A DNA stretch of 41,406 nt. Origin: a virus. Of this stretch, positions 1 to 41,406 are shown piece by piece (the first letter of the stretch is position 1; every line of letters begins with the position of its first letter). The notes under the pieces were generated by a model. That model searched no databases and had not been told where the DNA came from. It worked only from the letters and a program-made list of their open reading frames with translations. Location of the stretch: IMG/VR virus record IMGVR_UViG_3300035228_001452, positions 1 to 41,406 of that record. One strand, given 5' to 3'. A program made the position numbers and the translations under genes.

Positions 1-59
1 TCACCAAGTTGCCTCTTACAATATGTGATAAGATCAGCTCTTGAATTTGGAGACGCCAT
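1..59 (-). CDS. gp13: Neck protein gp13, N-terminal fragment
   Basis: Only the first 19 codons are inside the window; the gene runs off the left edge. The visible peptide reads MASPNSRADLITYCKRQLG. T4 gp13 also begins with a short polar stretch followed by a helix ending in RRLG, and cyanophage gp13 proteins commonly start MASPN/MATP...LIDYCKRxLG. gp13 forms, with gp14, the neck ring that closes the packaged head and receives the tail. The start ATG lies 12 nt after the stem of an intrinsic terminator, and a CTAAATA late-promoter-like element sits 24 nt upstream inside that terminator's loop. The only Shine-Dalgarno-like stretch (AAGGGA) lies in the 3' arm of the same hairpin, 12 nt from the ATG. 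The position after the fibre genes matches T4, where wac is followed by 13. The identification rests on a short peptide plus synteny. Confidence 0.7.
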   Translation of the reverse strand, partial: MASPNSRADLITYCKRQLG

Positions 60-66
60 TACACAC

Positions 67-101
67 AAAAATCCCTTCTTACCTATTTAGGAAGAAGGGA
101 T
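67..101 (-). terminator. Intrinsic terminator after the 65-aa gene
   Basis: Read on the minus strand, a perfect 10-bp stem ATCCCTTCTT/AAGAAGGGAT encloses an 11-12 nt loop and is followed directly by TTTTGTGTGT. The loop itself can close further through CCTA/TAGG. The hairpin starts 7 nt past the stop codon of the 65-aa gene and ends just before gp13, so it closes the fibre and adhesin transcript. The plus-strand reading also has a stem but no U-rich tail. Confidence 0.85.
84..91 (-). promoter_or_regulatory. Late-promoter-like octamer CCTAAATA in the terminator loop
   Basis: The minus strand reads CCTAAATA, 24 nt before the gp13 ATG. It matches the T4 late consensus TATAAATA at the last six positions (TAAATA). 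The spacing to the start codon resembles the other late-promoter candidates here (16 to 36 nt). It lies entirely inside the loop of the intrinsic terminator, so chance occurrence in an AT-rich loop is a real alternative. Confidence 0.45.
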
Positions 102-108
102 CTGAGAG

Positions 109-306
109 TTATTCTACTACTTCTGTGGGTGCTACTTCTGCTTCTTCTTCCGGTTTATCTTCTAGAAGACCTAGAGTTTCTAGACCGCCTTCCAATTTAA
201 TTTTATATTCTTTTGCTTTGACTAGATTTTTTTCGAGTTCCGCAATTTGCTTTTCTGTAGAAGCAATCTGCTCTTCAAAATTAGACTTAAGTTGTGCTGG
301 ATCCAT
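109..306 (-). CDS. Small coiled-coil protein of T4-like cyanophages (65 aa)
   Basis: A 65-residue protein. Residues 5-45 form one charged amphipathic helix with heptad spacing (LKSNFEEQIASTEKQIAEL then LEKNLVKAKEYKIKLEGG), predicting a coiled coil. The last 15 residues are acidic and probably disordered. The open frame also has an in-frame GTG three codons earlier. I chose the ATG at 306 because GGTGA lies 5 nt upstream and overlaps that GTG. Small proteins like this are common between fibre and neck genes in cyanophages, but I know of no assigned function. It sits where T4 has wac (fibritin), also a coiled-coil protein, but I see no fibritin similarity. It has its own late-promoter candidate and is followed at once by a strong terminator. 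Confidence 0.75.
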   Translation of the reverse strand: MDPAQLKSNFEEQIASTEKQIAELEKNLVKAKEYKIKLEGGLETLGLLEDKPEEEAEVAPTEVVE

Positions 307-334
307 AGTTATCACCGGTAATTGTGTATAAGAC

Positions 335-342
335 TATTTATC
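335..342 (-). promoter_or_regulatory. Late promoter octamer GATAAATA
   Basis: GATAAATA on the minus strand, 28 nt before the ATG of the 65-aa gene. It differs from the T4 late consensus TATAAATA only at the first base. Its first base is the final G of the preceding gene's TAG stop codon. Confidence 0.55.
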
Positions 343-1163
343 TATCCTTGAAATTGTATACTTATTGATCCAGCATTTGAATTGTCTGCTGTTGTTCCTG
401 ATTGAGAATTACCACCATTATATGATCCTCCTCCAGCACCCCAGAAACTCCATTGAGTTGCACCACCGCCAGAGTATCCGCCGCCGCCGCCAGCGCCATT
501 AGTGCCTCCACCGCCGCCGCCGCCGCCAAAACCACCTTGAGCTTGACCAGGACCACCACTCGCTCCGTTGGTGAAAGATCTGCCATACCAAGATCCGCTA
601 CCGTTTCCGGTTAAACCTCCGCCGCCGCCAGCATTACCATATCCATTTCCACCACCTCCACTAGTGCCTCCAGGTCTGCTGCTGTAACCTAAAGATCCAT
701 TAGTGATGTCGTGTCTTCCATGATAACCATTACCGCCATAAGGATATCCAGAAGCAGATCCAGCGCCCCCACCTGCTGCAATAATTAAAGGGGAATTGCT
801 AGATGTGCATACATATGTTCCACCGCCTCCTCCACAGTCATAACAGTTATTAGTTCCTCTTTGTCCAATAACCATTTTAAGGGTATCACCTTGGGATAAA
901 GAAAATGTTCCTGTTAACCTAGCACCTTTGCCGCCAGCAGGTCCATAACAATTACTTCTTCCACCTTGCCCACCTTTTACGGTAATCTGATAATTTCCGT
1001 CAGCAGGAACTGCCCAAGAAATAACACCAGATGATACATTTAAAAAATTTGTATCGTTTTTCCATGCAGAGTTGCCAGAAATACCGGCTCTAATTTGCGA
1101 CAAAGAAGGACCTTGATATCCTTCTATTGGAGTAGTAAAAGTTGCTGATGAGAATTCATATAG
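342..1163 (-). repeat. Paralogous direct repeat, copy 1 (with 3229-4050)
   Basis: This 822-nt segment encodes the C-terminal 273 residues plus stop of glycine-rich protein 1. It aligns without gaps to 3229-4050 in the same orientation, with about 22 amino-acid differences by my count. It includes a roughly 60-nt identical stretch (near 410-470 and 3299-3358). The sequence upstream of the repeat, encoding the N-terminal 62-70 residues, is unrelated apart from the shared fibre motif. Confidence 0.85.
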
Positions 1164-1373
1164 TTGCGGACCAGGAGAAGAAATCCACCCGACTCCATAT
1201 TCTGAGTCTACATCACTATCTGGGTCTCCCGTCCAAACTTCAAATTGACCTGAAGTTGTATTATAAATCACGGCACCAATAATTTTTGGCAAAGCATCTC
1301 TAGCTGCCTCACTATATTGTGGAATATTGAGATCAGTATTGATAAAAAGATGATTTACGTTTAAGGTAGACAT
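342..1373 (-). CDS. Glycine-rich adhesin-like protein 1, ALK/LTK-type glycine-rich domain
   Basis: A 343-aa virion protein, probably a fibre tip or receptor-binding adhesin (inference). Residues 1-70 are a short attachment region ending in the common phage-fibre motif GAVIYNTTSGQFEVW. Residues 71-135 form a beta-rich entry region with an IxWxVPADGxYxITVxG segment. Residues 136-343 are dominated by glycine runs, including GGFGGGGGGGG (280-290) and GAGGGGGYSGGG (293-304). Cysteines occur at 142, 177, 180 and 189. The order of VPxxGxYxI, GQRG, GGGGGTYV, PLIIAAGGG, GGFGGGGGG and GGGGGYSGG follows, from memory, the extracellular glycine-rich domain of ALK/LTK. Runs like these can pack as polyglycine II helices, as in the S16 gp38 adhesin. 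Its last 273 residues are nearly identical to glycine-rich protein 3. It is the only copy not followed by a chaperone-like gene. Confidence 0.8.
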   Translation of the reverse strand: MSTLNVNHLFINTDLNIPQYSEAARDALPKIIGAVIYNTTSGQFEVWTGDPDSDVDSEYGVGWISSPGPQLYEFSSATFTTPIEGYQGPSLSQIRAGISGNSAWKNDTNFLNVSSGVISWAVPADGNYQITVKGGQGGRSNCYGPAGGKGARLTGTFSLSQGDTLKMVIGQRGTNNCYDCGGGGGTYVCTSSNSPLIIAAGGGAGSASGYPYGGNGYHGRHDITNGSLGYSSRPGGTSGGGGNGYGNAGGGGGLTGNGSGSWYGRSFTNGASGGPGQAQGGFGGGGGGGGTNGAGGGGGYSGGGATQWSFWGAGGGSYNGGNSQSGTTADNSNAGSISIQFQG

Positions 1374-1396
1374 TTATATTATAGACCTATTACTAT

Positions 1397-1404
1397 TATT
1401 TATT
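1397..1404 (-). promoter_or_regulatory. Late promoter octamer AATAAATA
   Basis: AATAAATA on the minus strand, 23 nt before the ATG of glycine-rich protein 1. It differs from the T4 late consensus at the first base only. It overlaps the TAA stop codon of the preceding 87-aa gene. Confidence 0.5.
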
Positions 1405-1663
1405 CCCACGGAGGTGGCACTTGATTAATCCAGTTTTGAATCCATTTCTCTGCAAGAAACACAGGAGGACCTTCTACAATATTTCCATCAATTGACGGTT
1501 TTACTGCTTCGTGGAGAATATGAATATCATACTTTGATAAAATTTCAGCAGAAAGTTCTTGATACTCTGCATCACATGGATCCACATCAGGATGATCTTC
1601 AATAAATTGTTCTACTGAATATTCAATAGGATTGTGATTATTTAATTTAATTAATCTTGTCAT
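1400..1663 (-). CDS. Putative adhesin/fibre assembly chaperone (87 aa)
   Basis: The N-terminus TRLIKLNNHNPIEYSVEQF matches the start of the 163-aa protein (KYIKLVNNTPIHYTIEQF). Both continue with an acidic stretch, then LxKYDIHxL/LKQYDVYPL and a C-terminal WIQxW motif. The shape (short beta start, YxVxPxxx element, W-rich end) recalls small chaperones encoded just after phage tail fibres and adhesins; that role is inference. The open frame extends 12 codons further upstream. I chose the ATG at 1663 because it aligns with the paralogue and has AAGGTG 7 nt upstream. That Shine-Dalgarno lies in the last codons of glycine-rich gene 2, and the gap between the genes is 4 nt, suggesting translational coupling. 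Unlike the paralogue it lacks the cysteine-rich tail and ends QVPPPWE. Confidence 0.75.
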   Translation of the reverse strand: MTRLIKLNNHNPIEYSVEQFIEDHPDVDPCDAEYQELSAEILSKYDIHILHEAVKPSIDGNIVEGPPVFLAEKWIQNWINQVPPPWE

Positions 1664-1667
1664 TTCA

Positions 1668-2705
1668 TCACACCTTAGTAATTTTAATTTTACCGGCATT
1701 TTGTCTTTGCCCTGCCGTCTTCACTGCTCCAGTAGCATCAGAAGTTACATAAGAACCTCCACCAGCAGCATAAAAACTCCATCTAGACATAGCTCCACCA
1801 GAGTATCCGCCACCACCGCCAGCGCCATTAGTGCCTCCACCGCCGCCGCCGCCGCCAAAACCACCAGGGGCAGGACCAGGACCACCTTGAGATCCGGCAG
1901 ATAGACCTTGACCTCCCCAACTTCCATTACCGTTTCCGGTTGTTCCTCCACCACCTCCAGAAGGACCATTATTACCGCCGCCGCCAGATCCATTAGATCC
2001 ACCAGGACCATAAGCAGTGCTACCTCCAGTTTCACTAGTGGTTCCATTTTGTGGTCCTGGTCCATTCATTCCAGAAGCAGATCCACCACCACCTCCTCCT
2101 GCAATAACTAAAGGTGTGTTGTCTTCTTCACAGACATAAGTACCACCGCCGCCACCGCAATCATATCCATTATTTGTGCCTCTTTGTCCGACAACAATTT
2201 TTAATTTAGTTCCACCTTTGATATTCACAGTACCAGTAGCATATACTCCTGTGCCACCAGCAGGTCCATAATAATTACTTCTACCACCTTGGGCTCCCCA
2301 GCATTCAATTTTGTAGTTTCCGGTTCCTGGTGGGGTCCATGACCAAACTCCACTGTTAACACTTAAATATTCTGAATTATTTTTCCATTCATCATTACCA
2401 GAAATTCTGCTTACAACAGTCGCTAACGATGGACCGGTCCTGCTCGTCTCATTAGCATCATATTCAAAACCTTGAAAATTATATCGTTGTGCTCCTCCTC
2501 CACCCGTTCTCTCTCCGAGAGCAAGTTTCCATTCACTACCATTCCAAAATTCTAAAACTTTGTCGTCATCATTAAAAATGAGCATGCCAATCTCTGGAGG
2601 ATTGGCTGCAAAATGTGCATCTCTTGCGGCCACAGATAATCTTGCAAAAACTAAATTTTGCGAGACGTTAGCTGTGTCAACCGTAAGTTTTGAAGTTTCT
2701 GCCAT
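1668..2705 (-). CDS. Glycine-rich adhesin-like protein 2, ALK/LTK-type glycine-rich domain
   Basis: A 345-aa paralogue of the other two glycine-rich proteins and the most diverged. The N-terminal 60 residues hold the fibre motif GMLIFNDDDKVLEFWNGSEW (40-59). Residues 74-140 are the beta-rich entry region, and 137-345 the glycine-rich domain with GQRGTNN, GGGGGTYVC, PLVIAGGGGGG, GGFGGGGGGGG and GAGGGGGYSGG. Two cysteines present in both paralogues are replaced together (Tyr145, Gly180), while the pair Cys183/Cys192 is kept. An extra Cys135 lies in IECWG. The middle segment (210-260) differs completely from the paralogues in loop length and sequence, as expected for a receptor-contacting region. 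The protein probably forms a distal tail or fibre tip (inference). It is followed after 4 nt by the 87-aa chaperone-like gene. Confidence 0.8.
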   Translation of the reverse strand: MAETSKLTVDTANVSQNLVFARLSVAARDAHFAANPPEIGMLIFNDDDKVLEFWNGSEWKLALGERTGGGGAQRYNFQGFEYDANETSRTGPSLATVVSRISGNDEWKNNSEYLSVNSGVWSWTPPGTGNYKIECWGAQGGRSNYYGPAGGTGVYATGTVNIKGGTKLKIVVGQRGTNNGYDCGGGGGTYVCEEDNTPLVIAGGGGGGSASGMNGPGPQNGTTSETGGSTAYGPGGSNGSGGGGNNGPSGGGGGTTGNGNGSWGGQGLSAGSQGGPGPAPGGFGGGGGGGGTNGAGGGGGYSGGAMSRWSFYAAGGGSYVTSDATGAVKTAGQRQNAGKIKITKV

Positions 2706-2726
2706 TTTTAAAAGTACTCTATATCT

Positions 2727-2734
2727 TATTTAGA
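2727..2734 (-). promoter_or_regulatory. Late-promoter-like octamer TCTAAATA
   Basis: TCTAAATA on the minus strand, 21 nt before the ATG of glycine-rich protein 2. It differs from TATAAATA only at the second base. It contains the TAA stop codon of the 163-aa gene. The same octamer precedes glycine-rich protein 3. Confidence 0.45.
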
Positions 2735-3221
2735 CTAATTTTCCCCACTTGTCTAGGGGGCATGCGGATACTTTTAGTTGCGCTTTGAGAACCATAAAAC
2801 ATCCACACTCTTTACATTGTCTAGTAGATTTTCTATATCTATCACAGTCTTGACAAATATTCATTCTTTCTAGTCTTTGTTCATTACTAGCAAATGCATC
2901 AGCACCAAGATTAGGAAATTTAAATCCCTTCTTTTCCTCAACTTCCATATCATCAATTGATTTATGAATCTCTTTTACTTCCCATTGCTGAATCCACTCA
3001 CCATTCCAATTTTGTTGAGGATCTATCTCTACTACTTCTGTATCTGCCGTTATTTCTGGAGACGCGGTAGTAATCAAAGGATATACATCATACTGCTTTA
3101 AAACATTTTTATCGGGAATTCCTTTTACTTTTGTATAAATTTTAACTTCCGGATATTCTTCAATAAATTGTTCTATTGTATAATGGATAGGAGTGTTGTT
3201 TACTAATTTAATATATTTCAT
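2730..3221 (-). CDS. Putative adhesin assembly chaperone fused to a zinc-ribbon-like tail (163 aa)
   Basis: Residues 1-82 are paralogous to the 87-aa protein (IKLVNNTPIHYTIEQFIEEY, LKQYDVYPL, GEWIQQW). Residues 83-118 are a charged linker. Residues 119-163 form a cysteine-rich tail with Cys at 123, 126, 136, 139, 141 and 154 in a CxxC-x9-CxxCGC-x12-CP arrangement, ending CPLDKW. This is a zinc-ribbon-like pattern that I have seen at the C-terminus of other marine phage proteins; metal binding is inferred. The gene follows glycine-rich gene 3 with a 7-nt gap. AAGGAT, in the last codons of that gene, lies 10 nt before the ATG and is a better Shine-Dalgarno than the AAAGGA abutting it. It has no promoter candidate of its own, so it should be co-translated with the adhesin. 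Confidence 0.75.
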   Translation of the reverse strand: MKYIKLVNNTPIHYTIEQFIEEYPEVKIYTKVKGIPDKNVLKQYDVYPLITTASPEITADTEVVEIDPQQNWNGEWIQQWEVKEIHKSIDDMEVEEKKGFKFPNLGADAFASNEQRLERMNICQDCDRYRKSTRQCKECGCFMVLKAQLKVSACPLDKWGKLV

Positions 3222-3228
3222 TTCCTTT

Positions 3229-4050
3229 CTATCCTTGAAATTGTATACTTATTGATCCAGCATTTGAATTTTCTGCTGTTGTTCCTGATTGACTAGAACC
3301 ACCATTATATGATCCTCCTCCAGCACCCCAGAAACTCCATTGAGTTGCACCACCGCCGGAATACCCGCCACCACCACCAGCGCCATTAGTGCCTCCACCG
3401 CCACCACCGCCGCCAAAACCACCTTGAGCAGGACCAGGACCACCTTGAGATCCGTTGGTGAAAGCTCTACCATACCAGGATCCACTACCGTTTCCGGTTA
3501 AACCTCCACCACCTCCAGCATTACCATATCCATTTCCACCAGATCCATTAGTGCCTCCAGGTCTGCTGCTGTAACCTAAAGATCCATTGGTGATATCATG
3601 TCTCCCATGATAACCATTGCCACCATAAGGATATCCCGAAGCAGATCCAGCACCGCCACCTGCTGCAATAATTAAAGGAGAATTACTAGATGTGCATACA
3701 TAAGTACCTCCTCCACCACCACAGTCATAACAGTTATTGGTTCCTCTTTGTCCAATAGCCATTTTAAGGGTATCACCTGAAGTCAATGCAAATGTTCCTG
3801 ATAACCTAGCACCTTTGCCGCCAGCAGGTCCATAACAATTACTTCTGCCACCTTGACCACCTCTTACGGTAATAACATAATTTCCGTCAGCAGGAACTGC
3901 CCATGTAATTATACCAGATGATACACTCAAGAAACTTGTATCGTTTTTCCATGCATCATTACCGGAAATTCCGGCTCTAATTTGCGACAAAGAAGGACCT
4001 TGATATCCTTCTATTGGAGTAGTAAAAGTTGCTGTTGAGAAATCATACAA
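3229..4050 (-). repeat. Paralogous direct repeat, copy 2 (with 342-1163)
   Basis: Encodes the C-terminal 273 residues plus stop of glycine-rich protein 3 and aligns gap-free to 342-1163. Many differences are synonymous changes in glycine codons, so the duplication is not brand new. Recombination between the copies would delete the two chaperone-like genes and glycine-rich protein 2. Confidence 0.85.
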
Positions 4051-4236
4051 AGATGCTCCCTCTCCAATAACTTCCCATTGCCCTTCTACAGAATTGTAGA
4101 TCTGCATTGTCTCTTCGGTGCTATTGTATACAATATCACCACCGTTCGTAGAACGACTATTGATTTGAGACTGAGTTAATGACGGAATTTTAATACCAAT
4201 TCCAATATTGGCCCTATCAGTATTAACAGTTGACAT
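3229..4236 (-). CDS. Glycine-rich adhesin-like protein 3, ALK/LTK-type glycine-rich domain
   Basis: A 335-aa paralogue. Residues 1-62 are an attachment region with the fibre motif GGDIVYNSTEETMQIYN and differ from those of the other copies. Residues 63-335 align without gaps to glycine-rich protein 1 with about 22 differences, mostly conservative, and share cysteines at 134, 169, 172 and 181. The domain has the VPADGNYVITV entry strand, GQRGTNN, GGGGGTYVC, PLIIAAGGG, GGFGGGGGGGG and GGGGGYSGGG signatures of ALK/LTK-type glycine-rich regions (from memory of that family). Its likely role is a fibre or baseplate tip adhesin (inference). It is first in the adhesin array, 24 nt downstream of the 3002-aa fibre gene, with its own late-promoter candidate, and is followed by the 163-aa gene. 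Confidence 0.8.
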   Translation of the reverse strand: MSTVNTDRANIGIGIKIPSLTQSQINSRSTNGGDIVYNSTEETMQIYNSVEGQWEVIGEGASLYDFSTATFTTPIEGYQGPSLSQIRAGISGNDAWKNDTSFLSVSSGIITWAVPADGNYVITVRGGQGGRSNCYGPAGGKGARLSGTFALTSGDTLKMAIGQRGTNNCYDCGGGGGTYVCTSSNSPLIIAAGGGAGSASGYPYGGNGYHGRHDITNGSLGYSSRPGGTNGSGGNGYGNAGGGGGLTGNGSGSWYGRAFTNGSQGGPGPAQGGFGGGGGGGGTNGAGGGGGYSGGGATQWSFWGAGGGSYNGGSSQSGTTAENSNAGSISIQFQG

Positions 4237-4252
4237 TTTTTAAACTTTCTTT

Positions 4253-4260
4253 TATTTAGA
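4253..4260 (-). promoter_or_regulatory. Late-promoter-like octamer TCTAAATA
   Basis: TCTAAATA on the minus strand, 16 nt before the ATG of glycine-rich protein 3 and immediately after the TAA stop codon of the 3002-aa gene. It is the same variant as upstream of glycine-rich protein 2. The short distance to the ATG lowers confidence. Confidence 0.4.
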
Positions 4261-7200
4261 TTAGATAATTGCCCAACTAGATCCACTTCCAATAGTTACC
4301 GCATATCCGGTAGCAATTTCAATAGGACCATTGGAAAAACAATCACTAGAATTACCAATTGTAATGTTCTCTGAGATATCAGCATTTTGAACAATTTTGA
4401 TGATTCCATTGGAATCCAACCATTGTGCATTGCCATTAATATACTGAATACCAGTGATATTAAAATCTCCATCCAGATCTAATGTATATTGCGGATCTGC
4501 TTTATTAATACCAACCTTAGACAATCTGTAAATGTCATCACCATTAGTTGCTTCAGTCCATCTGGAGGTTACAAATTCGGCATTATTTTGGAAGAACTGA
4601 CCGTTAAGGTTCATATCACCTTGAACATTAAATTTGTAATTTCTTACAGTAGTACCATCTGATGGGTCAGTACCAGAGGTTGAAGTAGTGTTAATTGTTA
4701 CAGCATTATTAACTCCACTTACAGCGAGAGCAGGTGATCCACTAAATGTCGTGCCTCCATTTGCATCTGATGCTTCGATCGAAAAGTAGTTAGTTGCATT
4801 ATTATTTGAACCAACTCTCCAGTATCTTGTACCACTATTATTATAGAAATTGAGTTGACCAGCACCTGAATTTTGTATAGTAGTAGAGTTAACGTTAGTT
4901 AAATCTCTTGCTTGATTGAAAATTCTGGTTCCGTTAATATGATAACCGAATGGAGAATCCACACCAGTATCATCATAAATTCTGAATTGAATTTTATTAC
5001 TATCTTCTGGTTCATAAAAATCTAAACCTTCTGGTGTTGCCTTGATTGCTATATCAATACCGGTATCGCTAGTCCCATTAAACTGAATTTCTGGGTTTAC
5101 CGCATCCAATCTAATGTTTCCATATACATGTAGTGCTTGCTGTGGATCTGTGGTATTAATACCAACTTCATTGGAAGAAGCATCTACAAACAAAACGCCA
5201 CTGTCAACTGTTAAATCATCTGTGATTCCTACAGTGCTACTGAAAGTTGCAGTTCCTGCAATAGTTAAAGTGGAATTAACACCAGACAGTTGTAGTGGTC
5301 CTGTCATAGTATCACCCGTCTTAAGGACGTTTAGTGAAGACGCACCGATTATTGATGCTGTAATTGTGCCAGCGGCAAAATTACCAGAACTATCACGTTC
5401 AACAGCAGTACTTACAACGTTCGTTGAATTAAATTGAATGTTGCCTTCGTTCCAGATAACATTACCATTAATATTAAATCCATCTGCATTTACTACTATA
5501 GCATTCAGGGTTCCTGAACCATCAGTAGAAGTACCACCAGTGGATACAATTGCACTATTATAATTTGCAGTTAACTGAGAACTATTAAAGTAAACACCCG
5601 GAGAAGTAGCATTGCCATCTTTCCTTCCTAACCTTAAGTTGGCAGTACCACCATCGCTTTCTAGAGTAGCAACTTCAACAACATTATTATCGTCAAGTGT
5701 AAAGTCTTGGTAAGGAACTCTATTAGATGCAGTACCAATAGTTTCTCCGCCAATAAAATTACCGGTAGTCAATCTACCAATAAGGATCGTGTAATCATTA
5801 AAGGTATCACTTGCGTCATCATTAATGACAATGTTATCAATTGAAATTGCACCAATTGCTTGAGAAAGTGCATTGTATAGGTTGACATTTCCCCCAGGAG
5901 TAAATGGAGTTGCATTTAAGATTCGACCAGCAACATAAATTCTAAACTTAGGATCTCCATTAAATGATTGAATGCGAAGATTATCTCTAAATTTAGTAGC
6001 ACTTAAGAATGTTGGAATTCTATTATCAGAAATAACTCCATAGTTAATATTAAGTGCATTTTGATACCATTCTGCTTGTTTGTTGGAAAGTCTATCAGCA
6101 TCAAGACCGGAACCAGGACCATCATTTAGAGAAGTCCACATCTTCGCCCAAGTACCAAAAGTTGTTACTTCATCACCAGAACCACGCAACCAGATGTTGT
6201 CATTGTCTGTGAATGCCATTTGTCTGACACCACCTTCGGCAGTTAAACCTTGACCTTTGTTTCTGATTGTCAACACAAGGTGTTGAGCTCCACCATCATT
6301 CAAACCATCAGAACTATTATTGATAGTATTAGCAGCAAGACCTTCAACGAAATTATTTGGAGTTGGGTTTGATGTTGGGTTGTTAGTACCAGTTGCTAGT
6401 CTTAGTGTATTTCCAGAAGAACCAGAAACATTGATGTTATAGGATCCAGCAAGTCTATCTGTAGGAACAGTTCCTGTGAATAAATTTGTTGCATTTGTGT
6501 AGTAAGAACCTTGCTTATCATCCAATTTATCTGCATCTAGTCCAGATCCAGCACCTGTTTTAAGTTCAACCGAACCATTTCCTTTTGTGCCAAGATTAAA
6601 TTGAGCTTTCCTAAACCTAGATACACCAATCGTTCCATATTCATCCGCTGTAATGGTTAGATCTGTAACTCTCTGAACATCTAATGCAACGTTTGCATAC
6701 TGTCTATTAACGGTAGAAACTTTTGCTTCCAAAACCATTCCAGATCCAGCACCAATTTCAGTGGGATTGAGTGTAATTGAAAAATCACTTGTGTAGTTAG
6801 TTCCACCAGATGTTACAAGAGCCTTTGTAATTGTATTACCGGAAACAGTAATTGAAGCTTTTAAATCATTTCCTGCTCCTCCACTCAATGCAATATCAGA
6901 ATACTGACCATTAGTAAATCCAGTACCACCATTGGCGATAATAATACGATCAACAAAGTTTCCTTGAGTATAAGTTGACTCAAAAATCATTGGCGAATTG
7001 CCACGCTGGAACTCAATAATAGTTCCAGCAGTAATTGTTTGTGAAACTGGATTGTTGATAGAAATAGTTGTCAATCCAGCTGCAGTAATAACACCAGTAA
7101 TATTGGTATTTGATTGGATGCCATTAATGCTTGAAAGAACAGAATGACCAATTAAGAAATCTGAATTTGTAGTAAAGATCATTGAGTTCTGACCACTACT

Positions 7201-10200
7201 CACATTGCTATACAACTTAGCAAAGTATCGAGTTTCTGCTCCTTTGAGTGATTGAACAGCAAGAGCGAACGAACTATCACCTCGTAGGAAAGTAAACGAG
7301 TTTGCAGCGCCGCTATTAGCAAGTCTATCAGTCTCTATAGTACCAGAAGTGATATCAGAAGCAGCAATCTGATTGGATGATAATCCAACCCAATTATTAA
7401 TATCACTAGATGAAGTATTAACTACTCTTGTAAGGTTAACGGTAACTGCAGGAACATCACTACTTTCAATCTGATCAGTATCAATAATTGCAATTCTATT
7501 AACAATATTTCCATATAGTCTGGATTCAATTAATGCATTTGCTGTTGCTTGGGTTCCTAATCCTGGAGGTGCCGAAATAGTAACAGTAGGAGCACTTGTA
7601 TAACCTTTACCACCTTTAACCCCATTAAAGAAGATTAGTGAAATTGTAACAACTTCACCATTAGCTATGGTTGTTTCTGCTTTTGCTTCTATTCCACCTT
7701 GTCCAACAGTACCTGCAATTGTAACTGTTGGAGGTACTGTGTATCCACTACCACCTTGTACAAGATTAATTGTAAATACAACTCCAGTTCTATACTCAGT
7801 TGCTTGAACGCGACCGGTGGTATTACTACCCTGGAAAATATCATTAAGAGTAAATTGAATTGTTGGATCTGGATTAAATGCCAAGAACTGACTATCCAAA
7901 TCATTATTAAGAATAAACGATTGGGGAGATCCATTTACAACATCGCTATTTTGTTGAATAGCAATATCACCTGCAAGTGCTCCTTCTAACTGGAGTCTTT
8001 CGCCCTCATTAACAACAGTAAAAACTTCAAATGGTCTGAGTGCTGGAATTTGATCAACAGAAATTTTACCAGAATCCGTAAGTTCAACTAGAGCTCTAGG
8101 AACAGCATTTGTGGAATATGGTTTATTGATGAAAGGTCCTAAATTGTTAGTGATGTAATCTCTAACTGCTTTTTGTGTAGGCAGAACAGAATTACTTGTA
8201 GTAGCTCCACCAAGAGTGTTGTCAGCGGAGAATCCAGTAACAACAACATCACCACCCTTCAGTTTCAGGAATTCAACTTCAGAGATAGTAACAGTACCAG
8301 TGAAAGTAATATTACCAGTTCTGTTCTCGATCCTAGCAAACGTACCAACTTTAAAGTCTCCTAATTCGTCAGTGCCTGAAACATATACTCGACCATAGTT
8401 TTCTGATACTTGTTCTTCTGCCTCATTTTTAGTACCACCGTTTTCTGGTAGTGCTAAGTAGTTAGTACCAGAACCTGCATACTCCCAAGTATGTGAAGAC
8501 GAGTTGACAATAGAAGGTCTATGCAATCTAATTGTTTTACCATCCAGAACTGAAGTTGCTACAGGAACACCAGTTGCACTATCGGTAAGATTCATAGCTT
8601 GACCTTGACCATCATCAATGGTAAGTTCAGCGGAGAATGGTGGACCAGCACCAACTTTGGCTACAACATCAACAAAGTATTCAATATCTTCATTGGTATT
8701 TTGATAACCATCAATTTTAACAACATAATGCTCTAGCGGTTCTCTGCCAAGACCATCAACAGTTAAAATTGCTCTACCTGTTGGAGTCGAAGATACATTG
8801 GTAATAGTTGCAACGTCGAAACTGTATGCTTCATCTCTGTATCCAATACCGCGTAGGGCGTGAATACCAAAGTTGGTAGCAGAGTTTGTAATAGAAGCAT
8901 AACCACCAGACTCAGCAAGAACACCATCAGCACAGAAGATAACGAAGACTGAAACTAACTGGACATAACCATCGTTAATAATTTTATAACCTGTACCACC
9001 AAAAGAAACAATCGTGAATGCCGCAGCAACCATCGATTTACCTTGATTTGGGAACTGAGCTGTTCCGTCTTGGTTTAAACCGGGGAAAGGACAGTTGGGT
9101 TGCTTGACTTTAGCACCGTCAATTAAAGCACCGCCACCACCTAGGAAGGAGATAACAGATGCGTTCTGAGTGTATGGAGATGCCTCAATAATCGGATAGT
9201 CATCATATGTTCCACGGATTGCCATCCTGTTATTATTAAGATCATAAACATAATTGTTTGGATATGTAATAATATCAGAAATAGTAAATAGAGTTCCATA
9301 TGTTGGAGTAGTTGTTCCTGGTTCAATACCATTAACCGTATCGACAGCATATAATAGAATATCATCCAATAACTGGAAAGAGGTATCAATAGCAGATTTT
9401 ACACCAGCACATATAGGAGTGTTTGGAAAATCAGTTCCAGTTGTGTAATCTTCAAATCTCGGAATAGTTGTGTTTAATACTGCATAGTCATTAACAAAAA
9501 TTGTTCCACCCGATAATGCACTCTGGAAGGTATGTGCATCTGTGTTAGTACCAGCAGCTCCAACGTTCAGTGTAATTGTAGAAATTCCACCTCCATCACT
9601 ATATCCAAGAACTGAGTAGGATTGTCCAGGATTTGTATCTAAAATTTGAGGACTTGCATCATCTCCACCACCATTATGAGCACAGCTAAATGTCAATGCT
9701 CCTAATTGGAATCCAACCCTACAGTTGACAGCAGACGAGAAACCACTTGGCAAATTGCTTGTGATTACCGTTAGAACAAGTTCTCCACTAGATGGATTGT
9801 ATGTGGCATTAGTTGGTTGTGCAGCAATAATGTTTCCACTAATAGACCAATTACGCATTGCTTTTTGCGCTAAGTCTTTTGCTACCGTATATGCATAACG
9901 AACTGCTGGCAATTCGTCAATAGAAACACCAGTTAATGCTGTTCCAGTAAAGTATATTTCTCCTGCTTCTAAAATGCCAAAGTTTCCTCCAAGAGTAAGA
10001 TCTTTGACTAATGCGTTCAAAACTGATTTGGTATCTCTGAGGCACTTTCTTTCGTCAATATTATTATGGTTCAGTCCAGGATAAGCAACCTTAGTTTGAT
10101 AATATGTTTCACTTGCAATTACATCAGCATTTCTAGTAATTAAATATGCAGCATCTTTATAAGTACCATTTTGACCATTGGTGATGACATCAACCCATAG

Positions 10201-13200
10201 GTATGATAAAGTGTCAATTGCCGATCTTACATCTTCACATGCAATTGTACCTCCATCAGTTGCTGTAGATGTTATAACAGTATCATCAAAGTATCTTACA
10301 ACAGAAGAATACCTTGGAGTGTAGATTGGATCATTGGGAGTACCATTTTTAGTTCTCCAGTTACGCATTGCATAGACTGCTAGTTCTCTAGCATATTCTA
10401 TTGCACGTACATTTTGAGTAATCTCTTCTTCGATATACGCAATTTTGCCATCAACAATATACTTTTGAGATGACTCAATAATATTATGATTTGTGCCAAA
10501 CTCAAGATCTCTTACAAGTGCATTACAAAAGTGGACAACATCTTGACGACACTCTTCATCGCTGGTTGGAATGTTAGCACTTGGATATATTTTAGTTCCA
10601 TTATCGCAAGTAACTTCAATACCAGCAAGTTCAACGTTATCATCTTCTGAAAGACCAGAAATTGTTCCACTGGTTGTAATAGTAGCTATACCAGTAATTG
10701 CATGATCATATATAAAATCTGTAATATTGTAAGTGCTTCCGCCAAACTTAACTGTTCCTGTTGGAACTGAGTTATCATAAGTATGAGCAAATCTGGAAGT
10801 ACCTAGATAAATTTTAAAATCATTGCCACTAATATCATAAACTGAAAAATAAGATTTTTTAAATTCATCATTAATTCTTCCTACTACCTCATCAGCAATG
10901 AAGTCTCTGTTATTGCGGATGAAAACACATGCATCCTGAAATCTTCTCTCTACTGGAGTTGTAAGGGCAAATGTATTTGGTGAGTTTAGTAGTGATAGGG
11001 TAACACTTCTAGAATATGTACTTACCGTAGCATTTTGTCCTGGATCAAAATTGGCATCATTAATTGACGATGCTTTCTTTGGTATAACAAATCTTCGGCA
11101 GCGACCATCTGCATCTTCTAGAACTTTGTAAATTCTTTGCTTGCCATTTAAAAATGATAAATCGGGACCAACAGTTGGGAGACCTTCAATTAAAATTTCT
11201 TGACCTTCTTTGAACTCATGAAAATTCTCTCGACCAACTAATTCATTGGTGTAGAAAACAACACCACCTAAATCTTCTGCATTACCAAACTGTTCATCTT
11301 GGAAACCTCCAGTTGTAATACTGGGATCTCCTTGAAGTGAAAAATCTAGTCTTTGAATTGGTAGAGTATTTGTAGTATTCTCGTCAATAGATACAACTTC
11401 GCCTTCTGCTCTAATTGATTCTAGTGATACTCCATCAAACTGATATTCTACAACACTTGCTTCATAGATTAAAATACTTTCAGATGTATTGGCATTCCAT
11501 GTTGGAGAGTTTAGAATTGGAACAACAGTAACATCCCAATATGTTGGGGTGTTTTCGTCATCTGGTGTAATACTTGCAACTTCATAATATCCAGAAGTGA
11601 AAGTAGAATCATCTAGATCATCTAAAAATATGTAATCACCACCAGCAATTTCTCCTGTGGGATCTGTATTAGTTCTGAATGTATTGAATCCACTTACTGC
11701 ACTAATTGAAAATGCATTAATAGCAGCATTTGTAGAAGCAGAAGTTATGTATTTAAAAGTCTCACCTTCTTGAATAGAACCACTGGTCAGTGTAATATCT
11801 ATAGTTCCTTTATTTTCTACAACTCCTGTACCGGTAAAAGTGAGATCAAATATTTTTGCTCTAGCACCTGTGTTGATACCAACAATTTCTAATCCGGTTT
11901 GTAGAGCATTTAATCCTGTGTTTTCCTGAAATCCAATTCTAAACTGGTCAGGTCCAAAAATCTGATGTCCAACTGGAAACTCAACACCAAAATCTCCATT
12001 TACTTCATAATCTAAGATGACTCTTTGCTTGTCATCAAAGACCATTGCAAAATCCCAAGTAGAGACAGAATCTCCGTTGGCATCAATTTTATCTCTATAC
12101 GTTACACCAGTAACATAGTTCTTATCACCAAACTTAAAAATATGTTTGCCTGGATTTTTTGGTCTGACAATTACCAAACGTAAGTTATCACCAACAACAG
12201 AAGCATCAGGTGGCAAAGAGATTGGGTTATCTTCTAGATATTCACCACCAGAAACGATAAGAGTTTCTTTAACACCAACAGTTTTCCATGCCTCTTGTGC
12301 TGCTTTCTTGATTGTACGTACAGGATTAACTGCTGAACGACCATCATTTAGGTCAGAACCAATTTGCTCTGAGACGTAAATACGACCACCAACATCATTT
12401 GTTGCTAGATTTAAAACGTATTCGGTAGTTGCAATTTTGTCGGATCTATCACCTAGTAAAGGAGTAATCGAGCGCGGAAAAATTCCTGCTTCACCTGTCT
12501 CGCCATATGCAAATGCGTTTTGATCCTCTGCTCTAATACCAATATGTTTAAACTGAACTGTACCATTTGTTACGATACCATCAGTATGAACTGGTGCTGT
12601 TGATGCAGTAGTTCCACTATTTAATGCTTGATATACATTAGAACCAAACCATCTGTAAGCGTTTTCTTGAACAATAACATTGGAATCCCATAGAACTCCA
12701 GTACCATTCATATAATTTTTGAAATTTGGACCTCGTAAAACGAGATCTGGAGTGACAAAATTATCAACATCAAGATTCAGAACTCTCGCTGTGTCTGAAA
12801 TAATTGATGTTGATGTTCTGATTGCGCCGTTGATATCAAGTTCAAAGTCAACTGTATCAAGGAAAGACTCTCCAGATGCACCAGATCCACCACCACCTGT
12901 TATGGTCACAGCAGGAGCAGATGTGTATCCACTACCGGGATTATTAACGGCGATATTAACTACTTCACCGTTAAAAATAAAAGCAGATGCTAGTGCTTGA
13001 ATTCCTCCAGCAGTACCTGGTGGATCTAAAGTTACAGATGGAATACTAGTATACGCAGATCCACCAGAAAGAATTTTAACTTCGTTTACTCTCTGTCCGG
13101 TTCGGTTGATACCAACACGGGGCAAACCAGTATTTGCATCTAACTGTGTTCTGATAATCTCCTTTTCGAGAGAACCAGATCCAGTTCTAATCGTAAGTTC

Positions 13201-13269
13201 ATTATCACCGATGAGTTGTGGTTTGGAACCTCTAATGAACTCTTTATCGGAATTGATATTAAAACTCAT
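4261..13269 (-). CDS. Giant modular tail-fibre-like virion protein (3002 aa)
   Basis: A giant beta-rich fibre protein with many recognisable modules. GSGYT-type repeats occur at about 66-140 and again near 1780-1900. A pectate-lyase-like beta-helix start (GRIYVSEQIGSDLNDG) lies at about 295-385, and a second beta-helix-like stretch at about 1355-1485. Two helical modules with a leading Cys, an FGTN/LGGN motif and a closing AMRNW sit at about 900-980 and 1073-1145. The fibre motif LPTQKAVRDYI is near 1690. Two GSGLDADKL-type motifs lie near 2236 and 2381, and tail-fibre VGINTTDPQQALHVYG and VGINKADPQYTLDL motifs near 2705 and 2920. I see no C-terminal peptidase S74 (intramolecular chaperone) signature. 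It is probably a host-range fibre attached to the baseplate, followed by the adhesin cassette. The ATG at 13269 has a GATAAATA promoter candidate 19 nt upstream. T4 gp12 occupies a similar place, but no homology is visible. Confidence 0.8.
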   Translation of the reverse strand: MSFNINSDKEFIRGSKPQLIGDNELTIRTGSGSLEKEIIRTQLDANTGLPRVGINRTGQRVNEVKILSGGSAYTSIPSVTLDPPGTAGGIQALASAFIFNGEVVNIAVNNPGSGYTSAPAVTITGGGGSGASGESFLDTVDFELDINGAIRTSTSIISDTARVLNLDVDNFVTPDLVLRGPNFKNYMNGTGVLWDSNVIVQENAYRWFGSNVYQALNSGTTASTAPVHTDGIVTNGTVQFKHIGIRAEDQNAFAYGETGEAGIFPRSITPLLGDRSDKIATTEYVLNLATNDVGGRIYVSEQIGSDLNDGRSAVNPVRTIKKAAQEAWKTVGVKETLIVSGGEYLEDNPISLPPDASVVGDNLRLVIVRPKNPGKHIFKFGDKNYVTGVTYRDKIDANGDSVSTWDFAMVFDDKQRVILDYEVNGDFGVEFPVGHQIFGPDQFRIGFQENTGLNALQTGLEIVGINTGARAKIFDLTFTGTGVVENKGTIDITLTSGSIQEGETFKYITSASTNAAINAFSISAVSGFNTFRTNTDPTGEIAGGDYIFLDDLDDSTFTSGYYEVASITPDDENTPTYWDVTVVPILNSPTWNANTSESILIYEASVVEYQFDGVSLESIRAEGEVVSIDENTTNTLPIQRLDFSLQGDPSITTGGFQDEQFGNAEDLGGVVFYTNELVGRENFHEFKEGQEILIEGLPTVGPDLSFLNGKQRIYKVLEDADGRCRRFVIPKKASSINDANFDPGQNATVSTYSRSVTLSLLNSPNTFALTTPVERRFQDACVFIRNNRDFIADEVVGRINDEFKKSYFSVYDISGNDFKIYLGTSRFAHTYDNSVPTGTVKFGGSTYNITDFIYDHAITGIATITTSGTISGLSEDDNVELAGIEVTCDNGTKIYPSANIPTSDEECRQDVVHFCNALVRDLEFGTNHNIIESSQKYIVDGKIAYIEEEITQNVRAIEYARELAVYAMRNWRTKNGTPNDPIYTPRYSSVVRYFDDTVITSTATDGGTIACEDVRSAIDTLSYLWVDVITNGQNGTYKDAAYLITRNADVIASETYYQTKVAYPGLNHNNIDERKCLRDTKSVLNALVKDLTLGGNFGILEAGEIYFTGTALTGVSIDELPAVRYAYTVAKDLAQKAMRNWSISGNIIAAQPTNATYNPSSGELVLTVITSNLPSGFSSAVNCRVGFQLGALTFSCAHNGGGDDASPQILDTNPGQSYSVLGYSDGGGISTITLNVGAAGTNTDAHTFQSALSGGTIFVNDYAVLNTTIPRFEDYTTGTDFPNTPICAGVKSAIDTSFQLLDDILLYAVDTVNGIEPGTTTPTYGTLFTISDIITYPNNYVYDLNNNRMAIRGTYDDYPIIEASPYTQNASVISFLGGGGALIDGAKVKQPNCPFPGLNQDGTAQFPNQGKSMVAAAFTIVSFGGTGYKIINDGYVQLVSVFVIFCADGVLAESGGYASITNSATNFGIHALRGIGYRDEAYSFDVATITNVSSTPTGRAILTVDGLGREPLEHYVVKIDGYQNTNEDIEYFVDVVAKVGAGPPFSAELTIDDGQGQAMNLTDSATGVPVATSVLDGKTIRLHRPSIVNSSSHTWEYAGSGTNYLALPENGGTKNEAEEQVSENYGRVYVSGTDELGDFKVGTFARIENRTGNITFTGTVTISEVEFLKLKGGDVVVTGFSADNTLGGATTSNSVLPTQKAVRDYITNNLGPFINKPYSTNAVPRALVELTDSGKISVDQIPALRPFEVFTVVNEGERLQLEGALAGDIAIQQNSDVVNGSPQSFILNNDLDSQFLAFNPDPTIQFTLNDIFQGSNTTGRVQATEYRTGVVFTINLVQGGSGYTVPPTVTIAGTVGQGGIEAKAETTIANGEVVTISLIFFNGVKGGKGYTSAPTVTISAPPGLGTQATANALIESRLYGNIVNRIAIIDTDQIESSDVPAVTVNLTRVVNTSSSDINNWVGLSSNQIAASDITSGTIETDRLANSGAANSFTFLRGDSSFALAVQSLKGAETRYFAKLYSNVSSGQNSMIFTTNSDFLIGHSVLSSINGIQSNTNITGVITAAGLTTISINNPVSQTITAGTIIEFQRGNSPMIFESTYTQGNFVDRIIIANGGTGFTNGQYSDIALSGGAGNDLKASITVSGNTITKALVTSGGTNYTSDFSITLNPTEIGAGSGMVLEAKVSTVNRQYANVALDVQRVTDLTITADEYGTIGVSRFRKAQFNLGTKGNGSVELKTGAGSGLDADKLDDKQGSYYTNATNLFTGTVPTDRLAGSYNINVSGSSGNTLRLATGTNNPTSNPTPNNFVEGLAANTINNSSDGLNDGGAQHLVLTIRNKGQGLTAEGGVRQMAFTDNDNIWLRGSGDEVTTFGTWAKMWTSLNDGPGSGLDADRLSNKQAEWYQNALNINYGVISDNRIPTFLSATKFRDNLRIQSFNGDPKFRIYVAGRILNATPFTPGGNVNLYNALSQAIGAISIDNIVINDDASDTFNDYTILIGRLTTGNFIGGETIGTASNRVPYQDFTLDDNNVVEVATLESDGGTANLRLGRKDGNATSPGVYFNSSQLTANYNSAIVSTGGTSTDGSGTLNAIVVNADGFNINGNVIWNEGNIQFNSTNVVSTAVERDSSGNFAAGTITASIIGASSLNVLKTGDTMTGPLQLSGVNSTLTIAGTATFSSTVGITDDLTVDSGVLFVDASSNEVGINTTDPQQALHVYGNIRLDAVNPEIQFNGTSDTGIDIAIKATPEGLDFYEPEDSNKIQFRIYDDTGVDSPFGYHINGTRIFNQARDLTNVNSTTIQNSGAGQLNFYNNSGTRYWRVGSNNNATNYFSIEASDANGGTTFSGSPALAVSGVNNAVTINTTSTSGTDPSDGTTVRNYKFNVQGDMNLNGQFFQNNAEFVTSRWTEATNGDDIYRLSKVGINKADPQYTLDLDGDFNITGIQYINGNAQWLDSNGIIKIVQNADISENITIGNSSDCFSNGPIEIATGYAVTIGSGSSWAII

Positions 13270-13288
13270 GGTGCTATCTAGCTCCGCC

Positions 13289-13296
13289 TATTTATC
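13289..13296 (-). promoter_or_regulatory. Late promoter octamer GATAAATA
   Basis: GATAAATA on the minus strand, 19 nt before the ATG of the 3002-aa gene. A second, weaker match, GCTAAATA, lies at 13304-13311, directly after the stop codon of the 166-aa gene. The 44-nt gap between the genes contains no hairpin. Confidence 0.55.
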
Positions 13297-13313
13297 CTCT
13301 GATATATTTAGCA

Positions 13314-13814
13314 TCAGGTCCACGCAATACTAATTATATCTGTAGCTACTGCCCACTTTAATGTTTGTGTTGTTCCTGCTCTTGTCGTACTATAACTAAA
13401 ACGATTGGTTGATCCCAAAGGTTCAATAACCCATGATTGACCTGCAGGGATATCATCCTTAATAGATGTTATCATTGTAGATAAGATACTTACATCACCA
13501 ACTGAATTACATTGAACTACTGATTCCAACTTTCCAGAATATGCTGTTCCTTGAGGATTTACAACAATAACTCTTCCGGTAATAAAATTAATAGTATTAT
13601 TTTCAATTGTAATTTGTGTGCCAATATCGTCTACAGATAATACTGCAGTATTGATACCTCTCAAGATTACATTTTTTACTCTACTATCAGTATAGAAAGA
13701 ATTTTTTAATTCAAAACTATTGAGATTTTTTGCATTATGATATTCGTCAATATGAATTGTTTTCTCTACAGAAAATCCACCAGCAGAATCAAACTTTTCT
13801 TTTATAGATGCCAT
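13314..13814 (-). CDS. Hypothetical beta-rich virion protein (166 aa)
   Basis: I do not recognise a family. The protein starts MASIKEKFDSAGGFSVEKTI and is mostly short alternating hydrophobic strands, suggesting an all-beta structural protein. It has no signal peptide, no membrane segment and a single cysteine (Cys104, in VVQCNSVGD). The gene starts 2 nt after the stop of the 1610-aa fibre gene and ends 44 nt before the 3002-aa fibre gene. Tight coupling between two fibre genes suggests an adaptor or fibre-associated protein (inference). The ribosome-binding signal is weak (TAAG about 11 nt upstream), so expression may depend on coupling to the upstream gene. Confidence 0.7.
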   Translation of the reverse strand: MASIKEKFDSAGGFSVEKTIHIDEYHNAKNLNSFELKNSFYTDSRVKNVILRGINTAVLSVDDIGTQITIENNTINFITGRVIVVNPQGTAYSGKLESVVQCNSVGDVSILSTMITSIKDDIPAGQSWVIEPLGSTNRFSYSTTRAGTTQTLKWAVATDIISIAWT

Positions 13815-13816
13815 TT

Positions 13817-16800
13817 TTATTTCTTAGTGATGTGTGAAACAACAGTGATATTAACGTTTTGAGTAGATCCAACTGAATCACCTACTAGAATATTTAGTCT
13901 AATGGTATTATTTGCGGTGTACTCAAAAGTTGGTGTGATTAATTTAGTGCCAGTAATCACATTACCGTATTCAGTATAGTATGCATCAGATCCATTATCG
14001 ATAACACCAAATTCTATAAATTCCTTATCATTAGTTGTTGGGTTGAATGCTGTGACAACTACTTTTGCTCCCTCTTCAATTGTTGTTGTGTAGATATCAG
14101 TTCCACCATTATCGACAGAACCTTTAATTAAAACAAATTCGTCCGATAGAATACGAGTGTCTGAAAGTTCAAATTCTTTCAATTGCCCATCAAAAATTTT
14201 AACTCCATTAAATCCGCCACCAAATGTAGTATTAAAATACACATCACCTTGATCGTCTAGACGTAAAATAGGATCTACTGTAATACCAGCAGAAAGACCA
14301 ATGTCTAGGTACTGTTTTGAACTATGTAAGAAAGTAGTTGTCGCTGAAGTATTATCAATTGTGGTTGCTCCCTGATCAATAGTAAGTAAAGAAGTAGTAA
14401 TTTCTAACTCATCTGAAGTAACTGATCTAATAGTATCAACCGCATAAAAATCTAAAGCACCAGTACTTAATTCGACACTCTTAACTCCATCGTTATAAAA
14501 GAATAAAGTATTTTCATTAGCACCAGGAGAAGTTTCTGGAATAATATATGTGTTTTGGTCAACGTCTTTTACGCCACCCAAAGAACCCCAGTTTGCTCCA
14601 TCATATCCCTCAAATTGACTTGAAGTTGTGCTGAATCTTACAGATCCTTGAATAGGAACTCCTCTATCTGCATCAGCACCTACTGGAAGAGCAATAGTAG
14701 TTGATGCATCACAAATAATTTTCTTTCCACTATTTGGTGCTAATATAAGGTCATCTACTGTTGTAGAAATTGTAGCATTTTGAAACTTTAGATTGTTGTT
14801 GACTCTGACTGGACTTGATCCAAAAGGATCAAATAGCATCTCTTGATAGTCTTCAAATGTAATTGGAGCAACAGCAATTTGTGACCAGGTAAGTTCAGCA
14901 CTTCCATTAACGACAGCACCTGTAGTGTGAACGGGTTCTGAACCTGTAGTTCCTGTAGTACCACCAACTGTTACTTCATATAGATTATTTTTATATTTGA
15001 CAAACTGTCCTAGGACTACAGGAATGTTTGCTCTCCATTCAGTAAATGTAGGAGCACTTACACTTAATGATCTTGCTTTTTTTACATTCGTAAACTCCAT
15101 ATAAGATGGAGTGAATTTAAATGTGTTGACATTATCATTAATAAACCATAATGTATTATCATTAGAACCCGTAGTTAATTCTGCTAAGATATAAGTGTTT
15201 CCATCTAAGTCTCTAACACCACCAAGAGAAGACCAGGAAAGGCTATTAGCATTATAACCCTCGTATTGTTCTGTTTGATTGTTATACCTAACAGAACCAT
15301 TTACTGCAACTGCTGCTCCCGGTCTCTGTAGTGTACTTCCAGAGGGAAGAACTAATGCACTAGTAGCATCTACCACTGCAAGTTTACCTACAGAAGGTTG
15401 AATGATAATATTTTGTGGTGTAATAGTAGAAATAGTATTTTCTTCAATTTTTAAAATATTATCAACAAGAAGATAATCATTAACTTTAATATATCCACTA
15501 GTCTCTAAATTTCCTGCAGATTTAGAGATAGTTAATTTATTGTCAACATTTAAATCTGAAGTCAGGTTAAATGTATTTGCCTTTAATTGAAAATTTGAAC
15601 CTTCTCTGTTTAAAAGAGGAGTGGCGACTTGGGTTGTAAAAGATCCTGATTCTGCTGTGATATCAGTAGCAATTAAGGTTGCAATTGTGGCATTAGTTGA
15701 GATAACATCGGATAATGTAATTGATCCATCAACAATATCCATTGCAATAGAATTTTGACTATTGATATCAGAAACAACAAACAGAGCATTAGATCCAAAA
15801 ACTTTTGGATTATTTGCATCTATAGTAATAGCAACTTCTTCATTATCATATCCACCTTCATTTTCGTGTCCTGTTCCTGATGCACAATAATAGTATAAAG
15901 TAGGAGTAGAATCTCTAACAATAATATTCAAAGCGTCTGATGCTCTGGATACACCATCAATATATTCTACACCTGCAAAAGTTAAATCTGCTGATGTTGC
16001 ATCAATTAAAGATGCATTACTTAGAGTAACAACATTTGTTCCCACATCTACAGAAACAACAGTAGTACCATTTGGTATTCCACTTCCAGAATTTTGAGTG
16101 ACTGCCATATTTGGCAGAATTAATGCTGCTTCTGATGGGGAAACAGTAATCTCGGCACTTCCGGAAGTAAGATTTGTTATTACATTTTCTGCAAGACTTG
16201 GTGCATATGGTCCATCTTTAAATTCACTTAAAGCAAATTGATGTCCATCATTTGAAGAATCTGAAAGATCGAAAGTATATTGACTATCTACATACAGTGT
16301 AATATTTGGTTCAATTGATCCATCAATAAAATATCTATATGTGGTTGAATTATTTTGAGTCGTATAAGCAACTCCTCCAGTTTCAGTCTCGATATCCTCC
16401 CCAGCAGAAACTGTGTTAGATTGGGTTAAAATATATGATGTAAGACCACCAGATTCTTTTACAAATTTTACTTCAAATAAAATAGTTCCATCAGCTGTAA
16501 TGCTTTCTCCAACTGTAAAAGTTCCAGATGCAGGAGGATTTACAAACTCAATACGAGAGAGTGCCTCGTTTGTCACCACATAAGATGTAGGTTGCGAAAG
16601 GAGTGTTGCATCAACAGTAATTTCATCCGTTATTTCATATCCATTGCCTTCACTATTGACCTCGATAGTATCGATAACTCCAACACCTTCAACTTCATAT
16701 TCAAAATCTTGTGTCTGAGTAGTTCCATATGGAGTAGTAAAATTAAGATTTACTGCTCCTGGACTTTCTGCATCTTGAGATAACTCAATAGTAAAATTAC

Positions 16801-18649
16801 CACCCGATTCTGTAATAGAATTTACCGATGTATTTGGAAGCAATGTTCCAGATCCACTGGCAACTGTAATTATCATTCCAGCAAATATGCCGGTAGCAGA
16901 AGACAAAACAATTTGATTTCCTAACCCAGGACCACTGAATGTAAAGGTAGCGGTTGCATTATCTCCAGTTGGGTTTGCTGAAATTACAACAGACGTACCA
17001 TTTGGAATACTAACGACAGTTGCATCAGCTGGAATTTCTGCCACTCCAATAATAGACATGCCCGCAACAATACCGCTACTATCATCAACTGTTAATGTTG
17101 TGCTAGCAGCTAAACATGAACCAGATACATCAGAAACTGTTCCGCTTAATACAGCAGATACTCCATTTACAGACCCTGCTAATTCTAATAGATCACCTAC
17201 TTGATATCCAGATCCTCGTTCTTGCCAAAACAAATCAGTAATGCTTCCTGGATTTGATGTAACCTCATAAGAAAATCCAGAACCTCCTCCTCCCCCAATA
17301 TCTGCATCATTGAAAGTTAGGAGATCTCCTGCTTCATATCCAGATCCTTGAGTATCAATAGTGACAGATGCTACAGTTCCTGTATACACAAACGAAGAAC
17401 CTAACGTATATTCAAATCCACTACCGCCTGACAGTCCCAGAGTAGGAGCTGTTAAAATATTATTAACAGTATAATTATTTCCACTGGTGCCAATAGTGAT
17501 AGCACTAACAACACCAGTAGCATTTACTGTAATGTCTGCTTGTATACCACTACCAAAACTTCCAGCAGATCCTGATACAACAGTGATGACTGCTCCCATT
17601 CCATTATGAGTGGCACAATCATATGCGATATCACCATCAGGTGCATCTGGTTTGATAATCAAGTCAATAAAAGATCCACTAATTCCAGCAGCACCATTTT
17701 GTGCTGTAACAAATAGAAGACCATCTACAGGAGAATCATCTGAATTTTCAAAAATAAGTGGATGAGTCGATAATGAACTATCAGAAATATCAAATCTGTA
17801 AGTATTTCCTTTAGTTAATGTTAAAGTTTGCTGAGCTACTCCATTAATTGCAAAAACTTCAGCAGGAGGTGGAGTTCCTGGATTCGTTATTGCTGTTAAT
17901 GTGTATGTTGTAACTGGATTATTAAAAAGTGAAACTGCTAAGTTTTCTCCTTCAGTATATCCAGTACCAGGATCTGTGATTGATCCAGAATAATCTACTT
18001 CTCCACTGATGGTAATATTTGCAGAAGCTCCAGATCCACTGCCAGTAGAACTAACAAATGTTGGATTATAATTTCCTGGAGCATATGCACTACCCGCATT
18101 GATAATGCTACCTTCTAATTCTGGTACTGTAAAGTTAACAAATGCACCTGTTCCATTTCCATTAACAATGAGTATATTGTCATATGATCCAGGATCATAT
18201 CCTTCACCATCATTATTGATAACACCTTGATGGGAGAGAATATCGATATTTAATGATAGTCCACTACCAGTTCCACCAGATACAAAAACATCGTTGTAAA
18301 TTCCTGCATCATAATTTTGTCCGGCATTAGATATAATAATTTCCGAAACAGTATTTTTTTGTAAGTTAATATCTTGAAATGCTGTGAGATCAGCAGATGA
18401 AAGATTTAAAATCTTTTTATCTGCTGCAACAAAACCCATAACCCCAACATTGGCTCTGTACACACCAAGATAGGGATCATTTTCAAATGCTAATGACGGA
18501 GATTGTTTTGAACCATCTCCAATTTTTAAATTGCCTGTAGCAAGATCACTACCACCAGCAGTAATATTAAAAATTTGTGTTGCAATATTATTAATTTTCT
18601 GCCTTTGAAGTTCAAAGGTGTCAGTTCTAGCGACATTAATTGCTGGCAT
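13817..18649 (-). CDS. Modular fibre-like virion protein with two cupredoxin-like domains (1610 aa)
   Basis: The N-terminus (MPAINVARTDTFELQRQKIN, then GGSDLATGNLKIGDGS) is a recurring attachment start of cyanophage fibre proteins. Residues about 105-235 carry four tandem GxxYxxGxY...GSGA repeats. Residues about 245-358 look like a cupredoxin: a His in THPLIF (about 297), then YDCATHNGMG (about 343-352), giving a Cys-x2-His-x2-Met spacing as in amicyanin. More GSGYxxGD repeats follow. A second, interrupted cupredoxin-like unit (about 768-945) has GHQFALS and YYYCASGTGH but no Met. The C-terminal third contains two tandem fibre units, each with a GSVRYN/GSVRFS...EGYxxxxW..LGGV element followed by NTYI..E and FxNDxV. 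The start overlaps the 68-aa gene by 14 nt. It is probably a tail fibre or baseplate-associated protein; copper binding is untested. Confidence 0.8.
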   Translation of the reverse strand: MPAINVARTDTFELQRQKINNIATQIFNITAGGSDLATGNLKIGDGSKQSPSLAFENDPYLGVYRANVGVMGFVAADKKILNLSSADLTAFQDINLQKNTVSEIIISNAGQNYDAGIYNDVFVSGGTGSGLSLNIDILSHQGVINNDGEGYDPGSYDNILIVNGNGTGAFVNFTVPELEGSIINAGSAYAPGNYNPTFVSSTGSGSGASANITISGEVDYSGSITDPGTGYTEGENLAVSLFNNPVTTYTLTAITNPGTPPPAEVFAINGVAQQTLTLTKGNTYRFDISDSSLSTHPLIFENSDDSPVDGLLFVTAQNGAAGISGSFIDLIIKPDAPDGDIAYDCATHNGMGAVITVVSGSAGSFGSGIQADITVNATGVVSAITIGTSGNNYTVNNILTAPTLGLSGGSGFEYTLGSSFVYTGTVASVTIDTQGSGYEAGDLLTFNDADIGGGGGSGFSYEVTSNPGSITDLFWQERGSGYQVGDLLELAGSVNGVSAVLSGTVSDVSGSCLAASTTLTVDDSSGIVAGMSIIGVAEIPADATVVSIPNGTSVVISANPTGDNATATFTFSGPGLGNQIVLSSATGIFAGMIITVASGSGTLLPNTSVNSITESGGNFTIELSQDAESPGAVNLNFTTPYGTTQTQDFEYEVEGVGVIDTIEVNSEGNGYEITDEITVDATLLSQPTSYVVTNEALSRIEFVNPPASGTFTVGESITADGTILFEVKFVKESGGLTSYILTQSNTVSAGEDIETETGGVAYTTQNNSTTYRYFIDGSIEPNITLYVDSQYTFDLSDSSNDGHQFALSEFKDGPYAPSLAENVITNLTSGSAEITVSPSEAALILPNMAVTQNSGSGIPNGTTVVSVDVGTNVVTLSNASLIDATSADLTFAGVEYIDGVSRASDALNIIVRDSTPTLYYYCASGTGHENEGGYDNEEVAITIDANNPKVFGSNALFVVSDINSQNSIAMDIVDGSITLSDVISTNATIATLIATDITAESGSFTTQVATPLLNREGSNFQLKANTFNLTSDLNVDNKLTISKSAGNLETSGYIKVNDYLLVDNILKIEENTISTITPQNIIIQPSVGKLAVVDATSALVLPSGSTLQRPGAAVAVNGSVRYNNQTEQYEGYNANSLSWSSLGGVRDLDGNTYILAELTTGSNDNTLWFINDNVNTFKFTPSYMEFTNVKKARSLSVSAPTFTEWRANIPVVLGQFVKYKNNLYEVTVGGTTGTTGSEPVHTTGAVVNGSAELTWSQIAVAPITFEDYQEMLFDPFGSSPVRVNNNLKFQNATISTTVDDLILAPNSGKKIICDASTTIALPVGADADRGVPIQGSVRFSTTSSQFEGYDGANWGSLGGVKDVDQNTYIIPETSPGANENTLFFYNDGVKSVELSTGALDFYAVDTIRSVTSDELEITTSLLTIDQGATTIDNTSATTTFLHSSKQYLDIGLSAGITVDPILRLDDQGDVYFNTTFGGGFNGVKIFDGQLKEFELSDTRILSDEFVLIKGSVDNGGTDIYTTTIEEGAKVVVTAFNPTTNDKEFIEFGVIDNGSDAYYTEYGNVITGTKLITPTFEYTANNTIRLNILVGDSVGSTQNVNITVVSHITKK

Positions 18650-18842
18650 TTTTTACTAACTCTCTAAGTAGGGATTTGATTTCAGAGATTTCATCCTTCA
18701 TCATATTTATGTCATCCAACGCGGAATTCAAGTGTTTCACTTTGCGTCTTGCTTCAATAGCAGAAACGTCATTATTCAAGATGGCACCTGTGGTCTTGTC
18801 TCTAACAAGACCATCATGTCCTTCTACTTTGATATAATCCAT
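18636..18842 (-). CDS. Small conserved cyanophage protein with C-terminal coiled coil (68 aa)
   Basis: The N-terminus MDYIKVEGHDGLVRDKTTGA is a recurring small protein in T4-like cyanophages, found beside the DUF4815-type protein. Residues 28-65 form a charged amphipathic helix with heptad-like leucine and isoleucine spacing (HLNSALDDINMMKDEISEI), so a coiled coil is likely. No function is assigned that I know of. The gene starts 9 nt after the 2705-aa gene stops and overlaps the 1610-aa fibre gene by 14 nt (4-5 codons). The tight packing and coiled coil suggest a fibre-attachment or oligomerisation role (inference). No clear Shine-Dalgarno sequence is visible. Confidence 0.8.
   Translation of the reverse strand: MDYIKVEGHDGLVRDKTTGAILNNDVSAIEARRKVKHLNSALDDINMMKDEISEIKSLLRELVKNASN
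18704..18711 (-). promoter_or_regulatory. Possible late promoter octamer CATAAATA inside the 68-aa gene
   Basis: CATAAATA on the minus strand, 54 nt before the ATG of the 1610-aa fibre gene. It differs from TATAAATA at one base. It lies within coding sequence (the DDINMM segment), so chance is a strong alternative. Confidence 0.3.
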
Positions 18843-18851
18843 ACGCGGAAA

Positions 18852-21800
18852 TTAAAATGCAGCAACAGCTCTGATATCTTGAATTTTTGGAACATACGCA
18901 GGATCTGCTCCGCTCATAACAATTTTGACAGCAAAAGATGAAAATTCTGGGAGATCAGTTACACTATATTTAATATCTTGATATGATGATTGTTTTTCAA
19001 CAATACTTGAAATAGTATTTTCTGGTGTAGCAATTTCTAAAGAATTGGGAGATCCATCTTCGTTGAAGTATTCCCAGTCAAGATCATCAAAGTTCTCTTG
19101 TGAAGATGCTTTCTTATATTTGTATAAGACTTTGATATTTGCAAAGTCTTTTACGTTAACTGTAAGGTGTACATCAATAGCAGTTGCTGGAGTTGCGATT
19201 GCTACTTCTTTGGTTATGTATTTTGCGATAGCGGCGCTATTTCTAGAACTATCTTCTGGTACATAATCAGTACCATTAGTGTATTCTAGTTTCCCGATTT
19301 CTAAGAAGTAAGCTTCATCATCGGGTTGATCTGGGTACTTAACAAAATCCCCAACTCTAAAAATATCATCTACTTGATCTTGTAAGATTGCATTTCTATT
19401 GAAAGCGTTGTTATCTCTTATTCTTCCAGTAAAGTCATTTAAGATTGGTTGGGTGTCAACTCTTAATGTAAGTTGCTGTGATTGATTGTTCCAAATTGTG
19501 GTCTTGCCAGTAATTACATTATCATATGTTTCTGTAATAGTAGATGGATTTCTAGCAATAATTGTAGAAGAATCATTTATACTAATAATGACTTGTGATG
19601 GATTTGTGCCAATTTTTCCTAAAGGAACAACCTCTCCATTAACGGTTTCCGTTAAAGTTAGTTGATTGCCTAAAGTAATACGCTCTCCTTTTTGGAAGAA
19701 CTGTGATGTTTTGACTCTTACCCACACAGTAGTGCCATCTACCTTAGCAATAGTTCCAGCTGCTTTAGAATTATATCCCACAATAGATTGGTCATTGAGA
19801 ATATCTACTCCCGAAATATCAGAAATAGTAAACGAGTAAATTGGATAGAACTCAATAACTTGATCTCTTCTACCATAACGGTCTTCAGATCCAGATGATT
19901 TTTCAATTCTATTTGATGCAGTTTTAACACTGCATGTTGCAAGATCAATTATCGGAGATAGATAAGATACTGTAGAAGAAAAATCTAATTTATAAGTTAA
20001 AGATGTGTCGAGATCATTTAAAGTCTCATTAATATCAGAAGCAAGAACTTTTTGATTTGTAAAGAAGTGGGACTCATTCAAGAATGTTTTTTCGTATTCT
20101 GTTTGGTCGTATGAAACATAATTGGTTGTGTTAGAATCAACAGGAACAATATCTGTTGTTTTGACCATAGTATTAATTTTAGTTCCACTGAATGTCAAAT
20201 ACTGAACTTGTGGATATAGAGTTTCATACTTTCTGTTGTAGGTTGAATACACATTAGATCCTCCACCAATAGAGTTTCCAGATGCTTGAAGTGAAGATGT
20301 AATATTGTAAAAATCTACTCCACTATTTGTAACCTTAAATAATGAAGTGTTCAATACATCAGAAGTAATTCCACCGGTTTCTTGTGCAGTCCTATAGAAA
20401 ACATAAGAATTTCCTGTATCCTCAAATCCATTATCTTTATGAATTACTTTAACAATAGAATTATTATTTTTAAATAATTTAGAAGTAGCATTTGTATTCG
20501 CACTTGCATTTGTCAAGAAAGGATTTTTATCAATTAGTTTGTATCCTAGGCTTTCGTTCGTAAGGAGAATTTCACAAGGTCTGTCAATTTGGAACTCTGC
20601 TCTATAAAGAGTAAATTTAAGATCTTCAAAAATATCTTCTGTCCATACATCAACGTTCTGTGATCTATAAACAGAACCTAATGATGGTTGTGTTGTAATA
20701 ACTGTGCTTGTAGATACGTCAATTTCTCCAAGTCTAGAAACCCAAAGTTCATAATCAATAGAATCAGTTTCTACTGCTAGAGCATATTCTGTATCATTTT
20801 GTAAGTATATGGGATAATCAAACACAAAATGTGTTGGGACAGTTGAGTTCGTGAGACCCTCCTGATCGACCGCTACACCCATTCTAACCGCAAGTGAGTC
20901 TATCTCGATAGAAGTCTCAATTACACACCCTCCAGCACCATTACCAATGCCTCGGACGACTACTGATGGTGCTTCTGTGTATCCAAATCCTGGAAGTGAA
21001 ATTTCTGTATTGTATACTTTTCCTAGAGACACACCAACACGAGCAGTAGCAACAGAACCACCAGGAAGTTGTGGACTTTCTATGCTAAGAATTGCACTAT
21101 CGTAATTATCACCGGGATTGATAACTTTAATCTTAGAAAGTTTTCCACTATCTTTAGCAATAGTTAAAGTAGAAACGTTTCCTTCAGTAGCATTTGCTAA
21201 TACAACAGATGGCAAAATTAAAGTTTCGTTTTGTGAGAATGAACGACCATTGTGATTGCTAAGGACCATAGTATACACTTGTTCGTTAGTAAGCAAATAC
21301 TTACCAGACGAAGAAGAAATCAACTCAACTCCATTCTTATCAATGATTTTTTCAATAGGACCACTAGCAGCAGATGATGCACCTGTTGCCATTTCTCCCT
21401 TAGTAACATAAACATTTCCATTAGTAAGAAATTTAAGGAATGTATATGGAGAAATAACTTTTTCAGTTCCAGGAATAATATTCTTTCCGGGTTTATCGGA
21501 ATCTACATTTGTCAAATATACTTTTACAGGAATCGTAGAACTCTTCTTGCTAAAGTATAGATCTAGTCCAGTCGTAAATAGTCCACCCTCATAATTCTCA
21601 ATTTTGAATGTTTGAGCAAGTGGATTTGGTCTTACTGGATTATCAGTATTACTATCTACAAACTGAACACCTTCATTTGCCTTAAAGAATGCTGGTTTAG
21701 TGGAAATAATACTAACAGGATTTTCCGGTAAAATACCAGTAGCATAATATTTTACTTCAGCATAAGTATCTACTGTAGACTTATCAGCATCGGTAGAACT

Positions 21801-24800
21801 AGATGTAAACCTGAATGTTTTAATTCCTGTAGAAATTTTAATCTCTTCTGCAGAAGTATCATAATCTACGGTATCGACATCACCTCCCCAAGTAGCATTT
21901 TCCCTTGGTGGTAATCCAGCAGGTAAAAGAATAATACCACTAGCATTTCCACCATCATCTGTGGTGATAGTACCGTTAAATGCAGATGATGAATTACCAG
22001 CAATGCCAGTAAAACGAAGGTCGGGGTTTGTCCAACGGTTAATGTTTCTACCTTCCAAGAACACAGTAATCTGTGTGTTGGGTTTCATTCTTTTTACAAC
22101 AAATTTAATAGGAACACTTCTTGCGAAAAATTGAAGAGCAGTAGAAACGCTATTACCTCTAGTAATTTTACTTTGGATACCTTTACCAACATCATTGTTT
22201 TGTGGACTGATATTAGATGTACTACCTACAGATGCAGAACTTACAGAAGAATTTGCATCTTGAGTATTCAATTCTCCTAAAGAATTGATATTTGTAAAAG
22301 AAGACGAAGATCCAACCCAATTAATTACAAACGAGTTATGTAAACTGGAAAGACTTTCCTTTACATTTTCTTTTGCTAAGAAAATCTTATAGATGTCCGT
22401 GTTGGTGTCTACTACTAATGGTTCTTGTGAATCATCATACCATTGATCGATGCTTGGGGAAATTATAGAATCTCCAACATACTGAAGAACAACAAAAGGA
22501 TTTGGGTTTAATGTCTTACTAGCAAAACTATTTCCCAATAGAGAAAGATTTGTGTATGGTAAACTAATAATATCTCCAGATTTTTTATATCCAGAAACAA
22601 TACGCTGATCATCTCTTGTGTTTACTTCTTCTAAAATAAATGAATCTTCCTTTGATTGTGGGCGAAGAACCGACTGCTGAGAATTAATCGAACACTGGTA
22701 GTCAAGAGCAGATAGATTTCCTGATCTATGTGCTTCAAAATTATCAACAATGAATCCACTCTTAAACCTATCAAGTCCAATTTCGTCCTTGACTTGCATA
22801 TTAAGAGCTTGTTGCTCTAAGATACTAAGAGTAGTATAATACTCAAGACGTTCAATACGTTTCTCCAACTTACCGATATCACGCATTGTATAGCGTCGAT
22901 TATCAACAGGAGTAATTCTTACATCTTTGCTTGATTGTGTAAATGCAGGAATATGTGCATAAAATAATGGTACAGCATCATCTATTGGATCTGGTTTAGA
23001 TGGGTTCAGTGAAGAATTTCCTTCCTTAACAATAAACTCCCCTTTCTTGTTTAAGAATACACCATCAATTCTATCGAGATATTGTACTTGACTGAATGAT
23101 AAAGTATATTCTAAATTAGTATCTGGTGCTGGTGTAGATGCTACTACAGCACCAGATCCTGCAAATGCGCCAACTGAATATGATAATGATGATGTGTCCT
23201 GGAATCCAGCAATGAATGCATTACTGTCTACTTTTGGTCTGAAATCAATAACATTTCTTAGACTTACATTTCCATGAACAGAAGAATTAAACGAAGGAAC
23301 TTCATCTTCAGTAATTCCAGATTCGTGTAGATAACTATCAATAGTACAGAAATCTCCTTGTGATTGCTCAAAGTAATCAAAAGCAATTAATAGTTGTCCT
23401 GTAGTCTGCTCATATCCTGGTTTTAGAACAATTCTAGAAACATCATAGATTGTATCTCTTTGTCCATTATCAAACGTGAATCTATCAGTAACATCATTAC
23501 CAGAAATCAAGTTTCCACTACTATCAACTGTAGGTGGTTGCGTAGCAGAACCTTCATACACATACTTTAATTTGTAAGCATCAGAATACGAAAGAATTTC
23601 TGCGATATTTGAATCATAATCAGTTCCTCTGAATGGAATTATTCTATCTCCAGCAGAAGAGACTATGATTCTTTTATTTTCAATTGATGTTTTTAATCTT
23701 GGTTTTGCATTCTCTACTTCAATTGTAGCAGTTAGTTTTAACTTGGGGAATGTTCCATTTACAGCAATAGACCCAAAGTAAGTTGATGCAAGATTTAGAC
23801 TGACGCTACCGGAAGTTAATGCACTAGCAACATCAGTAGATGATGTAATTTCTATAGAATCTGAATCGACATATATGATATCCCCATTTTCAATGTTTGT
23901 AGCATCACCTTTATCAAGTACTGTAATTATAAAGTTTTGCTCTGTGAAAGATACAAACCTTTGGGTTCCGAAGGGTAACTGAGCTGCAAATGTAATTGTG
24001 CCACCACTAGTAGATGCAGTAGTGATGAAATCTCTACGCAGATAATACTTAATCTTTGTATCTTCTGAGTTATCCGCAATTTTTTTAACTTGATTGCTGC
24101 CTGTTGGGAATACTAGTGTTCCTTGGTTGGGATTTTGTACTTTTGGACGTAATCTTACAATACTAGTATTGACTACATCTCCAGGAAGTGCAATATCTAG
24201 ATATACTCTAGACTTAGAAACACCTTGCTGCTCTGTGGCATATTGAACAGTTGCTCGAATTAAGTGGTTATTTACATCCGCAAATTGAACAATATCTCCT
24301 TGCTGTACTAATGTACTAGCGTCGGCATTATAACTGGTAGACTCAATAAAATCATATCCCTGTGAACCAAAAAATGTAAAATCAGTAACTGCTTTAATTT
24401 CTGCTAGGCGCTGATCATCAACTACAACATCTGCAGTGAATATGTTTGCATTTCCAGAACCATATTCGGATGCAACTGATTTGACATTCTGAGTTGTGTA
24501 AGTTGTTACTGCATTTCTAGTTAATACTGGAATAATTGCAGCACCAGAAGTTGGTTCAGTGGCACCATCTGGTTGTACAATACTAATTGCAGGTGGTTGG
24601 GTGTATTCTGAATATAGTGCTAATCTATTATTAATAGCGACTCTATATATCTCTCCATTATTACGACGTGAAACTTCTACAACAGATGAATCATACTCAA
24701 CTCCATTAACAAGAAGTTTTAAATCATCTGCATACCCCAATCCTCTATTAACAACAATAAAGTGGGAGATAGTATTATCTTTAGCAATTCTATTAGTATT

Positions 24801-26969
24801 ACTTGCTTCGTCTCTAACTGTCTCTCCAGATTTAAATCTGCCAAACAAAGTTTTTACGAATAGTGTTTTTCCGAAAGAATATTTTCCACTTGGAGTTCCT
24901 TCAACAACTCCATATGCTCCACTTGATAAACCAAATATATATTTTCCAACCTCAAATCCTTCAGAAGGAGTAGCATCTAATTTAATTTTAGTGAAGAATT
25001 GGGGATCAAAATATGAAAGTCCAAAAATTGCATTGTATGTTTGAGTTCCTTCTTCTAAACGACCTTTTGACAATACAATGTCAGAGTCGGAATTAAATCC
25101 AGATCCTCTATTTTTTAAGAAGAAGTTATTTGGTTTTGCTCTACCTACAATAGGAGTAATAGAATCTTTATAATCTACAATATGTCCTAGTGGGTTAGCA
25201 TCAACAGAAGCATCATTGTCAGTTAAAAATAATTTTCTTCTTAGATTACTATCTCCTAAATCATAATCTAGCATTAGTAGATCTAGATCATCTTTATTTC
25301 CAACAATAGTGAGTTCTAAAAATTGGAAAGTATCTGATGGATTGATCAACGGTTTGTTGATAGACGCATATGCAATCGACTGTACAGTTCCTACAGATGT
25401 TGGACTGCCTCCATCATTTCTGGATTTAATAAAGTGTAGAGTTCCAATGGTGCTTTCAAATGTTCCATCTGTAATAGATCCAAGTGGATTTGTTGCACTA
25501 GTTACTTCGATAGTAATTGTTTTGACTACTTGATCGGTGTTAAATGATTTTCCTCTTCTGTCAATAGTCTGTCTATGATCATTTGCAAGTTCTGTATTAT
25601 TAAGACCTATTGAACCATCATTAAATGTACTCAACAAATTAATATATGGATATGCGGTAAGATCTCCACCTTCTTTGTTTAATGGAATACTTCCATATAC
25701 ATTTGTAATTGGAAATGTTGGCAGACCTTTAGACTTTAAAAGAATATTATCACTAGAAAGACTTTCTCTTGCCTTGTTTACTTCTAAGTATTTTGTTTCC
25801 TTATTGACAATTTCATATCCTCTAATATATGCTTTACCAGGACCGATACTTGCGATCATCTTTCTGGTAGCATCAGTTTCACTAAGACCATTAAATGTTG
25901 CAGAACCATCTATGGCATATAAACCACCGTTGTTATTCTTTTGTGCATACTCTCTGATATCAACAGAAAAATTTTCTACAACATAATCACCACTTTCATC
26001 AAAAGTTCTTCTAGCAAGAGTTTGCTCTAGTAAATTGTAATTAGTAGGACTTACTTTTTTCTGTACTACTCCTTTATATACAGTAATTAACTGAATAAAA
26101 TTTCTATCTGTGGAATCACTAAGATCATATTTTACCAGATCTAATGAGATTTTTAATCTATGTGCTCCAGGAGAAGTATAATTTGAAGACCCAATCGAAT
26201 TATCATATAGACTATCATCTTGCTCAGGTGTAATAATGTCTTCAGAAATTTTAAATCCTACTTTTGCTGAAGGAACATCATAATAATCATTAATAACTAA
26301 GAGTTGCTTTTCATTGCGTACAAAATATCCATTAACAAAATAGATGCCTTCTTCTACTTTTACAGCAGAAGCATATCCCATAGCAGGACTATTAACAGAA
26401 AAAACTTCTTGTGTATCAGGATTTTTGACTAATACGCTGGTTGGTAGAACACTACCATCTGTTCCTACAACTAATAATGGGCTGTTAATACCATCAACTA
26501 CTTCTAGTGTTTCTCCTTGTCTGAAAGTAGTATCTATGTTTGAATCGCCACTATTTAAATAGTTGACATATAATGTATCTGCAGATGTCTCTGTTGCTAA
26601 CTTTACTTCTAAAATAGTTCCAATAACACCAGAACTAATACCCTTTAATTGGTATCCAACTAATTGGTTAATATCATATTTTTTATAGACAATACTATTG
26701 CCTTCGTTTACTGCAACTTCTGATACAGAAGAAAGTTTAACGTAGTCTAGTTTTGTATTAAAACCTATTTCACCAGGAACAACTAGGTCTCCTTGTTTAA
26801 AAGCATATTTACCAAAACTTTCAACCTGATTCTGAAGAATAGATTGTAATTGAGTTAGTTCTCTAGTCTGGATAGAGTATCCAGGACGGAATAGAATCTT
26901 ATAAAAATTCTTACTTGCGTCGAAGTCCTCGTAATAAGGAGTTACATTAAGGTTTGTCTTCTGTGGCAT
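18852..26969 (-). CDS. DUF4815-type virion structural protein, greatly enlarged (2705 aa)
   Basis: The N-terminus (MPQKTNLNVTPYYEDFDASK, then FRPGYSIQTRELTQLQSIL) is the signature of DUF4815 proteins of marine myoviruses. Other family landmarks are scattered through the chain. YDVSRIVLKPG and GDFCTIDSY with LRNVIDFRPKV lie at about 1170-1250. YTMRDIGKLEKRIERLEYYT lies at about 1355. LAQTFKIENYEGGLFTTGLDL is near 1785, and the NDTEYALAVETDSIDYELWV segment near 2055. The C-terminus has AVKIVMSGADPAYVPKIQDI. Modules between them, including GFGYTEAPSVVVRG and NYDSAILSIESP repeats near 1950-2010, explain the unusual length. The gene sits directly after gp8, where T4 has genes 9 and 10, so a baseplate-rim or fibre-socket role is likely (inference). 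It is transcribed from its own TATAAATA promoter, 36 nt upstream. A GGCGGAAAA Shine-Dalgarno-like stretch precedes the ATG. Confidence 0.85.
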   Translation of the reverse strand: MPQKTNLNVTPYYEDFDASKNFYKILFRPGYSIQTRELTQLQSILQNQVESFGKYAFKQGDLVVPGEIGFNTKLDYVKLSSVSEVAVNEGNSIVYKKYDINQLVGYQLKGISSGVIGTILEVKLATETSADTLYVNYLNSGDSNIDTTFRQGETLEVVDGINSPLLVVGTDGSVLPTSVLVKNPDTQEVFSVNSPAMGYASAVKVEEGIYFVNGYFVRNEKQLLVINDYYDVPSAKVGFKISEDIITPEQDDSLYDNSIGSSNYTSPGAHRLKISLDLVKYDLSDSTDRNFIQLITVYKGVVQKKVSPTNYNLLEQTLARRTFDESGDYVVENFSVDIREYAQKNNNGGLYAIDGSATFNGLSETDATRKMIASIGPGKAYIRGYEIVNKETKYLEVNKARESLSSDNILLKSKGLPTFPITNVYGSIPLNKEGGDLTAYPYINLLSTFNDGSIGLNNTELANDHRQTIDRRGKSFNTDQVVKTITIEVTSATNPLGSITDGTFESTIGTLHFIKSRNDGGSPTSVGTVQSIAYASINKPLINPSDTFQFLELTIVGNKDDLDLLMLDYDLGDSNLRRKLFLTDNDASVDANPLGHIVDYKDSITPIVGRAKPNNFFLKNRGSGFNSDSDIVLSKGRLEEGTQTYNAIFGLSYFDPQFFTKIKLDATPSEGFEVGKYIFGLSSGAYGVVEGTPSGKYSFGKTLFVKTLFGRFKSGETVRDEASNTNRIAKDNTISHFIVVNRGLGYADDLKLLVNGVEYDSSVVEVSRRNNGEIYRVAINNRLALYSEYTQPPAISIVQPDGATEPTSGAAIIPVLTRNAVTTYTTQNVKSVASEYGSGNANIFTADVVVDDQRLAEIKAVTDFTFFGSQGYDFIESTSYNADASTLVQQGDIVQFADVNNHLIRATVQYATEQQGVSKSRVYLDIALPGDVVNTSIVRLRPKVQNPNQGTLVFPTGSNQVKKIADNSEDTKIKYYLRRDFITTASTSGGTITFAAQLPFGTQRFVSFTEQNFIITVLDKGDATNIENGDIIYVDSDSIEITSSTDVASALTSGSVSLNLASTYFGSIAVNGTFPKLKLTATIEVENAKPRLKTSIENKRIIVSSAGDRIIPFRGTDYDSNIAEILSYSDAYKLKYVYEGSATQPPTVDSSGNLISGNDVTDRFTFDNGQRDTIYDVSRIVLKPGYEQTTGQLLIAFDYFEQSQGDFCTIDSYLHESGITEDEVPSFNSSVHGNVSLRNVIDFRPKVDSNAFIAGFQDTSSLSYSVGAFAGSGAVVASTPAPDTNLEYTLSFSQVQYLDRIDGVFLNKKGEFIVKEGNSSLNPSKPDPIDDAVPLFYAHIPAFTQSSKDVRITPVDNRRYTMRDIGKLEKRIERLEYYTTLSILEQQALNMQVKDEIGLDRFKSGFIVDNFEAHRSGNLSALDYQCSINSQQSVLRPQSKEDSFILEEVNTRDDQRIVSGYKKSGDIISLPYTNLSLLGNSFASKTLNPNPFVVLQYVGDSIISPSIDQWYDDSQEPLVVDTNTDIYKIFLAKENVKESLSSLHNSFVINWVGSSSSFTNINSLGELNTQDANSSVSSASVGSTSNISPQNNDVGKGIQSKITRGNSVSTALQFFARSVPIKFVVKRMKPNTQITVFLEGRNINRWTNPDLRFTGIAGNSSSAFNGTITTDDGGNASGIILLPAGLPPRENATWGGDVDTVDYDTSAEEIKISTGIKTFRFTSSSTDADKSTVDTYAEVKYYATGILPENPVSIISTKPAFFKANEGVQFVDSNTDNPVRPNPLAQTFKIENYEGGLFTTGLDLYFSKKSSTIPVKVYLTNVDSDKPGKNIIPGTEKVISPYTFLKFLTNGNVYVTKGEMATGASSAASGPIEKIIDKNGVELISSSSGKYLLTNEQVYTMVLSNHNGRSFSQNETLILPSVVLANATEGNVSTLTIAKDSGKLSKIKVINPGDNYDSAILSIESPQLPGGSVATARVGVSLGKVYNTEISLPGFGYTEAPSVVVRGIGNGAGGCVIETSIEIDSLAVRMGVAVDQEGLTNSTVPTHFVFDYPIYLQNDTEYALAVETDSIDYELWVSRLGEIDVSTSTVITTQPSLGSVYRSQNVDVWTEDIFEDLKFTLYRAEFQIDRPCEILLTNESLGYKLIDKNPFLTNASANTNATSKLFKNNNSIVKVIHKDNGFEDTGNSYVFYRTAQETGGITSDVLNTSLFKVTNSGVDFYNITSSLQASGNSIGGGSNVYSTYNRKYETLYPQVQYLTFSGTKINTMVKTTDIVPVDSNTTNYVSYDQTEYEKTFLNESHFFTNQKVLASDINETLNDLDTSLTYKLDFSSTVSYLSPIIDLATCSVKTASNRIEKSSGSEDRYGRRDQVIEFYPIYSFTISDISGVDILNDQSIVGYNSKAAGTIAKVDGTTVWVRVKTSQFFQKGERITLGNQLTLTETVNGEVVPLGKIGTNPSQVIISINDSSTIIARNPSTITETYDNVITGKTTIWNNQSQQLTLRVDTQPILNDFTGRIRDNNAFNRNAILQDQVDDIFRVGDFVKYPDQPDDEAYFLEIGKLEYTNGTDYVPEDSSRNSAAIAKYITKEVAIATPATAIDVHLTVNVKDFANIKVLYKYKKASSQENFDDLDWEYFNEDGSPNSLEIATPENTISSIVEKQSSYQDIKYSVTDLPEFSSFAVKIVMSGADPAYVPKIQDIRAVAAF

Positions 26970-27005
26970 CGTTTTCCGCCAAATACTAGCATTCTTTGTC
27001 CTTAG

Positions 27006-27013
27006 TATTTATA
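27006..27013 (-). promoter_or_regulatory. Late promoter TATAAATA
   Basis: An exact T4 late promoter consensus, TATAAATA, on the minus strand. It lies 36 nt before the ATG of the 2705-aa gene and 4 nt after the U-tract of the gp8 terminator. In T4 such promoters are recognised by RNA polymerase carrying gp55 and the gp33 co-activator. Confidence 0.85.
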
Positions 27014-27017
27014 GAGA

Positions 27018-27050
27018 TAAAAAAAATCCCCCGAGGTATCTCAGGGGATT
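27018..27050 (-). terminator. Intrinsic terminator after gp8
   Basis: On the minus strand, AATCCCCTGAG and CTCGGGGGATT form an 11-bp stem with one G-T wobble and a 4-nt ATAC loop, followed by a run of T. It lies 19 nt past the gp8 stop codon. It separates the gp6-gp7-gp8 wedge transcript from the fibre genes. Confidence 0.9.
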
Positions 27051-27069
27051 TAAAGTTATTTAATTTTGA

Positions 27070-28911
27070 TCAGAATTCGATGACTAATTTGATATCTTCA
27101 ATTTGGTCAGGAGCACGAGTGATCAAACGACGGTTCTCTAGGTAAATTACATCTCCAGAGTTATTTCTGATTTCTGGAGTTGCCAGTCCACCAGCACCTG
27201 GATTAGCAGAATCTAAACCAGTTTGGAAAGTAGATCCCAAAAGAGCACCGGTATATGTAGTGTCTACATTGCCAGCAGCAGCAGATAAACCACCGGAGAC
27301 AGCGTTAGATCCACTTGCTTCAAATGCTCTCACAACACCCTGGTCAACATGTGTGTCTACCGTTTGGATGTACTTAAGAACACCGTTTACAACCGAACCA
27401 CTATCTAAAGTCCAAGAAACAACTGTACCATATGCAGTACCACCAGTTACTGTTTGGGTAATAGTTTCATCGGGGATATAATCAGCAGTTGCTCCATTAA
27501 TCTTAATTGCTTTTAGACCACTTAGTGTATCTGCTGTTGCAAATGCGGTAGTTCCAAAGTTTAATGGATCCTTGATGATGCCAATGCGACGGAAGTCGTT
27601 ATCAACAGGGAAATCTCCAGAACCTTCCGAATAAGTTAGGCGGATATTAGTCATCACGCGCTTACCATTGAGTTCTAGTTCATGATCCGAACCATGACCA
27701 CCTTGAGGAGGTAAAACTAGTTCTAAAGCAGCAACTGCGTTTGCCGGAGTACCAACTGCGGTGGTTAGACCAGCATCAGAGAACAAGTTGCCATTGGCAA
27801 TAAGTACGCTAGCATAAGTATAACCTGATCCACGAGCTTGGACGCTTGCAGAAGTGATAGTGCCGGAACCATCTGTAGCAAACTCAACAACACCGCCAGT
27901 TCCATCACCCTTGATGCTAGTAAATAGTGTTTGCGAAGCAGGTAAGTTTAGACCACCATCTTCAACTAGAACGACATCAACAGCACCAGCAACTGCTAAT
28001 GCTGTAACATTGGTACGTGAGTTATTTGAAGGAAGAACAATCGGCATGAAGTCCGAAGATAAGAATCTTAGAACATCATCCGTTGGAGTGGTGAACATAT
28101 ACTTCCAGATATAACCAGCACCACTAGTTTCTGTGTAAATGCCAGTTGCAGCGTCATAATTTCCGCCGGAAGTTAGGGGTTCTTCAGTTGCGTTTTGACC
28201 TGATAGATTAGAAGGAGTCTCACCATTATAGAGACACTTGAAAATTTCGTAATCCGAGTTCATTACATAGAACTTAGAATCTGAAATTGAAGTTTGACCA
28301 GTAGCACTTGATTTACCTACTTGACCACCGCCACCAGGGGTGTCAGAGTAATCAGGCTTCCACATGTCAAATTTGGGATTTGCAACTACATCCCAGTTAT
28401 AGCGACGAATGACAGTTCTCGCAAAAGCGTCTGTGATACGCTTGGCAGCAATAATTTCGTCGTAAATGTTAATTTTTTCTCTTTGGTTATCCAAAGGAAG
28501 TGGCGGAATCTCCTCTGTTGCGTAACGGTAAACTCCCGTTTTAGCAGTGGCACTTGTCGTAGTAGATCCTGCATCAGCAGTTTCTAAAAGAGTATCTCCA
28601 GTGGAAGGAACTGAGTTAGTTCCATTACTGCCAAAAACGTCGGTAAGATAAAGAGCACTATCATAAACTGCAGCAACGGTGGCACGGAATGCTGAGGAAC
28701 CATATGTTCCAACGAATACTTCATTACCAACAGTAAAATTGGTGGAGCTCTTGGAGTACACTTCTAAGTACGCTCTCCATGGTTGCGGACGACCCACAAA
28801 GAAATACATCCTCGATCGCTCTGTACTAGTGTCGGAAGGACCTTCAGTAAGAGATTCCAGGAATTGTTTAGCGTTAAAAATTCTAAACTTATCTGAGATA
28901 ATAGCAGCCAT
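27070..28911 (-). CDS. gp8: Baseplate wedge protein gp8 (613 aa, enlarged)
   Basis: gp8 links gp7 and gp10 in the T4 baseplate wedge. The N-terminal block AAIISDKFRIFNAKQFLESL with YFFVGRPQPW (residues 37-46) is the cyanophage gp8 signature. It continues with EEIPPLPLDNQREKINIYDE and RRYNWDVV (about 133-180), WKYMFTTPTDD (about 266) and DNDFRRIGIIKDP. T4 gp8 is about 334 aa. The extra length here comes mainly from an NFTVGNEVFVGTYGSSAFRA module near 55-110, a GSGYTYASVLIANG repeat near 357, and an IPDETITQTVTGGTAYGTVV module near 480. The protein ends IEDIKLVIEF. The gene is preceded by two overlapping TATAAATA promoters and followed by a strong terminator. It keeps the T4 order 6-7-8. Confidence 0.9.
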   Translation of the reverse strand: MAAIISDKFRIFNAKQFLESLTEGPSDTSTERSRMYFFVGRPQPWRAYLEVYSKSSTNFTVGNEVFVGTYGSSAFRATVAAVYDSALYLTDVFGSNGTNSVPSTGDTLLETADAGSTTTSATAKTGVYRYATEEIPPLPLDNQREKINIYDEIIAAKRITDAFARTVIRRYNWDVVANPKFDMWKPDYSDTPGGGGQVGKSSATGQTSISDSKFYVMNSDYEIFKCLYNGETPSNLSGQNATEEPLTSGGNYDAATGIYTETSGAGYIWKYMFTTPTDDVLRFLSSDFMPIVLPSNNSRTNVTALAVAGAVDVVLVEDGGLNLPASQTLFTSIKGDGTGGVVEFATDGSGTITSASVQARGSGYTYASVLIANGNLFSDAGLTTAVGTPANAVAALELVLPPQGGHGSDHELELNGKRVMTNIRLTYSEGSGDFPVDNDFRRIGIIKDPLNFGTTAFATADTLSGLKAIKINGATADYIPDETITQTVTGGTAYGTVVSWTLDSGSVVNGVLKYIQTVDTHVDQGVVRAFEASGSNAVSGGLSAAAGNVDTTYTGALLGSTFQTGLDSANPGAGGLATPEIRNNSGDVIYLENRRLITRAPDQIEDIKLVIEF

Positions 28912-28947
28912 TGGTTTTCTGTTCCGACGTAAGGTTTGTGCCTGTGT

Positions 28948-28961
28948 TATTTATATTTATA
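28948..28961 (-). promoter_or_regulatory. Overlapping pair of late promoters TATAAATATAAATA
   Basis: The minus strand reads TATAAATATAAATA, two exact TATAAATA late promoter octamers sharing two bases. The gp8-proximal copy ends 36 nt before the gp8 ATG, the same spacing as for the 2705-aa gene. They lie between the stop of the 3524-aa gene and gp8, and there is no terminator in this gap. Confidence 0.8.
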
Positions 28962-28970
28962 CCGTTTTTA

Positions 28971-31900
28971 TTAAATTGTAAACGGAACTAGATAGGATGA
29001 TGTTGTAAGAATATCTGGTCCTCTTAGTAGAGTACATCCTTCAAAAGAAACAGTAGATTTAGAAGTGTATTGAATTACACTTCCATCTTCACTGAATAGA
29101 TAACCAGAATCCGGGAAGTATGCAGTATTTAGAACCGAAATAGATGGATATCCAACAATACTAGTCTGAATATTAGACGAAGAAATCGAGGTAACAGGAT
29201 TTTGAATTGATGGGTTTCCTAGATTGAATTTAATTCCGGAAATTGTATAACTAGAATCTTTTCTATCGACAAAATCTTGTAGTGTTAATGACGCATAATA
29301 TGCGGAAAGCATCTCAATAGTTAATCCAGATACATCTGCAGTACCACTATCATATGAAGCATAGAAGTTTCCTATAGTAGGACCAACATTTGTCCTGGTG
29401 TAATTACCAATATATTCTGATGAAACACCAGATACAGAGTTAGTAACAAAGATAGTTGTAGTATCTCTTCTAGTTACACCATAATCATCTAATATATTAA
29501 CAAATCCATTTGTTCTTGTTTCAATTGGATCAGTGATGAAAATAACTTCTCTATATCCATCAACAACTCCGCTTGCTGCAGGAATAATTAATACTTCGGT
29601 AGATGCTTTTTGAACAAACTGTGAACTTACATTTTGAATTTCTGCAGAAACTACAGTTGCTTGATATGATAGTGATGATGGAGTAACCGCAGTATATGGT
29701 TGCTCAAGTTTATACTTGACCTGAGTTAATACGGAGAAAGAACTATCAATGCTAACACCAATCTGCAACTGGGATTCAATTACTCTATGCGTATTTTGAA
29801 TTGTGTTGATTGGAGTAATAAGTTGTTGTTGATATTTCCTTTCAGTTCCTCCAATTTCCGAACCACCTCTCAAAGTCATGACTTGAGATTCGGATTCGAC
29901 AGCAATAACGCCAGAGTATACTGCAGATACTGGATCAGGAATTTGTCTGATATAAGTTCCTGCTACCCATGTCTGTTCGGTAGTACCCTTCTGAGCTCTC
30001 TCTACTGCCAAGAAACGATCATTTATCTTACGTAAATAGCGTACAATTTCAGTTCCAATTAATAAGTATCCATTAGATTTGAACTTAGTTGTGTCAGCAA
30101 TGTAAATAATATTTTCACCTGGATCAAGTTGAAGATCCAAGAATGCCGCAACTTCATAGTAATTTGTGTTAGATAATGCGGTATTATTAATTAAATTAGA
30201 GAGTGTTGTTGTAATTTGTCTAGAGGTATCAATCGAGAATACATTAAGATTCTTAGACAGAGAGGCAACAGTAATATCGACTTGTGTCTTCTCATACACC
30301 AGAGTTCCTGGAATAGTATCATCATAGAAGAAGTCATCTATCTTGAGTATAGGTGCTACTAAACCAACAGACAGATCTTCACTACATTCTTCAACCAGTT
30401 GAATCTCTGCAGTAATAACTCTATCTGCATCAACAGGACTATTGAAGAAAACAGAAGTAAATGTATTGACACCAGATACCTGATTACCAAGGATAGCAAT
30501 CGTTGAGAATCCAGACATCGTAAGAATTGCTTCCTGAGTAATGCCACAATTAATTACAGATACGCCAATATCTGTTTCTTCTAGAACATCATATCTACGT
30601 GCAACAATTACTTGTGGTGCTTCAGTATACCCACTACCACCACTAACAAGATCAACACTAATGACTTGACCTTTACTTACAAGAACTTTGGCAGATGCAC
30701 CACCACCATTACCATTTCTGGGTACAAAGTTAATTACTGGTGGGGTATAATATTGATATGCAGTAGGTTGTGTAATAGGATCATAACTACGTTGATTCCA
30801 AGTTAGACCTACAACAGAACCATTTTGAATTTCTGCAACAATACTGAGACCTTCACCTCTAGTAATACCATTATACGAATCAATTTCAACAAAACCATAA
30901 TATGAATTGGATAATGATTCTTCATATCTCTCTTCTTTAGAAGTTAACTGTCCCGGCAGTTTTTTGATTTTTCTGAAATTTTCTTGACCTTCTACTCTAA
31001 TTTTAGTATTATTAGAAAGACTCAGGAATGGATTTTTATATGTGTTTCTTAAATATGTACCACGCCAAACTTGATCGTTGCCTCTTAAAAGAAGTCTACC
31101 ATTTTCGTCTGTTTCGTATGTAATTGAAGATTGTGAATAATCAATAGTAAATGATGTATAGTAATTATATTGTCCTTTTACAACAAATACAATATCTAAT
31201 GTGGGATCTAAAACCGCCTTATTACCAAAAACACTGAGATTAATAGTATTACCAGTAATGCTATAATCTTTAATTTGACCAATAACAATTAACTTATTGT
31301 TAGGTGCAAATTGCACGATTTGTAATGGAGCACTACCTCTATATGGACCTGCCCAAATTCCAGCAAGAAAATCGCTCAATCCTGAAGTAGTCTCTAATAT
31401 AACTTTAGATTGTGCATAGTATACATCAGAATTATAATCATAGATGTTTAAGATTTGACCAACATCTCTACCATAAAGGTAGCGCATGTCAACCTTCATT
31501 TGTTTTGTAATTGGAAATGTAAAGAAGATATTGGGACCAGATACAGTGTAACTATCACCTTGTACTTGTAGAACTCCATCAATAAACACTAGTAAGTAGT
31601 CGGGTTCATCAATATTTTGTACAGTTAAATCTTCCAGATCTAAGATCAAGAATGGACTAGACCTTACATTATTAACTAAATTTTTATCAATTGTTAATCT
31701 TTTATAATTACCAATACCAACGCCAGCAACTTTTTCAACTGCAGTTGGTTCTCCAAGAGTTTTTGCACCAGCATCTTGATCCCAAATAGGAGCAACATCA
31801 AATACTAATTTATTTGGTACGACAGTTCTATCGATATAGTATGAATCATCACCAGGGTATGAAGCATTAAATTTAGTTTCTTGCAAAACTGCATTAATAG

Positions 31901-34900
31901 TCAGTAAAAGATTCTCGTCTCTTTCGCTGATTATTGGATCTCCATTACTCCAATATAAGTCAAATGATTTTGTTTCTCCATCAATATAGTCTGGTGTGGT
32001 TGGAACTATATCAATATCGTCAAAAATATCTTTGATATTATCTAAGAACAAATCAACAGATGAAATTACATCATTGCATTCTCCTATTGGATATTGCGTA
32101 TCAGGAATAATATTGTAGTTTGAATATGTTATTAGTTGAGTCCAGTATCCTCTTTTGTTTTCATTTTCTGGTGTAGGATCTACTGGTCCTGTATATGTTG
32201 TGCTAGAATCATACTTTATAGATGCATAAAGAATATCTTGAATTGTTTGCAATGCAGATTCTACTTCGGCACAGAAAGGAAACTGTGTATCTGCCGCAAC
32301 AGCAGAGTCAATAAATGGTACTAAGTTTAGATTTGAGTAATCATCTGATGCTACAGTAATATTATTACGCATTGCATCAACCATGTAAACTGTAGCGGCA
32401 AATAACGCAGTTGCATGCATCTCTTCATGATATTGCTGGAAAGTTTGTCCATTCCCTAAATCAGTATCACCCGATGGTAATCCAATCGTTGTATTTGTTG
32501 GAATCCTAAAATCAACTTTCTCCCAAAAAGAAGTAATTTTTGAGTTTCCACCAAACCTAAAATGATATACAACAGCATTAATATATTGTTCTAAATTATA
32601 CCAATGATTTTGTGTATAATTTGTATATTCAAGATATTGTATTCCATACTTAGTATTCATAATATTATCAGCATCTTCAATTGATTTTTGAGCAATCAAC
32701 TGAATATTTTTGGAAATTAAGTTCGATGCGTCATAGAAAGTGCCGGTATTAACAGCACTTAGATAAAACGTAGCACTTTCAATACCAGAGAAAGATAATG
32801 GAGATACAATTGTATCTCCTGGTTCTACTGAAAAAGTATTTCCTGGTAAGATGCTAGCAACACTAGTAGGAACAACAAATCCACCTTGATTACCAGAAGA
32901 ACCATTTAAATTAGTTTCTGCTACTGATGCACCACCGGAAGAACCAGAGTTCGATAAAGCAGGAGTATCTACTGTAATTTTGGTTAAACTATCAATTGCG
33001 ATAATTTTAGTTCCTAGTGGAAATGCTCTACCAGAACTGACATGCATTCCAATTGCCAAATCGTTGCTGTTAGTAACGTTAATTTTGGTAGAACCCTGCA
33101 GATATGAAACAGTTGAATCAGTATAATCCCAATTTCGTATAGCAATTCTTGCAAGTCTAGTTGCATAATTGTAAATATCTAAAGATTCTGTTTTGTTTTT
33201 GCTAATATAATCAGTATTTGCAAATATTTCGGCATAATTTACTACTTTGGCATTTCCACCAAACCTTAAGTCGTGAATGTAAGCATCTAAAATGTATCCA
33301 ATATCACCTGTATAGTCATCTAATTTAGTTCTCCAATCAATTACAGAATAGTTTGCTTGTGCATATCCAAGTGTTTCGCGAATAATAAAAGTTTTATTTC
33401 TTTCGATTTGATTAGCTGCATCAATCCATCTTCCATTTCTTTGGAAGATATTTCTAATCTTTCTAATATATTTTTGATTATATTGATTTTGATTGAAACT
33501 AAAGTTTCTACCGTAGAATTTAACTCCCTTATAAGAAGTTACAGCACCAGCACGTTGACCCGTTAGTTTTACATTATTTCCAAGTGGGGGTTGTGTAAAT
33601 GTAATTTGATTTGCATTTACTGTATATGCAACATCTGGTTCTTGTAAAATACCATCTAAAGTAATAATAAGATTTTTAGAACTAACAGGAAAGAACGGAG
33701 CTCCTAAATCATCAAATAGTGTAAATGTAGTAGTTCCTTGTAATCTACCATCAGTATCAAAGTATCCATCAAAAGAAGAACCTAGAGTAAAATCAAATCC
33801 ACGAGTTTCATTAAAGTTAAACTCGGATGTCGCGGCTGAACCTTGTCCTCTTCGTATTCTTGTATTTTCTACTCTTTGTATAGTCTGACTTATAACTCTT
33901 TGCTTTATATCACTTGTAATTTTATTTTTGTCAGGATCCCAAAGTTGAATTGAAGTAAAATGACTTGCTTTATTTTTGAGGTTATTTGGCATCTTTATGG
34001 TGCCATCTCCCTCAATATCAACCTGTCCAAATAGTTTAAATCCGGCAGGATGTGTGGTAGATTTTATTAGGTCTCTCCACTGTTCAATAGAAGTCTTAGA
34101 TTTTACGACATAAGAATAGTCTTGATAGAAGAAACTGTCAGTTAGTTTTTGATTTGCTACTCCTAACCTACCCTTATCCGAAGTATAAAATCCTAAGTTA
34201 TCATAAAAACTTGTAATCTGATTTTTGAAAGTTGTTAAGTATACTGATTTTACTACACCAGTAGAAAAAGATGCTTTTCCATACAAAGGAAGATTTTCTC
34301 TAACAATACCAAAAATATCTTCTAACTTTATAATATTAGAACCAAATCTCCACTCGGAAACATATGCTCTGAAGACAACTGTCGAATTAATAACTTGCTC
34401 TACTACTTCTCCCTTTTGGAAATCTCCAGAAATATTAGTTAAACTGACAGCATACTTAGAAGTAATCTTAGATGCTACTGTTTCGTCTAAATGATATGCT
34501 CCACCATTCCGAATGATCGATACACTTCTCGGCATACCAATTTCACTGCTGCTTGCGTATAACTTTACAGCACCTTCAATAATTCTAACTGTAGGTGGAT
34601 ATGTATAATTTTTTCCAGGATTTTCTATAGTAATAGAGAACAATTCTCCATTTCTAGCAACAGTATTAAATCTTGCCTCAGTTCCGTCACCATCAGTGAT
34701 AACCGTTATTGGGTTTACATAATTAGAACCTTTATTTTCAATATCTACCCCAATAATAGTATTTGTGGAACTATCAAATCTTACTGTGGCTTCACCTCTA
34801 AAATCATTATTAGTATCTACTCCTGTAATAACAGGAAGTTTTTTATAATTTAAACCAAAATTGATGATACCAATACGATTAATCTTTCCAATAGCAAATT

Positions 34901-37900
34901 GACCTGTAGTTGTATAAGTAATATCTCCAGAACCATCCCATAATGGTGTGGATAAAATATCATAAACAAATCTATTAGATGTTACATAATTTACAGTTTT
35001 ATTTCCTTGTAATGGATCCTGTATAATATTTAATTTTGCTTCTTCTGCATCTACAATATTATTTTTATCAAAATAATAAAAACTTGAAAAATTAATTTTC
35101 TTTTTGATATTGTAATTATTTTGTGCTAATCTAGAACCAAATCCAAATTTGACATCAACGAAAGATCCAACATTTCCTGGAACTGCAGATGAGACAATTT
35201 GCTCAAGAGTTAATAAATTATAATTTCTACTTGGACTTAAGTTAAATTCGACACCAGTCATTGAAGAGTGTGATGTATCAAAAATATACTTGTAGTATTC
35301 CTGAATATCTAAATCTGGATTAGGTGTAAAGTTGATATTATCAGAAGAAATCTCAAACTTAGATGCCGCAGTCTCTACTGATTGAACTCGTACTAATCTA
35401 TTTGGACTACTGGCATCAAAAAATGACGTGCTATTTACAACTTTTGTAGCATCAGCAAAAGTAATATCATAATCAAATACAATGACTGCCTTTTGTGTAT
35501 CTGGATCGTATGATCTAATATACCCAGTTCCATTGGTATTTGTTAAAGGAAAATCTGGTGTGAAATTATATCTTGGTTTATATAACTGTACTAACCCACC
35601 ATCAAAATGATTTACTGCCTCTGTTCCTTCTTGTGCCCTAATGATGTTAAGAACATCGCCAGTAATAGAAGAAATTTCAATAATTTCATTTCCAACTTTA
35701 ATTAGATCCCCATCAGAGAACCCATCAATGCTAGCAAGTCTCATCTGAGATGATTGAGATCCAACACCGGAATGATCAATGTAGATAATTAGACGCGCAG
35801 TAGACAATGATGCTCCAGATCTTCCTAACTGATCATCATCAACAGAAAGGAAATCTCCTCGTCTATACTTTTGTCCACCATCTTCTAATTGGATATCATT
35901 AATGACTCCTTCTGCGGATACAGTAATAGCAGCGGTAGCATTTTCTCCAGACCCTCCAGTTAAAGGAATGTTAGTATATACGCCTTCAGTATAATCAGCA
36001 CCACCATTTAAAATAGTAAATCTTCCTACACCACTGTAATTGATTGTTGATTCGCTGGAAAAAGATCGAAATTGTACATTCTGATATAATCTTTTTCTTA
36101 CATAGTAAGTTTTTGTTTTAGTTGTATCATCCGGATTGATATCAATTTTTACAATATCACCAACACCAAGACCATGGTTTGTATCAGTTTCTATCAATGC
36201 AACACTTTGATTAACCTCAAATGGTTCTAAGTTATCACTAAGTGAAGTAATAACCGTTATCTTAGTTCCCGAAGTATTGAATAGATTATCAGACTGTAAG
36301 AAATAATCTTCATCAAGACCCCAAGTACCAGTAAGAACTTTAATCTGTACAGTATTTTGTCTGCTAGTTCCCTCTAAAACTTCACCTGTAGCAATTGGAA
36401 TATTAATTCCATCAGTGAGACTTAAAATAGCACCTTTAGTATATGAACTGTCCTGATCTAATACTAAGATAAATGTTTTAGTCGCAGCAGAAAAAGTTCC
36501 GGTATTATCAAATGTTCCTGAAACATTTTTAAGAACAATAACACTATCATTTCTTACAGTGCCTACAATTTGACCAGAAGCACTACTTGATGGTTGTGTT
36601 AAAATATCATCTTGAAAAAGATATGCATTCTGAATAGTAGTCAGTTTTACTACTTTGTTTTCTTTACTTTGTAGATAACTTACAGTCTTTCCTTGTACTT
36701 CTGATACGATTGCTTCTGCATCAGATCCTTCGGTATTTAAATTATCAAAGAATAGTTGCGAATTAACTGAGAAGTTATCTGATGAATCTTCTACATAAAC
36801 ACTTTCGACGCTACCGGATTTAATATCCGAAATTTTTGCTAAGAGACCAGCGCCATTTCCTGGCATACCCGCAGTGTAAAATCTTTTAGCAGATTTTGGA
36901 ATATCGCTGTGATTGATTGGTGTGTTGTAGTTACTATCTACTGGAAGAGAATAGAAATTTTCTCCCAAAATATATGGAAACTGTGGTACTTGATTACTAT
37001 CAATAGTAATAAAATATGCATAAGTCCCATCAGGAAAATCTGGAGTAATACAAAATCTTCCGTTATTCTTATCTAATGAACCACTTCTATGACTATAAGT
37101 ATAGTCATCTACAAAAGAACCTAAAGGATATTGTGTTAGTGAAGGTCCTGCAGTTCTAGATCCTGTCAGAGAATAACTTGAAGTCATTCTTACAATAGAA
37201 GAGCTAGAATTTAGAGGGTCTTGATGTCCAAATGGTCCATAGATCGGATTTCCATCATAAGCGAATCCTAAAATAGGAGAGTGAGTTTTGACAGTTGGTT
37301 CTGCTCCAGCACTATCAATATTATCACCTAAAGAAACACGTAATTTTTTGGGGTTTGCAATTTGTCCATATCCATAATTTTGAATAATATCGAAATTTTC
37401 AAATACATATCCAAACTCTGTATCTAACTCAGTTTGAAGAGATACGAATCTATTCTTGTTCCATTCTTTGAGGTATGGAGTTGATGTAGCACCCTCACCA
37501 ACAGTAAGGATGTCTACCACTACATTTTCTTGTACGTAGAAACTACCTTCACTTTTTTGTTCAAATCCTGTAATTTTTCCTTCGGTGTCAACAATAGCAT
37601 TATACTCTGCAAATCTTCCCCTTCCGGAAAGATCTCTAATTTGTACAATTGGAGCACTGGAGTAAAATTCACCTGGATTATCAATAACCAAACTTGTAAT
37701 TTTACCACCAGTTACAACAGCACGAACTTTTGCTTTGCGACCAGAAACAATTTCTACATTTGGTGTCCTTGTAAAAATAGCACCTGTATTTACTTCAATT
37801 CTATCAACTACTTCACCATTAAGGAATGCAGTTGCTTTATTTGGAACTCCATCTATAAGAACAAAGGGAGGTCTCTTATAATTTCTTCCCCTCGAACTAA

Positions 37901-39545
37901 CTTGAATTTCTTCTAGTTTTCCATAACGAAGACTTTCACTATCTCTAAAACTATACAGAGGAACACCATTTATTAACAGACCAACATCACGCTTTGGTGT
38001 TTTATATACTTCTGTTGTTATAACAGAATTTTTTCTGATAATTTTCAGAAGTTTCTGATCATTTAAAGTTTGTTCTGGTTTTGATCCATCAAAAATATTA
38101 TATGAGGGGAAACTGGAACTTGTAATATAGTAATATTGATCGTCTTCAAATATAGCAGATACATTATTAGGTACATCATTTAAACTGGATGTAATATTTG
38201 GATTTGTTTGTGAGGTTACAGCAGATCCAGTATCAAAAATCCATCTCGATACATTCGTACCAAATTCTACAATTTTTGGATTATCAGTTTCAAATCCAGG
38301 ATTTGAAATTTCAATAGAATCATCAACAGAAGCAAATGGTTGTGCATCTATCGCTTCTAAGTTATATACTACCCCAAGGGTCAGTAATTCAACACCAGCA
38401 CCATTAATAATAACTGGTTTGTATACAGAATCTCCTGCAGCATGATTTTCTGGGAGTACTCCTCTGTTTAAAATATTAAACTGAACTACATTCTTATCAT
38501 CATATTCAATGATCTCACTATTGATTAAGATTTTACCAAAAGAATCCAAACCAACCGTAGAAAATACGTTTATCTTAGTTCCAGCGCCATCTCCACTACC
38601 AATTGCTTTTTCTAATCTTGTTTTTGTAGAAATCTCAAATGATCCATTAACAGTTTCTGGTGCTAGTACAATGTTCCAAATTTGTTCGCCATCTGATGTA
38701 CCATCTGCATATACATTATCTACAGTTGCAGATGCATATCCAATTTGATCATCAGATGACTGTACAATTGGCAATCCAATTAAGTCAGCAGGATTACCAG
38801 AAATAACTTTTACTTTTAATGCATATACATTAACCCAATCTGATTCTGATGCCTTGTATGTAAAATCTCTTGGTTTGTATACTTCTGGCTTATTTTCAGT
38901 ATCCTTAGCAATGATTGTATTGAATACAAACTTAATAGAACTATCTGTTCCTTTTGATTTGTAAAACTGAGTAATATTCTTAATTAAAGTTCTCTTATCA
39001 ACTTCACCTTTTAAATACTTTTCTGGAAATGATCCCAAGTATTGGTTTTCAAAGTTTTTTACGAACGCATATAAGAATAAGTTGCTAACATTATAAACTT
39101 CTTTGTTAACATTATGAACTGCAGATTCAGTAGTAACAAAACTACTGTTTTCGTATAGATCTCCTAGTTTAGTATTACCACTAACACCCCTAACACAATT
39201 TAATAGTTGCGTATCTGTTCTATTTCTATAAAAAATAATTTCATTATCAATTCTTACATATCCATCATTTTTTGGAAATGAACTAGCATCGTATAAAGTA
39301 ATAGTAGTATCTGCAGAAGAAATTGTAGTACTTAACTTATCATTCTGCTTAAGAATATTTTTTTCGTAAAAATCAATATCCGAATATTTTTGGATATTAT
39401 TGATGACATCCAAAGGACCACCTTGGATTTCCTGAGATTCGTAATACTTTTTTATAAACTTCCCAAACAATTCATACTCAGTAGCAATAAACTCTGGGAG
39501 TTGCGACTCGATAAGAGTTGAGATTCTCTTCGTCTTTACGTTCAT
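28971..39545 (-). CDS. gp7: gp7-like baseplate wedge protein, giant (3524 aa)
   Basis: Position between gp6 and gp8 matches T4 gene 7. Residues about 165-310 resemble, from memory, the C-terminal part of T4 gp7: FYKSKGTDSSIKFVF (T4 FYSTKGIEASYKFLF), then a VKVISGNPADLIGLPI segment (T4 IIVQSDSLTEDLVGQTI). The later gp7 element YVVKSKTSIEQW...HPAGFKLFG (T4 YYVMKIKSNLPSSRW...HPVGFGFI) appears only near 1808-1833, so well over 1000 residues are inserted. Inserted or appended modules include five EIIxY units (near 75-120, 315-370, 1258-1318, 3143-3200, 3465-3512), a YHYH-like domain (about 750-870), three LxGVLQ...YTV units, and two FGGN helical modules (about 2080-2145 and 2315-2400). T4 gp7 is about 1032 aa. 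Whether gp7 function is retained is inferred. It starts 4 nt after gp6 stops and is probably translationally coupled. Confidence 0.75.
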   Translation of the reverse strand: MNVKTKRISTLIESQLPEFIATEYELFGKFIKKYYESQEIQGGPLDVINNIQKYSDIDFYEKNILKQNDKLSTTISSADTTITLYDASSFPKNDGYVRIDNEIIFYRNRTDTQLLNCVRGVSGNTKLGDLYENSSFVTTESAVHNVNKEVYNVSNLFLYAFVKNFENQYLGSFPEKYLKGEVDKRTLIKNITQFYKSKGTDSSIKFVFNTIIAKDTENKPEVYKPRDFTYKASESDWVNVYALKVKVISGNPADLIGLPIVQSSDDQIGYASATVDNVYADGTSDGEQIWNIVLAPETVNGSFEISTKTRLEKAIGSGDGAGTKINVFSTVGLDSFGKILINSEIIEYDDKNVVQFNILNRGVLPENHAAGDSVYKPVIINGAGVELLTLGVVYNLEAIDAQPFASVDDSIEISNPGFETDNPKIVEFGTNVSRWIFDTGSAVTSQTNPNITSSLNDVPNNVSAIFEDDQYYYITSSSFPSYNIFDGSKPEQTLNDQKLLKIIRKNSVITTEVYKTPKRDVGLLINGVPLYSFRDSESLRYGKLEEIQVSSRGRNYKRPPFVLIDGVPNKATAFLNGEVVDRIEVNTGAIFTRTPNVEIVSGRKAKVRAVVTGGKITSLVIDNPGEFYSSAPIVQIRDLSGRGRFAEYNAIVDTEGKITGFEQKSEGSFYVQENVVVDILTVGEGATSTPYLKEWNKNRFVSLQTELDTEFGYVFENFDIIQNYGYGQIANPKKLRVSLGDNIDSAGAEPTVKTHSPILGFAYDGNPIYGPFGHQDPLNSSSSIVRMTSSYSLTGSRTAGPSLTQYPLGSFVDDYTYSHRSGSLDKNNGRFCITPDFPDGTYAYFITIDSNQVPQFPYILGENFYSLPVDSNYNTPINHSDIPKSAKRFYTAGMPGNGAGLLAKISDIKSGSVESVYVEDSSDNFSVNSQLFFDNLNTEGSDAEAIVSEVQGKTVSYLQSKENKVVKLTTIQNAYLFQDDILTQPSSSASGQIVGTVRNDSVIVLKNVSGTFDNTGTFSAATKTFILVLDQDSSYTKGAILSLTDGINIPIATGEVLEGTSRQNTVQIKVLTGTWGLDEDYFLQSDNLFNTSGTKITVITSLSDNLEPFEVNQSVALIETDTNHGLGVGDIVKIDINPDDTTKTKTYYVRKRLYQNVQFRSFSSESTINYSGVGRFTILNGGADYTEGVYTNIPLTGGSGENATAAITVSAEGVINDIQLEDGGQKYRRGDFLSVDDDQLGRSGASLSTARLIIYIDHSGVGSQSSQMRLASIDGFSDGDLIKVGNEIIEISSITGDVLNIIRAQEGTEAVNHFDGGLVQLYKPRYNFTPDFPLTNTNGTGYIRSYDPDTQKAVIVFDYDITFADATKVVNSTSFFDASSPNRLVRVQSVETAASKFEISSDNINFTPNPDLDIQEYYKYIFDTSHSSMTGVEFNLSPSRNYNLLTLEQIVSSAVPGNVGSFVDVKFGFGSRLAQNNYNIKKKINFSSFYYFDKNNIVDAEEAKLNIIQDPLQGNKTVNYVTSNRFVYDILSTPLWDGSGDITYTTTGQFAIGKINRIGIINFGLNYKKLPVITGVDTNNDFRGEATVRFDSSTNTIIGVDIENKGSNYVNPITVITDGDGTEARFNTVARNGELFSITIENPGKNYTYPPTVRIIEGAVKLYASSSEIGMPRSVSIIRNGGAYHLDETVASKITSKYAVSLTNISGDFQKGEVVEQVINSTVVFRAYVSEWRFGSNIIKLEDIFGIVRENLPLYGKASFSTGVVKSVYLTTFKNQITSFYDNLGFYTSDKGRLGVANQKLTDSFFYQDYSYVVKSKTSIEQWRDLIKSTTHPAGFKLFGQVDIEGDGTIKMPNNLKNKASHFTSIQLWDPDKNKITSDIKQRVISQTIQRVENTRIRRGQGSAATSEFNFNETRGFDFTLGSSFDGYFDTDGRLQGTTTFTLFDDLGAPFFPVSSKNLIITLDGILQEPDVAYTVNANQITFTQPPLGNNVKLTGQRAGAVTSYKGVKFYGRNFSFNQNQYNQKYIRKIRNIFQRNGRWIDAANQIERNKTFIIRETLGYAQANYSVIDWRTKLDDYTGDIGYILDAYIHDLRFGGNAKVVNYAEIFANTDYISKNKTESLDIYNYATRLARIAIRNWDYTDSTVSYLQGSTKINVTNSNDLAIGMHVSSGRAFPLGTKIIAIDSLTKITVDTPALSNSGSSGGASVAETNLNGSSGNQGGFVVPTSVASILPGNTFSVEPGDTIVSPLSFSGIESATFYLSAVNTGTFYDASNLISKNIQLIAQKSIEDADNIMNTKYGIQYLEYTNYTQNHWYNLEQYINAVVYHFRFGGNSKITSFWEKVDFRIPTNTTIGLPSGDTDLGNGQTFQQYHEEMHATALFAATVYMVDAMRNNITVASDDYSNLNLVPFIDSAVAADTQFPFCAEVESALQTIQDILYASIKYDSSTTYTGPVDPTPENENKRGYWTQLITYSNYNIIPDTQYPIGECNDVISSVDLFLDNIKDIFDDIDIVPTTPDYIDGETKSFDLYWSNGDPIISERDENLLLTINAVLQETKFNASYPGDDSYYIDRTVVPNKLVFDVAPIWDQDAGAKTLGEPTAVEKVAGVGIGNYKRLTIDKNLVNNVRSSPFLILDLEDLTVQNIDEPDYLLVFIDGVLQVQGDSYTVSGPNIFFTFPITKQMKVDMRYLYGRDVGQILNIYDYNSDVYYAQSKVILETTSGLSDFLAGIWAGPYRGSAPLQIVQFAPNNKLIVIGQIKDYSITGNTINLSVFGNKAVLDPTLDIVFVVKGQYNYYTSFTIDYSQSSITYETDENGRLLLRGNDQVWRGTYLRNTYKNPFLSLSNNTKIRVEGQENFRKIKKLPGQLTSKEERYEESLSNSYYGFVEIDSYNGITRGEGLSIVAEIQNGSVVGLTWNQRSYDPITQPTAYQYYTPPVINFVPRNGNGGGASAKVLVSKGQVISVDLVSGGSGYTEAPQVIVARRYDVLEETDIGVSVINCGITQEAILTMSGFSTIAILGNQVSGVNTFTSVFFNSPVDADRVITAEIQLVEECSEDLSVGLVAPILKIDDFFYDDTIPGTLVYEKTQVDITVASLSKNLNVFSIDTSRQITTTLSNLINNTALSNTNYYEVAAFLDLQLDPGENIIYIADTTKFKSNGYLLIGTEIVRYLRKINDRFLAVERAQKGTTEQTWVAGTYIRQIPDPVSAVYSGVIAVESESQVMTLRGGSEIGGTERKYQQQLITPINTIQNTHRVIESQLQIGVSIDSSFSVLTQVKYKLEQPYTAVTPSSLSYQATVVSAEIQNVSSQFVQKASTEVLIIPAASGVVDGYREVIFITDPIETRTNGFVNILDDYGVTRRDTTTIFVTNSVSGVSSEYIGNYTRTNVGPTIGNFYASYDSGTADVSGLTIEMLSAYYASLTLQDFVDRKDSSYTISGIKFNLGNPSIQNPVTSISSSNIQTSIVGYPSISVLNTAYFPDSGYLFSEDGSVIQYTSKSTVSFEGCTLLRGPDILTTSSYLVPFTI

Positions 39546-39549
39546 TTAA

Positions 39550-41346
39550 TTACTCTTTGTAAGCAACGAAACTGGAATTTGATACATCTACGTCAAGATA
39601 AACCTCGCGGAGTGCCTTGACATCATTAGTTAATGGTTTTACCCTAATTGAAATGCGGTTGTCGAAAGTCGAACCTCGAATAATAGTCAAACTGTAAAGT
39701 ATGACTTCACCTTTAGCATAATTAATTTCACCAACTTCGCTGTCGAGAACAACTTTTTCGCCACTTAGAGAGTCCAATCTATATAGGACAATTTTGCCAT
39801 CCCTATCTTCCAAATAAACATCAAAATTTGGATATTCTGTAACTCTAAATCCAGTAGATGTCATGACCGGATCATCACAGTCTTCGGCAAATGTATTTTG
39901 GAAACATACCTCATAATAGAATGACGAATTCAATTGTGGGTAAAAATCTTTCCTCATCATTACTGAAGTGAGATTTGAATTAATAGAACGTTCTGTGTCG
40001 TCAATTACACCAACGATTTTGCTATATCTAAATGTGCTATTAAACTTCTCTAGACCTGATGTATTAAGATAAGATTGAACAGAACCAATTACTTTGTCTC
40101 TAATCTGTGCTGGTGTTTCATCAGTAATTAACCCATTATAGAAAATCTTACTTGATATCTCAATATATAAAATTGATGCATCTACAATGACAGGTTGCAC
40201 GGAAGCAACCATATATTTTTTTAATTTATCTGTAATATCTTTTTTAGTCAGTGAAGTAAGATAAGCAGCATCATTTGGTTTTAATACAATGAATACTTTA
40301 CCATATTCGGGTGGTTCTTGATCTTCGCCACCAAAAATAATAATATCACTTACGGATGGGTAGATATTACGAATAATAGCATTATAGTCTTGTGCTGTTA
40401 CTGCACGATCCTGTGTCCCATAAGATTTTGGGGCATTAAATTTGATCTTTGCAGTTGTTTCAATTTCTTCACCACCACTAGACGGAATTGTATTAGTAAT
40501 AGATGTTGTAATACTTTGTGGTGATGCACCACTTATAGTTTCTAGTACACCAGAAAAGATAAACGTTCTGACTCCATTTGATTCTGAACCATTTGTTTTG
40601 ATATAAGAGACTTCAACTCTAGCGCCATTTTCTAGTTTCTTACCTAAGACACCATCGCCTAAAATAATTTGATATCTTTCATCTTCTACTTCATCTAGAA
40701 AGACTACCTTAGAGTTGCCATCAATTTCTAATATGTTTTCAGAAACTTGATACAACTCACTAAAACCACTACCGGTTGGAAATACTTTAACCTCAATAGT
40801 GTTTGTATCTATTTTTTCATTATCAAGAACAAATTTTTGATTCTTTAGTGATGTGTTAATTATAAATGTGCTAACAATTTGTGTTCCTTCGTAGACAGGA
40901 ACATCAGTGAATGTCGCGACACCATTTGATACTTGTCCTTTTGCATCGTTCAGTACAACATACTGATATAAAGTGTTATCATAGTTCGCAACAAATCCCG
41001 TTCCTTTCTTTAATAGGAGTTCTGTATCGCTCGTAGGATTTGTATACGTTACTGTAAAAGAAATATAAGCGACTGGGGCAGAAGCACTCTTCGGTCTGTA
41101 TCCTAATTGCTTCGCAATGGATACTACGTTGTCCCTCAAGGTCGCTGAATCAATGAATAGTTCATTGACTACCATGTTGGTATTAAACGCCGTATAATAC
41201 GTATTATAGGCAAGTGTGTCTATAAGGGATGACAGTGCAGATCCCTCAAAATCATAATCAGTAAAATCTGATGTTGCTCTGAGATAATCTTTTAGAGCAG
41301 ATTTGATATCTTCAAAATCTAGATTAGCAACCTGAGTATAAGGCAT
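39550..41346 (-). CDS. gp6: Baseplate wedge protein gp6 (598 aa)
   Basis: gp6 dimers form the continuous inner ring of the T4 baseplate and interact with gp25 and gp53. The N-terminus has the T4-like gp6 signature: LDFEDIKSALKDYLR, DYDFEGSALSSLIDTLAYNT, NELFIDSATLRDNVVSIAKQ and LGYRPKSASAPVA (residues 9-90). A baseplate J-like core follows, with DRAVTAQDYNAIIRNIYPSV and GKVFIVLKPND (about 320-370). Length (598 aa, against 660 in T4) is normal, in contrast to its giant neighbours. The ATG overlaps the upstream gene's stop as TAATG. The gene is followed after 4 nt by the gp7-like giant. Confidence 0.95.
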   Translation of the reverse strand: MPYTQVANLDFEDIKSALKDYLRATSDFTDYDFEGSALSSLIDTLAYNTYYTAFNTNMVVNELFIDSATLRDNVVSIAKQLGYRPKSASAPVAYISFTVTYTNPTSDTELLLKKGTGFVANYDNTLYQYVVLNDAKGQVSNGVATFTDVPVYEGTQIVSTFIINTSLKNQKFVLDNEKIDTNTIEVKVFPTGSGFSELYQVSENILEIDGNSKVVFLDEVEDERYQIILGDGVLGKKLENGARVEVSYIKTNGSESNGVRTFIFSGVLETISGASPQSITTSITNTIPSSGGEEIETTAKIKFNAPKSYGTQDRAVTAQDYNAIIRNIYPSVSDIIIFGGEDQEPPEYGKVFIVLKPNDAAYLTSLTKKDITDKLKKYMVASVQPVIVDASILYIEISSKIFYNGLITDETPAQIRDKVIGSVQSYLNTSGLEKFNSTFRYSKIVGVIDDTERSINSNLTSVMMRKDFYPQLNSSFYYEVCFQNTFAEDCDDPVMTSTGFRVTEYPNFDVYLEDRDGKIVLYRLDSLSGEKVVLDSEVGEINYAKGEVILYSLTIIRGSTFDNRISIRVKPLTNDVKALREVYLDVDVSNSSFVAYKE

Positions 41347-41406
41347 TATCGAGTACGCTCTAAGAAGAATTCTGTTGCTATTACTTCGTCGTTTCTACCC
41401 ACAATG
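41346..41406 (-). CDS. gp25: Probable baseplate wedge protein gp25, C-terminal end
   Basis: The last 19 codons and the stop are visible: IVGRNDEVIATEFFLERTR. The hydrophobic pattern fits the end of T4 gp25 (VIDNPDDIEQIKLQLASSNR, recalled from memory), with similar distance to the C-terminus. gp25 is a lysozyme-like wedge protein that binds gp6 and gp53, so a gene next to gp6 makes sense. gp53 is the main alternative. The TAA stop shares one base with the gp6 ATG (TAATG), indicating coupled translation. Confidence 0.5.
   Translation of the reverse strand, partial: IVGRNDEVIATEFFLERTR

Follow-up and report, generated by a model that had tools for sequence, protein, structure and literature searches.

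Blue-copper proteins such as plastocyanin, amicyanin, pseudoazurin and rusticyanin are free secreted or lumenal electron carriers. With the phage domain described here (domain 1) they have in common a Greek-key β-sandwich, predicted in the case of the phage domain, and the placement of the ligands, with a His ahead of one strand and a Cys-x2-His-x2-Met motif between the last two strands. They differ from it in that domain 1 sits in a giant virion protein, belongs to a domain type that is widespread in marine phages, and is accompanied by a second copy with an inserted subdomain and an axial Glu. Metal sites are also known from phage tails, where the HxH iron sites in the tail-fibre tips of T4 gp37 and, as a proposal, of Alteromonas phage R22Y are proposed to serve host attachment ("Trojan/Ferrojan Horse", PMC11705849). 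Those sites consist of His-x-His pairs in the fibre tip, whereas the His, Cys, His and Met of domain 1 lie inside a single domain. None of the eight His residues of the protein forms an HxH motif and, judged by its sequence, the domain is not of the HxH iron-binding tail-fibre type. The closest relatives of the whole protein are the PHROG 6005/32294 proteins of the Kyanoviridae (S-PM2 p089, Syn1_099). They are direct orthologues in the same gene order, annotated as virion structural or baseplate proteins only and with no metal site described, and several of them are without domain 1 altogether. In open-access papers we found no account of cupredoxin domains in the particles of phages.

We analysed a stretch of 41,406 nucleotides, referred to as the window, which is a fragment of a T4-like marine cyanophage. 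Its gp6 is 87.5% identical to that of Synechococcus phage ACG-2014i, and its gene order (gp6, a giant gp7-like protein, gp8, a giant structural protein, a 1610-aa protein, a small structural protein and a giant tail-fibre-like protein) agrees with those of ACG-2014i and S-RIM44. The 1610-aa protein matches the PHROG 6005 profile "virion structural protein" with 1630 bits and also PHROG 32294, "baseplate wedge subunit". Its orthologues include S-PM2 p089, itself annotated as a virion structural protein, Syn1_099 and a protein of ACG-2014i, and the gene order around it is gp6-gp7-gp8, then the 1610-aa gene, then neck genes; its place in the baseplate cluster is shared with S-RIM44, Syn1, S-PM2 and ACG-2014i. 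Both the profile match and the conserved position in the baseplate cluster thus assign it to PHROG 6005, a virion structural protein of T4-like cyanophages, and the phage fibre protein of an earlier, sequence-only reading is better described as a baseplate-region virion structural protein. In our judgement, residues 243-364 are probably a cupredoxin module with a functional type 1 site, most likely for copper, joined in the same protein by a second module with a variant site, and with a role in host contact. The features are listed in Table 1. Elsewhere in the window, positions 342-4236 of the minus strand encode three paralogues (335-345 aa, each assigned to PHROG 22713), and in between them lie two small proteins, at 1400-1699 and 2730-3221, with a common motif like IKLxNNxPIxYxxEQFIExxP; the arrangement looks like repeated pairs of adhesin and helper.

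Table 1 Features of the 1610-aa protein and its two cupredoxin-like domains in the window
Feature	Position	Strand	Evidence
Virion structural protein, 1610 aa, carrying both domains	13817..18649	-	PHROG 6005, 1630 bits; PHROG 32294
Domain 1 (cupredoxin-fold module), residues 243-364, all type 1 ligands present	17558..17923	-	AlphaFold2, Foldseek, 29-domain alignment
His296, first His ligand, adjoins strand at domain residues 56-60	17762..17764	-	28/29 orthologous domains
Cys345, thiolate ligand, end of strand at domain residues 97-103	17615..17617	-	29/29 orthologous domains; DSSP of model
His348, second His ligand, Cys-His-Met loop	17606..17608	-	28/29 orthologous domains
Met351, axial ligand, C-x2-H-x2-M, amicyanin-length loop	17597..17599	-	29/29 orthologous domains
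Domain 2, residues 755-946, second diverged copy, inserted β subdomain at ~819-892	15812..16387	-	HMM, AlphaFold2
His803, first His ligand of domain 2	16241..16243	-	Domain 2 alignment
Cys922, thiolate ligand of domain 2	15884..15886	-	Domain 2 alignment
His928, second His of domain 2 (C-x5-H)	15866..15868	-	Domain 2 alignment
Glu931, axial position of domain 2 (H-x2-E)	15857..15859	-	Domain 2 alignment; Met in other relatives

The sequence-only reading had placed a cupredoxin-like domain at positions 17577-17915 of the minus strand, which do correspond to residues 245-358 of the 1610-aa protein, and structure prediction bears this out. The AlphaFold2 model of domain 1, made from a 29-sequence alignment, has a pLDDT of 92.9, a pTM of 0.87 and nine strands, and according to DSSP His296 adjoins one strand, Cys345 ends another and Met351 lies just ahead of the last. 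Among solved structures, type 1 copper proteins come closest: a Foldseek search of the PDB returns rusticyanin as the top match (E 4e-4, prob 1.00), followed, among others, by cupredoxin domains of multicopper oxidases and by plastocyanin (TM 0.54/0.60), with TM-scores that are moderate at 0.4-0.6 and with the non-copper peptidase SO1698 also among the matches. By model and structural matches alike, domain 1 is predicted to have the cupredoxin β-sandwich fold. The best viral matches among predicted structures are cyanophage tail-fibre-like and virion proteins. Further matches in BFVD (A0A481Z7Q7, A0A481YWX9, A0A481YXP1 and others) are giant-virus "Beta-sandwich" proteins with a TM-score of ~0.65, from relatives of Pithovirus and Marseillevirus.

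At the level of sequence families, domain 1 is not a member of the type 1 copper cupredoxins, and similarity to them is not detectable. The profile search of cupredoxin families to which the sequence-only reading had looked came out negative: no cupredoxin model of Pfam or NCBIfam matches domain 1 above its cut-off, PF00127 and the NCBIfam plastocyanin model being at best below it, and no plastocyanin/azurin family model matches the window. A sequence search of the PDB with domain 1 gave nothing above cut-off, and its weak best matches carry little weight because plastocyanins are mixed there with antibody and immunoglobulin chains. In a profile-profile comparison the wide superfamily of the domain aligns with six cupredoxins with the four ligands in register (prob 72%), which we take as a lead only. 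The resemblance of domain 1 to type 1 copper cupredoxins is thus one of modelled fold and ligand positions, and the copper site is a predicted one.

The ligand positions themselves are strongly conserved. H296, C345, H348 and M351 stand at the cupredoxin positions for His, Cys, His and axial Met, the motif is C-x2-H-x2-M, and His296 lies 49 residues upstream of Cys345. In 29 orthologous domains from IMG/VR that are 39-96% identical to domain 1 of the window, Cys103 and Met109 (alignment positions) are invariant and each His is kept in 28; the lone exception, L015, has lost both His residues. The ligand set named by the sequence-only reading is therefore present and is kept, Cys, His and Met alike, in homologues. 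Clustering at 80% identity gives 47 clusters, over which the four ligand positions are 96-98% conserved. A C..H..M pattern arose in 1 of 20,000 shuffles of the 1610-aa protein, but conservation is the stronger argument that domain 1 is real. Some variation is seen around the axial residue, which is Gln in L343 and L348 (C-x2-H-x2-Q); domain 1 of L270 (Sf-CH1b) has a longer C-x2-H-x4-M loop, as in plastocyanin.

Two explanations that dispense with a metal can be weighed against this pattern. The domain could be a cupredoxin-like β-sandwich spacer, a scaffold in which the conserved Cys, His and Met are structural. The cupredoxin fold does persist without copper in known proteins, and the sequence families do not recognise the domain as a copper protein; a spacer, however, would not keep exactly four ligand positions while others diverge, and we regard this explanation as improbable for domain 1. 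Alternatively, the conserved Cys could form an intermolecular disulfide or act as a thiol/redox switch in the fibre, tuned by His and Met. The whole protein has only four Cys residues alongside its eight His, and Cys345 has no partner inside its own domain, but the invariance of both His and of Met at the cupredoxin positions is left unexplained, and so is the joint loss of the first His with Cys and His that is seen in domain 2 (see below). We therefore consider a disulfide or thiol switch very unlikely.

The domain belongs to a wide superfamily in marine phages. A tblastn search finds it in 49 phage records, from Synechococcus, Prochlorococcus, Pelagibacter and Methylophilales phages, and in IMG/VR at least 495 stretches with relatives were found by one seven-residue pattern. 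A scan with the pattern YYC..H.GMG returned at least 120 stretches; the first His, not itself part of the pattern, occurs in at least 116 of the 117 copies of the domain taken from these stretches. The superfamily alignment has only six invariant columns, His, Tyr, Cys, His, Met and Gly, and four of the six are the four ligands, with the qualification that Cys, His and Met were partly selected for while the first His was not. Strict narrow-pattern scans of bacterial and archaeal genomes gave no relative and hence no host source of the domain. Within the window, residues 1385-1486 of the 3524-aa gp7-like protein (35088-35393, minus strand) are a faint, ligand-free relative, with an iE of 9e-17 for an iterated profile and 0.06 for the superfamily profile. 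The gp7 of phage P-HM1 has a copy of the domain with His, Cys-x2-His and H-x3-M.

The 1610-aa protein contains a second, diverged copy of the domain. Domain 2 matches the HMM with an iE of 3e-13, plus 0.0012 for its C-terminal half, and its AlphaFold2 model has a pLDDT of 94.7. Foldseek matches are weak (E ~0.02-0.04), with cupredoxins among them, which we attribute to the insert. The site motif is C-x5-H-x2-E. The idea that this site is broken for want of a Met was rejected, as Glu occupies the axial position in most intact relatives: the axial residue in 44 intact second sites is Glu in 28 and Met in 16. On the alignment, domain 2 carries a predicted variant metal site. In 49 orthologues of domain 2, His, Cys, His and Glu or Met are kept in 31. 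The other 18 have lost both Cys and the second His, and 10 of these also lack the first His and 17 the Glu/Met; the LYYY-type motif ahead of the Cys is kept throughout the 49. A tree built without the ligand columns requires at least five such losses. Loss of the ligands as a set from a fold that is kept would be expected of a metal site whose function has lapsed and, since the fold signature stays when the ligands go, suggests that the fold does not need the metal. The 18 ligand-free copies would suit a scaffold in so far as the fold is there without its ligands, but a spacer would not be expected to lose them as a set.

A free-standing copy of the domain, ORF080 of phage P-SS2 (63255-63593, 112 aa; 3013-3351 of L255), has lost the first His, the Cys and the second His and has kept the Met. 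The protein was found in purified virions by mass spectrometry, with 9 peptides (PMC2784084). ORF080 locates the fold in the virus particle and provides a natural example of a copy that is scaffold only. The sequence-only reading had also allowed for a retained scaffold; that holds for ORF080 and for many copies of domain 2, and does not hold for domain 1 of the window, where the ligands are kept.

The nature of the metal is a separate question. Sites with two His and a Cys also take Zn when expressed in the cytosol, and the site might bind zinc or another soft metal and so act as a structural staple, giving stability to the fibre or the baseplate. The axial Glu of domain 2 would suit Zn or a non-blue site, and metal-bearing phage tail fibres are known, as in the iron of T4 gp37 (cited in PMC11705849). 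In domain 1, however, an axial Met and a C-x2-H-x2-M loop are found, as is usual in type 1 copper sites. Moreover, folding seems not to need a metal, because the fold signature persists in copies of domain 2 that lack the ligands and ORF080 of P-SS2 occurs in virions without the His and Cys ligands. Nor would a purely local staple lead one to expect that where one site is lost the other is retained, as described below. We consider a zinc staple unlikely, and favour a type 1 copper site that would act in host adsorption, both the copper and the role being inferred.

The second domain, the presence or absence of domain 1 and the relation between the two sites go beyond the sequence-only reading. 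Domain 1 is cleanly absent from the orthologues of ACG-2014i, S-PM2, S-RSM4, Sf-CH1a, S-WAM2, S-B43 and Sf-CH3, and also from one ACG-2014j isolate and one S-RIM44 isolate. The flanks of the missing domain can be aligned on either side; the exceptions are S-B43 and S-WAM2, where the annotated protein has a later start. An intact second site is found in 8 of 9 isolates without domain 1, compared with 2 of 8 lineages that have it (p 0.015, phylogeny being ignored); the S-PM2 orthologue has an intact His/Cys/His/Glu site, while the S-WAM2 isolate apparently has no intact site in its orthologue. We then considered 66 non-redundant full-length orthologues, drawn from the nearest 80 of 539 relatives, gathered by the C-terminal part of the protein and so not chosen on either domain, and including the isolates just mentioned. 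Both sites are present in 26 of these, domain 1 only in 21, domain 2 only in 18 and neither in 1, compared with 6.3 expected for neither (Fisher p 0.0016, a value that again ignores phylogeny). Phylogenetically independent pairs, 2 of them opposite and 0 the same, are too few for a test. Nearly every relative of the 1610-aa protein keeps at least one such site, and on these counts the two sites would appear to complement each other across orthologues. Complementarity between two domains ~500 residues apart is not expected of a spacer. Taken together, the fold and the site look real, and look selected at the level of the whole protein.

For the favoured type 1 copper site this suggests that the metal would serve the whole protein in host contact, rather than hold one domain together; the latter is less probable, given that some orthologues do without domain 1 and that copies lacking the ligands retain the fold signature. 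The 1610-aa protein would fold and assemble in the host cytosol as an apo or Cu(I) protein, copper would be acquired from sea water or when the host lyses, and at least one loaded site per protein would be required in the particle. Against copper stands the fact that the type 1 copper proteins known so far receive their metal outside the cytosol, and phage baseplates are built inside it. Since this is a baseplate-region protein, attachment is the most economical role, and the metal could act either by assisting the binding to a surface receptor or through a redox-dependent change of the baseplate during adsorption. In chemostats in which S-PM2 coevolved with Synechococcus, the orthologue S-PM2d086 acquired a non-synonymous mutation in 1 of 3, and a short tail-fibre gene likewise gained a non-synonymous mutation in that same chemostat (PMC9910659). 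The finding agrees with a location close to the adsorption apparatus and is no proof of it.

A bolder extension, to which we give little credence, is that a redox-active copper centre in the baseplate or fibres of marine phages, with at least one site per protein, helps to decide when or where attachment takes place; it might, for instance, sense light-driven chemistry or the redox state at the surface of the host. The one pointer to such a switch, linked to redox or light, is the light-dependent adsorption reported for several cyanomyoviruses (PMC2984593); S-PM2, with its intact second site, is a phage of this group.

If the copper assignment is true, a conserved copper-type site in virions would take blue-copper chemistry to a new setting and add a new type of metal-dependent component to phages. 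Because marine viral contigs contain the superfamily in abundance, and Synechococcus, Prochlorococcus, Pelagibacter and Methylophilales all have phages with it, it would bear on the attachment of common ocean viruses and on the carriage of trace metals by virus particles, which, as the ligand conservation and the retention of at least one site in nearly every relative suggest, may carry a working metal centre.
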